This document shows positions 1 through 64,000 of a DNA stretch of 64,000 bases, piece by piece. The notes beneath the pieces are model-generated. The model was not told the origin of the DNA, did no database searches, and saw only the letters and a program-made list of their open reading frames with translations. This DNA comes from Jannaschia pohangensis (GTDB lineage: Bacteria > Pseudomonadota > Alphaproteobacteria > Rhodobacterales > Rhodobacteraceae): the NCBI RefSeq assembly GCF_900113875.1, contig NZ_FORA01000007.1, positions 1 to 64,000 of the forward strand, read 5' to 3'. The translations under genes were made by a program, and so were the position numbers. Numbering within the stretch: the stretch's first letter is position 1; every line of letters starts with the position of its first letter.

Positions 1-207
1 GTCGCCAAGCTCGGCCAGGCCGACAATGGCGTGACCGTCTCGACCCGCTCGGGCACTTCGGGCCTCGCCTACGACATCTTCAACGCCGACCAGGACAGCC
101 CCTCCGACCTGCGCGGCCTGAACGGCGCCACGTCCTTCTCGGGCCAACCCACTGTCGGCGCTGACATTTTCGCCCAGATCAAGGCCGCAAGCGCCGAAGA
201 CAAATGA
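1..207 (+). CDS. C-terminal end of an unidentified protein (partial)
   Basis: An open frame runs from the first base to a TGA at 205-207, giving 68 residues that end in ...IKAASAEDK. The piece is rich in Gly, Ser, Thr, Ala and Asp with no obvious membrane segment. I do not recognise the family. A strong hairpin terminator follows about 55 bases downstream, so this is the last gene of its transcript. The start lies outside the window. Confidence 0.6.
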   Translation, partial: VAKLGQADNGVTVSTRSGTSGLAYDIFNADQDSPSDLRGLNGATSFSGQPTVGADIFAQIKAASAEDK

Positions 208-263
208 TCTAGACGACCCCGCATCCCGCCAATCTCTCTCCCCCGAGGTGCGTTGCGGCACGG

Positions 264-308
264 ACACCCCCCGGTTCAGCGAAAGCTGCCGGGGGGTGTT
301 CTTTTGTC
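264..308 (+). terminator. Rho-independent terminator
   Basis: A perfect 11-base stem, ACACCCCCCGG (264-274) with CCGGGGGGTGT (289-299), encloses an inner CAGC/GCTG stem capped by GAAA and is followed by TTCTTTTGT. It ends the gene running in from the left edge. It also lies just past the stop of the minus-strand gene at 307, but the minus side has no T run. Confidence 0.9.
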
Positions 309-831
309 AGCTGTGTGTCTTGCGCGGACCGGGCAGTCCGGACATGGGCAGGATACCGCAAGGATTTGACGCATCAGGCGAAATCGCCAGCGGCGTATCG
401 GGCGAGATGCCGGATTCCTCGATGAACTGGCCGTTGACGCAGACATCCTGCGCCCGGTTGCCGCCGTTGAAGCCGAACCCCGGATTGCCGCAGTCGTCGG
501 CGAAGCCGTTGGCGTTCCACTCCTGATAGGTGCCTTCGGCCGGATAGCCGCCCATGGCGAAGGCCAATGCCCGGGCGTCGAAGCGGAGGGTGAAGGACGT
601 CTCGGGCGTGCGGTCCTTGAGCGACCATTCCCCGAGCCAGACATCTTCCAGCCAGCCGGTGATGCCGAAGCCGTCCACATCGTCTTCGGTCACGATGCTG
701 TCCGCCAGGGTGTCGGGATAGGAGATGTAGCCTTCGATCCGGTAGCCGTTCGCACCCAACCAGCAGAACGAATGCGTGACTGCCTGTGCCGGCGAGGCCA
801 GGGCCAGGACAAGGGCCGCCGCGCGGATCAT
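307..831 (-). CDS. Secreted hypothetical protein
   Basis: The 174-residue product starts with a short signal peptide (AAALVLALASPAQA, cleavage predicted near residue 17), so it is probably periplasmic or secreted. The mature part has four Cys (one near the N terminus, three in the C-terminal third, around DDCGNPGFGFNGG and VCVNG) that could form disulfides. I do not recognise the family. Its ATG overlaps the folC stop by four bases (ATGA), so it is the last gene of an accD-folC transcript and is probably translationally coupled. No enzymatic motif is visible. Confidence 0.75.
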   Translation of the reverse strand: MIRAAALVLALASPAQAVTHSFCWLGANGYRIEGYISYPDTLADSIVTEDDVDGFGITGWLEDVWLGEWSLKDRTPETSFTLRFDARALAFAMGGYPAEGTYQEWNANGFADDCGNPGFGFNGGNRAQDVCVNGQFIEESGISPDTPLAISPDASNPCGILPMSGLPGPRKTHS

Positions 832-2093
832 CCGTTTTCCCTCAGGATACTGCCTGCAAGATAGAGCGAGCCGCAGATCAGGATACGGGCATCCGGGTCG
901 GTCGCTGTGATCGTCGCGATGGCCGATGCCACGCTGTCCGCCGTGGTGGCCGCGATACCCGCGCGGGCAGCGGCGGCAACGGTGTCGGCGGCGCTCAGGG
1001 TGTTCGCTTCGCCCGGGATGGAGACGCCTTGAAACGAGGCCGCGTGGCGAGCCAGAGGTGTCATGTAGCCGGTCGCATCCTTGGTATTGAGCATTCCGCA
1101 GATCAGGTGCAGCGGCTTCGGTGGCAGACGGTCCAGCACCTCGGCCAGGGCAAGGCCTGCGGCGGGGTTATGGCCGCCGTCCAGCCACAGCTCGGCCCGA
1201 CCTGCGGCCTGAACCAGCGGGCCGGTCTTCAGCCGCTGCATCCGTGCGGGCCAGACGGCGCGGGTCATTGCGGCATCGGCGGCCCCGGGCCGTTTCAGGG
1301 CGCGCAGGGCGGCGATCACCATGCCGGCATTCTGAGCCTGATGCGCGCCGATGAGGCGCGGCAGGGGCAGGTCCATCAGCCCGCCCTCGTCCTCGAAGAC
1401 CAGTCGCCCGTTCTCCTCGGTGACGTGCCAGTGCTGGCCGTGAACCTGCAACGGGGCGCCCATGCGGGCCGCGCGATACTCGATCACCTCGAGGGCGCGC
1501 TCTTCCTGCGGGCCGACGATGCAGGGGGTTCCGGGCTTGATGATCCCGGCCTTCTCGCCCGCGATGGCCTCGATCGTATTGCCGAGGAAGGCCTCGTGGT
1601 CCATCGAGACGGGCGTGATGATCGTCAGGGCCGGGTCGATGACGTTGGTCGCATCCAGCCGCCCGCCCAGCCCGACTTCCAGCAGGGTCCAGTCGGCGGG
1701 CACGCGGGAAAAGGCCAGGAAGGCGGCACAGGTCGTGATCTCGAAGAAGGTGATCGGGGCCTCGCCGTTGGCGCGTTCGCACTCCTCCAGCAGGCGGGCC
1801 AGGTCGTCTTCGGCGATCAGATCGCCCGCGACGCGGATGCGTTCGTGAAAGCGCGCGAGATGCGGGGAGGTATAGATGTGAACCACCTCGCCCGCGCCCT
1901 CCAGCCCGGCGCGCAGCATCGCCACCGTCGACCCCTTGCCATTGGTGCCGGCCACATGGATCACCGGCGGAATGCGACGTTCCGGGTGACCCAGGGCCGC
2001 AAGCAGGTGATGCACCCGATCGAGGACGAGGTCGATCACCTTGGGATGAAGCGACATCAACCGGCTGAGGATGACATCCGAACCTTGGGTCAT
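828..2093 (-). CDS. folC: Bifunctional folylpolyglutamate synthase/dihydrofolate synthase
   Basis: FolC adds glutamate to dihydropteroate and to reduced folates in the cytoplasm, using ATP. The 421-residue length is normal for the family. The ATP-binding loop GTNGKGST is at residues 49-56, followed by the TSPHL..FHERIRV signature near residues 76-89. A Mur-ligase-type central domain contains NVIDP and SMDHEAFLG. The gene overlaps accD upstream and the small secreted gene downstream by four bases each. The accD-folC order is common in Proteobacteria, which supports the call. Confidence 0.95.
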
Positions 2094-3049
2094 CCCTTGG
2101 CGGTCTCGGTCGCAGGGGGCGTGGCGGCCGTCTCGGGGGCGGGATCGGCGGCGGGGGCCTCTTCGGGCAACGGTTGCGGCAGGTCGCCATGGACCACGGG
2201 ACTTTGCCCCGTCAACATCCGCAGGATCGTGGCCAACTCGTCACGCAACTGGCCGCGCGGAGTCACGCGGTCGAGCATGCCGTGATCGAGCAGGTATTCG
2301 GCCCGCTGGAACCCTTCGGGCAACGTCTCGCGGATGGTCTGTTCGATGACACGGGGGCCGGCAAAACAGATCAGCGCATTCGGCTCGGCGATATGGACAT
2401 CCCCGAGCATCGCATAGGAAGCGGTGACGCCACCCGTCGTCGGATGGGTCAGGACCACCACATAGGGCAGGCCGGCCTCCTTGAGCATCTCGATCGCGAC
2501 GGTCGTGCGGGGCATCTGCATCAGGCTGAGGATGCCTTCCTGCATTCGCGCGCCGCCCGCCGCGGAAAACAGGACCAGCGGGCGTTTCAGGGCGACGGCG
2601 CGTTCGGCGGCGGCGATGATGGCGTTGCCGACATACATGCCCATGGACCCGGCCATGAAGCCGAAATCCTGAGCGGCGGCGACGATGGGCGTGCGGTGCA
2701 TCTCGCCCTCGGCCACCAGCATCGCCTCGGCCTCGTTCGCGGCCTTCTGGGCGGCGCGCAGGCGTTCGGGATATTTCTTCTGGTCGCGGAACTTCAGCGG
2801 GTCTTCGATGGGTTTCGGCACCGCCACTTCGGTAAAGATGCCGCCATCGAACAGCGCCTCGAACCGTTCGCGCGGCGCGATGTGCATGTGATGGCCACAG
2901 CTGGAGCAAACGCGCAGGTTGTCGGCCAATTCGCGGTGGAACAGCATCGTTCCGCAGTCGTCGCACTTCGTCCAGAGGTTCTCGGGCACTTCGCGACGCG
3001 AGAAGAGCGAGTTGATCTTGGGCCGGACGTAGTTCGAAATCCAGTTCAT
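2090..3049 (-). CDS. accD: Acetyl-CoA carboxylase carboxyltransferase subunit beta
   Basis: AccD forms the carboxyltransferase of acetyl-CoA carboxylase with AccA, making malonyl-CoA for fatty acid synthesis. The N-terminal zinc ribbon is intact with Cys 29, 32, 48 and 51 (CDDC...CSSC), followed by the crotonase-like carboxyltransferase domain ([29 protein letters not shown]). The last ~35 residues form a Pro/Ala/Glu-rich tail. The ATG at 3049 is preceded by AGGGAAA. It is the first gene of the accD-folC-secreted protein unit, with a 4-base overlap into folC. Confidence 0.96.
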
Positions 3050-3122
3050 GGTGTTTCCCTGCGCGTGTTCTGGCCGAGATAGCCATGGGGCGGCGGGATT
3101 GCAATTGCGGGGGTGCGCCGGG

Positions 3123-4058
3123 TCATTCCGGATACCCCCGCCGTGCCAGCCACAATCGCAGCAGCGCCCAGAGGGTGATTTGCGACAGCAGGATCATGGC
3201 AAGGTCGGTCCAGCCGAACACCGGATCCCAGGGCGCGAAAGGCAAGAGGTAGAGCGACAGCCCCGTCAGATCGCCCGCCATCGACACGATGAACATCGCA
3301 TAGAGGTTGTTGGCGAAATGCCAGGCCCAGGCCGGCCCAATCGACCCGGTGACCCGCGTCAGATCAGCCGCAAAGAGGCCTGAGAGAAGGATGGACACGA
3401 ACCAGAGCCCGTCATTGTCGGCCCAGGTCCCGAATTCCAGAAGATGCAACAGGTCCACATGGGCCGCCGCAAACAGAAGCGAGGGGGCACCCATCCAGAC
3501 CACCGGGCTTTGAAAGCGGGCGGCCAATTGGGATTGCAGGTAGCCGCGATAGAACAGCTCCTCTGCCCCGGTCTGTAACAGGAGGGCCGGCAGGATCAGC
3601 GGCGTCCAGGCCAGGACAAGCGCCAGCGGGCGATGCGCCGCGATCCCGTCGGTGTCGAAGAGCAACAGCTCCATCAGGGCCATCGACGCAAGGGTCAGCC
3701 CGAAGATGGGGATGAAGCACAGAAGCGGTTCTGGCCCCAGAAGGGACGACAGCGGGCGGTCATGGAGGAGCCGGGCCACAAGCGCCGTGCCCGCAACCAG
3801 CGAGATGAAAGACGCGAGGATCACGATCACGCCAAGCGGCGTTGTCCCGATGGTCCAGCGTCCGTCGAGCGGGGGAGCCTCGAACTCCATGATGGTCAGC
3901 ACCGTGAAGAGACCGCCAAGATTGAACGCCGCCTCGACCAGCAGGAAGCCCAGGATCACGCGCCAGACCTGGGGGTATGTGCGGGCCGAGGCGATGAAGA
4001 CCTCGAAGGCGCGCGTGCGCAGATGCGGGATCAAGTCGCGTGTGTCTGGCGCGACCAC
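3123..4058 (-). CDS. CPBP-family intramembrane metalloprotease (first of a tandem pair)
   Basis: This 311-residue protein has about seven to eight hydrophobic segments. It carries the CPBP (Abi/CAAX-protease-like) motif [10 protein letters not shown] with the glutamate pair at 166-167 and Arg171, and a later His at 200 (AAAHVDLLH) that fits the metal-binding site. Family members are membrane proteases, but the substrate is unknown here. The best start is the GTG at 4058, inside the end of the upstream paralogue; no ATG lies nearby. This gives a 28-base overlap between the two genes. The pair shares obvious sequence and probably arose by duplication. Confidence 0.85.
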
Positions 4059-4915
4059 CAGAATCGGATCAGGGCCCAGGCCAGCAGCAGAAAGCCCATG
4101 TCGAGGAGCATCAGCGGCCCCAGTGTCGGATCATCCGGCGACGTGGTGAGGCGATAGAGGGCAAGCCCGCCAAGCGGTCCTTCGCTGCCCACGATGAGAA
4201 GGCCCGCGCAATTGTTGGCGAAATGCAGGCCCCAGGCCGCGCCAAGCCCGCCGGTCACCCGAGTCAGGTCGGCGGCGATCAGGCCGACGACCGTGATGAT
4301 GCCGACGACATAGAAGGTGTTGGCCCCGAACTGGCCGGGCTGGAAATGCAACGCCCCGAACAGGACACTGGGCAGAACCATCCAGACGATCGGGCTGCGG
4401 AAACGGGCGGCCAGTTGCGTCTGAAGATAGCCGCGAAAGGCCAGCTCTTCCGCCCCGGTTTGCAGCAGGAGGCCGATCAGGGCGAGCGGCAGGAAGGTCA
4501 GGAAGACGTCCCGTGGCGTATTTTCGACCACGGCCAGGGATGTGGGGATCAGCGCGCCGAGCAGATTGACCGCGACGACGGCGCCCGCCCCGACCACGAA
4601 GGGCATCAGCTGTCGCCGCCCGATCAGGGATGCCGCCTTGCGGCCATGGATGTAGCCGGCGGCGATAGTGCCAAGTGCCATGCCCGTAAAGGTGAACAGC
4701 GTCAGCAAGGTGCCCGTGGGCGAGCTGCCCGCGACGAAGCGGGACATCCAGGCCTCCATTTCGCCGAAGCCGATCATCAGACCAAGGGCCAGGAAGGCCC
4801 CGACCGTGCTGATGATCCAGCACACCAATATGACCAGCAGACCGACGAGAATGCGCCAGATCTGGGGTCGCCTGGTCGCCGGTGCGACGAAGCGTTCGAA
4901 TTCTGGGGTCCACAT
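4031..4915 (-). CDS. CPBP-family intramembrane metalloprotease (second of a tandem pair)
   Basis: The product has 294 residues with several membrane segments and the same catalytic signature as its neighbour: GAEELAFRGYLQTQLAARF with the glutamate pair at 156-157, and His190 in FGALHFQ. The true start is the ATG at 4915 (MWTPEFERF), although the frame stays open far upstream against ilvD; that extension is antisense shadow. The gene is divergent from ilvD with about 120 bases between. Its end overlaps the start of the downstream paralogue by 28 bases. Confidence 0.85.
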   Translation of the reverse strand: MWTPEFERFVAPATRRPQIWRILVGLLVILVCWIISTVGAFLALGLMIGFGEMEAWMSRFVAGSSPTGTLLTLFTFTGMALGTIAAGYIHGRKAASLIGRRQLMPFVVGAGAVVAVNLLGALIPTSLAVVENTPRDVFLTFLPLALIGLLLQTGAEELAFRGYLQTQLAARFRSPIVWMVLPSVLFGALHFQPGQFGANTFYVVGIITVVGLIAADLTRVTGGLGAAWGLHFANNCAGLLIVGSEGPLGGLALYRLTTSPDDPTLGPLMLLDMGFLLLAWALIRFWWSRQTHAT

Positions 4916-5038
4916 GCCCGATACCCTCTGCCTGTTTTCGCAGGACCCTAGACGCAGGTGGCAATCCCGACAACTGTGCTTGTCCCGTCTGGGTCGGGGG
5001 TCTATCCCCGTGCCAAACAGCGATGAAGGAAGACCGCC

Positions 5039-6772
5039 ATGGCGAAGGCCCACACCGACAAGACCAACCTGCCCAGCCGTCACGTGACCGAAGGTCCGGA
5101 ACGCGCACCGCACCGGTCGTATTTCTATGCCATGGGCCTGGGCGATGACGAGATTCACCAGCCCTGGGTCGGGGTCGCCACCTGCTGGAACGAGGCCGCG
5201 CCCTGCAACATCGCGCTGAACCGCCAGGCGCAGGCCGTCAAGCTCGGCGTAAAGCAGGGCAACGGCACCCCCCGCGAATTCACCACGATCACCGTGACCG
5301 ACGGCATCGCCATGGGACATGAGGGGATGCGGTCGTCGCTGGCCTCGCGCGATGCGATTGCCGACACGGTCGAGCTGACGATGCGCGGGCATTGCTATGA
5401 TGCGCTGGTGGGGCTTGCGGGCTGTGACAAGTCGCTGCCGGGCATGATGATGGCGATGGTGCGGCTCAACACGCCGTCGGTCTTCATCTATGGCGGGTCG
5501 ATCCTGCCGGGGCGTCTGAACGGCAAGGACGTGACGGTGCAGGACGTCTTCGAAGCCGTGGGCCAGCATCAGGCCGGCAACATGTCGGACGCAGAGCTGG
5601 AAATCCTGGAGCGGGTCGCCTGTCCGTCCGCCGGGGCCTGCGGCGGTCAGTTCACGGCCAATACCATGGCCTGCGTCTCCGAGGCGATCGGCCTCGCGCT
5701 GCCCAATTCGTCCGGTGCCCCCGCTCCCTATGAAAGCCGCGACCAGTACTCCATCGCCTCGGGTCTGGCGGTGATGAACCTGCTGGAAAAGAACATCCGG
5801 GCCCGCGATGTCGTGACGCGAAAGTCGCTCGAGAATGCGGCCCGTGTCGTGGCCTGCACCGGCGGGTCGACCAACGCCGGTCTGCACCTGCCTGCCATCG
5901 CCCACGAGGCGGGGATCGAGTTCACGCTTCAGGACGTCTGCGACATCTTCCGCGACACGCCCTATTTTGTCGACCTGAAGCCCGGGGGGCAATACGTCGC
6001 CAAGGACCTCTATGAGGCGGGCGGCGTGCCAATCGTCATGAAGGAGCTGCGCAAGGCCGGTCTGATCCACGAGGATTGCATGACCGCCACCGGCAAGACC
6101 ATGGGCGAAGTCATCGACGAGACGCGGGGCGAGGCCGACGGCAAGGTGATCTATCCCGTCGAGACGCCGATCACCAAGACCGGCGGCGTTGTCGGCCTGA
6201 TCGGCAACCTGGCCCCCGAGGGTGCCATCGTGAAAGTGGCGGGCATGGAGGCGCAGCACCAGATCTTCACCGGCCCCGCCCGCTGTTTCGAGAGCGAGGA
6301 AGAGGCCTTCGCCGCCGTCAAGGCGCGCCAGTACAAGGAAGGCGAAGTGATCGTCATCCGCAATGAAGGCCCCGCGGGCGGCCCCGGCATGCGCGAGATG
6401 CTGGCCACCACCGCCGCCCTGTCGGGTCAGGGCATGGGCAAGAAGGTCGCGCTCATCACCGATGGCCGCTTTTCGGGGGCGACGCGCGGGTTCTGCGTCG
6501 GTCACGTCGGGCCGGAAGCGGCCCATGGCGGCCCGATCGCGCTGTTGCGGAATGGCGATGTCATCACGCTCAACGCCATCGAAGGCACGATCAGCGTCGC
6601 GCTCAGCGACGAAGAGCTGATGGAGCGGAAGGCCGAGTGGAAAGGGCCGAAGCCCACGATCTATGCCTCGGGCGCGCTGTGGAAATATGCGCAACTTGTC
6701 GGGTCTGCCAAATACGGCGCCTGCACCCATCCCGGCGCCGCCGCCGAGCAGCACATCTATATGGATCTCTGA
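5039..6772 (+). CDS. ilvD: Dihydroxy-acid dehydratase
   Basis: IlvD dehydrates 2,3-dihydroxy-3-methyl acids to 2-keto acids in valine, leucine and isoleucine synthesis. The 577 residues are close to the family norm. Expected signatures are present: [11 protein letters not shown] (Cys49, Cys56), GCDKSLPGM (Cys129) and [16 protein letters not shown] (Cys195, Cys201). Cys56, 129 and 201 are the likely iron-sulfur ligands by family analogy. The end [14 protein letters not shown] is typical. The ATG follows AAGGAAG. Two unknown genes follow at 6 and 17 bases, so a small operon is likely. ilvE lies elsewhere in this window. Confidence 0.96.
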
Positions 6773-6778
6773 CCGGCC

Positions 6779-7564
6779 ATGGCCGACCGCCGCCTTCCCG
6801 GGCTGATCGAAAGCCTCCAGTCCCGGCGCGCGCTGCGCCGCTGGCAGGAGGCCGTCGACGCCGGTGAGGGTCTTGATACGGTGACGCTCGCCCGGCTTGC
6901 GCCACGCCTGCGCGACATGGTCGGCCTGACGGGTCGCCTGGCCGAGGAAGCGGACCGTCGGTTGATCGGGCGGCAGATCGGGCAGGCCGGCATCGACCGT
7001 CCAGCGCAATGCGACTGGGCCTGGCGTCCGCGTCCCTGGGCCGCAGCGCTGACGCCCACGGCTGTGGCGGGCGCGGTTGGCGGAACGAAGCTGGCCGAGG
7101 GTGTCACGCTGTTCCACGATTGTCCGCTGGCCGAGATTTCGCTGCGCCAGTCCCGCGCGACGACCCCCAAGGCCAAGGCCCCGTTTCACCTGACGCTGGA
7201 TGCGCTCGGCTTCGAGGGGTCGTTCCTGTCCCTGGCGCTCGACTTGCCGGAAGAGGGGGCCACGGGCCTTCGTCCGTCGCATATCGTGGGCATCGACCTT
7301 CGCGTCTGGATGGAACATCCCGCCGAGATCTTTGTCCGGCTCAACATCAAGCAGGGACCGAACACCGAACAATTGGTGAGCGAGTTGCGGCCCGGTGACC
7401 GGCCCGACAGCCCGCTCAGCGCCGATTTCGACCTGGGGTTTCACGACATCAACCCGGCGAAGGTCGAAAAGGCCTGGATCGATCTGATCTTCGAGCGTCC
7501 CGAGATGAACCTGGTGCGGATCGACGATCTGACCCTGACGCGCCGCCCGCGCGCCGACATCTGA
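6779..7564 (+). CDS. Conserved hypothetical protein (DUF6478-like)
   Basis: The 261-residue protein has no signal peptide or membrane segment. The N-terminal third is Arg- and Ala-rich and helical; the rest looks beta-rich (FHLTLDALGFEGSFLSLALDL, FDLGFHDINPAKVEKAWIDLIF). It resembles an uncharacterised family I associate with roseobacters (DUF6478), from memory only. It starts 6 bases after ilvD and is probably cotranscribed with it. No function can be assigned. Confidence 0.7.
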   Translation: MADRRLPGLIESLQSRRALRRWQEAVDAGEGLDTVTLARLAPRLRDMVGLTGRLAEEADRRLIGRQIGQAGIDRPAQCDWAWRPRPWAAALTPTAVAGAVGGTKLAEGVTLFHDCPLAEISLRQSRATTPKAKAPFHLTLDALGFEGSFLSLALDLPEEGATGLRPSHIVGIDLRVWMEHPAEIFVRLNIKQGPNTEQLVSELRPGDRPDSPLSADFDLGFHDINPAKVEKAWIDLIFERPEMNLVRIDDLTLTRRPRADI

Positions 7565-7581
7565 GACCGAGGAACGAGACG

Positions 7582-7932
7582 ATGGCCTGGACCTTGCATC
7601 GCACCGAAATCACCGGCGGCCTGTATCGCGGTCTTCTCGTGGGAAGCGGCGCGCCGCCGGACCTTGAGATGGCGCTCGACGGACAGGTGATCGGGCCCAT
7701 GACTGCGGCGAAGCTTGATCACGGCTGGCAGATCGAAGGCGAGATGGGGACCGGCCCCTTGACTGACGGGTCGCGAACGGTCGTCGTGCGGACCGTGTCA
7801 GGCGACATTCTGGACAGTGTCACGATTGTCACCGGATTGTCCGCGCCCGAGGATCTGCGGGCCGAGCTGTCCGTGTTGCGGGCCGAAATATCCTTGCTAA
7901 AGGCCGCAATTCGCCGCCTGAATCGCACCTGA
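7582..7932 (+). CDS. Small conserved hypothetical protein
   Basis: The 116-residue protein begins with a probable small beta domain (residues 1-85) and ends in a Leu/Ala-rich amphipathic helix (LRAELSVLRAEISLLKAAIRRL) that could form a coiled coil. GAGGAACGAG precedes the ATG. It lies 17 bases after the preceding unknown gene, at the end of the ilvD unit. I do not recognise a family. Confidence 0.65.
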   Translation: MAWTLHRTEITGGLYRGLLVGSGAPPDLEMALDGQVIGPMTAAKLDHGWQIEGEMGTGPLTDGSRTVVVRTVSGDILDSVTIVTGLSAPEDLRAELSVLRAEISLLKAAIRRLNRT

Positions 7933-7953
7933 TCGAGCGAAAATTAACTATTT

Positions 7954-7976
7954 AACAAATGCTTAATACATTTGTT
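7954..7976. promoter_or_regulatory. Interrupted palindrome upstream of the LysR gene
   Basis: AACAAATG (7954-7961) and CATTTGTT (7969-7976) are exact inverted copies around a 7-base AT-rich spacer. The surrounding 80 bases are far more AT-rich than the rest of the region. A second perfect palindrome, AACCTAGGTT, lies at 8061-8070, 33 bases before the lysR ATG. Either could be an operator for the LysR protein. The first could also act as a weak terminator for the ilvD unit. Confidence 0.45.
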
Positions 7977-8102
7977 TCGCTGTTTCCTGCCCCTGTTTAA
8001 TCCCGAAACCATCCCGAGATTGGCCGTAGTTCGGCACGGTCTCGCCGCATTCCTCCGACAAACCTAGGTTCAAGTTTTTCTAACGCCAAGGGTCTGCCGA
8101 AC

Positions 8103-9008
8103 ATGGATCGTCTGTCTGAAATGGAAGCCTTCGCCACGGTCGTCGACCAGGGCGGCTTCACCGATGCCGCCAAGAAATTGGGCATCTCCAAATCTGCCGT
8201 TTCCAAGCATGTTTCCTCACTCGAGACGCGCCTTGGGGCACGGCTTCTCAACCGAACGACCCGTCGAGTCAGCCCGACCGAAATCGGTCTGGCCTACTAC
8301 GACCGCGCCCGCCGCGTTCTCAACGATGCGGGTGAGGCCGATGCGCTGGTCACCTCCATGCAGAGCGCGCCGTCGGGCATCCTTCGCGTCTCGGTCGCGA
8401 CGGACTTCGGGGTCAACCACCTCTCTCCGATCCTGGGGACGTTCCTGCATGAGTATCCGGAAATCACGGTGAACATGCTGCTCGACAACCGCTATGTCGA
8501 ACTGATCTCCGAAGGGTTCGATCTTGCGGTTCGCATCGGCGAATTGGAAGACAGCTCCCTGCGGGCCCGCAAGCTGGCGGAAACGCACAAGCAGATGATC
8601 GTCTCTCCCGCCTATCTGGAGGAATACGGTCGCCCGCAGCGCATCGACGACCTCAACGAGCACAAGTTGCTGCATTATTCGAACCAGGCGACTGGCTCTG
8701 TCTGGAAGCTGACGGCCCCTTCGGGCGAAAAGCGTCAGGTTCGTTCGGCCGGCTGGTTGACGGTGAATGACGGGCAAAGCCTTCTCAACGCCGCCGTCAA
8801 TGGCCTGGGCATCGCGTTCCTGCCCGACTTCCTCTACGCAGAGGCGATGAAAGAGGGCAAACTTGTCCCCGCGATCGAGGGTATGGCCCCGGAGACCCAG
8901 GGCATCTATGCGGTCTATCCGCCGGGCCGCTACACCCAACCCAAGGTCCGCGCCTTCATCGACTTTCTCGTCGACAGCTTCCGCGAAAAGGGCCCCGGTA
9001 TCTGGTGA
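8103..9008 (+). CDS. LysR-family transcriptional regulator
   Basis: This 301-residue regulator has the typical N-terminal winged helix-turn-helix (GGFTDAAKKLGISKSAVSKHVSSLE, residues 18-42) followed by RLLNRTTRRVSPTEIG. The C-terminal periplasmic-binding-protein-like effector domain covers about residues 90-295. The sequence style matches the CrgA/PecT-like branch. It is transcribed alone, with no divergent target gene beside it, so its regulon cannot be read from context. The AT-rich upstream region contains two palindromes. Confidence 0.92.
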   Translation: MDRLSEMEAFATVVDQGGFTDAAKKLGISKSAVSKHVSSLETRLGARLLNRTTRRVSPTEIGLAYYDRARRVLNDAGEADALVTSMQSAPSGILRVSVATDFGVNHLSPILGTFLHEYPEITVNMLLDNRYVELISEGFDLAVRIGELEDSSLRARKLAETHKQMIVSPAYLEEYGRPQRIDDLNEHKLLHYSNQATGSVWKLTAPSGEKRQVRSAGWLTVNDGQSLLNAAVNGLGIAFLPDFLYAEAMKEGKLVPAIEGMAPETQGIYAVYPPGRYTQPKVRAFIDFLVDSFREKGPGIW

Positions 9009-9050
9009 CCTCGGACGCGACGGCCATCGCTGGCCGACCACCATTCTTGC

Positions 9051-9075
9051 GGCGGGCCCCTTCACAGGGCCCGCC
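9051..9075 (+). terminator. Hairpin after the LysR gene
   Basis: GGCGGGCCC (9051-9059) pairs exactly with GGGCCCGCC (9067-9075) around a 7-base loop, 43 bases past the lysR stop. The tail is GATTTCGGTTCT, so the T run is poor. It is probably a terminator of the lysR transcript. Confidence 0.6.
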
Positions 9076-9381
9076 GATTTCGGTTCTGCCGCAAGATGTG
9101 CGTTGAGAGCAAAGGCCTGCGATACCCTGTCCAATCGGGCATCTCGGCGGACCCGCACGACGTCCCGGAAAATCACCTTACCGCATCTGCGAATACGGCG
9201 TCGTCAGAATGACGGGCGTTCCCCAGGAAGCCCTTGGTACCCGACGGCAAGATGGGGTTCGGGACAACGTGGCGATCCGGGCGGAGGCGGCGAAGGGGAC
9301 TTTGATCGGAACCCCGAAGAACACTTTTCATTGCCTCGGGCAGGAGGGGCGCCTGACGACGGGCCCTTCCCGGCGAAGAAC
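9076..9381. other. Intergenic stretch, nothing convincing seen
   Basis: About 300 bases lie between the lysR terminator and the end of the chemoreceptor gene. Short open frames exist on both strands, but none has a ribosome binding site or a recognisable product. GC content is normal for the window. Confidence 0.4.
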
Positions 9382-11694
9382 TCAGGCAGCAGTCGAGGTC
9401 GGCGCGGCGTTCGCGACGTCGGATCGGCACTGTTCGTCCTGACCGGTCCGATGGTGGCGTCCCGCGAAGGACGACACGATGGCAGCCAGGGATTGCGCCT
9501 CTGCTTCGAGCGAGCGGCTGGCGCGCGCGGTTTCCTCGAACATCGTTGCGTAGGACTGAGTTGCCCGGTCGAGCTCGTTTGTGGTCGCCGTGATCTCGGA
9601 GATCGTCCGGGCCTGCTGCGAGGCGGCCATGGCAATCTCCGAGACGCCGCGCACCACACCGTCGACCGCTTCGGAAATCTTGGCCAGGGACGCCCCCGTT
9701 TCATCGACGAGATTTCCACCTTTCTCGACTTGCAGCGCGCTCTCCGCGATCAGGCCGGAAATGCTTTTGGCGGCTTCCGCAGACCGCGCGGCAAGGCTGC
9801 GGACCTCTGTTGCGACGACGGCGAAGCCTTTCCCGGCCTCGCCGGCACGGGCCGCCTCGACACCCGCATTCAAGGCCAGAAGATTGGTCTGGAAGGCGAT
9901 GTCGTCGATCAGGCCGGTGATCTTGGAAATCTCGGAAGACGCCTTCCGAATGCCGTCCATGGCGTCCACGGTGCTGGTGACGACCTTGATGCTTTCATCG
10001 ACGTGCTTTTTCATGTGACCGACCTCGTCGCTCACTTCTCCGGCGGTCGTTGCGGCAGATTTGACCGATGCCGACAGTTCTTCGGTCGCGGCGGCGGTCT
10101 CTTCCAGGGCGGCTGCGTTTTTCTCGGTCCGCTTGGCGAGTTCGGAAGACGACGACGCCAACTCTTTCGTCCAGGAATTGATCGTGTCGCTCCCCTGGTC
10201 GATCTGTCCGATGATGGAGGCGAGGGTTTCGGTCGTCAAATTCATCGTGGTCGCGATTTCTTTGAAAATACCCGAGTATTCCCCGTCCATTCGCTTGTTC
10301 AGGTTTCCGCCGGACATCGCGCACAAGGCCGCGCGGACGTCCAATAGACCCTGGTTTGCAACTTCACCGATCCGGTTCACGCCGATGCAGAGATGTGCCA
10401 ACGGCCCCTCCTGCTCCTCTTCGGGCAAACGCTGCGTGAAATCGCCTTGGGCGCAGGCATCGACCACCTTTGCGACCATTGCGACGACATCGCGTTCACG
10501 AAGCCGCTGTGCCTCCTGATCGCTCCGCGCGCGCTCTTCTGAGTCGGCCTTTTGCTGTCGCGCCAACTCCTGAGCATTTGCGATTTCAAGGCGGGCCGTG
10601 TCGCGCGCCTGCTGCGCGGCTTTCTCTTGCGCCAGGATCTCCTGATGGAACTTTTCGAACGCCACGGCGACATCGGCCACTTCTTCGTAATTGTTCTTGA
10701 GCACGTCGATCCGCGCATTGCCCTCGGCCAGGTTGGCGATGACGTTCACCGTGTCGCGCCACGGTTGTACAATCCTTTTCGAAAGCCGGGTGGCCAGCGC
10801 GAAGAAAACGAGCATCGTCCCCATGACGGCGAGGATTGAAAGGATCAGCACCGCGTTGGAATAGAATTCAGCGGTATCGCGCGTTTCAACGATATCGGTT
10901 TTGACGATATCCTTCACATTCTCGAAAAACGGCTCGGCCTGCGCGAAGGCGGAGGACACCTCGCGGCGGGCCTCGGTTTCGGCGACATGGACAGATGCGT
11001 ATTCGTTGAATGCCGCCTGGTACTCCCGGATCAGCCCGAGTGTCTCGAGCTGCGTCGACCGTGACGGATATGCCGTTGCGGGGAAGGCCTGGAATTCGGC
11101 GATGCGGGTGTTGAACCGGTCGACGTAGTCCTGTTCGCCGCGCAGGATGAAGTCTTTCTCATGACGGCGCATCATGAGCATTTTGACCTGCAATTCGGCG
11201 TTCGCGAAGCCGTTCAGGGAGGTTTCGACGGTCTTTACGGCCGTCCGGAGCGTGCCTTCCAGCCCGCTGTCCTCATCGAGGCCAAGGATCACGTTCGTCT
11301 CGGTCAGTCTGGCGAATGCCGCAATGTACTGATCGACCGAAGCGCGCAGCCCCGCGATATCCTGATCCAACGCGGATCCAAGAGGCGCGGCGGCAAGGCC
11401 CTCTATCCGGTCGATCTGCTCGATCATTCGCGTGGTGATCTCGGCATGGCGGTCGATGTAGTCCTGATCCTTGCGGAGCAGGAAATCCTTTTCGGCGCGA
11501 CGGGCCATCAGGAAGTCGATCTCGAACTCATAGATGGAATCCAGCAATTGGTTCTCTTGCGTCAGAGTCCGGTTCACGCTTGTCTCGACCAGCTGCTTGC
11601 CGACGAAGACAACGCAAACGGCCGCAAGGGCGGCAAGGCCGATCCAGACGAGTTTCCGAATATCCCGGTGGATCGATCGTGCTTTCACGGCCAT
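9382..11694 (-). CDS. Methyl-accepting chemotaxis protein with HBM-like sensor
   Basis: The 770-residue receptor has an N-terminal membrane helix (~15-35), a ~240-residue periplasmic all-helical sensor, a second membrane helix (~283-307), a HAMP and linker region, then a methyl-accepting signalling domain. The sensor carries the repeat [10 protein letters not shown] (65-74) and [10 protein letters not shown] (176-185), the hallmark of helical bimodular (HBM) sensors. The hairpin tip reads [28 protein letters not shown], with Gly-Val in place of the usual Ala-Ile. No C-terminal CheR-binding pentapeptide is visible. GAGGAG precedes the ATG. No other chemotaxis genes are nearby. Confidence 0.93.
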
Positions 11695-11841
11695 GCGCTC
11701 CTCGTTCCGGCAGGTTGTGGGTCCCAGGAACGGAGCAGCCCGAAAGGCCCGCCGAGCATGACCGCACTGCCCGATGGCTCAGGTACCAAGCTGGTCTTAA
11801 GATTCGGTGTATTGCGAGACTCGGACGCGGATGTCGGCAGC

Positions 11842-12750
11842 CTACTCGGTCGACGTGATCACGGCTTCGACCCGGCGGTTTGTCTCGCGACCTTCGGGCG
11901 TATCGTTCCGGGTGATCGGGGCGAAAAAACCAACGCCATGCGTTTCAACCCGATTGGCGGCAATCCCGTAGCGCTCGATCAGCAGGGTGCGCGCGCTTTG
12001 GGCGCGGCGACGCGAAATCGCCATGTTGCCTTCGGCCCCGCCTTCGGCATCGGTGTGGCCGACCAAGGCGATAGTCGTCTCGGGGTTTGCCGTCAGGAAC
12101 TCCGCCAAGGCGGCCAGCGATGGATAGCTGTCGGCGCTGAGATCGGTGGAGCCGGTCTCGAACACCAGATCGGCCAGCACCGCGCGACCCGTCGCCCGCA
12201 AGGCTTCGGCCAGGTCGCCCTGGGGTTGACGTGCGGGCGGCGGCACCGGTGCGGACGCGCTTTTGACCGTCGTCTCCACCTCGGCCTCAGGGTCGACCAG
12301 CGTCGTCTGGATATATCCCAGATCGCCGGACCGGCTGACCAGAAGGGTCGTCCAGGCGTCACTCTTGCGGGCGGCGAGATAGCGGAAATCGGACAGGTCC
12401 ACGAACATCTCGGGGGCGGGGGTCACGTCGATCTCGAACCGGAAATCGAAACCGCCGCAGGCCCGTGTCGCGCAGGAAAAGATGATGGCCCACCCATCGG
12501 CTTCCAACTGGTCGCGAAGCGGCGCCAGAAGGTCGAGCGTGCCCTGCGGGATCGGCACCTGCCAGACCTGCCGCGTGACGGCCCCTTCGGCTGTGACCGA
12601 CGGCAGGCTGTCCCGGAACGGTCCGGTGGCGACGCGGTGACTGGCCAGCGCGCGGGTTTCGGTGAAGGTCGAGCGGGCCTGCGCGGGCAGGGTCAGGTCC
12701 TGCGCCTGGGCGGGCAGCGCCAGCACCATGAGCAACAGGGGTCGGATCAC
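11842..12750 (-). CDS. OmpA-family peptidoglycan-associated outer membrane protein
   Basis: This 302-residue protein starts at a GTG (12750) that overlaps the upstream stop as GTGA. It has a signal peptide (LLLMVLALPAQA). Residues ~20-160 form a domain of unknown fold with two Cys (CATRACGGFDF). A Pro-rich linker leads into a C-terminal OmpA-like domain (~190-300) with LVFETGSTDLS, LVGHTDAEGG and the RRRAQSARTLLIERYGI helix that normally binds peptidoglycan. It is the last gene of a four-gene minus-strand operon. Confidence 0.88.
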   Translation of the reverse strand: MIRPLLLMVLALPAQAQDLTLPAQARSTFTETRALASHRVATGPFRDSLPSVTAEGAVTRQVWQVPIPQGTLDLLAPLRDQLEADGWAIIFSCATRACGGFDFRFEIDVTPAPEMFVDLSDFRYLAARKSDAWTTLLVSRSGDLGYIQTTLVDPEAEVETTVKSASAPVPPPARQPQGDLAEALRATGRAVLADLVFETGSTDLSADSYPSLAALAEFLTANPETTIALVGHTDAEGGAEGNMAISRRRAQSARTLLIERYGIAANRVETHGVGFFAPITRNDTPEGRETNRRVEAVITSTE

Positions 12751-13307
12751 CGGGCCTGGCCGTGATATTCGGGATTGGGCTGCATCGCGATCGCCGAGGC
12801 GACGCGGTTCGTCATGTTGAAGAACCCGGCGACCGAGGCCAGATCGAAGATATCGCGGTCCGTCAGGCCATGGGCGCGCAGCGCGGTGCGCTCCGTCTCC
12901 TGAATGGTGGCCGAGGCGCGTGTCATCTGCACCGCGAAGTCGAGCATGGCCCGCTGGCGCGCATCGATGGGGGCCACGCGGTAGTTCATCGCGATCATCT
13001 CGCCCAGGGCCGGATCGCCCGATAACTGGCGCACAGCCGCGCCATGGGCCACGAGGCAATAGAAGCAGCGGTTCTCGGCGCTGACGGCGACGGCCACCAT
13101 CTCCCGCTCCAGCTTGCTCAGCCCCGAGGGCGCCAGCATCAGGTCGTTGTACATCCCCGTGAAGGCATTCAGCTTGTCCACATCGAAGGCATAGGCGCGC
13201 AGCACATTCGGCACGAACCCCAGCTTCTCGACGCAGATGTCGAAATAGCGCTGCGTCTCGGCGGGAAGCGGGTCGAGGGGCGGCAGGTCGAGGGCGGTCG
13301 GGTTCAT
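12747..13307 (-). CDS. AhpD-like/carboxymuconolactone decarboxylase-family peroxidase-related protein
   Basis: The 186-residue protein fits the uncharacterised peroxidase-related branch of the AhpD/CMD family. The redox motif CFYCLVAHG (CxxC plus His) sits near residue 82, inside the helical AhpD-like core. The usual start context LPAETQRYFDICVEKLGFVPNVLRAYA is present. The ATG at 13307 follows the GNAT gene by two bases; the frame is open further upstream but that is shadow. Members are thought to act in thiol-peroxide chemistry, but the substrate is unknown. Confidence 0.85.
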   Translation of the reverse strand: MNPTALDLPPLDPLPAETQRYFDICVEKLGFVPNVLRAYAFDVDKLNAFTGMYNDLMLAPSGLSKLEREMVAVAVSAENRCFYCLVAHGAAVRQLSGDPALGEMIAMNYRVAPIDARQRAMLDFAVQMTRASATIQETERTALRAHGLTDRDIFDLASVAGFFNMTNRVASAIAMQPNPEYHGQAR

Positions 13308-13309
13308 GG

Positions 13310-14011
13310 TCACTCCGGAAGGCGGCGGTAATGATATCCTGCAATGCATTGCATCCCATGGGAAGCATAGGCCGCATTCGCAGGCAGGTTGTCCCGGGCG
13401 GCAACCAGCGCAAGCTGGTGGCAGCCACGCGCCTTTGCCCAATGCGCCGCCGCGCGCAGGACGTTGCCCGCGACGCCCTTGCGGCGATGTCGCGCCAGGA
13501 CCTCGACCGCCGACAGCATGGCCCGGTCGCCATGGGCAGCCACGAACCCCACCCCGGCGGCCCGGTCGTCCACCCGCGCCAGAACGCCGCCGGGATCGGC
13601 GGCCCGGGCCATGACGGCCTGCCGCGCCGGGCCGACGTGCCCGCCTTCGGCCCAGATATCCCGCATGATCCGCAATGGCGGCCAGATCGTGAAGGCCGTC
13701 GCATAGGGCATCGGCGCGGGCGTCAGTGCGGCGACATCCACAGCCCAGAGGTTGACGGCATCGGCGATGGCATAGCCGCGCTCGGCAAGGGCGGCATCCA
13801 GCGCCTCCTGACCCGGCCAGATCAGGAAACTCGGACCCTGTGACGCCGCACGTGCCGTCGCTTCGGCCAGGGGGATGGCCGCAACGTCATCGCCCGACAT
13901 CGCATTGACCCGACCGCCGGCCCCGGGGGTGATCCGGTGGGTCCAGGGGCCGACCCGCACCATTCGCTCGGCAGGCCAGCAGGCATCGATGGTGGCCTGC
14001 CAATCGGTCAT
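13310..14011 (-). CDS. GNAT-family N-acetyltransferase
   Basis: The 233-residue protein has a GNAT fold in its C-terminal half, with the acetyl-CoA-binding segment VLARHRRKGVAGNVLRAAAHWA followed by ALVAARDNLPANAAYASHGM. The N-terminal half (to ~100) is less conserved and may bind substrate. Its ATG overlaps the upstream CinA-like gene by four bases (ATGA), and the next gene starts two bases after its stop. The substrate cannot be inferred. Confidence 0.85.
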   Translation of the reverse strand: MTDWQATIDACWPAERMVRVGPWTHRITPGAGGRVNAMSGDDVAAIPLAEATARAASQGPSFLIWPGQEALDAALAERGYAIADAVNLWAVDVAALTPAPMPYATAFTIWPPLRIMRDIWAEGGHVGPARQAVMARAADPGGVLARVDDRAAGVGFVAAHGDRAMLSAVEVLARHRRKGVAGNVLRAAAHWAKARGCHQLALVAARDNLPANAAYASHGMQCIAGYHYRRLPE

Positions 14012-14727
14012 GAAAACAGATCGGCCAGTTGTGCCGTCGCCGCCTCGACCCGCGCCTTGTCCTGTCCGCGGATGACGATGTTGGCGCCGAATTTCCCGTC
14101 TTTCTGGAAGGGATAGGACCCGATGGAGAGATCCGCGAAGGCCTTGGCAAGATCACCAAGGGGGCCCGCGATATCGCCCTCCCCCCGGTCAATCCGGGTC
14201 GAGGTCGACAAAAGCGGCGCGCCCCCCGTCAGGGTCGGCAGAACGCTGGCCACCATCGCCTGAAAGACCGAAGGCACCCCGGCCATGACGTGGACGTTGC
14301 CCAAGGTGAAGCCCGGCGCGACCGAAACCGGATTGTCGATCAGGGTGGCCCCGTCGGGAATGCGGGCCATCCGCAGACGGGCCGCGTTCAGCTCCGCCCC
14401 CGTCTTGGCATAATGCGCCGCCAGCAGGGCGCGCGCGTCGTCGCGCACATCTACCTTGACGCCAAAGGCGGCGGCCACGGCATCGGCGGTGATATCGTCA
14501 TGGGTCGGACCGATCCCGCCGCTGGTGAACACGGTGTCCCAGGCCGCGCGCAGGGCATTCAGCGCCGCCACGATCCCGTCGTGGTCGTCGCTGACGATGC
14601 GCACTTCCTTCAGGTCGATCCCCGTTTCGGTCAATTGCCCGGCCAGGTGGTGCATGTTGGCGTCGCGGGTGCGCCCCGACAGGATTTCATCCCCGATGAC
14701 AAGCATGGCGGCAGTGGGGTTGGGCAT
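14008..14727 (-). CDS. CinA-N-terminal-like molybdopterin-binding domain protein
   Basis: This 239-residue protein matches the stand-alone MoCF_biosynth (CinA N-terminal) family: LVIGDEILSGRTRDAN at the start, TSGGIGPTHDDITADAVAAAFG, and GVPSVFQAM. Related proteins act as pyrophosphatases or nicotinamide-nucleotide-linked enzymes; the exact reaction of the stand-alone form is unsettled. The C-terminal amidase domain of full-length CinA is absent. AAGGAG lies 7 bases before the ATG at 14727. It heads the four-gene operon and is divergent from sfsA, 36 bases away. Confidence 0.9.
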   Translation of the reverse strand: MPNPTAAMLVIGDEILSGRTRDANMHHLAGQLTETGIDLKEVRIVSDDHDGIVAALNALRAAWDTVFTSGGIGPTHDDITADAVAAAFGVKVDVRDDARALLAAHYAKTGAELNAARLRMARIPDGATLIDNPVSVAPGFTLGNVHVMAGVPSVFQAMVASVLPTLTGGAPLLSTSTRIDRGEGDIAGPLGDLAKAFADLSIGSYPFQKDGKFGANIVIRGQDKARVEAATAQLADLFS

Positions 14728-14763
14728 GGCGATCTCCTTTGCCTGTCGGTATAGGGCGGGGCC

Positions 14764-15468
14764 ATGCGCTTCGCCACTCCGCTGATGCCCGCCAGACTGA
14801 TCCGCCGCTACAAGCGGTTCCTGGCGGATGTGGTGCTGCCCGACGGGACGGAGGTGACGGCCCATTGCCCGAACCCCGGTGCCATGACGGGTCTGGCCGA
14901 GCCGGGGATGCGCATCTGGCTGGAGCCGAATGACGACCCGAAGAAGAAGCTGAAATACGGCTGGCGTCTGGTGGAATTGGCCGACGACCATTGGGCGGGC
15001 ATCGACACCGCCGTGCCCAACCGCGTGGTGGGTGAGGCCCTGCGCGCCCATGCCATCCCGGGCCTGCCCGCCTATGAAGCGGTCCGGGCCGAGGTGAAAT
15101 ACGCCGCCGCCAGCCGGGTCGATTTCCTGCTGACCGGGTCCGGGCCGGATACCTATGTCGAGGTCAAGAACTGCCACCTGCGCCGCGCGGGCACGTTGGC
15201 GGAGTTTCCCGATTGCGTCACGGCGCGCGGGGCGCGGCACATGGGCGACCTGGCCGAGATGGTCGAGGAGGGTCATCACGCCGTCCTGATCTTCCTCGTG
15301 CAACGCACCGATTGCACCCATGTTGCCGTCGCCGCCGATATCGACCCCGCCTATGCCCGCGCTTTCGACGCCGCGCGCACCGCCGGGGTGCAGATCATCT
15401 GCCTCTCCAGCCGGATCTCCGTCGACGGGGTCGAGGCGGGTCACATCCTGCCGCTGAACGGTGGATAA
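14764..15468 (+). CDS. sfsA: DNA/RNA nuclease SfsA (sugar fermentation stimulation protein)
   Basis: The 234-residue protein carries SfsA signatures: RRYKRFLADV, ..AHCPNPGAM, YVEVKNCHLR, FPDCVTARGARHMGDL and IFLVQR. SfsA has an OB-like N-terminal domain and a PD-(D/E)xK-like domain, and E. coli SfsA has been linked to nucleic-acid binding and maltose metabolism. map follows 45 bases later on the same strand. Confidence 0.93.
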   Translation: MRFATPLMPARLIRRYKRFLADVVLPDGTEVTAHCPNPGAMTGLAEPGMRIWLEPNDDPKKKLKYGWRLVELADDHWAGIDTAVPNRVVGEALRAHAIPGLPAYEAVRAEVKYAAASRVDFLLTGSGPDTYVEVKNCHLRRAGTLAEFPDCVTARGARHMGDLAEMVEEGHHAVLIFLVQRTDCTHVAVAADIDPAYARAFDAARTAGVQIICLSSRISVDGVEAGHILPLNGG

Positions 15469-15513
15469 TTCCGGACAGGCACATTAAATGGGCCCGGAAC
15501 GCAGGAGGCACCC

Positions 15514-16329
15514 TTGGACGAACATCGCGGCAGATTGACCCGGGACGGTATTCGCATCCACGAGGACGCGGATTTTGCAGGCATGCACAAGGCGGGTCGG
15601 CTGGCGGCCGAAATCCTCGACCGGATCGGGGACCACGTGGCCCCCGGCGTCACCACGGGCGCGCTGGACCAGCTGATCACCGACTGGGTGACCGAAGCCG
15701 GGGCGACATCCGCGACGATCGGCTACAAGGGCTATCAGCACGCCAGCTGCATCAGTGTTAACCATGTGGTCTGCCACGGCATTCCGGGCGACAAGATCCT
15801 GAAGGACGGCGACATCCTGAACATCGACGTCACCGTGATCGTCGACGGCTGGTTCGGGGATACGTCGCGGATGTACGTGGCCGGAACCCAGTCTCGCAAG
15901 GCGGAGCGTCTGGTGCAGGTGACCCATGATGCCCTGATGAAGGGGATCGAGGCGGTGAAACCCGGCAATACCTTCGGCGACATCGGCCATGCGATCCAGG
16001 CCTATGCCGAGGGGCATCGCATGTCCGTGGTGCGCGATTTCTGTGGGCACGGCCTGGGCCGGGTGTTCCACGCCCCGCCGAATGTCGTGCATTACGGCCG
16101 CCAGGGTCATGGCCCGGTGCTGGAGGAAGGCATGTTCTTCACCATCGAGCCGATGATCAACCTGGGTCGCCCCGAAACCAAGGTCCTGGCCGACGACTGG
16201 ACCGCCGTCACCCGCGACAAATCCCTGTCGGCGCAGTTCGAGCATTCGGTCGGTGTCACGGCGACAGGGGCCGAGATCTTCACCCTGTCGCCCGGCGGAC
16301 TGTTCCACCCGACTCGACCCTCCGTTTAA
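15514..16329 (+). CDS. map: Methionine aminopeptidase, type I
   Basis: Map removes the initiator methionine from nascent proteins. The 271-residue protein has all the metal-site segments: NHVVCHGIPG, ILNIDVTVIVDGWFGDTS (two Asp), FCGHGLGRVFH, FFTIEPM and the last Glu in QFEHSVGVT. The start appears to be a TTG at 15514, with a strong GCAGGAGG six bases upstream; the ATG at 15488 is out of frame. An insert-free type I architecture is seen. radC follows closely. Confidence 0.94.
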   Translation: MDEHRGRLTRDGIRIHEDADFAGMHKAGRLAAEILDRIGDHVAPGVTTGALDQLITDWVTEAGATSATIGYKGYQHASCISVNHVVCHGIPGDKILKDGDILNIDVTVIVDGWFGDTSRMYVAGTQSRKAERLVQVTHDALMKGIEAVKPGNTFGDIGHAIQAYAEGHRMSVVRDFCGHGLGRVFHAPPNVVHYGRQGHGPVLEEGMFFTIEPMINLGRPETKVLADDWTAVTRDKSLSAQFEHSVGVTATGAEIFTLSPGGLFHPTRPSV

Positions 16330-16365
16330 CGCGATCTTTACGGATTTGGGGTGAATGTCGGGGGC

Positions 16366-17157
16366 ATGACACACTCTGCCCCCCTCCGCAGCCTTGCCGA
16401 AGCGCCGATGCCGGACCTGTTTGGCGGGGCCATCGCGCCCGTCCCCCGACCCTGTCCTGATCTGGTGCTCGATGCCCCCGACGATGCCGAAGGGCGCATC
16501 GCGCATCGCGCGCGGCTGCGCGACCGCTTCATGGCGGGTGGGGCCGCGGCCATGCCCGACTATGAATTGCTGGAGCTGATCCTGTTTCGCGCCCTGCCGC
16601 GCGGCGATACCAAGCCACTGGCCAAGCGTTTGCTGCGCACGTTCGGCGATCTGGCCCACGTCTTGGCCGCCCCGCCCGACCGTCTGGCCGAGGTGAAGGG
16701 CGTGGGGCAAGCGGTGGCCGAACAGCTCAAGATAATCGAGGCCGTGGGGCATCGCATGGCCCGTGCGCGCGTCATCAAGCGGCCCGTCCTGTCCAACTGG
16801 TCGGACCTGCTCGTCTATCTGCGCGCGGCAATGGCGCATCAGCACAAGGAACGGTTTCGCGTCCTGTTTCTGGACCGCAAGAATGTGCTCATCGCGGACG
16901 AGGAACTGGGCGAAGGCACCGTGGATCACGTCCCGGTCTGTCCGCGCGAGGTGATGAAACGGGCGCTGGCGCTCAATGCCTCGGCCCTGATCCTGGTGCA
17001 CAATCACCCATCCGGCGACCCCACCCCGAGCGAGGCCGATATCGCCATGACCCACGCGATCCGTGATGCCGCGGAAGTTCTGGGGATCGTGCTTCACGAT
17101 CACCTGATCGTCGGCAAGGCGGCGGAGGTGTCGTTTCGGTCCGAAGGCCTGCTGTGA
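16366..17157 (+). CDS. radC: RadC-family JAB/MPN-domain protein
   Basis: The ~263-residue protein has an N-terminal helix-hairpin-helix-like part (LAEVKGVGQAVAEQL) and a C-terminal JAB1/MPN-type metal-binding domain, with the JAMM motif LVHNHPSGDPTPSEAD near the end. It was historically called a DNA repair protein, but its true role is unclear. The ATG at 16366 is taken as the start; an in-frame GTG at 16351 would add five residues and cannot be excluded. The gene converges on the ornithine-cyclodeaminase-family gene, nine bases between stops. Confidence 0.92.
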   Translation: MTHSAPLRSLAEAPMPDLFGGAIAPVPRPCPDLVLDAPDDAEGRIAHRARLRDRFMAGGAAAMPDYELLELILFRALPRGDTKPLAKRLLRTFGDLAHVLAAPPDRLAEVKGVGQAVAEQLKIIEAVGHRMARARVIKRPVLSNWSDLLVYLRAAMAHQHKERFRVLFLDRKNVLIADEELGEGTVDHVPVCPREVMKRALALNASALILVHNHPSGDPTPSEADIAMTHAIRDAAEVLGIVLHDHLIVGKAAEVSFRSEGLL

Positions 17158-17166
17158 CGTCGCGCC

Positions 17167-18066
17167 TCAGGCGGTCGCGTCAAGGATGTAGCGCGCCGTT
17201 ATCAGGTCCAGATGCGCGCCGCCGCCGTTCTTGAACAGCGTGATCTCGTCCGCTGACCGCCGAAGCATGGCGTCCGGCCCATCGTAGTAGTCCGACAGGA
17301 CCGCCTCCGGCGTGATCGATCCGCTGGCCAACGGGATCTTCAGCTCGCCGATGTGATCCATGGTCGTCGCGCGGGCGTCGACGTGGATGGACGCGCGGCG
17401 CAGCGCGGTGTCATCGACCTCGCGCATGTCGGGGCGATAGGCGCCGATCAGGTCGATGTGCTGCCCGGGGCGCAGCCAGTCGCCGCGCAACACCGGCGAC
17501 GTGGCCATCGTGGCGCAGGTGACGATATCGGCCTCCGGCACGGCCCGGGACAGATCCTCGGCCACGGCCATGTCGCGCCCTGTCGCGAAGGCGTGCGCCT
17601 TGGCCGGATCGCGCGCCCAGATTGTGAACGCAGCCTTGGGGAAGGCGGCGGCGTAAGCCTCGTGCAGCGACGCCGCGACGGTCCCCGCCCCGACGATCAG
17701 GATGCGGCGGCTGTCAGGTCGGGCCAGGCGCGTGGCGGCCAGCAGGGAATCCCCCGCCGTCTTCCACTTGGTCACCAGATGGAAGTCGAGCATGGCGGAC
17801 AGCGTGCCGTCGTCGTCCGAAAAGACCGAGACGGCCCCGTTGATCGGAGGTACCTCCCGGTTGTCGGGGAAGATGGTCGCCGTCTTGACCAGCACGCCCA
17901 ACCCGTCGATCCAGGCCGACCGGGTCAGCATCGTATCCCCGCGACGATAGAGGAACGTGTCGCCCACTTCGGCGCGCGGCAGGGCGTGCCCGGCGGCCAA
18001 CGCACGGGTCAGCGCCAACCAGTCGAGCGCGCCTTCGGCGTCCTGTCCTACAAACGGAACCGTCAT
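17167..18066 (-). CDS. Ornithine cyclodeaminase/mu-crystallin family protein
   Basis: This 299-residue protein has the family layout: FLYRRGDTMLTRSAW, VKTATIFPDN, a Rossmann segment ILIVGAGTVAASLHEAY (~122-140), and the late motif SPVLRGDWLRPGQHIDLIGAY. Members include ornithine cyclodeaminase, ketimine reductases and alanine dehydrogenase, so the substrate is not certain. The ATG at 18066 overlaps the upstream HAD gene by four bases. It is the last gene of a seven-gene minus-strand run. Confidence 0.88.
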   Translation of the reverse strand: MTVPFVGQDAEGALDWLALTRALAAGHALPRAEVGDTFLYRRGDTMLTRSAWIDGLGVLVKTATIFPDNREVPPINGAVSVFSDDDGTLSAMLDFHLVTKWKTAGDSLLAATRLARPDSRRILIVGAGTVAASLHEAYAAAFPKAAFTIWARDPAKAHAFATGRDMAVAEDLSRAVPEADIVTCATMATSPVLRGDWLRPGQHIDLIGAYRPDMREVDDTALRRASIHVDARATTMDHIGELKIPLASGSITPEAVLSDYYDGPDAMLRRSADEITLFKNGGGAHLDLITARYILDATA

Positions 18067-18695
18067 GCCGCCTCCGCTTCGGTCAAAAGACCTTCGGCCA
18101 CCAGCCGACGGGCCCATCCCTCGGGCCCGTCGAACAGATGCGTCTGCCAGCCGCGCGCGGCCGCGGCGGTGATATTCGCCTCGCGGTCGTCGGCAAAGAG
18201 TATTGCGGAGCCGCGCAGGCCCGTCGCCTGTTCCACCATTTCATAGATCCGGGGGGCCGGTTTGATCACCTTCATCTCGCCCGAGACGAAGGGCATGTCG
18301 AACTCGCTCAGAAAATCGAAATGCGTCTCGGCCAGCGCGAAACTCTCCACCCCGAAATTCGTCAGCGCATGGACCGGCGTGCCGCGCGCGCGCAGCGCCC
18401 GCATCAGGCGGACGGAACGGTCGATGACGGGATGCGCCAGTTCCAGCCAGTGGTCGTGCCACATCCGCACCTCGGCACGCCATTCGGGATAGGCCTCGGC
18501 GGTTTCATAGATGATGTCGCGGAACCCTTCGCCCAGATCGACACGGTCGTTCATGGCATGCAGGTCGACGGCGGCGAACATCTCCTGCCGCCGCGCCTCG
18601 CCGATGGTGCGGTCATAGAAGTTCTCGGGCACCCATTCGATCAGGACGTTTCCGATGTCGAAGATGACGGCCTCGATGGGGGTCGGCGTCGTCAT
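18063..18695 (-). CDS. HAD-superfamily hydrolase (subfamily IA, YihX-like)
   Basis: The 210-residue protein has HAD motif I as VIFDIGNVLIEW (nucleophile Asp, with Gly where many phosphatases have a second Asp), motif II ALTNFG, a Lys in EMKVIKPAPRIYE, and motif IV FADDREANI. The DxGNV form also occurs in YihX-type sugar phosphatases, so loss of activity should not be assumed. It overlaps fghA and the ornithine-cyclodeaminase-family gene by four bases each. Confidence 0.88.
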   Translation of the reverse strand: MTTPTPIEAVIFDIGNVLIEWVPENFYDRTIGEARRQEMFAAVDLHAMNDRVDLGEGFRDIIYETAEAYPEWRAEVRMWHDHWLELAHPVIDRSVRLMRALRARGTPVHALTNFGVESFALAETHFDFLSEFDMPFVSGEMKVIKPAPRIYEMVEQATGLRGSAILFADDREANITAAAARGWQTHLFDGPEGWARRLVAEGLLTEAEAA

Positions 18696-19501
18696 GCCAG
18701 ATGCTCTGCGTGGAAGGCCATGTGGTCGGCGGCGAAACTGGCGACGAAGAAATAGCTGTGATCATAGCCCTTCTGCAGGCGCAGATCGGCGGGTGTCTTC
18801 GTCATGGCGAGTGCCGCGGCAAAAGCGTCGAGGCCGAGCTTGTCATAGAACTTGTCGCTGGTCCCGGCGTCGATCAGCAGCGGGATGTCGATGCCTCCGG
18901 TCGCCAGCAGAACCGTCGCATCATGGGCCGAAGGCACACCGGTATAGGCGGTCAGCTGCGGCGTGCCCCAGTCGCTGGCCGACGGATTGCAGATCGGCGC
19001 GAAGGCCGACACGGAGCGGAAGCGCCCGGGCGTCTTCATGGCGAGGGTCAACGCGCCATGACCGCCCATGGAATGCCCGGTGATCGACTGACGGGTATGA
19101 TCGAGGTCGAAGGCGGCAAAGATCGTCTCGGGCAGGTCGGACAGGATATAGCTTTCCATCTGGAAATGCCGGGCCCATTCGCCTTCGGTCGCGTCGACAT
19201 AGAAGCCGGCCCCCTGACCCATGTCATAGGATTCGTCGTCGGGCACATCGTCGCCGCGAGGACTCGTGTCGGGGAAGGCCACGGCCACCCCCGCCTCGGC
19301 CGCCCAGGCCTGAAGCCCGGCCTTGGTCATCGCATTCTCGTGGGTGCAGGTCAGGCCCGACAGATACCACAGGACCGGGGCGCCGGGCGCGCCCTCGGGC
19401 ACGAACAGGCCGAACGTCATCTCGGTCCCGGTGGCGTCGGAGGCGTGGCAATAGACCCCCTGCGTGCCGCCAAAGCATCGGTTTTCGGAAATGGTCTTCA
19501 T
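18692..19501 (-). CDS. fghA: S-formylglutathione hydrolase
   Basis: FghA hydrolyses S-formylglutathione to formate and glutathione, the second step of glutathione-dependent formaldehyde oxidation. The 269 residues match esterase D: WYLSGLTCTHENAM (oxyanion region), nucleophile elbow GHSMGGHGAL, catalytic Asp in LLIDAGTSDKFY, and His in YDHSYFF. The ATG follows AGGAG. The formaldehyde dehydrogenase partner gene is not in the window. Confidence 0.95.
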   Translation of the reverse strand: MKTISENRCFGGTQGVYCHASDATGTEMTFGLFVPEGAPGAPVLWYLSGLTCTHENAMTKAGLQAWAAEAGVAVAFPDTSPRGDDVPDDESYDMGQGAGFYVDATEGEWARHFQMESYILSDLPETIFAAFDLDHTRQSITGHSMGGHGALTLAMKTPGRFRSVSAFAPICNPSASDWGTPQLTAYTGVPSAHDATVLLATGGIDIPLLIDAGTSDKFYDKLGLDAFAAALAMTKTPADLRLQKGYDHSYFFVASFAADHMAFHAEHLA

Positions 19502-19522
19502 GGCAAGGCTCCTGCTTCGGGA

Positions 19523-20452
19523 TTATCCGGTCAATAGGCCGATCACCAGCGACACGGTGACGATGGAAACGGTGGTCGAGACGAGAATCGCCGCGCTGAC
19601 CCGTTGGGGTGCGACGCCGTAGTGTTGCGCCAACATGTAAACATTTCCTGCAACAGGCAGGGCGGCGGCGGAAATCATCACCGTCGCGGCAAAGGGATCG
19701 TCGATCGGAAAGAGGACGAGCGCCGCCAAGGCGACTGCCGCCGGGTGCAACACCAGTTTGCAGAAGGTGAGCCAGCCCGCCACCGACACCCGCTCGGCCG
19801 TCTTGCCCGCCAGCGATGCGCCGATGGCGAACAGCGCGCCCGGCGTGGCGGCGGCCCCGAGGATCGTCAGGAATTCGTTGATCGGCTGCCAGAGATCGCG
19901 CCCCGTCGATGACCAGGCTATGCCCAGGACGATCGAGACGATCATCGGGTTCTTCACCAGGCCCAAGGCGACGGTGCGCAGCGTGCGCAACCCGATGCGG
20001 CCCTCCTTGGATCCAGTGATCAGGATCACGATGAGCGAGGAAAAGACGATCAGGTCCGTCGCCAGAATCATCAGCATCGGCCCCGCGCTTTCGGGACCAA
20101 GCAGCAGAACGAACATCGGAATGCCGAGGAAGCCGACGTTGCCGATGACGGCGCATTGCGCCTCGACCGCCGATTCCGTCACCGGGAGGCCGCGCAGAAA
20201 TCCGACCGCCGTGGCCAGCAGATAAACGATGGCGCAGCCCCAGAGATAGGCCGTGACGAACCGCCAATCGAGGATTTCCGCCAGCGTCAGGTTGGCCGCG
20301 AAATTGAACAGCATGGCCGACAGGGCGAAGTAGAAGACGAACTTGGTCAGATAGGCCGTCGCCTCGCTGGTGAAGAACCGTGTCCGGCCTGCGGCATAGC
20401 CCAGGGCGATCAGCGCGAAGAACGGCACGGTTTTCAGAAAGATGGCCAGCAT
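19523..20452 (-). CDS. AEC-family (auxin efflux carrier-like) transporter
   Basis: The product has ~309 residues and ten or so hydrophobic segments. The family pattern is clear: N-terminal IALGYAAGR, central NPMIVSIVLGIAW, and LPVAGNVYMLAQHYG near the end. Bacterial members include malonate and other organic-anion carriers; the substrate here is unknown. The ATG at 20452 is taken as the start; a TTG two codons upstream is possible. It sits 21 bases before fghA in the same run. Confidence 0.9.
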   Translation of the reverse strand: MLAIFLKTVPFFALIALGYAAGRTRFFTSEATAYLTKFVFYFALSAMLFNFAANLTLAEILDWRFVTAYLWGCAIVYLLATAVGFLRGLPVTESAVEAQCAVIGNVGFLGIPMFVLLLGPESAGPMLMILATDLIVFSSLIVILITGSKEGRIGLRTLRTVALGLVKNPMIVSIVLGIAWSSTGRDLWQPINEFLTILGAAATPGALFAIGASLAGKTAERVSVAGWLTFCKLVLHPAAVALAALVLFPIDDPFAATVMISAAALPVAGNVYMLAQHYGVAPQRVSAAILVSTTVSIVTVSLVIGLLTG

Positions 20453-20511
20453 TGCCAAGTGGCTATCGGCGCGGGCCGTGGCTGTCCAGAACGATGACCC
20501 CTGTCCGGGTC

Positions 20512-21378
20512 TTATCCGCCCGGCCCATCGTCCAGCACGTAGTCGACGAATTCCGTCCGCTGGATGGCGCGGTTGAGGTTGTCGTCCGAGATCATGGTCA
20601 GCCGCAGGCGCCCCGCTTCGTCACGCCAGACGCTGATCCCCTCAAGATTGTCGTGGGTTCCGATCCCGGTTTCCAGCTCGGTCCGCTCGTCCCCGCCGGT
20701 CAGGTCGAAACTGCGCACCCGGGTGCGGAAGCCCAGGATCGCGAAATCCCGCTCCAGCAGATACAGCCGCCCGTCAGGGCCGATGTCGGCCCCCGACACA
20801 AGATATCGTCCGTCGCGGCGCAGTGTGAACGGTTTGGTCCAGGCTTCGTCGGCGAAACGATAGACGGGAAAGGGCCGCGACAGCTGCCCGGAGCGTTCGG
20901 GAATGGCATAGAGCGCGCCGTCGGCATCGGCGGCCAGCGCCTCCAGCCCCGAGTTGGACTGCAGGCCCGCAAAGGCGTCGTCCTGCGCGATCCGGGTCGG
21001 CGGGGCCGCGATGTCGTCGTGCCGCATGACCCGGTGCGCGCCCTCGTAGGCCACAAAGAAGGCCCCATCGGCGAAGGCGATTGCCTCGGCGTCCGTCTCG
21101 CCGCCCCGCAGATCGCCGCCCGTCGAGCGCAGGAGCGGCCCGCGATCCTGCACGAGGACCGACACCACAGCCCCCCCATCGGCGCGCCCGAGGCTGCCGC
21201 GAACCCAGTTGCCCCGATCGGACAGCGTCACGAACCCGCTGCCATCCGGGGCCAGCCACAGGGCGGAGTAACCCCCGGCCCCGTCATAGCCCGGATCCCA
21301 CGTATAGCTGCCGAGGTAGTCGGCGGCCTGCGCCTGCGCGCCGACTAGCGCGAGGGCGCAGAGAGGACCGAAGCGCAT
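20512..21378 (-). CDS. Esterase-like activity of phytase family protein, exported
   Basis: The 288-residue protein has a signal peptide ([12 protein letters not shown]) and a beta-propeller-like body with [45 protein letters not shown] and [24 protein letters not shown], the pattern of the phytase-like esterase family (PF13449). It probably acts in the periplasm on an unknown ester or phosphate substrate. Its start overlaps the end of mepA by 34 bases, suggesting translational coupling. Confidence 0.87.
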
Positions 21379-22235
21379 TGCTGAGGCAGATCGGCCAGTT
21401 GCAGATCCCGGCGCGGCGTGGCGGCAGGCGCATTCGGATCAGGCGGCGGCGGGTTCAGGATGTTGTTCACCCAATCCTGCGCCTCGGCACAGCCGTCGCC
21501 GGCGGGCGGGGCGGCCTGGTTTTCGCAGAAGCGCGCGCCGCGCGGACAGGTCATCCGGACATGCATGTGATAGTGGTGACCCCACCAGGGCCGCACCTTG
21601 CGCAGCCAGGACCGGTCCCCCGTCTCATCGTTGCACATCTGGACCTTGGCGCCCGGGAAGATGAAGATCCGGGCCACGCGCGGATCCTGCGCGGCCTTCT
21701 TGACCAGTTCGTGTTGACCCCGGCCCCAGTTGGAATTGACATAGGCCCCTTCGGCCCGCCGCATGGAGACGGCCGAGATATCCTCCCGCTGGCGACGGCT
21801 GAGGTTCATGTCGGTCGCGGGATAAAGCCAGACGTCCGCGTCCATCCCGATCTGGTGGCTGGCGTGTCCGGTCAGCATGGGGCCGCCGCGCGGCTGGCTG
21901 ATATCGCCGACATAGATGCCGCCCCACCCGATGCGGTCCATGTGACGGCCCAGATCCTGGAGGAAGTCGACCATCTGCGGATGGCCCCAGTTGCGGTTGC
22001 GCGACAGGCGCATCGCCTGCCAGCTTTCGCCCGTCTCGGGCAGGGGCACAAGGCCCGCGGCACAGCCGCGCGAATAGCTCCCGAACGGCTCCGGGTTCTG
22101 GGCCGATGCGGCGCCGACGGCCCCGAAAAGCTCCTTGGCGACCTGGGCCTGCGCCGGAAGGGCTGCGACCAGTCCAAGCCCCGCGATCAAGGCGCAGGTT
22201 CGGGTGACTCGGCTAAGGACGGCAAAGCGGCTCAT
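21345..22235 (-). CDS. mepA: Penicillin-insensitive murein endopeptidase
   Basis: MepA cuts D-Ala-mDAP cross-links in peptidoglycan. The 296-residue protein has a signal peptide and the LAS-type zinc site: [13 protein letters not shown] (His and Asp ligands) and [11 protein letters not shown]. The SRNRNWGHP segment near residue 75 is typical. An alternative far-upstream start in the open frame is antisense to the MFS gene and is rejected. The ATG at 22235 overlaps the MFS stop by four bases. Confidence 0.94.
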
Positions 22236-23569
22236 CTGTCTTCTCCCTGCGGTTTGACCCAGATTAACAGGATCAGGCCCAGTGTGAACAGCGCCGCGAT
22301 CGGCAGGATTCCGATCCGCTGCGACCCCGAGGCCAATGTGACGACCCCGATCAGGGTCGGGGCCAGGAATGCCGTCGCCTTCCCCGCCAGCGCATAGAGC
22401 CCGAAGGCCTCGGTCTCGCGCTTGGGGTCGGCCTGGCGCACCAGCATCGTCCGGCTGGAGGATTGCAGCGCCCCGCCCGCCGCGCCGATGATCGCCCCCA
22501 GAACGTAGAAGGCGATGGACGGCACGGACGACCCTTCGGGGACAGTGAAGCCCAGGACACTGGTCGGGGACAGCGTGATCACCAGAAGCGACACCACCAG
22601 AAGCGTGCAGATGCAGAAGATGATGACGGGCTTCGGGCCCTTCGCGGAATCCGCGCGTCCGCCGAGCCAGGCGAAAAGCGCGCCAGTCAGGGCGGCCAGA
22701 ATGCCGAAGACGCCGATGTCCACCGGCGACCAGCCCAGAACCCCCGCCGCATAGATCCCGCCGAAGGTATAAAGCCCGTTCAGCGCATCTCTGTAGAGCA
22801 TCGAAGAGCCGAGGTAGGCTGCAAAGCTCGGGTATTGCGGCAGGTTCCGGATGGTGCGGCCAAGCCCGCGCAACGCCGCCCCGAGCGGCACCGCATCGGT
22901 CGTGACCGCGCGGGGCACCGGCTTTACCCACATGAAGAACGGGATCATGAACACGATGTACCAAAGCGCGGTGAAGGGCCCGACGAACCGTGTCCCTTCG
23001 CGCATGTCAGGGTCCAGCCCGAAGATGGGCGCGATCCCGATCAGGGTCTTGCCCTCCTCGTTCTCGGCAAACAGGGTCAGCATCACGATCAGCGCCGCAA
23101 CACCGCCAAGATAGCCAAGCGCCCAACCCGACCCCGAGATGCGCCCGATCTCCTCGCGGTTGCCGAGGCCCGGAAGCATCGCGTTGGTGAAGACGGTGGC
23201 GAATTCCATCCCCATCAACCCGATGCAGAAGATGACGAGGATGGGCCAGACGCTGTCCGCGCCCGGCACCGCGAACCATGTCGCCGCTGCCCCGGCCACA
23301 TAGCAGGCCGAAAAGAACCAGATCCATTGCAGGTGTCGGCCCGACGCATCCGCCATGGCGCCCAGGATCGGGGCGAGGACCGCCATGGTGAACCCGGCCA
23401 TCCCGATGGCCAGACCCCAGGTGCCCTGTGCCTGCGCCGGGTCGTCCATCACCGCGCTCGCGAAGTAGGGCGAGAAGATGAAGGTCAGCATCAGCGTGTT
23501 GTAAGGCTGCGACGCCCAGTCGAACATCATCCAGCCGTAAATCCGGCGTTTGAGAACACTGTCGGCCAT
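22232..23569 (-). CDS. MFS transporter, UMF1/Atg22-like
   Basis: The 445-residue protein has about twelve membrane segments. It begins with RRIYGWMMFDWASQPYNTL, the marker of the UMF1 (Atg22-like) branch of the major facilitator superfamily. Substrates of this branch in bacteria are not settled. The ATG at 23569 is preceded by GGGGAGTG; the longer open frame upstream is not supported. It is the first gene of the seven-gene minus-strand run ending at 17167. Confidence 0.92.
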   Translation of the reverse strand: MADSVLKRRIYGWMMFDWASQPYNTLMLTFIFSPYFASAVMDDPAQAQGTWGLAIGMAGFTMAVLAPILGAMADASGRHLQWIWFFSACYVAGAAATWFAVPGADSVWPILVIFCIGLMGMEFATVFTNAMLPGLGNREEIGRISGSGWALGYLGGVAALIVMLTLFAENEEGKTLIGIAPIFGLDPDMREGTRFVGPFTALWYIVFMIPFFMWVKPVPRAVTTDAVPLGAALRGLGRTIRNLPQYPSFAAYLGSSMLYRDALNGLYTFGGIYAAGVLGWSPVDIGVFGILAALTGALFAWLGGRADSAKGPKPVIIFCICTLLVVSLLVITLSPTSVLGFTVPEGSSVPSIAFYVLGAIIGAAGGALQSSSRTMLVRQADPKRETEAFGLYALAGKATAFLAPTLIGVVTLASGSQRIGILPIAALFTLGLILLIWVKPQGEDR

Positions 23570-23645
23570 GATCACTCCCCTATCCCCGGCGGGTATGCTG
23601 CGCGCGAAACCACGGGCACGCAACAGGCGCATGACGCCCGAGCGA

Positions 23646-24191
23646 TCAATTCACGCGCGGCGTGTCTTCCGGTGGCCAGGGGCGGGTCGCTTCGGCGTCG
23701 ATCCAGCCCGCGACCCAGTCGGGAAAGGCCGGCGGCGCGGCGTCATGGCCAAGCTCAGCCATAACCTGCGCCGGCGGCACCGTCCCCTCCCGCGATGTCA
23801 CCGCGGTGCGCAGCAGCGCCTGGGAGCAGCAGGTGCCCCCGACCCACATGGATTGCACGATATAGACGAACCGTTCGTCCCATCCGACGCAGCGCGTGAC
23901 CATCTCGATCCGCTGAAACGCGGTGATCCGGCGGCGATAGCGCACGCTGACGCCCCCGACGGCCAGACCCCATTTCTTGCGCCGAAGGACCGGGATCAAT
24001 CCGATCCGCTTGCCCGCCGTCATCCGGCCCAGATCATAGAGCGTCAGGGTCCGCCCGTTGTTCAGCTCCATCCAGGGGTCGATATCCCAGGGCATGCAGA
24101 TGTGTCGGGAGACATGGGCGTCTGTCACCCCCATCGGGGCGGCGTCGCGATTGAGCCAGAGTTGCCAGGCAAGGCGAATGAATGGATACAT
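23646..24191 (-). CDS. Acyl-CoA thioesterase-like (hotdog fold) protein
   Basis: The 181-residue protein shows the hotdog pattern of 4HBT/THEM6-type thioesterases: MPWDIDPWMELNNGRTLTLYDLGR (Asp and Asn in the catalytic region) and a beta-rich core VRYRRRITAFQRIEMVTR. Whether it hydrolyses acyl-CoA and which chain length it prefers are unknown. It is divergent from yggT, about 120 bases away. Confidence 0.8.
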   Translation of the reverse strand: MYPFIRLAWQLWLNRDAAPMGVTDAHVSRHICMPWDIDPWMELNNGRTLTLYDLGRMTAGKRIGLIPVLRRKKWGLAVGGVSVRYRRRITAFQRIEMVTRCVGWDERFVYIVQSMWVGGTCCSQALLRTAVTSREGTVPPAQVMAELGHDAAPPAFPDWVAGWIDAEATRPWPPEDTPRVN

Positions 24192-24310
24192 CGCGCTGAC
24201 CTGCGCGCGCCGCCCCGCCGCGTCAAGTTGAACGATGCGTCAGGTTGCGGGTCAGGTTGCACCCGGCGGCCACCGACCCTAGATCGGGATCACCCAACCC
24301 CGAGGCCGAC

Positions 24311-24598
24311 ATGCTCCTGATCGCCGATATCCTGCTTCTGCTGCTCAACGTGGCGTGGTTCTTCGCCATCGCCCATGTGATCATGTCCTGGCTCATCAAT
24401 TTCGGGGTCCTGAACATGAACCAGCCGATCATCGCGCAGATGTGGGACGGTCTGAACCGGATCCTGGAACCGGCCTACCGGCCCATACGGCGCGTGCTGC
24501 CCCAGACCGGTGGCCTCGATCTTGCGCCGTTGGTCTTCTTCATCGGGATCATCATCGCCCGCATGATCGTCGTCCGGACGTTCTACACCGGCTTCTGA
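24311..24598 (+). CDS. YggT-family membrane protein
   Basis: The 95-residue protein has two membrane segments (~3-30 and ~68-88) around the conserved LEPAYRPIRRVLPQTGGLDLAPLVFF, the YggT signature. The family is linked to osmotic stress and cell-envelope function, but the mechanism is unknown. The ATG at 24311 is chosen; the frame is open from 24245, but the added residues do not look like protein. Confidence 0.9.
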   Translation: MLLIADILLLLLNVAWFFAIAHVIMSWLINFGVLNMNQPIIAQMWDGLNRILEPAYRPIRRVLPQTGGLDLAPLVFFIGIIIARMIVVRTFYTGF

Positions 24599-24601
24599 TC
24601 G

Positions 24602-24730
24602 CTAGAGCGCGGCCGGCGTCGTCTCGCAGGTCGTGCAGCGGGCAATATTATCCGTCTCGACGTGGTGCAGGGCAAATCCCGCAAGGATCGCAAGGCTGAG
24701 CGCAAAGAGGCGCAGGTTGTGGCGTGTCAT
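24602..24730 (-). CDS. Very small membrane or exported protein (42 residues)
   Basis: This is a short open frame with ATG at 24728-24730 and TAG at 24602-24604. A strong GGAGGACTTGCG precedes the ATG, one of the best ribosome binding sites here. The product has basic residues, then a hydrophobic helix (LRLFALSLAILAGFAL), then HHVETDNIARCTTCETTPAAL with a CxxC pair. It could be a small inner-membrane protein or a secreted peptide. It is convergent with yggT (four bases between ends). I know no family for it. Confidence 0.6.
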   Translation of the reverse strand: MTRHNLRLFALSLAILAGFALHHVETDNIARCTTCETTPAAL

Positions 24731-24820
24731 CGCAAGTCCTCCTGACCTGCCCATGATGCGCGTCTCGGAGACAGGTGCAAATCACGCGCCCGTGACCGGG
24801 TCGCGCGGATGCTCGAAAAC

Positions 24821-24885
24821 TTAGATGACTTCCTAACTGTCGTTGACTCCCGGCCGTCGCCGGTATTACTTAGAGAAATGGCTAA
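24821..24885. promoter_or_regulatory. Candidate ArsR promoter flanked by twin operators
   Basis: Two copies of TTAG-N8-CTAA, at 24821-24836 and 24870-24885, are centred 49 bases apart. Between them lie TTGACT (24843-24848) and TATTAC (24864-24869), a possible -35/-10 pair with a 15-base spacer. The second palindrome overlaps the proposed arsR ATG at 24878. This fits autorepression by the encoded ArsR protein, and the predicted transcription start near the ATG would give a leaderless message. Confidence 0.5.
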
Positions 24886-25219
24886 GCTTGAGCAACAACT
24901 CGATCTCTACTTTTCCGCACTGGGTGATCCCACGCGGCGCAGGATGCTCGAGCGCCTTGCCAGGGGTCCGGCAACGGTCAGCGAACTCGCCGCCCCGCAC
25001 GACATGGCGCTGCCGTCGCTGATGGCGCATCTCAAAAGGCTCGAGGCGGCAAACCTCGTTACATCCCGCAAAGACGGGCGGACACGGATTTGCGAGCTGG
25101 CGCCGAACGCCTTCGCGCCTGCCAGGGACTGGTTGAGCGAACAGAGCGCCATCTGGGAAGCCCGGCTCGACCGCTTCGACGACTACATCACCACCCTCGC
25201 GAAGGAGCGCGACACATGA
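24878..25219 (+). CDS. ArsR-family winged-helix transcriptional regulator
   Basis: The 113-residue protein has the ArsR fold: FSALGDPTRRRMLERLARGPATVSELAAPHDMALPSLMAHLKRLEAANLV. It lacks the ELCVCDL-type metal-binding Cys motif, so it probably senses something other than arsenic-type metals, as is usual for ArsR-SRPBCC pairs. The ATG at 24878 (MAKLEQQLD) is preferred; an in-frame ATG at 24809 would add 23 unlikely residues. The stop overlaps the SRPBCC start as ATGA. Confidence 0.88.
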   Translation: MAKLEQQLDLYFSALGDPTRRRMLERLARGPATVSELAAPHDMALPSLMAHLKRLEAANLVTSRKDGRTRICELAPNAFAPARDWLSEQSAIWEARLDRFDDYITTLAKERDT

Positions 25220-25683
25220 ACCTCGACCCGAACACCGACCTGACCTTCACGCGCAGGCTCAAGGTCCCCCGCGCCCTGGTCTGGAAGTGCTGGACCACGC
25301 CGGAGCACATCAGGAATTTCTTCGTGCCGAGGCCGCATACCATCGAAGCCTGCGACATCGATCTGCGCGTCGGCGGCAGGTTCAACACGACGATGAACGT
25401 CGATGGCAACAGGATGGAGAACAAAGGCGTCTATCTGGAAATCATCGACGGCGCGCGGCTGGTCTTCACCGATACCTATGGCGAGGGTTGGAAACCGGCT
25501 GCCGATCCCTTCATGACGGCGATCCTCGATCTTTCGGATGATGACGACGGCGGCACGATCTATACCGCGACGGCCCGGCATCGATCCCCCGAAGCCTGCA
25601 AACGCCACGAAGACATGGGATTCTTCGGCGGATGGGGAACGGTCGTGACGCAGCTCGAGGAATATGCCCAGTCTCTCGGTTGA
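25216..25683 (+). CDS. SRPBCC/AHSA1-family protein
   Basis: The 155-residue START-like protein has RRLKVPRALVWKCWTTPEHIRNFFVP at the start and the late MGFFGGWGTVVTQLEEYAQSL helix, as in the activator-of-Hsp90-like (AHSA1) branch. It begins with a hydrophobic-ligand-binding fold whose ligand is unknown. It is translationally coupled to the ArsR regulator (ATGA overlap), the standard arrangement for this pair. Confidence 0.9.
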   Translation: MNLDPNTDLTFTRRLKVPRALVWKCWTTPEHIRNFFVPRPHTIEACDIDLRVGGRFNTTMNVDGNRMENKGVYLEIIDGARLVFTDTYGEGWKPAADPFMTAILDLSDDDDGGTIYTATARHRSPEACKRHEDMGFFGGWGTVVTQLEEYAQSLG

Positions 25684-25802
25684 CCATTCGGCAAGGGTTG
25701 GACACCTTGCGCCGGGCCTGCGGTCGAGATCGGGGCCAAGCCAACGGAATGCTGATGCAGATCATCCCCGGATCCGTCCCTCGCCGTCCGTCGATGGCCA
25801 TT

Positions 25803-27380
25803 ATGTGCCGCCACGTCCTGACCCGTGCCGCCGTCGCCGCTGTTTTGCTGGCAACACCCGCGATGGCCGAGGTCTGCGTTCTGCCTGTCGAGGGGAGCGG
25901 CGCGGTTCTGGACGCCCTCCTCCGCGAACGGGAGGTGCGCGCGGGACCAGAAGGTAACACCCGGCGTCTCTGGGCCGACCGGATCGCCGATTCCCCACGA
26001 GCCCAGTTCGATTTCCCCCATCTGATCGTCTGGGCTGCCGGGCCGGCCAAAGGCCACTACGCGATTGATGGTCACAGCTTCCGCAAGATCGAGGCCTACT
26101 TCCCCGATGGTCCCCTCGCGCGCTTCCCGTGGGAAGCGTGGGCCGCACCGGATGGAACCCGGTACCGACGCGGGCACGACGCGGGTGGGCTTGTGTATCA
26201 ATTGCTACCGGGCGCGTCAGCTTGGGCTGCCATCCCGCTGACGGATCGAACCGTCTGGCCACTTTTCGATACCGGGAACGGTGATTTCTATTTCGGGCGC
26301 CCTGGCCTGCAGATGGCGTCGAGGGTCGTGGACGGGCAACGAGTCGCGACCGATCCGCTTCCGGGTGACCGCGACACGGGGGAGTGGACCAATTCGATCC
26401 GCACTGTGCCCGGTCTTGGCACCTTCGCCCTGAGCAGCGCGTACCTCTGGGGAACCTTCGGACAACGCGCGCCGCGAACCCTGTGGTTCCGGTCGCCGGA
26501 CGGCGATTGGCGCGTCGTTCCCGTCGACCTGCCCGAGGGGGAAAGCCTCCTCACCGATCTGAACGCCGCCACATTTGATCGGGACGGGGAGATCCTCAGG
26601 TGGTTTCCGGGCCCGACAGAAGCGAGCACGGTGCCACCGCTGTTTCTGCGCCTGACCGGGGCCGGACCCGTCTTTGCGGGCAGCGCGCCGCCCGGGCGCT
26701 ATCGGTTCGACGCCGCGTCTGGCGCATGGATGGGGTGGGATTTCACCGGATTGCAATACATCCCGTCCCGCTGGAAGGTGGCGCTTGGCCTTGCGCGCGA
26801 TCCCGTCACGCCCCGGTTCCGTGTCGTTCGGCGGGGCGACGTTGCGGCTGTTGCGATCGACGGCATCTTGGCGCGGACAATGACGACCGACACGTCCGTC
26901 TTGCACACAACAGGCCCCGTCATCCTCCAGCCCTCCCGGCCTGCGCTGATCTGGACGGATATCGGCTTCGCGGCCTTCGATGGCGAGACGACTGTCTTTC
27001 CGCCCGACCTGTCGACAAACCGGATTGGCAGTCATGTGCAGGTGTATCAGGTGGGCGAGCGGACCGTGATCCTGGGCACAGAAGGGTCGTTCCTGCTGAA
27101 CGCCGATATGACGGCCGACCGGGTCACCGAGTATCCGGTCTCTGGCCGCGCCATCGCATGGAGCCGTCACCATCCGATCCCTGGATCCGATCTGCACGTC
27201 CTTGTCGGGGACGGGAACAGACCCTTCCACGTCACATCCGACTTTCGGACCTACAGACAGGTCGAAACATCCGCCCCGCTCCTGGACCATGTCGCCGCGT
27301 TGCCGGACCGGGCGGCAGTCCTGCTGACCGGGGAAGACGGGCTCTACTCGCTCGAAGCCGAGTGCCCGCAAGACCGCTGA
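25803..27380 (+). CDS. Secreted hypothetical protein with propeller-like repeats
   Basis: The ~525-residue protein has a clear signal peptide (VLTRAAVAAVLLATPAMA). Recurrent short beta-strand blocks (GTFALSSAYLWGTFG, RTVILGTEGSFLLNADM, RAAVLLTGEDGLYSLEAE) suggest a beta-propeller. The only Cys after the signal are near the two ends. I do not recognise the family. In-frame ATGs at 25749, 25755 and 25794 are also possible starts; none has a good ribosome binding site. It follows the SRPBCC gene by about 120 bases. Confidence 0.7.
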   Translation: MCRHVLTRAAVAAVLLATPAMAEVCVLPVEGSGAVLDALLREREVRAGPEGNTRRLWADRIADSPRAQFDFPHLIVWAAGPAKGHYAIDGHSFRKIEAYFPDGPLARFPWEAWAAPDGTRYRRGHDAGGLVYQLLPGASAWAAIPLTDRTVWPLFDTGNGDFYFGRPGLQMASRVVDGQRVATDPLPGDRDTGEWTNSIRTVPGLGTFALSSAYLWGTFGQRAPRTLWFRSPDGDWRVVPVDLPEGESLLTDLNAATFDRDGEILRWFPGPTEASTVPPLFLRLTGAGPVFAGSAPPGRYRFDAASGAWMGWDFTGLQYIPSRWKVALGLARDPVTPRFRVVRRGDVAAVAIDGILARTMTTDTSVLHTTGPVILQPSRPALIWTDIGFAAFDGETTVFPPDLSTNRIGSHVQVYQVGERTVILGTEGSFLLNADMTADRVTEYPVSGRAIAWSRHHPIPGSDLHVLVGDGNRPFHVTSDFRTYRQVETSAPLLDHVAALPDRAAVLLTGEDGLYSLEAECPQDR

Positions 27381-27407
27381 AATGATCGTGGCACGTCGAA
27401 ATACGAC

Positions 27408-27424
27408 ATCACCTCAGAGGTGAT
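27408..27424. repeat. 17-base near-perfect palindrome between convergent genes
   Basis: ATCACCTC-A-GAGGTGAT covers the stop codon of the minus-strand hydrolase gene and lies 28 bases past the stop of the plus-strand secreted gene. It may help transcription termination in both directions, although there is no T run on either side. Confidence 0.4.
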
Positions 27425-28217
27425 CCTGAAAGAAGGCCACCGTCAAAGCGATGACCTGCTCGACCGAAGGGTCCGGCACGCCACCGCGCGGCACAAAGCC
27501 ATGGTCGGCGTTCTCGACGACGGCCAGGATCGGGCGATGTCCGGCATTGATCAGAAGCTGCGCGAGTTTCACGCTTTGCGCGAGGTTGACGAACCTGTCC
27601 TCGCGGCCATGCGCGATCAGGAAAGGCGGGGCCGTTCCATCGATATCAAGGAGCGGCGTGCCGCTGATCCGCGCCTCTGGCGTCGGAAAATTCTGGGCCA
27701 CGGCGGCAACCGCCAGGGACGGCTCCAGATTGACCAAGTCGAAAACACCGTAGAACGTGGCGACGGCCTCGATCCCGGGAACACCGCCGAAGCGGTCGCC
27801 CGAAAGCGCGGCAAGGGCCGCCAGATGGCCGCCCGCGCTGTCGCCCATGATCCCGATCCGGCCCGCATCGATCCCGAGATCGGCACCGTCAGAGGCGAGA
27901 GAGCGAAGCGCGCATGTGACATCCTCGATCTGGGACGGGTGGAGGTGAGCCGGCGCAAGACGGTAGTCGATCGTTGCGACAACGATACCCGCATCGTTCA
28001 GGGGTGCGATCATCCGACGTTCGAACCCGGTGGTGCGATCCCCGCTTTCCCAACCGCCGCCATGCACATAGAGCACGGTGGGCAGGGCCGCGTCGCGCGC
28101 GCCGTGGATCTGCATCTTCTGGCTGCCGCAATAGGTGACTGTCGTGACCCCGGGACCCGACGCCGTGTTGCAGGCGGCGAGAACAAGAAACAGGAAACCG
28201 AGGCATGACCGGAGCAT
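27414..28217 (-). CDS. Alpha/beta hydrolase lipoprotein
   Basis: The 267-residue protein starts with a lipoprotein signal peptide ending in the lipobox LAAC (Cys at ~18), so it is probably anchored in the membrane facing the periplasm. The body is a hormone-sensitive-lipase/carboxylesterase-type fold: oxyanion motif YVHGGGW, nucleophile GDSAGGHLAAL, catalytic Asp in HGREDRF and His in ENADHGFVP. The ATG at 28217 is preferred over the longer open frame. Twin direct repeats lie just upstream. Confidence 0.85.
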   Translation of the reverse strand: MLRSCLGFLFLVLAACNTASGPGVTTVTYCGSQKMQIHGARDAALPTVLYVHGGGWESGDRTTGFERRMIAPLNDAGIVVATIDYRLAPAHLHPSQIEDVTCALRSLASDGADLGIDAGRIGIMGDSAGGHLAALAALSGDRFGGVPGIEAVATFYGVFDLVNLEPSLAVAAVAQNFPTPEARISGTPLLDIDGTAPPFLIAHGREDRFVNLAQSVKLAQLLINAGHRPILAVVENADHGFVPRGGVPDPSVEQVIALTVAFFQDHL

Positions 28218-28221
28218 GGCC

Positions 28222-28252
28222 CAGTATAGTCCGATGAGCCGGTCAGTATAGT
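28222..28252 (-). repeat. Twin 9-base direct repeats upstream of the lipoprotein hydrolase
   Basis: CAGTATAGT occurs at 28222-28230 and 28244-28252, a period of 22 bases or two helical turns. On the minus strand each reads ACTATACTG and contains TATACT, close to a -10 box. They may be two binding sites for a dimeric or cooperative regulator, or tandem promoter elements. Confidence 0.45.
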
Positions 28253-28394
28253 GTTCAGGCCTCGCGGGACGTGTCCCGTGGGCCATTGCGACCCCCAGGT
28301 GGACTTGCTGGCGGGGGCGGCCAGGCTCTAGACAGGGGCGGAACCGCGCCCCGAGACCGCTGAAGGATACGGGGCCACAGCCATTGGAAACCCG

Positions 28395-29102
28395 ATGAAG
28401 ATCATCGCCTGGTCCGGCCCGCGCAACCTGTCGACGGCCATGATGTACAGCTTCGGCAATCGCCCCGATTTCGAGGTCATGGACGAGCCGTTCTATGCGG
28501 CCTACCTGGCAGCCACGGGCCTTGACCATCCAATGCGCGATGCTGTCATCGCCAGCCAGCCGACCGACCCCGAAGAGGTCGCCGCAATCTGTGCCGCCGA
28601 ACCTGCGCGGCATGGATATCAAAAGCAGATGGCCCATCACATGTTGCCCGGCTTCCCGATGGATTGGGCCGAGGGCGCGGTGCATGTCCACCTGATCCGC
28701 CACCCCGCCCGCGTCATCGCGAGTTACGGCGTCAAGCGCGACGATATCGCCGAGGCGGACATCGGCTTTGCCGCGCAGGCAGCGCTTTATGACCGCGTCG
28801 GCGGACTGGTTCTCGACACGGCCGATCTGCGCGACGATCCGGCGGGGATGCTGGCGCGATTGTGTGCGGCGGCGGGTGTGCCCTTCGATCCGGCCATGCT
28901 GTCCTGGCCTGCGGGCGGTCATGTTGCAGACGGTGTCTGGGCCGCGCATTGGTACAACGCGGTCCATCGCTCCACCGGGTTCGCGGGCCCCGAAGGCCCA
29001 TTGCCCGACGTGGCGCGGGACGATCTGCTGCGATCCGCGATGCCGTTCTACAATGCGATGAAGGCGCGGGCGCTTCAGCCTTCGGACCAGAGCGCCTCGT
29101 AG
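28395..29102 (+). CDS. Sulfotransferase-family-like P-loop protein
   Basis: The 235-residue protein opens with KIIAWSGPRNLSTAMMYSFGNR, which resembles the 5'-phosphosulfate-binding loop of PAPS-dependent sulfotransferases, and has HVHLIRHPARVIASYGVKR in the position of the 3'-phosphate-binding segment. The substrate is unknown and activity is inferred from fold only. Its last 28 bases overlap the convergent glycosyltransferase gene. Confidence 0.75.
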   Translation: MKIIAWSGPRNLSTAMMYSFGNRPDFEVMDEPFYAAYLAATGLDHPMRDAVIASQPTDPEEVAAICAAEPARHGYQKQMAHHMLPGFPMDWAEGAVHVHLIRHPARVIASYGVKRDDIAEADIGFAAQAALYDRVGGLVLDTADLRDDPAGMLARLCAAAGVPFDPAMLSWPAGGHVADGVWAAHWYNAVHRSTGFAGPEGPLPDVARDDLLRSAMPFYNAMKARALQPSDQSAS

Positions 29103-30121
29103 ACGCCTGCGATCCCCCGGGCCTCGCTTTCGATGGAATGCACCTGCACCGCGCGCTGGCGCGCGATCTGCGACATGGCCGCAAGGCGTGTCGGGTTCGA
29201 CAAAAGCCCGTTGATGGCGGCAGCGGCGTCTTCGACCAGATTATCTTCGGCCACCACGATCCCGGCGGCCCCGCCCCCGGTGAAGGTCCGGAAATCCCCG
29301 GTCGGCGACCCGACGAAGGGTACCGCCGACGCCATCCCTTCCAGCGGGGTTACCCCGTAGGGCTCATAGCGCGGCAGGGGCACGGTCAGGGTGCAGGCAC
29401 GGATCAGCGCGGGCATGTCGTCGGGCGCGATCTCTCCGGGGAAGAGCAGCCGGTCGGCCAGCCCGGCGGCGCGGGCCGTCTCCTTCAGCCCGTCCAGAAA
29501 GGCGGCATCCTGGGGCCGGGCGCGGCCCAGGACCAGCGCCGTGGTATCGGGATGCTGCGGCAGGACCCGCAGCATCGTCTCGACGAAGCGGTCGGTGCCC
29601 TTGGAGGTGCGGATGCGGCCCACGGCGGCGATACCGCGCTTGCCGGGATAGCCGGTCGCGGCCCAGGCGGCGGCGCGGTCGCGGGCGGGATGCCAGACAT
29701 CGCAATCCACCCCATGCGGGACGATGGCGCGGACGTGGGGCTTGCCCTCGGCGGCGGCGGGGATGGTCGCGATCAGCGCATCCATCCGCGACATCAGCCA
29801 GCGTGGAAAGATCGAATGCCGGTGCGTGCCCGCCGTGGTGAAGACGATCCGGATCGGCAGGCGCAGGATGTCGCGCGCGAAAAGGGCTGCACGCATCTCG
29901 TTGTTGCGCCGCACGTGCCAGATCGCGAAGGGGCGACCCTCGGGTGGGGTGGCGGTCAGTTTGCGCGCCTCGGCCACGGTTACCGGCGGCGGACATGCGG
30001 GCAGCGCATGACCCGCCAGCACCAGGTCGAACTGCCTGGCCTGCACCGGAATCAGCCGGGCGGCGGTTGAGGACACTCCGGTATAGCGTGGATTGAGGTT
30101 GGTGATGACGACCTCGGTCAT
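29075..30121 (-). CDS. Glycosyltransferase, family 4 type
   Basis: The 348-residue protein has a GT-B shape: GVSSTAARL near the N terminus, VPHGVDCDVW at the domain hinge, VGRIRTSKGTDRFVETML, and the donor-site region PRYEPYGVTPLEGMASAVPFV. The nucleotide sugar and acceptor are unknown. It starts four bases inside the end of an MsbA-like ABC exporter, so both may serve the same envelope glycolipid. Confidence 0.88.
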   Translation of the reverse strand: MTEVVITNLNPRYTGVSSTAARLIPVQARQFDLVLAGHALPACPPPVTVAEARKLTATPPEGRPFAIWHVRRNNEMRAALFARDILRLPIRIVFTTAGTHRHSIFPRWLMSRMDALIATIPAAAEGKPHVRAIVPHGVDCDVWHPARDRAAAWAATGYPGKRGIAAVGRIRTSKGTDRFVETMLRVLPQHPDTTALVLGRARPQDAAFLDGLKETARAAGLADRLLFPGEIAPDDMPALIRACTLTVPLPRYEPYGVTPLEGMASAVPFVGSPTGDFRTFTGGGAAGIVVAEDNLVEDAAAAINGLLSNPTRLAAMSQIARQRAVQVHSIESEARGIAGVYEALWSEG

Positions 30122-31998
30122 GCCGCACCCTCTCCGAATTGCAGATCGTGAAGCTGGGAATAGATGCCGCCCCGCGCCAGAAGCGCATCGTGGGTGCCAT
30201 GCTCCACCACCCGCCCCCGGTCGAGGACGAGGATCTGATCGGCATCCCGGACGGTCGAAAGCCGGTGCGCGATCACGAGGGTCGTACGCTTCTGGGCCAG
30301 ACGCTCCAGCGCGTCCTGAACCAGACGTTCCGATTTGGTGTCGAGGGCCGAGGTCGCCTCGTCCAGAAGCAGGATCGGAGCGTCGCGAAGCAGGGCGCGG
30401 GCGATGGCGATGCGCTGTCGCTGTCCCCCCGACAGGTTCGAGCCGCGCGGACCCGCCGGCGCATCGAGGCCGCCGGGCAGACCGCCGAGGAACTCGGTCA
30501 CATGGGCCGCGTCCAATGCGGCCTGCAACTGCGCCTCGGTGACATCCTCGCGCCCCATCAGAAGATTTTCGCGCAACGTCTCGTCGAAAAGCAGCGTATC
30601 CTGACTGACAACCGAAAAGAGCGAGCGCAGGTCGGCCACCGCAAGATCCGCGATGTCGATTCCGCCGAGGGTGACCCGCCCGGCCGAAGGCTCCACCAGC
30701 CGGGTCAGCACGTTGAACACGGTGCTCTTGCCCGCGCCCGACAGGCCGACCAGCGCCGTGGTGGTTCCGGCTTCGGCCACGAAATCGATGCCGCGCAGCA
30801 CCTCGTTTTCGCCGTACGACAGGGTCACGCCCTCGAACACGATATCGGTCCGGTCCGGCAGCGCGTCGACCCTGGCAGGCAGGGCGATCGAGGGCACGGT
30901 ATCGAGAAGCGCATAAATCCGGTCGAGCGACGCGATCATCGCCTGATAGGCCCCGGCCAGCCCGGCAAGACGGCGCAGCGGTTGAAAGGCCAGCGACATG
31001 GCGGTGAAGAACGACATGAATTCGCCCACCGATTTCTCGCCCGCGATGATCTGCGGCCCGCCGTAAATCAGGACGGCGAAGAACCCCAATCCGATGGCCA
31101 GATCGACCAATGCGGGAACCACGGCGATTCCGGCAAGCGTGCGCAGGGTGATGCGGACCATCTGTTCGGTCGCGATGCGAAAGCGGTTCTGCTGATAGCC
31201 TTCCATCGCGTTCAGCTTGATCGGCGTGATGCCATGGAAGATCTCGTCCAGCCGCGTCGTTCGCTGGCCCGCATTCTCGCGCAGCAGGACCGATTTCTTG
31301 CGCACGTACTGCTGCACGATGAGCGAGGGCGCAATCAGCAGCGGGGCGCCGACGATGGCCACCAGCGTCCAGATCGGATCGACCAGGACGGCGACGATCA
31401 TCAGCGACACGAGGCCCGCCAGATCCCGGGACGCACCGGTGATGATCTGCATCCAGGTATTCTGGATCGCGAGGACATCCCCCTGCACCCGTTCAATCAA
31501 TTGTCCGGGCGAATTGACGCTGAAGAAAGCGGAATCGAGCCGCAGCACATGGCCCAGAAGGTCCTGTTGCAATTCCGACGACGACCGGAACGCGACCCAT
31601 CCCATGATGAGCCGCTGCCCGATCCCCGCCAGCCCGCGCACCACGAACAAGAGCAGGATCGACAGCCCGACCCAGGTCAGAGCGTCGGCCCGCCCCTCGA
31701 CGAAGACGAGGTCGAACATCGGCTCCAGCATCTTGGCCAGAATACCGATCGTGCCGCCCTCGACGACCATCAGGAGCGCGCCCGCCACGATCCACCAGAG
31801 CCGCGGCCGAAGGTAGGTCTGCCACAGGCGGGCGAAGGAATTGCGCGGGTTGGACAGGGTCTGACCTTTCAGGACTTCGCCGCGAAGTAACGCAGGTTTC
31901 CGGGTGCGGGCAACCGTCGGTTCCGAAAGCCGCCGAAGACATTCGCCTTGCGTCGCCGGGGCAACTGCGAAATCTGGCGCGATGAACGATCTGGTCAC
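30118..31998 (-). CDS. ABC exporter, fused permease and ATPase (MsbA-like)
   Basis: The protein has a six-helix ABC transmembrane domain and a nucleotide-binding domain with Walker A GLSGAGKST, signature [16 protein letters not shown] and Walker [13 protein letters not shown], as in lipid or polysaccharide exporters. The start is uncertain. The only ATG, GTG or TTG before the first membrane helix is the GTG at 31998, which gives 626 residues and overlaps the divergent gene at 31982 by 17 bases. The first ~45 residues look unlike protein, so the real start may be a non-standard codon near 31860. Confidence 0.9.
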   Translation of the reverse strand: MTRSFIAPDFAVAPATQGECLRRLSEPTVARTRKPALLRGEVLKGQTLSNPRNSFARLWQTYLRPRLWWIVAGALLMVVEGGTIGILAKMLEPMFDLVFVEGRADALTWVGLSILLLFVVRGLAGIGQRLIMGWVAFRSSSELQQDLLGHVLRLDSAFFSVNSPGQLIERVQGDVLAIQNTWMQIITGASRDLAGLVSLMIVAVLVDPIWTLVAIVGAPLLIAPSLIVQQYVRKKSVLLRENAGQRTTRLDEIFHGITPIKLNAMEGYQQNRFRIATEQMVRITLRTLAGIAVVPALVDLAIGLGFFAVLIYGGPQIIAGEKSVGEFMSFFTAMSLAFQPLRRLAGLAGAYQAMIASLDRIYALLDTVPSIALPARVDALPDRTDIVFEGVTLSYGENEVLRGIDFVAEAGTTTALVGLSGAGKSTVFNVLTRLVEPSAGRVTLGGIDIADLAVADLRSLFSVVSQDTLLFDETLRENLLMGREDVTEAQLQAALDAAHVTEFLGGLPGGLDAPAGPRGSNLSGGQRQRIAIARALLRDAPILLLDEATSALDTKSERLVQDALERLAQKRTTLVIAHRLSTVRDADQILVLDRGRVVEHGTHDALLARGGIYSQLHDLQFGEGAA

Positions 31999-32377
31999 CT
32001 ATGGCGAAGACAGCTTCTTCACGCTCTCGGGCGGCGGACAGCTGGGCCTCGCGCTCCTGTCGCTGATCCTCTGGGCGCTTGCGGTTCTGCTGGTCTGGCG
32101 TCTGGCGCGCGGGCCCATCCGTGGCGCTGTCCTGGCCCTGGTGGTGTTCGTCCTGTTCGTCTGGCTCTCTCCGCAGATCTACTATGCCTACTACTTCCTG
32201 ATCTTCGACGACCTGCCCGTGCAGATCGTGATCAAGTCGCCGCCGGGCCCGGGATACCTGCTGCGTCTGCTGACCTTCACCCAGGAGGCATCGCTGTCGC
32301 GGCATGGGCAAGGTCTCCTCGGCTGGTCCCTCTTGTTGGTCGGCGTCGGGCGCGGATGGCGGAGGGCGGCCTTGTGA
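31982..32377 (+). CDS. Small integral membrane protein, hypothetical
   Basis: The 131-residue protein has three hydrophobic segments (about 18-42, 48-62 and 113-124) around a polar loop DLPVQIVIKSPPGPGYLL. I do not recognise the family. The following MFS gene overlaps its stop (GTGA), so the two are probably made together and may function together. It is divergent from the ABC exporter. Confidence 0.7.
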   Translation: MNDLVTYGEDSFFTLSGGGQLGLALLSLILWALAVLLVWRLARGPIRGAVLALVVFVLFVWLSPQIYYAYYFLIFDDLPVQIVIKSPPGPGYLLRLLTFTQEASLSRHGQGLLGWSLLLVGVGRGWRRAAL

Positions 32378-33537
32378 ACGCCGGTCTCGTCAGCCTGACC
32401 CTCGCCTATGTGCTCAGCCAGTTCTACCGCGCATTTCTCGCGGTCCTGGCCCCGGACCTGGCGGTCGATCTTGGCCTCGGCCCCGGTGATCTGAGCCGCG
32501 CGTCGGGATATTGGTTCCTGTCCTTCGCGGCGCTGCAACTGCCGGTTGGCTGGCTTCTGGACAGGGTCGGACCGCGCCGCACGGCGGCGGGCCTTCTGGG
32601 GATCTGCGGCGGAGGCGGGGCCGCGCTCTTCGCCCTGGCGCAGGCGCCCTGGCAGGTCGAGGTGGCGATGGTCCTGATCGGAGCGGGCTGCGCGCCGGTC
32701 CTGATGGCCAGCTACTACATCTTTGCCCGCGTCTATCCGGTGGCGGTCTTCGCCACGCTGGCCGGCGTGTTGATCGGCGTCGGCTCGCTCGGGAATATCG
32801 CGGCCTCGGTCCCTTTGGGATGGGCGGCCGAGACCTTGGGCTGGCGCGGGGCCATGGGCTTTCTGGCGGCGGCGACGATGCTGGTCGCCCTCGCCTGTCA
32901 CCTGCTGGTGCGCGACCCCGCGCCGACCGACGACACGGGACCGAGAGGCTCCCTGCTCGACTTGCTGAAGATCCCGGCGATGTGGGCGATCCTGCCGATG
33001 ATGATGGTCAACTACGCCCCGGCAGCGGGCCTGCGTGGGCTGTGGGCCGGGCCCTACGTGGCCGATATCTACGATCCGGCCTTCGTCGGAAGGGTCACGC
33101 TGGTCATGGGGGTGGCGATGATCCTGGGCAGTTTCGCCTATGGCCCGCTGGACCGGGTGTTCGGCACGCGCAAATGGATCGTGTTCACGGGCAACCTTCT
33201 GGGGGCAATCGTCTGCGGCCTGCTGTGGTTGGTGCCGATGCCGGGGCTGGTGATGGCGACGGTCGCCCTGGCCCTGATCGGCGCCTTCGGGTCCAGCTTT
33301 CCGATGCTCGTCGCCCATGGCCGGTCGTTCTTTCCGCCGCGTCTGGTGGGGCGGGGCGTCACGCTCATGAACCTCTTCGGGATCGGCGGAGTCGGCGTGA
33401 TGCAATTCGCGACCGGGCCGCTCTTCGAAAGGGCGGGCGGGGGCATCGCGGGCTATCAGGCGCTGTTCGGGGTCTTCGCCCTGGCCCTGCTTCTGGGTTG
33501 CCTCGTCTATGCCTTCGCGCCCGACAAGACGGACTGA
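32374..33537 (+). CDS. MFS transporter
   Basis: The ~387-residue protein has about twelve membrane segments, with LDRVGPRRT as the loop 2-3 motif and YGPLDRVFGTRKWIV as its repeat in the second half. The substrate is unknown. The GTG at 32374 has GGAGGG seven bases upstream and overlaps the preceding stop as GTGA, so it is preferred over the in-frame ATG at 32356. The longer open frame is shadow. Confidence 0.88.
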   Translation: MNAGLVSLTLAYVLSQFYRAFLAVLAPDLAVDLGLGPGDLSRASGYWFLSFAALQLPVGWLLDRVGPRRTAAGLLGICGGGGAALFALAQAPWQVEVAMVLIGAGCAPVLMASYYIFARVYPVAVFATLAGVLIGVGSLGNIAASVPLGWAAETLGWRGAMGFLAAATMLVALACHLLVRDPAPTDDTGPRGSLLDLLKIPAMWAILPMMMVNYAPAAGLRGLWAGPYVADIYDPAFVGRVTLVMGVAMILGSFAYGPLDRVFGTRKWIVFTGNLLGAIVCGLLWLVPMPGLVMATVALALIGAFGSSFPMLVAHGRSFFPPRLVGRGVTLMNLFGIGGVGVMQFATGPLFERAGGGIAGYQALFGVFALALLLGCLVYAFAPDKTD

Positions 33538-33805
33538 GGGGGTCGGTCGGGGCGGCGATGACTTTGGCCAGCGGCTGCGTCCTGTCGGCAACAAGCGGCC
33601 TCCGCGCGCCTTGTTTTGCGGGGGTTTGCGCGATGCACCAGCGGTACACCCCCTGTACACCCCCCGTACATACGATAGTGTGCCACGAGCGTTCGCCGGG
33701 GGCTCGCCCACGCAACAGCAGGCTGCTCTGTGTATCGGGGGCTGTGGCAGGTGCCGCCGCGAGGAATCGCGGGTGAAGCAGGCACTGTTTCGACGCCTCC
33801 CGCCG
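33538..33805. other. Intergenic region left of the RNA-repair cassette
   Basis: About 270 bases contain the 11-base repeats and a hairpin CCGCGA-GGAA-TCGCGG (33757-33772) downstream of the kinase gene that may aid termination; no T run follows. I see no gene or recombination site here. Confidence 0.4.
33644..33674. repeat. 11-base tandem repeats built on GTACACCCCC
   Basis: GTACACCCCCT (33644-33654), GTACACCCCCC (33655-33665) and a decayed third copy GTACATACG (33666-33674) follow each other exactly, so GTAC cores recur every 11 bases. They lie in the gap between the MFS gene and the RNA-repair cassette. This looks like an array of protein-binding sites on one DNA face, or a small slipped repeat. 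Confidence 0.55.
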
Positions 33806-34945
33806 TCACCGGGATACGACGGTTATTTTTTGCGCCTCCCACATCTCGGGTGGTTCGAGCTTCCGAACGAGATGATCAAGGACTGCATTAGGGACCGCGT
33901 CTGACCGGTTTCTGTTTTGCCGACGCAATTGGTCGGGACAGACTTCCAGGTAGACGATCTCGATCCACGCACCGTAGTCACGCAACAGCCGCAATACCTT
34001 CGACCTGTTTTGCCGTGTTACATTTGTGGCGTTCCAGACGAAATCGGTCCCGGCCCGCAGGTATTCTCTGGCCCTTTCATGGGCGGCCTGGATCACTTGG
34101 CCCTGGTTGTCAGTGGCTGATACACCCAGTTCATCACGGATCAGGTCCAGGCTGACGACAGGGTGATCCGGACGATGCCTGGATATCCATGTGTCTTTGC
34201 CAGCGCCGGGCAAGCCTGCCATCACTGTAACGCTGCATTTGAAGTCTTCATGCGCAGTGTAGTGAGGATCGCGATCATCAAGTTCTAAGAATGCGACGCG
34301 GCTTTCGTCGTTGGCGAAGGTGAACGGCGTGCTCAGACATCCGCCTTCCTGAAACGTCAGTCCGGCAAGGCTGACACTTTCCAGAATAGCCTGTTGATCG
34401 TGACACAGGCGGCCCAATGCGTCTGCTTTGGCATGGAGACACAGATGATCGGGTCTGCATCGCCAGGACGTTGCAATCGCCAGCCGTACCGGGTCAGGCC
34501 GCTCGATAAGCCAGAACGGCAGCTGATGATGCGCGATGATCCCGCACAGAGCTTCTCGCCATGCAAAAGGCGATCGCGCATGCCAAAGCAATTGTCGGGC
34601 AATGGACGCCCCGACCCGTGAATGACCACGGGACGAAATGCGTCCATTTCCCTCATGTAATGTCACTGAAGGTTTGCCGACATCATGCAGAACCGCCGCC
34701 CAGAACAGATAGCTCCGGTCATCGGGCGACAGGTTTTGCCAATCGGGGTCGGCGACCAGTGCTTCCACGACCATCCGGGTGTGGGTTCCCACATCGCCTT
34801 CCGCATGATGAATTGGGTCCTGCGGGCAAGTGTCCAGTGTCGTCAATTCAGGCCAAATCGGCCAGATCGCAGCCCAATCGACGGTCCAGTGTGGACCGAC
34901 TGGAACCAGCGACAGCAGGTCATCGTGCGCAATTGTGGGTTTCAT
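33806..34945 (-). CDS. HD-Pnk: HD phosphohydrolase fused to polynucleotide 5'-kinase (RNA end healing)
   Basis: The 379-residue protein has two halves. Residues ~35-200 form an HD domain: His55 in VGTHTRM, VLHDVGKP (His87-Asp88), His108, AHHQLP (His139-140), and Asp175. Residues ~238-379 form a P-loop kinase: GLPGAGKDT (244-252), SLDLIRDELG with probable base Asp267, and NVTRQNR with lid-like Arg311/314. This layout matches bacterial HD-Pnk proteins, where HD removes 2',3'-phosphate ends and the kinase phosphorylates 5'-OH ends. It begins five bases after the RNA ligase stop. The ATG at 34945 is preferred; ATGs at 34957 and 34960 are possible. GC content is visibly below that of the neighbours. 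Confidence 0.85.
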   Translation of the reverse strand: MKPTIAHDDLLSLVPVGPHWTVDWAAIWPIWPELTTLDTCPQDPIHHAEGDVGTHTRMVVEALVADPDWQNLSPDDRSYLFWAAVLHDVGKPSVTLHEGNGRISSRGHSRVGASIARQLLWHARSPFAWREALCGIIAHHQLPFWLIERPDPVRLAIATSWRCRPDHLCLHAKADALGRLCHDQQAILESVSLAGLTFQEGGCLSTPFTFANDESRVAFLELDDRDPHYTAHEDFKCSVTVMAGLPGAGKDTWISRHRPDHPVVSLDLIRDELGVSATDNQGQVIQAAHERAREYLRAGTDFVWNATNVTRQNRSKVLRLLRDYGAWIEIVYLEVCPDQLRRQNRNRSDAVPNAVLDHLVRKLEPPEMWEAQKITVVSR

Positions 34946-34949
34946 GGGC

Positions 34950-35762
34950 CTACGCATCATAGGCCCCTTGCACGCCGAGCACCGGGGCAAAGATATCGAC
35001 CCCGTCTGCCAGGATATTCGGCAAAATCGGGCGGTCATGCCAATGACCGTCAGCCGCTTCGATAGCTTGAAGGAAATCGGAACGAACGAACTTGAACCGC
35101 TCGAGCACGTGGTCCGCGTCTTCCTTTTTCAGATACAGCCCCTCGGCCAGGTCGCTATCCTCTGTCTGCTGATCGACCATGTCAGGACGGCTGCCGGATC
35201 GTTCTGTGGCTACCGCCAGGGCCTGCCGCCAATCCGCTGACTTATACGGTGTCGGGCGGGTCAACTCGCTCAGGTGTTCGACGGACAGAACTTCCCCTTC
35301 ATGCACCACGGGGACAGGCATGATCGGCAACCCGGTCAGCAAAGACCTCCGCGCGGCTGTGCTGAGGAATGCGGCGTTGTCCCGATCCAGCACGTCAAAT
35401 TCCATGAAGTAGTGAGGCAAGCGATCGTAGAAAACCGTGTGCTTGGCATACATCCATTCGCCATACATGACGAAACGATCGCCCAGAACAGGGTGCAAGA
35501 CATGAGCATGGGCCGCTGCCCAGGTCTTGAGCAGGGCAAAGTGACGCTCACGACCACCACCCGTCAGGTAATGCCCCCGGCTTTGCAAAAGCAGGTTGCC
35601 GTCCGGGTCAAAGGACAAAGCGGAATTGGCACCATCGAGCTTTTCCTCAAAAACCAGGCGTTCGCCTTTAAGATCCTTGATTGGTTTATCATCCGCCATA
35701 TCGCCCAATTGAAGGCGCGAACCTTCAACGTGCCGCGTGCGCGGGTATTTGTAGATATTCAT
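34950..35762 (-). CDS. ATP-dependent RNA ligase (Rnl-type)
   Basis: The 270-residue protein has nucleotidyltransferase motifs in order: motif I EEKLDGAN with the AMP-accepting Lys41, the motif III-like region YGEWMYAKHTVFY (100-112) then FMEFDVLD, motif IV EGLYLKKE (207-214), and motif V ERFKFVR with Lys224. It begins with KYPRTRHVEGSRLQ, typical of a family of short bacterial RNA ligases. It should join 3'-OH and 5'-phosphate ends, and it precedes the end-healing enzyme in a two-gene operon. The start is the ATG at 35762, one codon after a GTG. Confidence 0.88.
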   Translation of the reverse strand: MNIYKYPRTRHVEGSRLQLGDMADDKPIKDLKGERLVFEEKLDGANSALSFDPDGNLLLQSRGHYLTGGGRERHFALLKTWAAAHAHVLHPVLGDRFVMYGEWMYAKHTVFYDRLPHYFMEFDVLDRDNAAFLSTAARRSLLTGLPIMPVPVVHEGEVLSVEHLSELTRPTPYKSADWRQALAVATERSGSRPDMVDQQTEDSDLAEGLYLKKEDADHVLERFKFVRSDFLQAIEAADGHWHDRPILPNILADGVDIFAPVLGVQGAYDA

Positions 35763-35805
35763 CACTGTCTCACGATTTTATCGATTGATCACACAGAAAT
35801 GCCCG

Positions 35806-35840
35806 ACACAAATTGTCAGGGCGTTGATCGAGATTTGTGT
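35806..35840. promoter_or_regulatory. Inverted repeat upstream of the RNA-repair operon
   Basis: ACACAAAT (35806-35813) and ATTTGTGT (35833-35840) are exact inverted copies, 27 bases centre to centre, 44-78 bases before the RNA ligase ATG. A partial copy, ACACAGAAAT, lies at 35790-35799 nearer the gene. This is a candidate operator. I could not settle a -35/-10 pair; TAAAAT near 35773-35778 on the minus strand is one weak -10 option. Confidence 0.5.
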
Positions 35841-36137
35841 GCAACGATTACATCGGACTTCCGCGGGATCCGGGGTTGAAACAGGGTTCTGCGCCTAGCG
35901 TTGACTGGTTGGAAAATCAACAGAAGATCTTGAGATTGGGTTTTCCGGAGCAGCGTGTTCTCAATATACCCGGAGCCCGCTGCCCTTGCGACGCGCAACT
36001 GTCCGCTGGTCCGCTGTCAGCGTCGTCGCCAAGGCGAGCCGCAGCGCGCGGAACCGGGGGTGCACCAACCCCGCCTTTACCCGACGCCGCAACGGGTATA
36101 GGCGACGACCGCTTCCAACCCCTCAGGAGAAGATGAG
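35841..36137. other. Intergenic region between RNA-repair operon and asd
   Basis: About 300 bases hold the divergent promoters. The left part is AT-richer, with GTTGA...TCAAC around a Trp-less loop near 35901. The right part returns to high GC and ends with CAGGAGAAG, the asd ribosome binding site. Short open frames here look like noise. Confidence 0.4.
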
Positions 36138-37160
36138 ATGGGCTATAAGGTCGTCGTCTGCGGCGCCACGGGAAACGTGGGCCGTGAAATGCTGAACATC
36201 CTCGCCGAGCGCGAGTTTCCCGTCGACGAGATCACGGCGCTGGCGTCGCGTCGCTCGCTCGGGACGGAGGTGAGCTTTGGCGACAAGACCCTGAAGACCA
36301 AGGACCTCGATACTTTCGACTTCACCGGCTGGGACATCGCGTTCTTTGCCATCGGATCGGATGCGACGAAGAAATACGCGCCGATCGCGGCCAAGTCCGG
36401 CTGTGTCGTCATCGATAACTCGTCGCTCTATCGCTATGACCCGGACATCCCGCTGGTCGTCCCCGAGGTGAACCCCGAGGCGGTGGACGGCTATGCCAGG
36501 AAGAACATCATCGCGAACCCGAACTGCTCCACCGCGCAGATGGTCGTCGCCCTCAAGCCGCTGCATGACCGCGCCCGCATCAAGCGCGTCGTGGTCAGCA
36601 CCTATCAGTCGGTGTCGGGCACCGGCAAAGAGGCCATCGACGAGCTCTGGGACCAGACCAAGGGCATGTATGTGCCGGGTCAGGAGCGGGAGCCGAGCGT
36701 CTATACCAAGCAGATCGCCTTCAACGTGATCCCGCATATCGACGTCTTCATGGACTCGGGCGAGACCAAGGAAGAGTGGAAGATGATGGTCGAGACCAAG
36801 AAGATCGTCGACCCCAAGATCAAGGTCACCGCGACCTGTGTCCGCGTTCCGGTTTTCGTGGGCCATTCCGAGGCGGTCAACATCGAGTTCGAGGAGTTCC
36901 TCGACGAGGACGAGGCCCGCGACATCCTGCGCACCGCGCCCGGGGTTCTGGTCGTCGACAAGCGCGAGGATGGTGGCTACGTCACGCCGGTCGAATGTGT
37001 CGGCGATTTCGCCACCTTCGTCAGCCGCATCCGGCAGGACAGCACCATCGACAACGGTCTCAACATCTGGGTCGTCAGCGACAACCTGCGCAAGGGCGCG
37101 GCGCTGAACGCGGTGCAGATCGCCGAGACTTTGGTGGAGCGGGTGTTCAGCAAGCGCTGA
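36138..37160 (+). CDS. asd: Aspartate-semialdehyde dehydrogenase
   Basis: Asd reduces aspartyl phosphate to aspartate semialdehyde, on the route to lysine, mDAP, threonine and methionine. The 340-residue protein has the NADP loop GATGNVGREML (9-19), the catalytic-Cys motif NPNCSTAQMV, STYQSVSGTGKEAIDEL, and RVPVFVGHSEAVNIEFEE with the conserved His. Its length and the CAGGAGAAG upstream are normal. It stands alone, between the RNA-repair cassette and a MuiA-like gene. Confidence 0.96.
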   Translation: MGYKVVVCGATGNVGREMLNILAEREFPVDEITALASRRSLGTEVSFGDKTLKTKDLDTFDFTGWDIAFFAIGSDATKKYAPIAAKSGCVVIDNSSLYRYDPDIPLVVPEVNPEAVDGYARKNIIANPNCSTAQMVVALKPLHDRARIKRVVVSTYQSVSGTGKEAIDELWDQTKGMYVPGQEREPSVYTKQIAFNVIPHIDVFMDSGETKEEWKMMVETKKIVDPKIKVTATCVRVPVFVGHSEAVNIEFEEFLDEDEARDILRTAPGVLVVDKREDGGYVTPVECVGDFATFVSRIRQDSTIDNGLNIWVVSDNLRKGAALNAVQIAETLVERVFSKR

Positions 37161-37319
37161 GGGCCGGTATCCGTCGGGCATCGGGCCATCGTCGCAGGCG
37201 CGGCGGTGGCCCTTTCGGTTTGGACCGGCGATCCGGCACGCGTGCAACGTGCCGCTGGACGTGCGGGTTCGGGGCTGAAAGAGTCGGGGCGTCAACATCA
37301 GAAGCCGCCGGAGCCTGCC

Positions 37320-38954
37320 ATGCGCATCCCGAAGATCCCAATCGCCCTTGCCCTGCTGATGCCGGGCACCTTGATGGCCGAGGATTTCACGATCCCCGCC
37401 CCGGTCCTGTCGGCGGTCGTGTTTCAACAGGGGGCGTTGGTGACGCGCGGGGCCGTGCTGGACATGCCGGCCGGCGACCATCGGATCCTGGTGCCTGCAA
37501 CGGGCAACTTCGACGGGCTGCCACGAGTCGAGCTGTCGGGGGCGGCCCTGGGTGCGGTCGAGATGGTCGCGGGCGGCGTCATCGACGGACGGGCGCTGTT
37601 CACAGCAGATCAGGCGGCGGCGCATGAGGCGTGGCGCGCCGCGACAGAGGCCTATCAGGTGGCCGAGGATGAACGGTTTCGCGCCGCCGCCACGCTGACG
37701 GCGGCCGGGGATCGGCTGGCGTTCCTGCGGTCGATGACGGGCGCGGCCCTGACCACGCTGGACCCCGCGACGATTGCGGCGACCGCCGACGCCGTCGCTG
37801 ACGGCACGGCAAACGCCGAAGTGACCCGCGCCGATGCCCGGGCGGCGCTGCGGGCCGCCGAGCGGCGCGCCCAGGACGCCAGCCTTGCCCTGCAACAGGC
37901 CAAACAGGAACTGGACGCGACCGGGGCCGATTTCGGACCCGTGTCGCTGGTCGCGATTTCGGCAATTCTGGACGTGGCATCCGAGGTGTCGCTGACCCTC
38001 GCGTCCTTCACGCAGAACGCCGGGTGGTCGACAGAATACGAGGCGAACCTGAATTCGGACGATCAGGTCGAGCTGTCCCGTCGCCTTGTCGTCCAGCAGG
38101 GCAGCGGTGTTCCGATGACGGATATCGCGCTGACGCTCAGCACGGCGGACCCCTTTGCCCGGACCGAACCGTCCGAGGCCTTCCCGAACCTCGCGCAGAT
38201 CTTCGACCCGAAGAAGTCGGCGGCGACGAGCGGCCCGTCGATGCAGCGCAGCGTCACGATGGATGCGGAGATGGGCGCGGTGGCCACATTTGCCCCGGAG
38301 CCGATGGTGGTCATGGCGGCCAACACCGACGGGCCGATCGTGACCTATGACTATCCGGTGCCGGTCAGCCTGTCCGGAAATGGCCAGCCCGTGACCCTGT
38401 CGCTGGACCGGATCACGCTGGAGGCGCGGGTCTTCAACCGGGCGATTCCGCGTGCCGATGAGACCGCTTATCTGGTGGCCGATATGGTGAACGCGACGGC
38501 GGAGCCTTTGCTGTCGGGTCCGGTGACGCTGTTCCGCGAGGGGGCCCGCGTCGGCGAGGCGCGGTTGCCGCTGATGCCTGCGGGCGGCGATTACGAACTG
38601 GCCTTCGGGCCGCAGCAGCATCTGCGGCTGGAATACCGCGAACTTGAGAACGAGACGGGAGATCGCGGCATCTTCGTCAGCTCGGGGACTAGGACGCAGG
38701 ACCTGGTGTTCCGCGTTCGCAACCTGTCGGCCAGCGCCGAGGTCGTGGAGACGCGCATCGCGCTGCCGTTCTCGGAGCAGGAGACCCTCGAAGTCACCGT
38801 GACGACATCGCCCAACCCCGATGTGCGCGACGTGGAAGACCTGCGCGGGGTGGCGCAGTGGACCCTCGACGTGGCGGCGGGGGCCGAAGTCGCGGTGGAG
38901 GTCGGTGTCGATCTGGAATGGCCGGAGGGTCTGGACCTGATCTGGCAACCCTAG
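37320..38954 (+). CDS. MuiA-family (DUF4139) exported protein
   Basis: The ~544-residue protein has a signal peptide (IALALLMPGTLMA) and a DUF4140-like N-terminal beta domain (APVLSAVVFQQGALVTR). An Ala-rich coiled-coil stretch (~110-210) leads to a large C-terminal DUF4139 beta domain with GWSTEYEANLNS and ARVFNRAIPRADETAYLVAD. The family includes the mucoidy inhibitor MuiA, but its molecular function is unknown. It is probably in the periplasm or outer membrane. Confidence 0.85.
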   Translation: MRIPKIPIALALLMPGTLMAEDFTIPAPVLSAVVFQQGALVTRGAVLDMPAGDHRILVPATGNFDGLPRVELSGAALGAVEMVAGGVIDGRALFTADQAAAHEAWRAATEAYQVAEDERFRAAATLTAAGDRLAFLRSMTGAALTTLDPATIAATADAVADGTANAEVTRADARAALRAAERRAQDASLALQQAKQELDATGADFGPVSLVAISAILDVASEVSLTLASFTQNAGWSTEYEANLNSDDQVELSRRLVVQQGSGVPMTDIALTLSTADPFARTEPSEAFPNLAQIFDPKKSAATSGPSMQRSVTMDAEMGAVATFAPEPMVVMAANTDGPIVTYDYPVPVSLSGNGQPVTLSLDRITLEARVFNRAIPRADETAYLVADMVNATAEPLLSGPVTLFREGARVGEARLPLMPAGGDYELAFGPQQHLRLEYRELENETGDRGIFVSSGTRTQDLVFRVRNLSASAEVVETRIALPFSEQETLEVTVTTSPNPDVRDVEDLRGVAQWTLDVAAGAEVAVEVGVDLEWPEGLDLIWQP

Positions 38955-38960
38955 GGAAGG

Positions 38961-39407
38961 TCAGTCGAGAAGCGGGTCACCTTCGGGGTCGGTCAATCCG
39001 ACGGCCCCGTGGGGGTGACCCGGCATCGCGGCGCCGAACCTGCGGACAAGCTGGCGGTAGGTGAAGCCCAGCTCGCTGCCCTTGCAGAGACGTCGGCCCG
39101 TGGTGGTGAAGAGGGCGCAGCCGCCGCCTGCCGCCGATAGGCGATAGCCCCGTCTGGAGAGCCGGGCCTCCAGATCGGGCCAGGATCGGGCTTCGGCCAT
39201 GTCGGGTGCGAGGAGCGACTGCAAGGATGCGACAAGCCCCTCATCCGCCCGATTGGGCGTCTTCGGGGGTTTCGACCGGCGCTTCAATTCCTCGCACACG
39301 GCGCGGCGGACGACCTGCCCGGGCGTTACATCGAACCGCTGGGCCAGCCTCTCGATCGCGGCAGCCATTTCCAGGGGCATTCGAATCGTGACGTCACGCG
39401 TTTCCAT
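38961..39407 (-). CDS. Ribbon-helix-helix domain protein
   Basis: The 148-residue protein starts with a ribbon-helix-helix motif (RDVTIRMPLEMAAAIERLAQRF, residues 3-24, then TPGQVVRRAV). Its C-terminal domain (~75-140) reads WPDLEARLSRRGYRLSAAGGG and LGFTYRQLVRRFGAAMPGH. That second domain resembles segments found in relaxase-associated proteins, from memory only. It is probably a DNA-binding regulator; no toxin partner is adjacent. It is convergent with the MuiA-like gene. Confidence 0.75.
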   Translation of the reverse strand: METRDVTIRMPLEMAAAIERLAQRFDVTPGQVVRRAVCEELKRRSKPPKTPNRADEGLVASLQSLLAPDMAEARSWPDLEARLSRRGYRLSAAGGGCALFTTTGRRLCKGSELGFTYRQLVRRFGAAMPGHPHGAVGLTDPEGDPLLD

Positions 39408-39442
39408 GCCCGCAGCCTTGCCGCAGGATGGTTAACGATCCG

Positions 39443-39754
39443 CTAAAACCGCTCGGCCCGCAGAACCTCGCAATCGACGATGCTGACCACGCCGATGTGC
39501 CGCTCCACCACCGAGAAGGCGGCATTGAGCAGGGTGTCCAGCGCCTCGGGCCGGACGATGCAGACCACGGCGCGCATGCCGCCCGCGCGCCCGATCTGAC
39601 CGGCGCGCGTCCAGTGGCCCGACCGACCTGATCCGCCATGGACGGGCAGCACCGTGAAGCCCTTGACCCCGGCCTTCAGCAGGGCTTCGCAGAGGCGGCT
39701 CTCCATCATCTCCTCGATGATGATCTCGACGCGTTTTGCGGGATGGGTCTGCAT
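39443..39754 (-). CDS. sbtB: SbtB-like PII signalling protein
   Basis: The 103-residue protein has the PII ferredoxin-like fold: RVEIIIEEMMESRLCEALLKAGVKGFTVLPVHGGSGRSG, a short T-loop region, then MRAVVCIVRPEALDTLLNAAFSVVE. It lacks the Tyr-bearing T-loop of GlnB/GlnK and the C-terminal CGPxGC of some SbtB proteins. In cyanobacteria SbtB binds cAMP/AMP or other adenine nucleotides and controls the bicarbonate carrier SbtA. It starts three bases after the sbtA stop here, supporting that role. Confidence 0.88.
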   Translation of the reverse strand: MQTHPAKRVEIIIEEMMESRLCEALLKAGVKGFTVLPVHGGSGRSGHWTRAGQIGRAGGMRAVVCIVRPEALDTLLNAAFSVVERHIGVVSIVDCEVLRAERF

Positions 39755-39757
39755 GGG

Positions 39758-40738
39758 TCAGCCTCCGGTCAGCATGCGGGCGACAGCCAGATAGATCGCG
39801 AGGCCCAGGGTCAGGTTGAAGGGGAAAGTCACGCCGAGCGACAGGGTCAGATAGACCGACGGGTTCGCTTCGGGCAGGGCCACGCGCATGGCGGCGGGCA
39901 CGGCGATATAGCTGGCCGAGGCGCCCAGAACCATCATCAGCATGACGCTTCCGGTGCCGAGGCCAAGCCCCACGCCCGCGGCTGCACCCGCGGTCGCGCC
40001 GATCAGGGGCATCAGGATGCCGAAGGCCAACAGGCCCGGGCGCAGGATGCCGCGCGCGCCCCGCAGCCCGCGCCCGGCCACCAGCCCCATATCGAGCAGG
40101 AAGAGGCACAGCACCCCCTGGAACGGCGAGACGATGAAGCTTTCGATCCGGGCCAGACCCTCGGGGCCGGTGATCCAGCCGATCGCGAAGCTGCCCACCA
40201 GAAGGACGATGGACCCGTTCAGCAGGATTTCGCGCCAGAGGTCGCTGTCCATCTGTCGCCCCGACCCGGACCGCGCGACCAGCCAGAGGGCCGACAGAAT
40301 CGCAGGGGCCTCCATCGCGGCGGCGACGGCCACCATCCAGCCGTCATATGTCAGCCCCGCGCTGTCGAGAACCGAGGTTCCGGCCACGAAGGTCACGATG
40401 GAGATCGAGCCGTAATGCGCCGCCACGGCCGCCGCATCCAGCGTCGACAGGGCCGTCATCACCCGAAGCAGCCCAAAGGCGATCAGGGGCAGAGCAAAGG
40501 ACAGGAAAACACCTGCCAGAAGCGCCCCGACCAAGGTGCCCGAAAAGCCCGCCGTATCCACCGCGACGCCGCCTTTGAACCCGATGGCGAAGAGCAAGTA
40601 GATCGACATGCCCTTGGCCACGGCCTCCGGGATGGTCAGGTCCGACCGCGCCAGGGCCGCAAAGAGGCCGAGGGCGAAACACAGGATGATGGGGGACAGG
40701 AGGTTGCCCAGGGCGAGGTCGAGAAGGTCCACGATCAT
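39758..40738 (-). CDS. sbtA: Sodium-dependent bicarbonate transporter, SbtA family
   Basis: The 326-residue membrane protein has about ten helices and the SbtA (PF05982) pattern: AKGMSIYLLFAIGFKGGVAV, STLDAAAVAAHYGSISIVTFVAGTSVL, MEAPAILSALWL, and LGASASYIAVPAAMRVALPEANPSVYL. It should import bicarbonate with sodium. The ATG at 40738 is touched by GAGGA, so the GTG at 40732 may be the actual start. It lies in an operon with sbtB behind it and a carbonic anhydrase in front (69-base gap). Confidence 0.9.
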   Translation of the reverse strand: MIVDLLDLALGNLLSPIILCFALGLFAALARSDLTIPEAVAKGMSIYLLFAIGFKGGVAVDTAGFSGTLVGALLAGVFLSFALPLIAFGLLRVMTALSTLDAAAVAAHYGSISIVTFVAGTSVLDSAGLTYDGWMVAVAAAMEAPAILSALWLVARSGSGRQMDSDLWREILLNGSIVLLVGSFAIGWITGPEGLARIESFIVSPFQGVLCLFLLDMGLVAGRGLRGARGILRPGLLAFGILMPLIGATAGAAAGVGLGLGTGSVMLMMVLGASASYIAVPAAMRVALPEANPSVYLTLSLGVTFPFNLTLGLAIYLAVARMLTGG

Positions 40739-40807
40739 TCCTCGTTGTTGGATAGTGACGGGCTAGCGAGGCCACAGGTGACATTCAACCTGTGCTCCGG
40801 ACACCCC

Positions 40808-41458
40808 TCAGAGCGGGATGAAGGCGTCGGCCTTGGCATCGTAGATTTCCAGGACCCCTTCGGTGATGTCGTTCCAGAGCCCGTGGATCTGGATTTCGTT
40901 CGCGGTGACGGCATCGGCGACGAAGGGAAAGGTCATCAGGTTGTCGAGCGAAGTGAGCACCGCCTGTTTCTCCAGCGCCTCGCGACGGGCTGCCGGGTCG
41001 GTGATCCCCTTCACGCGCTCATACCCGGGGCGCAGCATGTCCATCCAGCGCCCGACGAAGCTTTCGGGCCTCTCGAGCTCGGGGGCCTGGCCGGAGCACA
41101 TCGCCTCGCACCCCTGCACGCCGCCACAGAGCGAATGGCCCAGGACGATGATCTGTCCGATCTTGAGTTCGGTCACCGCATATTCGATGGCCGCCGATGT
41201 GCCATGGCGCAGGCCGTCCGGCTCATAGGGCGGAACGAGATTCGCGATGTTGCGGTGGATGAAGAACTCACCCTGTTCGGCGCCGAAGATGGATGTGACG
41301 TGGACCCGGCTGTCACAGCAGCTGATCACCATGGCGCGCGGGCGCTGACCCTCGGTCGCGAGGCGTCGATACCAGGGGGCATTTTCTGCGAATGTGGTGG
41401 CTTTCCAGCCCAGGTAGCGCTGGACCAGGGATCCGGGCAGCGGCTTGGCATGGCGCAT
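40808..41458 (-). CDS. Beta-class carbonic anhydrase
   Basis: The 216-residue protein has the beta-carbonic-anhydrase zinc site: Cys48-Asp49-Ser-Arg51 (CCDSRV), His108 and Cys111 (GHSLCGG), with FFIHRNIANLVPPY and GTSAAIEYAV. It converts CO2 and bicarbonate in the cytoplasm. AGAGGACC precedes the ATG. It leads the carbonic anhydrase-sbtA-sbtB unit, which suggests supply of bicarbonate for carboxylases such as acetyl-CoA carboxylase or for pH balance. Confidence 0.94.
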   Translation of the reverse strand: MRHAKPLPGSLVQRYLGWKATTFAENAPWYRRLATEGQRPRAMVISCCDSRVHVTSIFGAEQGEFFIHRNIANLVPPYEPDGLRHGTSAAIEYAVTELKIGQIIVLGHSLCGGVQGCEAMCSGQAPELERPESFVGRWMDMLRPGYERVKGITDPAARREALEKQAVLTSLDNLMTFPFVADAVTANEIQIHGLWNDITEGVLEIYDAKADAFIPL

Positions 41459-41620
41459 CTGAGGGGTCCTCTTGTCGCTGTTGGCCGGGTTCTACGCACA
41501 AGACCCGGTCAATTCGAGAGATTTCTGGGGCCGGACGTCAATTCGCAGCCAAGATTTTGCCCCGATCCGGCGGCACGAAGGGTCAAACCGGCGATGCTGC
41601 CGCCCAAGACAGAGGCCCCC

Positions 41621-42010
41621 ATGCCCCAGACCTTGCTTGCCCTGATGACACCGGAGCGCGTGGTGTTCGACCATATCAAACTGGCGTCGATCTGCGATGC
41701 TCACGGTCACCGCGCCGAGGCGCGACTGGCCACCTTCCTGACCGATATCGAAGCCAAGATTGATCAGGCTCGCCATTTGTCGGCCGAGCCGGGCGGGCTG
41801 CGACGCACCTGCGAAGATATCGTGAAGCTGGCCGACAACATCGGGATGCTGTCGGTGGAATATGCGGCGCGCGGTGTCCTCGACGGCTTGGCTGCGGGGG
41901 ACGCACATGCAACGGCGGCCTGTCTGCATCGACTTGTGCGGCTGTCGAAATCGTCGCCAGCCGACGCGTGGTCGCTGCAGGAGGGTGCCCTGCCCGACAC
42001 GGTCGCCTAG
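41621..42010 (+). CDS. Hypothetical helical protein
   Basis: The ~129-residue protein is mainly helical (IDQARHLSAEPGGLRRTCEDIVKLADNIGMLSVEYAARGVLDGLAAGDAHATAACLHRLVRL) and has no signal or membrane segment. The helix-loop pattern is reminiscent of Hpt-like bundles, but no phosphotransfer His motif is clear. The ATG at 41621 is used; the ATG at 41594 would add nine residues. I do not recognise the family. Confidence 0.65.
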   Translation: MPQTLLALMTPERVVFDHIKLASICDAHGHRAEARLATFLTDIEAKIDQARHLSAEPGGLRRTCEDIVKLADNIGMLSVEYAARGVLDGLAAGDAHATAACLHRLVRLSKSSPADAWSLQEGALPDTVA

Positions 42011-42112
42011 CCCCGGGATCGGCCGGAGCCGCAAGACCTTGCGGCGACAGGCCTGTCGTCTAGATTGACCTGCGCCGCGCCGGGCCGCGCGACGCAGGAG
42101 CCCTAGACCGAT

Positions 42113-43506
<1,394 letters not shown>

Positions 43507-43510
<4 letters not shown>

Positions 43511-44367
43511 GCGCGTTCGATCCCCGGATGACGCCGGCCAATGGCCATGCCGCCGCCCACGAGCTGCGCGGCGTGGTCGAGGCGACTCGCTACGTCAAGG
43601 GCACAGTCAAGACGGTGCAGCAGCCGCTGGTCAACCTGTCCAGTGCGCCGCGCGGGGAACGGACGAGCCAGCTACTGTTTGGCGAGGCCTTCCGAGTGAT
43701 CGACGAACGCGATGGTTTTGCCTTCGGGCAAAGCCTGCGGGATGGCTATTGCGGCTATGTGATTGCTGCCGCCCTGACCCGGCAGGAGGCGGCGACGCAT
43801 TGGGTCGCGGCCCCGGCCACGCATTTGTATCCGAAACCTCGCCTGAAGGCCCCGCCAGAGGTCGCGATCTTCTTTGGCAGCCACGTGCGCGTCACCTCCG
43901 ACATGGGGGAATTCCAGAAGGTGTCGACCGGGCACTTCATTCCGTCCGGTCATCTGCAACCGCTGCGGGCACGGTTTTCCGACCCGGTCGGCGTGGCGGA
44001 CATGTTCCTCGGGACGCCGTATCTCTGGGGCGGGTCGTCCCGGTGGGGCGTCGATTGTTCCGGCTTGATCCAGCAGGCGCTTGTGGCCTGCGGCGTGGAT
44101 TGCCCGCGCGACAGCGATCAGCAGAGGGGCCTTGGCCGCGACATTCCCGCTGATGCGCCGCTGCAACGGGGCGACCTGATCTTCTGGGCGGGCCACGTCG
44201 GGATCATGTCGGATGCCGAAACCCTGTTGCACGCGAACGCCCACCACATGGCCGTCGCCTATGAACCCCTCTCGCAGGCCAAGTCCCGGATTGCCGCCAA
44301 CAACTCGGGCGCAGGTCAGGGCAAGGGCGAGATCGAGATGCGTCGCCGCCTCGACAAGCTGAGCTGA
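43507..44367 (+). CDS. NlpC/P60-family cysteine peptidase with SH3-like repeats
   Basis: The 286-residue protein has two SH3-like segments (about 40-160) and a C-terminal NlpC/P60 domain with nucleophile Cys184 in WGVDCSGLIQ and His230 in WAGHVGIM. Such enzymes cut gamma-D-Glu-mDAP bonds in peptidoglycan peptides. No signal peptide is visible, so it may act on recycled peptides in the cytoplasm, in line with its coupling to the aminopeptidase (ATGA overlap). Confidence 0.9.
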
Positions 44368-44374
44368 CGGTCGG

Positions 44375-44929
44375 CTATTCCGGGTCTGGCGGCAGCGGGA
44401 AATAGCGGGCCGTGAAGGTCGCCTGGAATTTCCGACGCAGGGCCATCATGCTCTCGGGGCCGCCCATCCGGATCACGAATTCGAGGTCGGCGACCAGGGT
44501 TCGACCTTCGATGTAGTCCACCGGCAGGGGCGGTTGCGCGAATGTCACCCCTTTGGCCATCCGACCGGACAACAGGCTATGCGTCATCCAGGTCGGCCCG
44601 AATTCCCGCATCTCGCCGGGGACGAGCGGGGCGGTCACGATCTCTCCGCCGGCGCTGCGCTGGCGGTTCCAATCGAGGATCTGCTCGGGGTATTCCGCAT
44701 CCCAGAGAGCCTTGGGCGTCAGGACGCCGGAGGGGACGAAAGACACCTCTATCGTCTCGTCGGAGGTGTTCACCATCCGCACCAATGCCACGGCTGGCAC
44801 GGAATCCCATGCGTTGAAGGCGGTCTGGAATATGCAACCTTCGGGCGAGGCCAGAAAATCCAGCCGGTACTTCGGCCATTCCACCGAATCAAAATGGCGC
44901 GGTGTCGTATCGCAATCTGGCGGAGTCAT
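44375..44929 (-). CDS. Hypothetical protein, possible immunity partner
   Basis: The 184-residue protein has no signal peptide or membrane segment. It looks beta-rich in its middle (PAVALVRMVNTSDETIEVSFVPSG; VTAPLVPGEMREFGPTWMT) and has two Cys (C6, C32). I do not recognise it. Its place directly after the putative HExxH metallopeptidase, 28 bases away on the same strand, fits an immunity or accessory role, but this is inference from order only. Confidence 0.6.
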   Translation of the reverse strand: MTPPDCDTTPRHFDSVEWPKYRLDFLASPEGCIFQTAFNAWDSVPAVALVRMVNTSDETIEVSFVPSGVLTPKALWDAEYPEQILDWNRQRSAGGEIVTAPLVPGEMREFGPTWMTHSLLSGRMAKGVTFAQPPLPVDYIEGRTLVADLEFVIRMGGPESMMALRRKFQATFTARYFPLPPDPE

Positions 44930-44957
44930 CGCGGCCTCGGGGTTGTGGATAAGTGGA

Positions 44958-45833
44958 TCATGGCAAAACGATCTTTGCCGTCACGGGAGTGCCCTCTGTC
45001 GCGAATATCTTCTCCATTTCGATGGCGATCCAGAAGAAGCTCTCGCCGTAATATGCAAGCGATCCATCGCCCATCAACGATGATGGAACGTTCCAGAGGA
45101 ACATGGCCGGATCGTGCGGCGTCGGTCCAAAATAGCTAAGAGAGATCGGAGTGTCCCCTTGGGTGGCAGTACCTATATAGGTGACTTCCATCGGGCCGGG
45201 CGTCGGGGGGCTGTAGGTCACGACACCACCCGCAGATGGTGGACTGCCGATACCGGGAAGCTCGGAATACTCGTCGGGTTGCCCGAAGAGGTGGTACACC
45301 TCGTGGAGCATCACTTCTTTCGGGTCACCGTCCCCATTCAAGAAGAACACCATTTCGTTGCCGTCCAACACGTAGGACCGGGTGTTCGTTCCGGGTGTAT
45401 TCGGCGTGCCGTCGAACTTGATCACGGCATTTCCACCAGATGCGACGGGCTTTAGTTCAAAGAGGATCGAAAGGGTCTGGGTCTTGCAACCGGGTTGATT
45501 GAGCTCGACACGATACATACGCGCGCCCGCGTTCAGCTCGTTCACTGCCCAACTGACATAGTTCGCTCCGGCAGCGATGTTCGGGTCGGCACCGTTGATA
45601 TATTCGTAGCTTACCGTCTTCGTGATCTTGACCCTGCCGCCGGTCTCGGTCCGGGTCACCTCCATCAGACCCTCGTTCATCATCGTCGGCCAGTGCGGGT
45701 ATGTTGTGATGAAATAGTTTCCGAACCCGTTCGTTGAAAACGAGTCGAACACTTCGCATGCGCAACAAAGCCCCGTGCCGGAGGTTGTGCCCGTTGGTGG
45801 GCTCGCCGGAAGAGTGGAGGAAGGTCCGCCCAT
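44958..45833 (-). CDS. Putative HExxH metallopeptidase, possible T6SS cargo
   Basis: The 291-residue protein has a zincin motif HEVYHLFGQPDEY (His177, Glu178, His181, then Asp187). Before it are a low-complexity Gly/Ser/Thr/Pro N terminus with CCAC (Cys23, 24, 26) and a beta-rich region; after it comes an 80-residue Gly/Pro/Ser-rich stretch. There is no signal peptide. The gene has lower GC than its neighbours and starts six bases after the DUF4123-like gene. This is a plausible type VI effector with peptidase activity, but no family match was recalled. Confidence 0.65.
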   Translation of the reverse strand: MGGPSSTLPASPPTGTTSGTGLCCACEVFDSFSTNGFGNYFITTYPHWPTMMNEGLMEVTRTETGGRVKITKTVSYEYINGADPNIAAGANYVSWAVNELNAGARMYRVELNQPGCKTQTLSILFELKPVASGGNAVIKFDGTPNTPGTNTRSYVLDGNEMVFFLNGDGDPKEVMLHEVYHLFGQPDEYSELPGIGSPPSAGGVVTYSPPTPGPMEVTYIGTATQGDTPISLSYFGPTPHDPAMFLWNVPSSLMGDGSLAYYGESFFWIAIEMEKIFATEGTPVTAKIVLP

Positions 45834-45838
45834 GGTCT

Positions 45839-47179
45839 CTAAATCAATCTTTGCAATCGTCGCAGGTAAAAATCGGCTGCTGTGTCCAGGTTAACGTCCG
45901 TTGCCGATGTCGCAAGACCCTTCTCGCGGATCGCGGGATAGAGTGGGTCGCCGTGGGGATGCGGGCCACAGGTCAGGCGCAGCAGATAGAAGAGGGCCCG
46001 GCCATGGATGTCGGCGTCGGGCAGTGCGGCGCGCGTTTCGGAGCGCGCGGCCTCGGGGCCCGCTCCCTTGGGCAGCAGCCCCTCCGCAATCGCGGTCAGC
46101 GCGCGCAGCTCCTCCGGCGCGGCACGGTTGAACCGGCCCCGAGGATTTCGGGCCGCCTGCGCAAGCCGCGTCAGGATCGCCGTCCGCTCCTCCTCTGACG
46201 GCATGAGGCGCGCGTATTCGCGGGGGAAATCAGCCGACATCTCGGGCATGCGCGCGGGCCGCACGGGGGACAGGGCCTCGGTGAAAGGCGCAAAGTCTGG
46301 TGCGAGGTGGAACCAGCCGCCCAGATAGGTCATGCGGTAGAGAAGATGGGCGTATTCCTCGAAGAAGGTGAAGCCGTAGCGTGCCCCTTGCAGCGCGACG
46401 TGTTCGGCCACCGCAAGCCGACGCGCGGGCCCAAAGGGGCGAAACCGCCCCGGGTCGAGGCGCAGAAGCCAGTCGGCCAGTTCCGACTTCATCCGTCCCT
46501 GTTGCGGCAGGGCCAGAATCGCGAGGTCCCGTTCGGTCAGCGTGAAGGGAAGCCCCCGGCTTCTTGCCCCGGACGGCACGACGACGCGGGCGCGCGCCTT
46601 GCCGGTTTCGACCGCGATGAGAGTCGGATCGCTCAGGAAGCGGGAGGCGAAAAGGCTGTCGATGCGTTCGGGCCAATCGGTCACGGCAGACAGGTATGCG
46701 GCGATCACGGCGGGATCCCAGAACCGGAACCAGACCATCTTGCCGTCGGTGTTCCGTACCTTGAGCAGCGCCCGCAGATGGTTCGCGATCTTGTCCAGCG
46801 GTGCATCGCTGCGCAGAAAAATTCCGGCGTCGGTGCCCCAGAAGCAGGTCATATGCGCCTCGCCCTTGGTGAATAGCGCCCGCAGCAGCGGCGTGTCGGG
46901 CTCCAGCTTGACCAGCCAGGGGGAGACGGCGGCCAAGATGTCACCTGAACCATCCTTCGCAAGGCAGACGTGGGGCAGATCCTGAGCCGCCAGGAGTTCG
47001 GGCAAGACCGGGATCGTGGCGGCGTCGAGGACGGCATAGGTGGCCTGTGGCCCGCCGAAAAGCGGCTCGGCCAGGGATGCGGGAACAAAGGGCGCATCCG
47101 CGTCGGGGCCAAGAGGGGCGAGATCCGGGATGTCGCGGATCGTCAGCCGGGCGCGCACCTTGTCAGCCTGGACATGCAT
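45839..47179 (-). CDS. DUF4123-like protein, candidate T6SS effector adaptor
   Basis: The 446-residue protein has a DUF4123-type segment at ~45-170: TYAVLDAATIPVLPELLAAQD, SPWLVKLEPDTPLLRALF, GIFLRSDAPLDKIANHLRALLKV, and WFRFWDPAVIAAYL. DUF4123 proteins are adaptors that load effectors onto the type VI needle tip. The remaining ~270 residues are helical and unassigned. The ATG at 47179 is chosen; a TTG at 47227 keeps the frame open. It begins a likely three-gene unit with the HExxH gene and the next small gene. Confidence 0.65.
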   Translation of the reverse strand: MHVQADKVRARLTIRDIPDLAPLGPDADAPFVPASLAEPLFGGPQATYAVLDAATIPVLPELLAAQDLPHVCLAKDGSGDILAAVSPWLVKLEPDTPLLRALFTKGEAHMTCFWGTDAGIFLRSDAPLDKIANHLRALLKVRNTDGKMVWFRFWDPAVIAAYLSAVTDWPERIDSLFASRFLSDPTLIAVETGKARARVVVPSGARSRGLPFTLTERDLAILALPQQGRMKSELADWLLRLDPGRFRPFGPARRLAVAEHVALQGARYGFTFFEEYAHLLYRMTYLGGWFHLAPDFAPFTEALSPVRPARMPEMSADFPREYARLMPSEEERTAILTRLAQAARNPRGRFNRAAPEELRALTAIAEGLLPKGAGPEAARSETRAALPDADIHGRALFYLLRLTCGPHPHGDPLYPAIREKGLATSATDVNLDTAADFYLRRLQRLI

Positions 47180-47227
47180 GGTTGGTCTTTCTGGTGTGAC
47201 CGGACGATTGTCCGCGATGGAAGGCAA

Positions 47228-47560
47228 TCAATCGACGGCCCGGATCAGCTTGCGTTCCAGCACGCGCAGCACGGTTTTCAGATCGTGACCGCGCCGCAGG
47301 ATACGACCGTCCATCCCGATCACGGCATACATGCCCTGCTTGACGGCCATCCTGGGGCGCTTTTCAATACGATACATCGGCTGTTCGGCTGTCCGTCGGA
47401 AGATCGAGAAAACCGCGACCTCCCGCAGGCCCGATATGCCGTAGTCGCGCCATTCGCCCGCCGCGACGAACCGCCCGTAAAGCGACAGGATCACCGAAAG
47501 CTCCGTACGGTGGAAGTTCACCGTCTGGGACAGGTCTGGGAACGGGGTCGGTGCATTCAT
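47228..47560 (-). CDS. DUF2794 family protein
   Basis: The 110-residue protein matches the alphaproteobacterial DUF2794 family: NFHRTELSVILSLYGRFVAAGEWRDYGI, EVAVFSIFRRTAEQPMYRIEKRPRMA, and ILRRGHDLKTVLRVLERKL. The function is unknown. The ATG at 47560 starts the conserved region exactly; longer frames upstream are noise. It lies 48 bases before the start of the DUF4123-like gene and may belong to an older chromosomal locus. Confidence 0.88.
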   Translation of the reverse strand: MNAPTPFPDLSQTVNFHRTELSVILSLYGRFVAAGEWRDYGISGLREVAVFSIFRRTAEQPMYRIEKRPRMAVKQGMYAVIGMDGRILRRGHDLKTVLRVLERKLIRAVD

Positions 47561-47806
47561 TCCCAGAAGGTGGCGCGGGAAAGCTCCCAGATCAAGTCCG
47601 GATATGACATCCGCTCCGCTTCCATCACAAGGACGTTTATTGGGCGGTCTATTCCCAGACAGACTCGGAATCAGGAAATAGCCAATTGAAACGTGCCAAT
47701 GTTTCTTTTGGCGAAATACCGGAAGAAACCATGAATTAGACACGCGCTGAATCAAATTCCGACATATCGGCGCTGGTTTAATAAAACTGTAAGCGAAGGA
47801 AAGATT
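47561..47806. promoter_or_regulatory. AT-rich divergent promoter region
   Basis: About 245 bases separate DUF2794 from the small exported protein. The segment is markedly AT-richer than the window, with TGGTTTAATAAAACTG just before the exported-protein gene and a good GAAGGAAAG ribosome binding site at 47795-47803. ATTCCCAGA occurs twice (47556-47564 and 47650-47658). No gene is seen. Confidence 0.45.
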
Positions 47807-48142
47807 ATGAAGAATTTTTTTGCCACTGCGGCGTTTGCGACCGCGGTTCTTGCGGTACCCGCGTTTGCCGAAGGTCATACGCAAAGTTTCGCGATCATGC
47901 ATTTCAACATGGGTCAGGATAGCCCGTCCGATCGCCGCATGGTTCCGACCGGCCTGACCCAGGTCGAGCTGACCCCCGGTTCCACGCTGTCCGACGTGTT
48001 CAACCACCTGAACATGGACGCCGACCGCGCAATGGATGTGACCGGAACGGGGGCCGGTGGCGTCACGATCCTGTTGAGTGACCCGACCATGGCAGCCGAG
48101 ATTTTCCGTCGTCTGATGGCCAAGAGCCAGGAAAACGAATGA
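47807..48142 (+). CDS. Small exported hypothetical protein
   Basis: The 111-residue protein has a typical signal peptide (FATAVLAVPAFA, cleavage before EGH). The mature ~90 residues contain many Asp, Ser, Met and Gly and no Cys. The DVFNHLNMDADRAMDVTGTGAGGVTILL part looks like a small folded periplasmic domain. A strong GAAGGAAAG site and AT-rich upstream DNA suggest good expression. I do not recognise the family. Confidence 0.75.
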   Translation: MKNFFATAAFATAVLAVPAFAEGHTQSFAIMHFNMGQDSPSDRRMVPTGLTQVELTPGSTLSDVFNHLNMDADRAMDVTGTGAGGVTILLSDPTMAAEIFRRLMAKSQENE

Positions 48143-48289
48143 ACGTCTGACCGCCGAATGGCATCTGATCGCCCGCGCGGGAAACCAAGCAGGCGTTTTC
48201 AATTGCCGATGCCTTGATGCGGCCATGAAAAGACCTTGCCCATTCCCCGCGCCTTCCCCGGATTCGCCGCGAGGGTCCATCAAACAAGT

Positions 48290-48430
48290 CGACAGGAGCT
48301 AACGCTCAGCCCCCGGTGGTGCCTTATTGCCCCCACCCAGTGCGCCGCCGGGGGCCTCCACGGACAAGCTCACTCTTGCGGCTTTTCCGTAGTGAGTATG
48401 ACCCCGTTCATGCGTGAACGGGGTCGTTTT
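48290..48430 (+). ncRNA. Candidate structured small RNA ending at a strong terminator
   Basis: This stretch has no open frame of note but many self-complementary parts: GGAG (48296-48299) with CTCC, GCCCCCGG with CCGGGGGC, inner GGTGG with CCACC, then CTCACT with AGTGAG, and finally the terminator hairpin. It could be a trans-acting small RNA or the long 3' end of the exported-protein message. It does not show the signal-recognition-particle, RNase P or tmRNA landmarks I know. Confidence 0.4.
48400..48430 (+). terminator. Rho-independent terminator
   Basis: GACCCCGTTCA (48400-48410) pairs exactly with TGAACGGGGTC (48415-48425) over a 4-base loop, followed by GTTTT. It works in the plus direction. 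The convergent ilvE gene ends 40 bases further on, and the hairpin may also stop its transcript, although without a T run. Confidence 0.88.
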
Positions 48431-48470
48431 CATTTCAAGGCAGGCCCATCCGAACGGGCACGGGGTCCGC

Positions 48471-49340
48471 TCAGGCGCGGACCAGCTTTTCGTAGCTTTC
48501 GGAAATCTCGCGCGTGATGCTGCCGACTTCGAAATTGTAGTCGCCGATCTGTCCCACGGGGGTCACCTCGGCGGCGGTGCCGGTTAGCCAACATTGCTGG
48601 AAGCCTTCCAGTTCGTCGGGCATGATGTGGCGCTCGTGAACCTTGATCTGACGGTCGGCCAGCATGCCCTTGACCGTCTGCCGCGTGATCCCGTTCAGAA
48701 AGCAGTCCGGCAGGGGCGTATGCACTTCGCCGTCCTTGACGAAGAAGATGTTGGCGCCCGTCGCCTCGGCCACGTAGCCGCGATAGTCGAACATCATCGC
48801 GTCCGAGCATCCCTTGGCCTCGGCGGCGTGCTTGGACATGGTGCAGATCATATACAGACCGGCGGCCTTGGCGGTATGCGGCGCGGTTTCGGGGCTGGGG
48901 CGCTTCCACTTGGCGATGTCGAGCTTGGCGCCCTTCATCTTGGCGTCGCCGTAGTAATTGCCCCAGGCCCAGGTCGCCACGGCCATGCGCACCGGGTTGC
49001 GACGGCTGCTGACGCCCATATCCTCGCCCGCGCCGCGGAACGCCAGCACGCGCACGTAGGCATCTTCCAGCCCGTTGGCCTTCATCGTCTCGTATTTCGC
49101 GGCCTCGATCTCGTCGATGGTCCAGGGGATCTCCATGTCGAGTGCCCGGCCCGACGCGATCAGCCGCTCGGAGTGCTTGCGGCTCTCGAAGATCTTGCCG
49201 GAATAAGCGCGCTCCCCCTCGAAGACGGCGCTGGCGTAATGCATGGCATGGGTCAGAAGGTGGACATTCGCGTCCTTCCAGTCGACCAGCTTGCCATCCA
49301 TCCAAATCTTGCCGTCGAGTTCCGCATAGGACCCTGCCAT
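48471..49340 (-). CDS. ilvE: Branched-chain amino acid aminotransferase
   Basis: IlvE transfers the amino group in the last step of valine, leucine and isoleucine synthesis. The 289-residue class IV aminotransferase has YASAVFEGERAY, the PLP-lysine region HTAKAAGLY (Lys158), YVAEATGANIFFVKDG, GITRQTVKGM and SGTAAEVTPV in the form LTGTAAEVTPVG. The ATG at 49340 has GGAG six bases upstream and gives the usual length; the ATG at 49352 is less likely. It is divergent from petP. Confidence 0.95.
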   Translation of the reverse strand: MAGSYAELDGKIWMDGKLVDWKDANVHLLTHAMHYASAVFEGERAYSGKIFESRKHSERLIASGRALDMEIPWTIDEIEAAKYETMKANGLEDAYVRVLAFRGAGEDMGVSSRRNPVRMAVATWAWGNYYGDAKMKGAKLDIAKWKRPSPETAPHTAKAAGLYMICTMSKHAAEAKGCSDAMMFDYRGYVAEATGANIFFVKDGEVHTPLPDCFLNGITRQTVKGMLADRQIKVHERHIMPDELEGFQQCWLTGTAAEVTPVGQIGDYNFEVGSITREISESYEKLVRA

Positions 49341-49483
49341 GACACTCTCCATCCCATTCGTTTCGTGAATGCGCCCGCTTCGGACATATTCTTGCGTAAA
49401 AACTGGCCGTGGCTAGCAATGCGACCTTTGAATGTCAACAAGACTGACTTAGTTTGGGCGTCAGCGACAGGACGGGAAAGACC

Positions 49484-49978
49484 ATGGCACAAGGGATGAG
49501 CGACAATCTTCTGTTCCTGACGGACGAGCAGTTGCGCCGCGCGATCGAGGCGATGTTCTTTGCCTATCGCGGGTTTACCGCCGACCCGGACCGCATCCTG
49601 TCGGAGATGGACTATGGCCGCGCCCATCACCGGGCGATCCATTTCATTCACCGCAGCCCGGGGACGACGGTGAACAATCTTCTCGCGATCCTGGGGGTGA
49701 CCAAGCAATCGCTCAACCGCGTGCTGCGCACCCTGGTCGAGGACGGCCTTGTCCAGAGCCGCGTAGGCACCCGTGACCGGCGGGAGCGTCATCTCTACCT
49801 GACGGATGCGGGCGAGGCGCTGGAGCGCAAGCTGTCGGATGCGCAGCGAACCCGGATGCGCGCCGCCTTTCGCGAAGCGGGCCCCGCAGCGGTCACTGGA
49901 TTTCGCGAGGTTCTTGAACATATGATGGACCCCGAACTCAGGCGGTATTTCACTGCCGTGAAAGAAGGCGAGAGATGA
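49484..49978 (+). CDS. petP: MarR-family regulator PetP
   Basis: The ~164-residue protein is a winged helix-turn-helix regulator: TTVNNLLAILGVTKQSLNRVLRTLVEDGLVQSRVGTRDRRERHLYLTDAG. Together with the following OmpR-type gene it matches PetP-PetR of Rhodobacter capsulatus, where the pair was found upstream of the cytochrome bc1 operon and needed for growth. The ATG at 49484 has GGGAAAG upstream. It overlaps petR as ATGA. A GTCA-N7-TGAC inverted repeat lies at 49434-49448. Confidence 0.88.
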   Translation: MAQGMSDNLLFLTDEQLRRAIEAMFFAYRGFTADPDRILSEMDYGRAHHRAIHFIHRSPGTTVNNLLAILGVTKQSLNRVLRTLVEDGLVQSRVGTRDRRERHLYLTDAGEALERKLSDAQRTRMRAAFREAGPAAVTGFREVLEHMMDPELRRYFTAVKEGER

Positions 49979-50685
49979 ACGACGACGGGGTTCCCGGCCA
50001 TCAGGCGCATGTTCTGCTGGTCGACGACGATGAGCGCATTCGCGGCCTTCTCCAGAAATTCCTGATGCGAAACGGGTATCTGACGACGGCGGCCCGCGAT
50101 GCCGACCATGCCCGGCGCCTTCTGGCGGGGCTGGATTTCGACATGGCGATCCTTGACGTGATGATGCCGGGCGACAACGGCTTCGTGCTCTGCGCCGAGA
50201 TCCGGGAAAGCCGCAACATGCCGATCCTGATGCTGACCGCCAAGGGCGAGACGTCGGACCGGATCACCGGGCTTGAGGCGGGGGCGGACGACTACCTTCC
50301 CAAACCTTTCGAGCCGAAGGAGCTGCTGCTGCGCCTCAAGGCGATCCTGCGCCGTGCCCCGTCGGGCGGCGGTGCGATGCCCAAGACGCTGCACCTCGGG
50401 TTGATCCGCTATGATCTCGACCGGGGCGAATTGTGGCGCGGGTCCGAACAGATCCGCCTGACCGCCACGGAAACCGTCCTGATGCGCACATTGGCCGCGA
50501 CCCCGCACGAGGCGGTGACCCGGGGCGATCTGGTGGAGAAACTGGGCCGCGACGGCGAGGCCTCGGGCGAGCGGGCGGTCGACGTGCAGATCACGCGGCT
50601 GCGCCGCAAGCTGGAACTCGACCCGAAACAACCCCGCTATCTGCAGACCGTGCGCGGCGAAGGATACATGCTTGCCCCCGATTGA
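49975..50685 (+). CDS. petR: OmpR-family response regulator PetR
   Basis: The 236-residue protein has a receiver domain with acidic cluster DDD (17-19), phosphorylation site Asp61 (AILDVMMPG) and Lys110, followed by an OmpR-type winged helix (ITRLRRKLELDPKQPRYLQTVRGEGYML). No histidine kinase gene is adjacent, as for known PetR. Unlike the R. capsulatus arrangement, the cytochrome bc1 genes do not follow; a deacetylase-family gene and xseB-ispA-dxs do. Confidence 0.9.
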   Translation: MNDDGVPGHQAHVLLVDDDERIRGLLQKFLMRNGYLTTAARDADHARRLLAGLDFDMAILDVMMPGDNGFVLCAEIRESRNMPILMLTAKGETSDRITGLEAGADDYLPKPFEPKELLLRLKAILRRAPSGGGAMPKTLHLGLIRYDLDRGELWRGSEQIRLTATETVLMRTLAATPHEAVTRGDLVEKLGRDGEASGERAVDVQITRLRRKLELDPKQPRYLQTVRGEGYMLAPD

Positions 50686-51613
50686 AGCCGCCAGCCGCAC
50701 CGCCCTGTTTACCCACGATTGCGCGTTGAAGCACGTCACGCCGCCGGGCCACCCCGAACAGGTGAACCGCCTGAAGTCGATCCTCCGCGCCTTGGCAGAC
50801 ACGCCGCTGGACCGACGGCCCGCCGAGGCGGCGACGGATGCGCAGATCACCCTGTGTCACCCGCAATCCTACATCGACATGCTGGTCGAGCGTGAGCCCG
50901 AGGAAGACACGATCCCGCTGGATGCCGACACGTGGATGTCCCCCGGAACGTTGCGCGCCGCGCGCCATGCCGTCGGCGCGGCCATCGGGGCCGTCGATGC
51001 GGTGATGGACGGCTCGGTCGCCAATGCCTTCGTCGCCATGCGCCCGCCCGGCCACCACGCGGAAACCGCCAAGCCCATGGGGTTCTGCCTTTTCGGGACG
51101 GTGGCCATCGCCGCCAGGCACGCGATGGAGCATCACGGCCTGTCGCGGGTCGCCGTCTTCGATTTCGACGTCCACCACGGCAATGGCACCCAGGACCTGC
51201 TCTGGAACGAGCCGCGCGCGTTCTTCGTGTCGTCCCATCAATCGCCGCTCTGGCCCGGCACCGGCGACACCTCCGAAAGGGGGGCGCATGACAACATCCT
51301 CAACGTGCCCCTGCCGCCCGACAGCGATGGCAAGACGTTTCGCGCCGCGATCCGGCCCGCGCTGGACCGCGTGGATGCCTTCGCGCCTGAACTGATCCTG
51401 GTGTCTGCGGGGTTCGACGCGCACCGCGACGATCCTCTGGCACAGCTCAATTGGGTCGAGGATGATTTCGCCTGGATCACCGGCGAACTCTGCGACCTTG
51501 CGGCGCGTCACGCGGGTGGGCGGCTGGTGTCCTGCCTGGAAGGCGGCTATGACCTCGACGCGCTGGCGACATCGGTCCTGGCGCATGTGAACGTGTTGCG
51601 AAAGGCGGGCTGA
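50672..51613 (+). CDS. Histone-deacetylase-family (acetoin utilisation-like) hydrolase
   Basis: The 313-residue protein has the zinc hydrolase signatures RPPGHHAE (His pair), FDFDVHHGNGTQ (Asp and His ligands), SPLWPGTG, and VSAGFDAHRDDPL (second Asp). It should remove acetyl or acyl groups from proteins or small amides; the substrate is unknown. The start is a TTG at 50672 inside the end of petR, with AAGGA upstream; no ATG is available before the conserved region. Confidence 0.9.
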   Translation: MPPIEAASRTALFTHDCALKHVTPPGHPEQVNRLKSILRALADTPLDRRPAEAATDAQITLCHPQSYIDMLVEREPEEDTIPLDADTWMSPGTLRAARHAVGAAIGAVDAVMDGSVANAFVAMRPPGHHAETAKPMGFCLFGTVAIAARHAMEHHGLSRVAVFDFDVHHGNGTQDLLWNEPRAFFVSSHQSPLWPGTGDTSERGAHDNILNVPLPPDSDGKTFRAAIRPALDRVDAFAPELILVSAGFDAHRDDPLAQLNWVEDDFAWITGELCDLAARHAGGRLVSCLEGGYDLDALATSVLAHVNVLRKAG

Positions 51614-51615
51614 CG

Positions 51616-51855
51616 ATGGCGGATGACACCAAGGACATGAGCTTCGAACAGGCCCTTCAGGAGTTGGAGCGGGTGGTGAACCAGCTCGATTCCGGCGACG
51701 TGCCGCTGGAAGACTCGATCAAGCTCTATGAACGCGGCGCGCTGCTGAAGGCCCGTTGCGAAGCCAAGCTGAAAGAGGCGGAAGAGAAGGTCGAACAGAT
51801 CACGCTCAACGCCGACGGCAAGCCGACCGGCGCCCGTCCGGCCGAGAGGATGTGA
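51616..51855 (+). CDS. xseB: Exodeoxyribonuclease VII small subunit
   Basis: The 79-residue protein has the XseB core SFEQALQELERVVNQLDSGDVPLEDSIKLYERG followed by the second helix LLKARCEAKLKEAEEKVEQI. It forms exonuclease VII with XseA, whose gene is not in the window. It lies between the deacetylase-family gene and ispA, as in many Alphaproteobacteria, and its stop overlaps the ispA GTG. Confidence 0.95.
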   Translation: MADDTKDMSFEQALQELERVVNQLDSGDVPLEDSIKLYERGALLKARCEAKLKEAEEKVEQITLNADGKPTGARPAERM

Positions 51856-52733
51856 CGCTGGCCCTTCCGCTCATGACCGCGCTGGCGACGGCGCAATCCG
51901 ACATTCAGACCACCCTCGACACCCTTCTGTCACCCTTCGACGGGCCGGTGGCCGAGGCGATGCGCTATGCGGTGTCGGGCGGCAAACGCCTGCGCGGGTT
52001 TCTGGTGCTCGAAACGGCGGCGCTGTTCGATGTGCCCCGCGGCCGGGCACTGCGGGTCGCGGCGGCAATCGAGGCGATCCACGCCTATTCCCTTATCCAT
52101 GACGACCTGCCCTGCATGGACGACGACGACCTGCGCCGGGGCCAGCCGACGGTTCACCGCAAATGGGACGAGGCGACGGCGGTTCTGGCCGGGGACGCGC
52201 TCCAGACCTTTGCCTTCGAAGTGCTGGCCGATCCGGCCACCGACTCCGACCCGGGGTTGCGCGCAGACCTCGTCCTGACGCTCGCACAGGCATCGGGGGC
52301 GGCGGGCATGGTCCGGGGTCAGGCGCTCGACATCGCGGCCGAGACGGCGCAGACGCCGCTGACCCTGGGGCAGATCACCGAATTGCAGCGCCAGAAGACC
52401 GGGCGCCTGCTGGAGTGGCCCTGTCGTGCCGGCGCCATCCTGGGCCGCGCCGATCCCGCGCCTCTGCTGGCCTATGCCGCCGAACTGGGGCTGGCGTTCC
52501 AGATCGCCGATGACCTGCTCGACGTGACGGGGGACGCGGAAACCGTGGGCAAGGCCGTGGGCAAGGATGCCGATGCCGGCAAGGCCACCTTCGTGTCCAT
52601 CCTGGGCGTCGATGCCGCGCGGGCCCGTGCAGAAGATCTTGTGAAATCTGCACAAGGCGCCATTTTGCCCTATGGCCACCGGGCTGCTACTCTGGCTCAA
52701 ATCGCGGAATATGTCGTGACGCGCGACAAGTGA
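51852..52733 (+). CDS. ispA: Farnesyl diphosphate synthase
   Basis: IspA condenses IPP and DMAPP to geranyl and farnesyl diphosphate. The protein (286-293 residues) has the first Asp-rich motif [15 protein letters not shown] and the second FQIADDLLD, plus [10 protein letters not shown] and [12 protein letters not shown]. The GTG at 51852 overlaps xseB as GTGA; the ATG at 51873 is an alternative start that still gives a full domain. dxs follows ten bases later. Confidence 0.95.
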
Positions 52734-52743
52734 GGCCTTGCTG

Positions 52744-54657
52744 ATGACTGCCCCGAAGACGCCCCTTCTCGACCGGATCGCCGGACCGCCCGACCTCAAG
52801 GCCCTGACCGACCGGGAGTTGCGGCAGCTGGCGGATGAGTTGCGGTCCGAAACGATCCACGCGGTCAGCCGGACCGGCGGGCATCTGGGCGCGGGTCTTG
52901 GCGTGGTGGAACTTACCGTCGCGCTTCATGCGGTGTTCGACACGCCGCGCGACCGGCTGATCTGGGACGTGTCGCATCAGTGCTACCCCCACAAGATCCT
53001 GACCGGTCGCCGCCGCCGGATGGACAGCCTGCGCCAGAAGGACGGGTTGTCCGGCTTCACCAAGCGGACCGAGTCGCCCTATGACCCCTTCGGCGCGGCG
53101 CATTCCTCCACCTCGATCAGCGCCGCGCTCGGCTTTGCCATGGGGCGCGAATTGGGGGCGCCGGGTAACGGCGACGCGATTGCCGTGATCGGGGATGGCG
53201 CGCTGTCGGGCGGAATGGCCTATGAGGCGCTCAACCATGCGGGGCACCTTGGCAAGCGCCTGATCGTGATCCTGAACGACAACGAGATGTCGATCGCCCC
53301 GCCCGTGGGCGCCATGTCCAGCTATCTGAGCCGTCTTTACGCGCAGGGCCCGTTCCAGGAACTGAAGGCCGTCGCCAAGGGCGCGGTCAGCTTCCTGCCG
53401 CCGCCGTTTCAGGAGGGGGCCAAGCGCGCCAAGGAAATGCTCAAGGGCATGGCCGTGGGCGGCACCCTCTTCGAGGAATTGGGGTTCAGCTATATCGGCC
53501 CGCTTGACGGGCACGACATGGACGGTCTTCTGGGCGTGTTGCGGGCGGTGAAATCGCGGGCGACCGGGCCGATCCTGATCCATGCGATCACCAAGAAGGG
53601 CAAGGGTTTCCGCCATGCCGAAAGCAAGGCCGACGGCGGCCATGCGACGGCGAAATTCGACGTCGTCACCGGCGAGCAGGCCAAGGCCCCGTCCAACGCG
53701 CCGTCCTATACCAAGGTCTTTGCCGAAAGCCTGCTTCAGGAGGCCGAGGCCGATGACCGCATCGTGGCCGTGACCGCCGCCATGCCCGATGGCACCGGCC
53801 TGAACCTCTTTGCCGAACGCTTCCCTGCGCGATGCTTCGACGTCGGGATTGCCGAACAACATGGCGTGACGTTCTGCGCGGGCCTTGCCGCGTCGGGGAT
53901 GAAGCCGTTCTGCACGATCTATTCGACCTTCCTGCAGCGCGGCTACGATCAGATCGTCCACGACGTCGCCCTGCAGGGTCTGCCGGTGCGCTTTGCCATC
54001 GACCGGGCCGGGCTGGTCGGGGCCGACGGGCCGACCCATGCCGGCAGCTTCGACATCGCCTATCTGTCCAACCTGCCGGGCTTTGTCGTGATGGCCGCCG
54101 CCGACGAGGCGGAGCTTCGGCATATGGTCGCCACGGCCGCCGCCCATGACGAGGGTCCGATCGCGTTCCGCTTTCCGCGCGGCGAAGGCGTCGGCGTCGA
54201 GATGCCCGAGCGCGGCGTTCCGCTGGAAATCGGCAAGGGCCGGATGATCCACGAGGGGGAGCGCGTGGCGATCCTGTCCTTCGGTGCCCGGCTGGCCGAG
54301 ATCGAGGTGGCGCGCGAACGGCTGATGGCCCGGGGGATCACCCCGACGGTGGCCGATGCGCGGTTCGCCAAGCCCCTGGACCGGGACATGATCCTGACCC
54401 TGGCCGCAAACCACGAGGCCCTGATCACCATCGAAGAAGGCGCCGTGGGCGGTTTCGGCAGTCACGTCGCACAGCTTCTGTCAGACGAAGGCGTGTTCGA
54501 CAGCGGGTTGCGGTTCCGGTCGATGGTCCTGCCGGACAGCTTCATCGATCAGGCGGGACCAAGCCAGATGTATGCCGACGCGGGCCTGAACGCCGAAGAC
54601 ATAGAACGCCGGGTTCTGGATGTTCTGAACGTGAAGGTTCTTGAGCGTCGCGCCTGA
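52744..54657 (+). CDS. dxs: 1-deoxy-D-xylulose-5-phosphate synthase
   Basis: Dxs joins pyruvate and glyceraldehyde-3-phosphate, the entry step of the MEP isoprenoid pathway. The 637-residue protein has [21 protein letters not shown], the thiamine-diphosphate motif GDGALSGG...NDN (150-180), and [17 protein letters not shown]. The ATG at 52744 has GAGG eight bases upstream and is preferred over the TTG at 52738. Clustering with ispA gives a precursor-supply operon that ends at a strong terminator. Confidence 0.97.
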
Positions 54658-54680
54658 GTTCGATCATGGCGGAAACGAAA

Positions 54681-54708
54681 AAGGGCAGGCCCAAGGCCTG
54701 CCCTTTTG
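54681..54708. terminator. Bidirectional rho-independent terminator
   Basis: AAGGGCAGGCC (54681-54691) pairs with GGCCTGCCCTT (54695-54705) over a CAA loop, with A-rich sequence before and TTTT after. It lies between dxs and the convergent small exported-protein gene and can serve both. Confidence 0.92.
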
Positions 54709-54732
54709 TAATTCTGACGCGAGGTCCGACCC

Positions 54733-54975
54733 TTAGAAGGTGCCGCCGGGCAGAGCGACGAGCGTCGTTCCGGTCGCCGAGGAACCGTCGGCGACAACTG
54801 CGAACAACACGCCGGCGATGACGATCACCGCGCCGACGGTCAGAGCGGACGAACCGGCCAGGATCGCGCTTTGCGACGACTTGTCGGTCACGACGCGAAC
54901 GGCTTCGTCAGCGGAAGCAGCGAGGGGAGCAACGGCCAGAGTGGCAGCAGCGGCGAGGGCGAAAAATTTGGTCAT
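54733..54975 (-). CDS. Small exported membrane-associated protein
   Basis: The 80-residue protein has a signal peptide (FFALAAAATLAVAPLAASA), a short charged stretch DEAVRVVTDKSSQ, a hydrophobic segment (SALTVGAVIVIAGVLFAVVA) and a polar tail ending GGTF. The ATG at 54975 has GGAG nine bases upstream; longer frames are not supported. I do not recognise a family, though similar tiny signal-plus-helix proteins are common and often abundant in roseobacters. Confidence 0.75.
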   Translation of the reverse strand: MTKFFALAAAATLAVAPLAASADEAVRVVTDKSSQSAILAGSSALTVGAVIVIAGVLFAVVADGSSATGTTLVALPGGTF

Positions 54976-55161
54976 TGGATGACTCCAGCTATCCGAGTTC
55001 ATTTTTGTAGATATTTCACTAATCTGCCGCAATCAAGCCGTTCTGGGCATCAGGGTAAACAAAGCTGACTTTTGCCGCAGCTTCCCGCCTAGTCGCTGAA
55101 AACGATGTCGTTTCCGCAACGGTCGTGTGCTGCGACCGGGTCGATCCGGCCCGCGAGCCCG

Positions 55162-55836
55162 CTATTCCGTCAGTCGGATGATCTCGAAATCGCCGACCTC
55201 GGGGCTGATTCGTTCGATGCTCTTGCGGACGGTGCCGTTCGATTCCACCCAGTATCTATTGACGAAATCGCCGCCGGTGGCGCGGCAGTCTTCCTCGAAT
55301 ACCCGCGTCGCGTGGCGTTTGCCGTAGATGTCCAACGTCTCATTGCCGATCAGACGGACGTCACAAAGGTAATCACGCGTCTCAATCAAGCCTTCGCCCG
55401 TCAGATAGCGATTCACCCGTTGCACATCGCTGCCCCCGCCAGCCGCGAAAGCCGCGACCAGCGGCGCGATATCGGCGGTCATCAAGTCGAAGCCATACCC
55501 CCGTGTGCCCACCAACACGCCGTCGCGCCGGAGCAACCCGCGATCATCCCCGGCGGCCCATTGCACCGTGCCCCGGTTGGAGGCGACGGGAATGACGGTA
55601 AACCCCGAATCGGCGGTCTTCTGGATCACCAGAAGCGCCGAGACGGGCGACGCTGCGATCAGTTGCGGCGACAAGACCTGACGGGCATCGGGGACCGGTT
55701 GACCCGGTCGGACGACACCCAGAAGCGATCCCCCGGCGATCACCAGGGGGGACTTCACCGGATTGTTGCCGCAAGCGGTCAGGCCAAGGGTCAGGCCCAG
55801 GGCGATCAGGAGCGGGCGGGCAAGGCGCGTCATCAT
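55162..55836 (-). CDS. YjbF-family lipoprotein (GfcB-like)
   Basis: The ~224-residue protein has a lipoprotein signal peptide with lipobox LTAC and the YjbF/GfcB body (RGYGFDLMTADIAPL, RVFEEDCRATGGDFVNRYWVES). In other bacteria it belongs to exopolysaccharide or group 4 capsule export clusters. GGAG lies six bases before the ATG at 55836; the ATG at 55842 would overlap the yjbH-like stop. It follows yjbH directly. Confidence 0.87.
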   Translation of the reverse strand: MMTRLARPLLIALGLTLGLTACGNNPVKSPLVIAGGSLLGVVRPGQPVPDARQVLSPQLIAASPVSALLVIQKTADSGFTVIPVASNRGTVQWAAGDDRGLLRRDGVLVGTRGYGFDLMTADIAPLVAAFAAGGGSDVQRVNRYLTGEGLIETRDYLCDVRLIGNETLDIYGKRHATRVFEEDCRATGGDFVNRYWVESNGTVRKSIERISPEVGDFEIIRLTE

Positions 55837-55838
55837 CG

Positions 55839-57974
55839 TCATCTCCAGACCGTCCCCCAATCGTCCGTCAGGTCCGGCGCGGATTGATCCCGCACTAGCG
55901 GGTAAAGGCGATTGCGCAGGTTGAGGCGGGCGCCACCGTCCCGCAAGATGGGCTGGACCAGAACATTGCCCGAGGTCTGCGTCGGCTGTCCGGTGAACCA
56001 GCTGAAGGGCACCCGCAACCGAATCCCCTTGTCGAAGCTGCCCTCGCCGAATTCTGCCGCGCTGACGTTCGTCTTCGTTGCATAGGCGCTGACCCGCCAG
56101 CCATTGGCGAACTCGCGGGCAAGTTCATAGGTCAAGCCCCGGTCACCGGCCAGATACTGACCCACGTCGACCTGACTGTGGAAGCCGTTGCCGTGGTTGT
56201 AATATGCGCTGACGAAGGCAGTCGTCGCCTCCAGGTCCTGAAAGCCGAGCTGCATGTCGAAATCGCGCTGGCGGACCTTGCTGACCTCCACCCCAAGCGC
56301 CAGCCGGGAGCCGGAGGGCTTCCACAGCAACTCGCCCGAGACACCACCGAACTGCGGCTCCAGCAGGCCGGCCGAGACGCGACCATAAAGGTTGGGGCCG
56401 GGCCGGAACATGTAGGTGCCGGTCAGATAGGGGATGAAGGGCTTGTCGGTGCGCGCGAACAGGTTCGATTCCGAGCGCACGCGCGGCAGCACCGAGTCCG
56501 ACGGCCGGGTCGAACCGTCCCGGTTGCCGACGATCCGTTGGCGCAACGCCCCCTCGAACATCAGGCCCGCGACGGGTTGATAGCTGGCCGACAACTCGGC
56601 CCCGAGGTCGAGGCGGAGGGGATTGTCGGGATCAAACGTGCTGACCGCGACATAGGGGCCAAGCGCCCATTGGAAGCGCGGATAGGCGTCGGGCTGCACG
56701 ACCAGACCGGCGCGGTCCAGGCGGGCGGCATCGACAAGGCCCGCGACGGCCAGCAATTCGTCGGCGCCGTTCGGGCTGTTTTCCAGCGCCTCGATGTCGC
56801 TGCGGCGCAGGACCACGGCATCGCCCGCCAGTCCGGCCTCGTTCAGCGGCACGAAGACCAGCGTCTCGACCGAAGCCGGAAGCACGGCGGTGGCGGCGCG
56901 GGCGGCGCGCCCGATGGCCTGGGGCTGTGCGCCATAGATCGGATTGCGGAAATGGATTTCGGCCCGGCTACCCTCGATCTTGCTGGCGACCAACGGCAGG
57001 CCCGCATCGGCCATCACGGTGCCAAGCCCCGCGCGCAGGATCACCGGCGCACTGGGGTTCTGGGTCCAGGCGGCATCCCAGGCCGCCGGATCGTCCTGGG
57101 GCGCGGGGCGCAGGGTCACCGGCGGTGCGGCCGGACCGATGCCGCTGCCCACGGGCGACCGCTTGGGATTGAGCGAGAATTGAAGCGTCACACCGACTTC
57201 GGAGCCATGCAGGACATATCCCGACAGGCTGGTCCCCGGTCGCAGACGATAGTCGAAGCCGAAGTTGAGCGGCGTTTTCGCGTCGAAGATGCCGCGCGCC
57301 TCTTCCTCGACATAGGCGTCCGACGAATATTCCGCCGTCAGGGTCAGCCGGTCGTTCCAGCGGTATTGAACCCCGCCGAACAGGGCGGCGTCGCCGCGGA
57401 AGATCTGGCTGGTCTGGAACTGTCCGCCGGTGCCGATGGTCAGGGGCGGGCGTGTCTCGAACTTGTCGCTGACGATGCCGAGCGGGTTGGTGAACCCGCC
57501 GCGCGTGCCAAGCCGACCCCACCCAAGGCCACCTGTCACGGTCCAGCGGTCGCCGAAAGACTTGGTCGCGACGACGTATTCGGAGGCATAGAGACTGGTG
57601 CCGCCGATGTCCTGAATGCCGACGGTCACGGCGGGGCGGCGCGCGGTTTCGGTCAAGAGCTGATAGCGAAGATCGAAGCTGCGGTCATACGTGCGCACGA
57701 AATTCGGCCCGATGGGCAGGAAATCGGGAACGGTCGCATAGCGGAACACGGCCTGAAGCCGCGGGGTCAGCTGAAACGCGATCTGGGTCCGACCGGAGCC
57801 GTTGGACAGCAGGGTCAGGCTGGTCGTGAGTTCCGCATCAGGCTGCATCTGGGCCGTCGGCAAGTCGATGAGACCGGGCACGCCATAGCTGTTGATGGCG
57901 CGAATGTCTTGCGCGGCGGCGGGCAGGGCCAGCGCGGCAAACGCGATTGCAACGGCTTTGGACAGGGTCGTCAT
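55839..57974 (-). CDS. YjbH-family outer membrane protein
   Basis: The 711-residue protein has a signal peptide and the YjbH pattern: INSYGVPGLIDLPTAQMQPDAELTTSLTLL, RYQLLTETARRPAVTVGIQDIGGTSLYASEYVVATKSF, and a C-terminal beta-barrel region (AYATKTNVSAAEFGEGSFDKGIRLRVPF). The family is linked to exopolysaccharide secretion through the outer membrane. It pairs with the YjbF lipoprotein and is divergent from an epimerase and a sugar transferase, 158 bases away. Confidence 0.88.
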   Translation of the reverse strand: MTTLSKAVAIAFAALALPAAAQDIRAINSYGVPGLIDLPTAQMQPDAELTTSLTLLSNGSGRTQIAFQLTPRLQAVFRYATVPDFLPIGPNFVRTYDRSFDLRYQLLTETARRPAVTVGIQDIGGTSLYASEYVVATKSFGDRWTVTGGLGWGRLGTRGGFTNPLGIVSDKFETRPPLTIGTGGQFQTSQIFRGDAALFGGVQYRWNDRLTLTAEYSSDAYVEEEARGIFDAKTPLNFGFDYRLRPGTSLSGYVLHGSEVGVTLQFSLNPKRSPVGSGIGPAAPPVTLRPAPQDDPAAWDAAWTQNPSAPVILRAGLGTVMADAGLPLVASKIEGSRAEIHFRNPIYGAQPQAIGRAARAATAVLPASVETLVFVPLNEAGLAGDAVVLRRSDIEALENSPNGADELLAVAGLVDAARLDRAGLVVQPDAYPRFQWALGPYVAVSTFDPDNPLRLDLGAELSASYQPVAGLMFEGALRQRIVGNRDGSTRPSDSVLPRVRSESNLFARTDKPFIPYLTGTYMFRPGPNLYGRVSAGLLEPQFGGVSGELLWKPSGSRLALGVEVSKVRQRDFDMQLGFQDLEATTAFVSAYYNHGNGFHSQVDVGQYLAGDRGLTYELAREFANGWRVSAYATKTNVSAAEFGEGSFDKGIRLRVPFSWFTGQPTQTSGNVLVQPILRDGGARLNLRNRLYPLVRDQSAPDLTDDWGTVWR

Positions 57975-58132
57975 GGCATTTGACCTTTGGCTTGCGGCCC
58001 GCTCTTCATGCCCGCCGGTGGTCTGTTCGGAAAGGCGCGCCTTCCGTTTCGGCGACTTCCGGCCACCGGGTGTCTTGATTCTGCAACGACTTCGCGTCAG
58101 GCCCCAAGGGACGCTGAAATCTCGGAGCGGTC

Positions 58133-58939
58133 ATGTCCGACGCTGCCCCACCCCCCGACGGATTGGCCGTCACCGGATCGACCGGACGCATCGGGCGCAT
58201 GTTGCGGACCGTCTGGGCGGGGGCGGACGTGGCCTGGCTTCGTCGCGGCGATCCGCTCGAGACCGGGCTCCGTGGCCGGTCCTGTGTCGTCGGGCTGGCC
58301 GGGGTGACCCGGGGCGACGCGCGCGCGCTCGCCGCCAACACGAGCACCGCTTGCCAGACCCTGCGCGCGGCAGAGGCCGCCAAGGTCAAGCGGGTCATCC
58401 TGTTCTCTTCGGCCGCTGTCTATGGTCGCGCATCCGGGCCATTGGTTGAGACGGCCGCGCCCACGCCCGTCGCACCCTACGGGACGGCGAAGGCCGAAAT
58501 GGAAGAGAACGTGGCCCGGTGGTGCGCCGCACATCCGAACGGGCCCGAAGTCACGATTCTGCGTCTGGGCAATGTCGCGGGGGCCGATGCGCTGTTGTCG
58601 AGCCTCGACAAGACTCCGCCCGGCCTCGACATTTTTCCGGACGGGCGAAGCCCCAGGCGCAGTTACATCGGCCCCCGGACGCTGGCGGAGGTGCTGGTGC
58701 GTCTGGCGATCCATCCGGGGCCCTTGCCAGAGATCCTGAACGTCGCGGCGCCGGGCACCGTGGAAATGGCGGCCCTGTTGCGCGCCGCCGCCCTGTCCTG
58801 GACGCCCATGCGCGCGCCCCCGGCCGCGATCCCCGAGGTGGAACTGGACACCCGGCTGCTGCAATCGCTCCTTCCCCTTCCGCCCGACGCCTCCGACCCG
58901 GCGCGGATCGTGGCCGAATGGCGCGAGGTCTGCCGATGA
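58133..58939 (+). CDS. NAD-dependent epimerase/dehydratase family protein
   Basis: The 268-residue SDR protein has the nucleotide loop TGSTGRIGRML (14-24), the catalytic region SSAAVYGR followed by YGTAKAEMEE (Tyr and Lys), and a short C-terminal part. It probably modifies a nucleotide sugar for the exopolysaccharide made by this locus. GGAG precedes the ATG, and its stop overlaps the sugar transferase start (ATGA). Confidence 0.85.
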   Translation: MSDAAPPPDGLAVTGSTGRIGRMLRTVWAGADVAWLRRGDPLETGLRGRSCVVGLAGVTRGDARALAANTSTACQTLRAAEAAKVKRVILFSSAAVYGRASGPLVETAAPTPVAPYGTAKAEMEENVARWCAAHPNGPEVTILRLGNVAGADALLSSLDKTPPGLDIFPDGRSPRRSYIGPRTLAEVLVRLAIHPGPLPEILNVAAPGTVEMAALLRAAALSWTPMRAPPAAIPEVELDTRLLQSLLPLPPDASDPARIVAEWREVCR

Positions 58940-59577
58940 CCCCGGGCAAGCGGCTGTTCGACATCCTGTTCTCGCTCTACCTGATGGTCTTCCTGGCCCC
59001 GGTCTTTGCGGTCGTGACCTGGAAGGTCTGGCGCCAACAGGGCGGGCCGATCTTCTATGGCTCCGAGCGGATGAAATCGCCGACCGAAGCGTTCACGCTC
59101 TGGAAATACCGCACGATGGCCGACGATCCGTCCGACACGGGCGTGACCGGCGGCGACAAGGCATCCCGGATCACCCCGCTCGGCGCGGCCCTGCGTCGGC
59201 GCAGGCTCGATGAACTGCCGCAACTGTGGAACATCCTGAAAGGCGACGTCAGCTTCGTCGGGCCGCGCCCGCCCCTGCGCCGCTATGTCGAGATGTTCCC
59301 GGACCTCTATGGCGAAGTTCTGAAATCCCGGCCCGGGGTCACCGGCCTGGCCAGTCTGATCTATTCGCCCCACGAGGAACGCATCCTGTCGGCCTGCAAT
59401 ACCGCCGCCGAGACCGAGGCCGAGTACATCCGCGTCTGCGTGCCGCGAAAGGCCGCGCTCGACCTTCTGTATCAGCGCAACCGGACGTTCTGGATGGATG
59501 TGAAGCTCATCTCCTGGACGACGGCCAAGTTTCTGCCCCGGGCGATCCGCCCCAAGCGCAAGGGCAAATGGGTCTGA
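58936..59577 (+). CDS. Sugar transferase (polyprenyl-phosphate glycosyl-1-phosphate transferase type)
   Basis: The 213-residue protein has one N-terminal hydrophobic helix (LFDILFSLYLMVFLAPVFAVVTW) and the catalytic signature FTLWKYRTM, RRRRLDELPQLWNILKGDVSFVGPRPPL and RPGVTGLAS. Such enzymes place the first sugar phosphate on the lipid carrier at the inner membrane, starting polysaccharide synthesis. It is coupled to the epimerase and convergent with the sodium channel gene, one base between their stops. Confidence 0.93.
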   Translation: MTPGKRLFDILFSLYLMVFLAPVFAVVTWKVWRQQGGPIFYGSERMKSPTEAFTLWKYRTMADDPSDTGVTGGDKASRITPLGAALRRRRLDELPQLWNILKGDVSFVGPRPPLRRYVEMFPDLYGEVLKSRPGVTGLASLIYSPHEERILSACNTAAETEAEYIRVCVPRKAALDLLYQRNRTFWMDVKLISWTTAKFLPRAIRPKRKGKWV

Positions 59578-59578
59578 C

Positions 59579-60349
59579 CTAGGGGCCGCGTTCCCGGATG
59601 GTTTTCTCGATTGCCTCCAGACGGGCCAGAACCTCGTCGCGGTAGGCATCCGTGGCGGCGTTCGACTCCTCTGCATGGGCGTCCTGCATCGAATTCACGA
59701 TCAGACCAACGAGCAGGTTCACCACGGCAAAGGTGGTGACCATGATGAAGGGCACGAAGAACACCCAGGCGTAGGGGAAAACCTCCATGACCGGGCGCAC
59801 GATGCCCATGGACCAGGATTCGAGCGTCATGATCTGGAACAGGGTATAGCCCGATTTTCCGAGGTCCCCGAACCACTCCGGGAAGGACGCGCCAAAGAGC
59901 TTGGTCGCGATCACGGCGGCGATGTAGAAGATGATCCCCATCAGCAGGAACACGCTGCCCATGCCGGGAAGCGCCGTCACGAAGCCCTCGACCACCCGGC
60001 GCAGGCGCGGAAAGACCGACACGATCCTGAGGACCCGCAGGATGCGCAGGGCCCGCAAGACGCTGAGCGGACCCGCCGTGGGGACAAGCGCGATGCCGAC
60101 GATGACGAAGTCGAAGATGTTCCAGCCCTGCGTCCAGAAACGCCTGCCCTGGGCGACGATCTTGGCCAGCAGTTCGACCACGAAGATGCCGAGACAGATC
60201 CGGTCGATGACGGTCAGAAGCCCGGCATATCGGTCCATCACCGGCGGCACCGTTTCGAGCCCCAGGGTCACGGCATTCACCAGAATGACGGCGACTATGA
60301 AGTTTCGGACAAAGGGACGTTCAAGAAAATCGTTCAGGGCGGCGCGCAT
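59579..60349 (-). CDS. Bacterial voltage-gated sodium channel (NavSp/NaChBac type)
   Basis: The 256-residue protein is a single-repeat six-helix channel. S4 has Arg at 99, 102, 105 and 108 (every third residue) plus a basic run near 115-118. The pore filter TLESWSM (175-181) matches the sodium-selective BacNav type, the same residues as described for NavSp from Silicibacter pomeroyi. Residues ~222-254 should form the C-terminal coiled coil that makes the tetramer. Its ATG overlaps the methyltransferase stop by one base. The longer upstream frame is shadow. Confidence 0.94.
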   Translation of the reverse strand: MRAALNDFLERPFVRNFIVAVILVNAVTLGLETVPPVMDRYAGLLTVIDRICLGIFVVELLAKIVAQGRRFWTQGWNIFDFVIVGIALVPTAGPLSVLRALRILRVLRIVSVFPRLRRVVEGFVTALPGMGSVFLLMGIIFYIAAVIATKLFGASFPEWFGDLGKSGYTLFQIMTLESWSMGIVRPVMEVFPYAWVFFVPFIMVTTFAVVNLLVGLIVNSMQDAHAEESNAATDAYRDEVLARLEAIEKTIRERGP

Positions 60350-61566
60350 CAGGATCTCTCGAAGAGGGTGACAAGCTCGATATGGGGGGACCAGCGGAAT
60401 TGATCCACGACCGTCACGGGGCCCATGCGGAATCCCGCCGCGATCAGGGTGGCGGCGTCGCGGGCGAAGGTGCCGGGGTTGCAGCTGACGAAGGCGATCC
60501 GGCGGATCCTGGACAGGATCAATTGCGCCACCTGCGACTCGGCCCCCGCGCGCGGCGGGTCGATGACGGCGGCGTCGAACCGGGCCAGTTCGTCGGGCAG
60601 AAGCGGGTTGCGGAACAGGTCGCGCACCTCGGATGTGATCGCCTTGAGGCCTGTCGCATGGCGCGCCCCGTCCGACAGCGCCTGGGTCAGCGCGCGGTCG
60701 CCTTCGACGGCATGTATCGGCATCGTTCGGGCCAGCGGAAAGGTGAAGGTGCCGCAGCCCGCGAACAGGTCGACCGCCCGCGTGGCCCCCGCCAGAAGGT
60801 CGGTGACCCGGGCCGACAGGGCGGCCTCGCCCTCGGCGGTCGCTTGCAGAAAGGCGCCGGGCGGCGGCGTGACGGGCGCGCCGCCCAGCCGCAGCACCGG
60901 CGGCGTCTGCTGCAAGGCCGGCTCCCCGTTCCAGGTGATCCGCGCAAAAGCCGCGGCCAGCGGGGCCAGCGCGACCATCGCGTCCCGGTCGAGCGGTTTG
61001 GCGTCCGACAGGCTCAGGTCCAGCCCGCTGTCCGTCAGGGTGACGGTCAGCGTGACCTCTCCGCCCCGATTGGCGGCGATGCGGGTCACCTGCTCCAGCA
61101 CCGGAAGGGCCGATAGGATGGCCGGGTCCAGAACTTTGCAGTCCGGAATCTCTACGACGTCGGTCGAGGCGCGGACGTGAAAGCCGACCTGCGCGCCCTT
61201 CTTGGTGCGGCGTCCCGACAGGGCGGCGCGGCGGCGGGTGTTGGGAGGCGATGTCGCGATCCCGGCGATGGTGGCCGTGATACCGGCGCGGGCCAATGCG
61301 TCGCGCGTCACATCCTGCTTCCACTGCGCCACGAAGGCGTCGGAGGCATGTTGCAATGCGCATCCCCCGCAGCGCCGGAAATGCGGACACGGCGGGGCCA
61401 CCCGGTCGGTGGACGGCGTGACAATCTTCGGGTCGGGCACCCGGTCGCCCAGGACATCGCCGGTCACGACTTCGCCCGGCAGGGTCCGGGGGACGAACAG
61501 CGGGCCGGCATCGCCCGTCGCGATGCCGTCGCCGTGGTGGCCGAGACGGGTGATGGTATGTGTCAT
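60349..61566 (-). CDS. Class I SAM-dependent RNA methyltransferase (TrmA/RlmD family)
   Basis: The 405-residue protein has a TRAM-like N terminus, the iron-sulfur Cys cluster CPHFRRCGGC with a further Cys at EIPDCKVLDP, the SAM loop DLFAGCGTFTFPLA, and the catalytic VSCNPGTFARDAATL with DPPRAGAES nearby. It methylates a uridine (C5) in rRNA or tRNA; which one is not certain. The gene runs into the channel gene, so the two share a transcript although their jobs look unrelated. Confidence 0.92.
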   Translation of the reverse strand: MTHTITRLGHHGDGIATGDAGPLFVPRTLPGEVVTGDVLGDRVPDPKIVTPSTDRVAPPCPHFRRCGGCALQHASDAFVAQWKQDVTRDALARAGITATIAGIATSPPNTRRRAALSGRRTKKGAQVGFHVRASTDVVEIPDCKVLDPAILSALPVLEQVTRIAANRGGEVTLTVTLTDSGLDLSLSDAKPLDRDAMVALAPLAAAFARITWNGEPALQQTPPVLRLGGAPVTPPPGAFLQATAEGEAALSARVTDLLAGATRAVDLFAGCGTFTFPLARTMPIHAVEGDRALTQALSDGARHATGLKAITSEVRDLFRNPLLPDELARFDAAVIDPPRAGAESQVAQLILSRIRRIAFVSCNPGTFARDAATLIAAGFRMGPVTVVDQFRWSPHIELVTLFERS

Positions 61567-61638
61567 GGGATGCGCCGTAGCACCGGCGCGCGGCTTTCGC
61601 CATATCGGGAACGGAGCCGTGGCGGGCCCTGGCGGATT

Positions 61639-63495
61639 TCACTCTGCCGCGACGTCTTCCACCCCGATGAATCCGCCCGACTGACGATCCCAATAGCGGG
61701 CATAAATGCCCCTGGCCGCCAGCAGTTCGGCGTGGGTGCCGTCTTCGACGATCCGCCCGTCTTCCAGCACGACGATCCTGTCCATGCGCGCGATGGTCGA
61801 CAGGCGGTGCGCAATGGCGAGGACGGTCTTGCCGTCCATCACGCGGTCGAGCGCGGTCTGAATCGCCGCCTCCACTTCGGAATCGAGGGCACTCGTTGCC
61901 TCGTCCAGCACCAGGATGGGCGCGTCCTTGATGATGGCGCGGGCCAGGGCGATGCGCTGGCGCTGACCACCCGAAAGCTTCACGCCCCGCTCGCCCAGGA
62001 AGGCGTCGTATCCGGTGTTGCCCTTGTGGTCGCGCAGGGTGGTGATGAAGTCATGCGCCTCGGCCCGGCGGGCGGCGTCGATGACCTGTTCTTCGGTGGC
62101 ATCGGGGCGACCATAGAGAATGTTGTCGCGGGCCGTGCGGTTGAACATCGCGGTTTCCTGCGTGACCATGCCGATCTGGTGGCGCAGGCTGTCCTGCGTC
62201 ACGTCGCGCAGGTCGTGGCCGTCGATGGTGATCCGCCCCTTTTCCGGATCGTAGAGCCGTAGGAGCAGGGCCACGAGGGTGGACTTGCCCGCCCCCGATG
62301 CGCCCACGACCCCGAGCTTTTCCCCCGGCCGAAGCCGCAGCGTGAGGTCGCGCAGGCCGCCGCCGCCGCCCTGTCGACCATAGGTAAAGGTCACGTCGTC
62401 GAGCGCGATGGCCCCCTGAACCGGCGGCAGGTCTTTCGCGGTATCGGCATCGGTCAGGGTCCAGCGCGGAGTCAGGGTGCGCATCCCGTCCTCGATCTCG
62501 CCCAGGTTGGCGTACATGCCCATCAGCGTGAAACTGACCCAGCCGGTCATCTGGCTCAGCCGGAAGGAAATCGCCCCGGCGGCGGCGATATCCCCCGCCG
62601 TGGCCGACCCGGCGCGCCACAGCAGCAGGGTGCCGCCGATCATCAGGATAGGCAGCAGGCCCGCGCAGAACATCAGGGCAAAACGAAAGGCCGTCGAGAT
62701 GCGGCCAAAGGCCAGCGCCTCGGTCCGCAGCTTGGCCATGGAGTCGAGGGCGGCGCGATCCTCATGATCGGCATGCCCGAACAGCTTGACGGTCTTGATG
62801 TTGGTGACAGTGTCGACCACCTGACCCGTGACCGTCGCGCGGGCGGCGGCGCGCACCTTGGAGCGGGCCCGGATGCGCGGCATGAAGAACCGGAAAAGCC
62901 ACAGATACCCGACCAGCCAGACCGCCAAGGCCAGCGCGATGCGCCAGTCGATCGTCAGCATCAGCAGGGCCGACCCGATCAGCGACGCCAGCGAAAAGGC
63001 AACCACGTTGATGAATTCGCCGGTGACATCGGTGACGGCGCGGGCGGTCTGCATCTGCTTGGCGGCGATGCGCCCGGCAAAGTCGTTGTCGAAAAAGCTG
63101 ACCGCCTGTCCCAGGGTCCAGCGGTGCAGGCGCGACTGGACCAGCGGATAGACGTTCGGGGCCACGGTGATGCCGTTGAAGGCCGCCGATGCGCCGAACA
63201 CGAGTGGCCGCGCGATCAGATAGAACGCCAGAAACCCCGCCAGTAGCAGGCCATTGCGCACCAGGTATCCGCCCGACGGGTCGGCGGCGCTGTCGATGAC
63301 CGCGCCAAGGAAGAAGGCCGTCGCGATCTCGGTCGTCCCGGCCAGCGCCGAGACGGCGAAGGCCACCAGAAGCGGCGGCCACCCCCCCTTGAGGCACCAG
63401 CCGAAAAAGGCGGCCAGCGTCGTTGGCGGCGGCGCATCCGCCGGGGCGAACGGCGGGATCAACCGGCCGAAATAGTCGGACATGGCTCGGATCAT
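61639..63495 (-). CDS. ABC exporter, fused permease and ATPase (second of a tandem pair)
   Basis: The 618-residue protein has a six-helix ABC transmembrane domain and an ATPase with Walker [10 protein letters not shown], signature [16 protein letters not shown], Walker [13 protein letters not shown] and switch AHRLST. It overlaps its upstream paralogue by four bases (ATGA), and the pair is probably a heterodimeric exporter. The substrate, lipid or drug, is unknown. Its end has the same SGGFI tail as the neighbour. Confidence 0.94.
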
Positions 63496-64000
63496 TCGGC
63501 GGCCCCCTGAAGCGCGTCGGCGTCGATGAACCCGCCCGACTGGCGCCCCCAGAACGACGCATAGAGCCCGCCCTGTGCAAGAAGGTCGTCGTGGGTTCCG
63601 TCTTCGATGATGCGACCATCGTCGATGACCAGAATGCGGTCCATGGCCGCGATGGTCGACAGGCGGTGCGCGATGGCGATGACGGTCTTGCCCTCCATCA
63701 TGCCATAGAGCGTGTCCTGAATTGCGGCCTCCACCTCGGAGTCGAGCGCGCTGGTCGCTTCGTCCAGCACCAGGATGGGCGCGTCCTTCAGGATGACGCG
63801 GGCCAGTGCCACGCGCTGCCTCTGGCCGCCAGACAGCTTGACGCCCCGCTCGCCAACTTGCGCCGCATAGCCCTGCCGTCCTTCCGGGTCGGCAAGATCC
63901 AGGATGAAATCATGGGCCTGCGCCTTGTTCGCCGCCGCCGCGAGGTCGGCATCGGACGCATCGGCCCGCCCATAGCGGATGTTGTCGGCAACCGAACGGT
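63492..64000 (-). CDS. ABC exporter, ATPase end (partial)
   Basis: This is the C-terminal ~169 residues of a protein cut by the window edge. It has the ABC signature [16 protein letters not shown], Walker [13 protein letters not shown] and the switch His in AHRLST. It is the first half of the tandem exporter pair and overlaps the second by four bases. The start and the membrane domain lie outside the window. Confidence 0.93.

Follow-up and report, generated by a model that had tools for sequence, protein, structure and literature searches.

The HD-Pnk of Runella slithyformis, reportedly described by Munir and Shuman in 2017, is said to be often encoded together with a putative ATP-dependent ligase, and carries its HD and P-loop kinase domains in the same order as the protein studied here; we know of no leader described for it. 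In Deinococcus radiodurans, the operon DRB0100-DRB0099-DRB0098 has a ligase-family gene first and an HD-Pnk gene last on the same strand, and DRB0100 self-adenylates on Lys40, with no DNA or RNA ligation detected and no DNA ligation in the presence of its operon partners DRB0098 and DRB0099 (PMC1997131). Operons of the Pnkp1-Rnl-Hen1 type (PMC4411300) begin with Rnl and continue with a kinase-phosphatase. The RtcB2-PrfH operon (PMC9223846, PMC6514570) ties RNA repair to toxin damage of the translation machinery, in that it protects E. coli from colicin E3, a toxin that cuts 16S rRNA (PMC9223846). At the level of control, there are translational attenuators with leader uORFs, such as the erm leaders and the topAI uORF (PMC12121999), for which it is proposed that a ribosome on an upstream frame opens the downstream ribosome-binding site.

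The window (the whole stretch of DNA analysed here, 64,000 nucleotides of Jannaschia pohangensis) carries a two-gene unit that resembles each of these systems in part. It shares gene order, strand, overlapping genes and a related ligase with the Deinococcus operon, which differs in having a macro-domain-like middle gene, a distant 210-aa ligase and radiation induction. The order of the enzymes and the division of labour between them are those of the Pnkp1-Rnl-Hen1 type, although that type has a phosphatase other than an HD domain and a longer Rnl, for which the presumed activator is Hen1, which we did not find in the window's genome. The possible tie between RNA repair and damage to translation recalls RtcB2-PrfH, but RtcB joins 3'-P and 5'-OH ends directly without healing, and the enzymes are unrelated. 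The control that we propose is like that of the erm and topAI uORFs, except that those contain sense codons, whereas the AUG in the window meets a stop codon directly.

The enzyme pair of HD-Pnk and ligase is known, and the leader control element is apparently new; an earlier reading of the window made from the sequence alone (the sequence-only reading) had placed the under-described part in the two-gene system itself, where we place it in the upstream leader, which that reading had missed. We regard a mobile heal-and-seal RNA repair operon that would be controlled by a translated leader as the best explanation of the locus, and as a fairly probable one. The support for this reading consists of complete active sites, joint inheritance, a repeated RNA-repair neighbourhood and a structured leader in the window's group, and derives from sequence, fold and covariation. 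At the least, the pair is one more member of a known repair kit, with context evidence for work on RNA.

The ligase and HD-Pnk proteins

The two genes lie on the minus strand, as follows.

34950..35762, minus strand: ligase-fold protein of the ATP-dependent RNA ligase type (270 aa, Lys41, nucleotidyltransferase domain only)
33806..34945, minus strand: HD-Pnk, with an N-terminal HD phosphohydrolase and a C-terminal P-loop polynucleotide kinase domain (379 aa, Pfam HD and AAA_33)

According to the ORF listing and translations, the ligase gene runs from an ATG at 35762 to a stop codon at 34952-34950 and the HD-Pnk gene from an ATG at 34945 to a stop at 33806. The gap between them is 4 nt, not the five bases counted previously, and an alternative in-frame HD-Pnk ATG at 34957 would overlap the ligase stop.

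Profile searches matched both proteins to the expected families. The Pfam family RNA_ligase (PF09414) matches the ligase with an E-value of 1.8e-32; motif I reads EEKLDGAN and carries Lys41, and the other motifs were found as Ia (SRGH), III (YGEW...YFMEFDV), IV (EGLYLK) and V (RFKFVR). In an alignment of 39 homologues, Lys41, Asp43, Gly44, Glu102, Glu207, Gly208, Lys212 and Lys224 are invariant, so that the short RNA ligase with Lys41 and intact motifs IV and V recognised by the sequence-only reading is borne out by Pfam, motifs and alignment alike. The AlphaFold2 model (pLDDT 91) shows a nucleotidyltransferase domain without an added C-terminal domain, and its top Foldseek matches in the PDB are T4 Rnl2, Naegleria Rnl, an archaeal Rnl and the trypanosome REL1 (TbREL1), with E-values from 3.6e-8 to 2e-5; DNA ligases appear in the same list only at weaker E-values. 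In profile searches the ligase was claimed by no NCBIfam or PADLOC family, and the PADLOC defence models gave no ligase match, only weak matches to Cas3-HD and similar models.

The second protein matches Pfam HD (E 2.8e-8) and AAA_33 (E 6e-25). Both the HD metal-ligand set (H, H, HD, H, D) and the kinase set (the P-loop GLPGAGKD, SLDxxRxEL and a distal Arg) are invariant or nearly so among 36 HD-Pnk homologues, which confirms the fusion of an HD phosphohydrolase with a P-loop kinase that had been read from the sequence. The kinase half resembles Clostridium thermocellum Pnk (Foldseek TMt about 0.72-0.75) and mammalian PNKP, and the HD half resembles the HD domain of tRNA-processing nucleotidyltransferases. 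With its HD ligands and C-terminal P-loop kinase, the protein is an HD-Pnk in both of its domains, and phosphohydrolase and kinase activities are predicted for it; the active sites are not visibly incomplete in the predicted structures of either protein (the HD-Pnk model has a pLDDT of 96).

Full-length identity of the HD-Pnk to DRB0098 is 33%, and the ligase resembles DRB0100 (35% over 132 aa) and shows no resemblance to the other Deinococcus RNA ligase encoded nearby, which we take to be DRB0094. The sequence-only reading had cited a DRB0098/DRB0094 pair, but the operon partner of DRB0098 is DRB0100 (PMC1997131). Because DRB0100 self-adenylated with no detectable ligation, and the window ligase is without an extra C-terminal domain, the earlier statement that sealing by the ligase can follow should not be taken for granted, and we infer strand sealing by the short ligase from its homology. 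We think it unlikely, on the whole, that the protein does not seal by itself and instead adenylates another target or depends on some additional partner. Besides the behaviour of DRB0100, this alternative draws on the suggestion that bacterial Rnl requires the N-terminal part of Hen1 for activation (PMC4411300) and on the search of the window's own genome, in which Hen1 gave no match over the TIGR04074 cut-off; it has to be weighed against the match of the motifs to RNA ligases and the operon linkage with a healing enzyme in 75 of 80 loci. What stands of the heal-and-seal operon of the sequence-only reading is the pairing of a ligase with an HD-kinase fusion, the motifs, the operon and RNA repair as the best reading, and what does not is the certainty of sealing.

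Distribution and acquisition of the two-gene unit

Scanned by pattern, 84,980 genomes yielded 570 stretches that encode ligase relatives, and the best 80 of these were analysed. HD-Pnk lies downstream of the ligase on the same strand in 75 of these 80 best loci, usually a few to about 130 nt away, and this synteny bears out the operon. Among the loci with no downstream HD-Pnk are some at contig ends, two Labrys genomes in which the ligase stands alone, a unit interrupted by an apparent insertion-sequence gene (L042) and two decayed units (L029 and L033). The relatives of the unit span many phyla and also occur on plasmids and phage contigs. Tree distances of the two proteins agree (Mantel rho 0.73, 57 pairs, 0 of 999 permutations; rho 0.89 within the nearest 26), with four well-supported splits conflicting between the ligase and HD-Pnk trees. 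On phage contigs the same ligase family is paired either with HD-Pnk or with a T4-type Pnkp (kinase-phosphatase), an exchange that is expected if HD-Pnk is one interchangeable healing module.

In eleven non-alphaproteobacterial units (L057, L059, L062-L064, L066, L070, L075, L078, L081 and L093), the ligase gene is directly preceded, on the same strand, by a gene for a SAM methyltransferase of about 210-220 aa with an EVLEH motif, which lies some 620-670 nt before the ligase. The methyltransferase has matches to general methyltransferase models and, in one of three cases tested, a weak one to the Hen1 model; it may serve these units as a third, Hen1-like component. Decayed units, in which HD-Pnk is frameshifted or deleted or the ligase truncated, were seen in L029, L033/L103, L145, L010, L012, L149 and L042, and in L029 and L033 the broken HD-Pnk lies beside RtcB.

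Within its family the unit is patchy, being present in 11 of 296 genomes, in several of them broken, and in 2 of 20 genomes of the genus. The genus comparison places it in a variable segment:

33540..36080, no strand: variable segment between an MFS gene and asd, carrying the unit

In the closest genus member examined, whose asd is 95% identical, the site is empty and the spacing from the MFS gene to asd is about 118 bp, compared with 2.6 kb here. GC3 is 0.65 and 0.60 in the two genes against 0.81-0.89 in six neighbouring genes, and their GC is 0.57 against 0.654 for the window, so that the visibly lower GC noted before is confirmed. When alphaproteobacterial loci are compared in pairs, only 34 of 990 have a flanking gene in common. 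The unit is mobile and was recently acquired in this genome; GC3, the empty site and the rarely shared flanks agree in this with the sequence-only reading. Its boundary repeats did not survive, in that no repeat pair flanks the unit. Repeats as mobile-element ends were accordingly discarded, the sole notable repeat being one-sided and one of 17 dispersed copies. This is the motif GTACACCCCCTGTACACCCCCCGTACA at 33643-33672, found in 17 genome copies at up to 3 mismatches (0 in the reversed control), the contexts of which show no clear pattern. An integron cassette was also rejected on inspection, since the leader lies 5' of the gene, without the GTTRRRY/RYYYAAC boxes of an attC site, and the window contains no tRNA that could have been an insertion target.

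Elsewhere in the genus the interval from the MFS gene to asd carries other cargo, namely TetR/SnoaL-like genes (G314), a small acidic repeat protein (G300), a permease (G305) or several genes (G301). At L019 an ORF like a phage-type integrase (6068-7600) lies directly upstream of the unit, with Hen1 nearby on the opposite strand, which suggests an integrative element.

The leader upstream of the ligase gene

The elements recognised upstream of the ligase gene, the helices being taken from the leader alignment and its covariation, are the following.

35892..35920, minus strand: predicted sigma70-like promoter TTGATT-N17-TAGGCG (TTGA-N17-TA shared by 19 of 24 group members)
35763..35886, minus strand: structured 5' leader RNA that reaches to the ligase start codon and is retained in 23 related loci
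35877..35884, minus strand: P1 helix, 5' strand CUGUUUCA
35845..35855, minus strand: P2 helix, 5' strand, taking in the uORF start codon
35848..35853, minus strand: putative start-stop minimal uORF ATG-TAA, with a weak Shine-Dalgarno-like GGAAG 4 nt before it
35802..35820, minus strand: P4 inner hairpin, with the clearest covariation (loop-closing pair A-U in 12, C-G in 8, G-C in 2)
35773..35783, minus strand: P2 helix, 3' strand, immediately followed by that of P1
35765..35772, minus strand: P1 helix, 3' strand UGAGACAG, over the ligase ribosome-binding region

Upstream of the ligase, the 23 related loci can be aligned for about 124 nt, and they share a fold with a closing helix P1, helices P2 and P3 and the inner hairpin P4, in which 34 pairs are 89.5% formed. 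Changes on both sides occur in 15 of the 34 pairs, as opposed to 8.4 +/- 1.8 in shuffles (0 of 500 reaching 15) and no more than 6 in slid controls, where the slid control flatters somewhat because the structure was derived from the tested sequences, and the shuffle control ignores relatedness. The transcript start predicted from the TTGA-N17-TA promoter coincides with the 5' strand of P1, and the 3' strand of P1 lies just before the ligase start codon, where the ribosome-binding site must lie. A sigma54 promoter, which RtcR control of the window operon would call for, gave no match by eye, and the sigma70-like promoter fits better.

That the structured leader is real in the window's group is, to our mind, very probable. 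A covariance model found it in 4 of 292 family genomes, once each and always at the unit, and a comparison with 4227 Rfam covariance models gave no match up to E 10. These single occurrences speak against an opposite-strand gene or a mobile repeat as the source of the conserved sequence. An antisense frame does read ...DYIGLPWGSG... in many loci; however, stop codons interrupt it in the window and in some 17 further loci, and its Tyr position reads TAC in 41 of 43 leaders, CAC in the remaining two and the synonymous TAT in none, so we consider this origin very improbable. Beyond the window's group there is little consensus support for the fold, and the pairing statistics are weak for each unit taken by itself. 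Since the model of the window's leader group did not find divergent leaders above chance, the leader claim across divergent alphaproteobacteria rests on the hexamer formed by the AUG and the stop codon, and not on one fold.

In the alphaproteobacterial units an AUG-stop is present at most 150 nt from the ligase in 40 of 44 cases, compared with 3.9 expected from shuffles, and mostly 87-140 nt before it; the four exceptions are L042, L050, the pseudogene-like unit L071, and L052, which has an unaligned ligase start. The codon after the AUG is TAA in 34, TAG in 7 and TGA in 2 leaders. On the ligase tree we count 8 stop-codon changes, each from one stop codon to another and never to sense, next to positions most of which vary. 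In distant alphaproteobacterial leaders, which align poorly with the window's group, the hexamer and a GAGA before the ligase start are the only long invariant runs. Among loci collected across the order, only L140 and L145 were new and readable; they are non-duplicate loci found after the pattern was defined, and both carry the AUG-stop. A class-wide search gave no new readable leader of the AUG-stop type (two loci repeat L026 and L042, and one distant unit is without the hexamer). Units outside the Alphaproteobacteria mostly lack the hexamer, and start-stop control is therefore not part of the core system.

The conservation of a stop codon, in any of its three forms, directly after an AUG suggests a translated start-stop uORF, and on the sequences at hand we find this probable. 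The same hexamer could be an untranslated binding motif within a structured cis element, AUGUAR being bound, for example, by the ligase or HD-Pnk in autoregulation, given that a covarying fold and an invariant hexamer alone do not prove translation and that the Shine-Dalgarno support is weak in the window's group, where the GGAAG before the AUG-stop is no better than in shuffled sequence. Such a motif would hardly account for the exclusive use of TAA, TAG and TGA through 8 changes, for the strong Shine-Dalgarno sequence (e.g., AAGGAGG) that precedes the AUG-stop in 7 of 43 leaders (L035, L046, L048, L049, L054, L065 and L086), or for the longer uORFs in sister RNA-repair operons, and we judge it an unlikely reading. 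Of the features of a translational attenuator, the window's group has the structure and the conserved start-stop, with a weak Shine-Dalgarno sequence. In the literature that we searched, the coverage of which omits many journals, start-stop uORFs are described in eukaryotes only (PMC5972666).

Substrate and proposed control of the operon

The genes found near the unit in its relatives bear on the nature of its substrate. RtcB lies within 8 kb of the unit in seven loci (L015, L017, L028, L029, L030, L033 and L053), in six of them together with the release factor PrfH; RtcR is also near the unit in L015, L029 and L030, and Hen1 in L033 and L019. These families were confirmed by profile (RtcB PF01139, PrfH TIGR03072, RtcR NF038308, Hen1 TIGR04074). 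In the trees both window proteins have their nearest relative in L015, and the window's genome itself carries RtcB-PrfH as an operon on contig 6 and RtcB with RtcR as a pair on contig 11. Because of the RtcB/PrfH neighbours in seven relatives and the phage exchange for T4-type Pnkp, RNA is likelier than DNA as the substrate, and an RNA heal-and-seal role of the operon is, from homology, a likely one.

A role in the repair of DNA ends, with 3'-phosphate and 5'-OH breaks as proposed for Deinococcus, seems to us rather improbable. It would agree with the radiation induction of DRB0098-0100 and the phosphorylation of DNA 5'-OH ends by DRB0098 (PMC1997131), and the title of Schmier and Shuman (2018) says that, in D. 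radiodurans, resistance to ionizing radiation and to mitomycin C is abetted by HD-Pnk. On the other hand, the ligase fold is closest to RNA ligases, the neighbours of the unit in relatives are RtcB-PrfH, RtcR and Hen1, with no recurring DNA-repair gene recognised among the listed neighbour clusters, phages exchange HD-Pnk for T4-type Pnkp, and the leader suggests a translation-linked signal.

If RNA is the substrate, the HD domain would clear the 3' end of a broken RNA of its 2',3'-cyclic or terminal phosphate, phosphorylation of the 5'-OH end would fall to the kinase domain, and the Lys41 ligase would self-adenylate and then join the healed ends. In the leader, P1 and P2 would pair the ligase ribosome-binding site with the surroundings of the start-stop uORF and so keep the site closed, and a ribosome held on the AUG-stop would open the leader, allowing ligase and HD-Pnk to be made as in erm-type attenuators. 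Whether occupancy of the start-stop activates the repair genes, as this analogy suggests, or represses them, we regard as evenly balanced.

A start-stop frame can be read with no elongator tRNA, its needs being initiator tRNA, a release factor and a decoding centre that is intact. It could thus report trouble at the ribosome or in termination at a time when tRNA or rRNA is being cut by toxins or anticodon nucleases. We tentatively suggest, as a possibility somewhat short of probable, that Alphaproteobacteria sense damage to the translation machinery through ribosomes held on the start-stop uORF and in this way switch on an RNA repair operon. If this is true, a bacterial regulatory element would have a reading frame in which the start is followed by no sense codon, and the trigger of a leader whose sole frame is start-stop would be directly testable through initiator tRNA, the decoding centre and release factors. 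If the uORF is real, the ribosome itself would be the damage sensor for bacterial RNA repair, and ribosome-sensed control of RNA repair would be a common theme, since RtcB-PrfH operons have short uORFs of their own.

These are uORFs of 13-14 codons with a Shine-Dalgarno sequence, located before rtcB in the RtcB-PrfH operons of L015, L017, L028, L030, L033 and L053 and of the window's own genome, and they probably encode leader peptides. Examples are MLIRQFALSGPINT and MPAHCFTLSGPINA, each followed by a stop codon, and, in the window's genome (L101:7124-7273, contig 6), MTVHQILSSAGRS, which ends in the same way. In the islands L028-L030, L033 and L053 a BCS1-like AAA ATPase, which is not a partner of the RtcB-PrfH operon that we know of, follows RtcB-PrfH. 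The island nearest to the window's unit has a reverse transcriptase-like ORF between rtcR and rtcB (L015:2871-4295).
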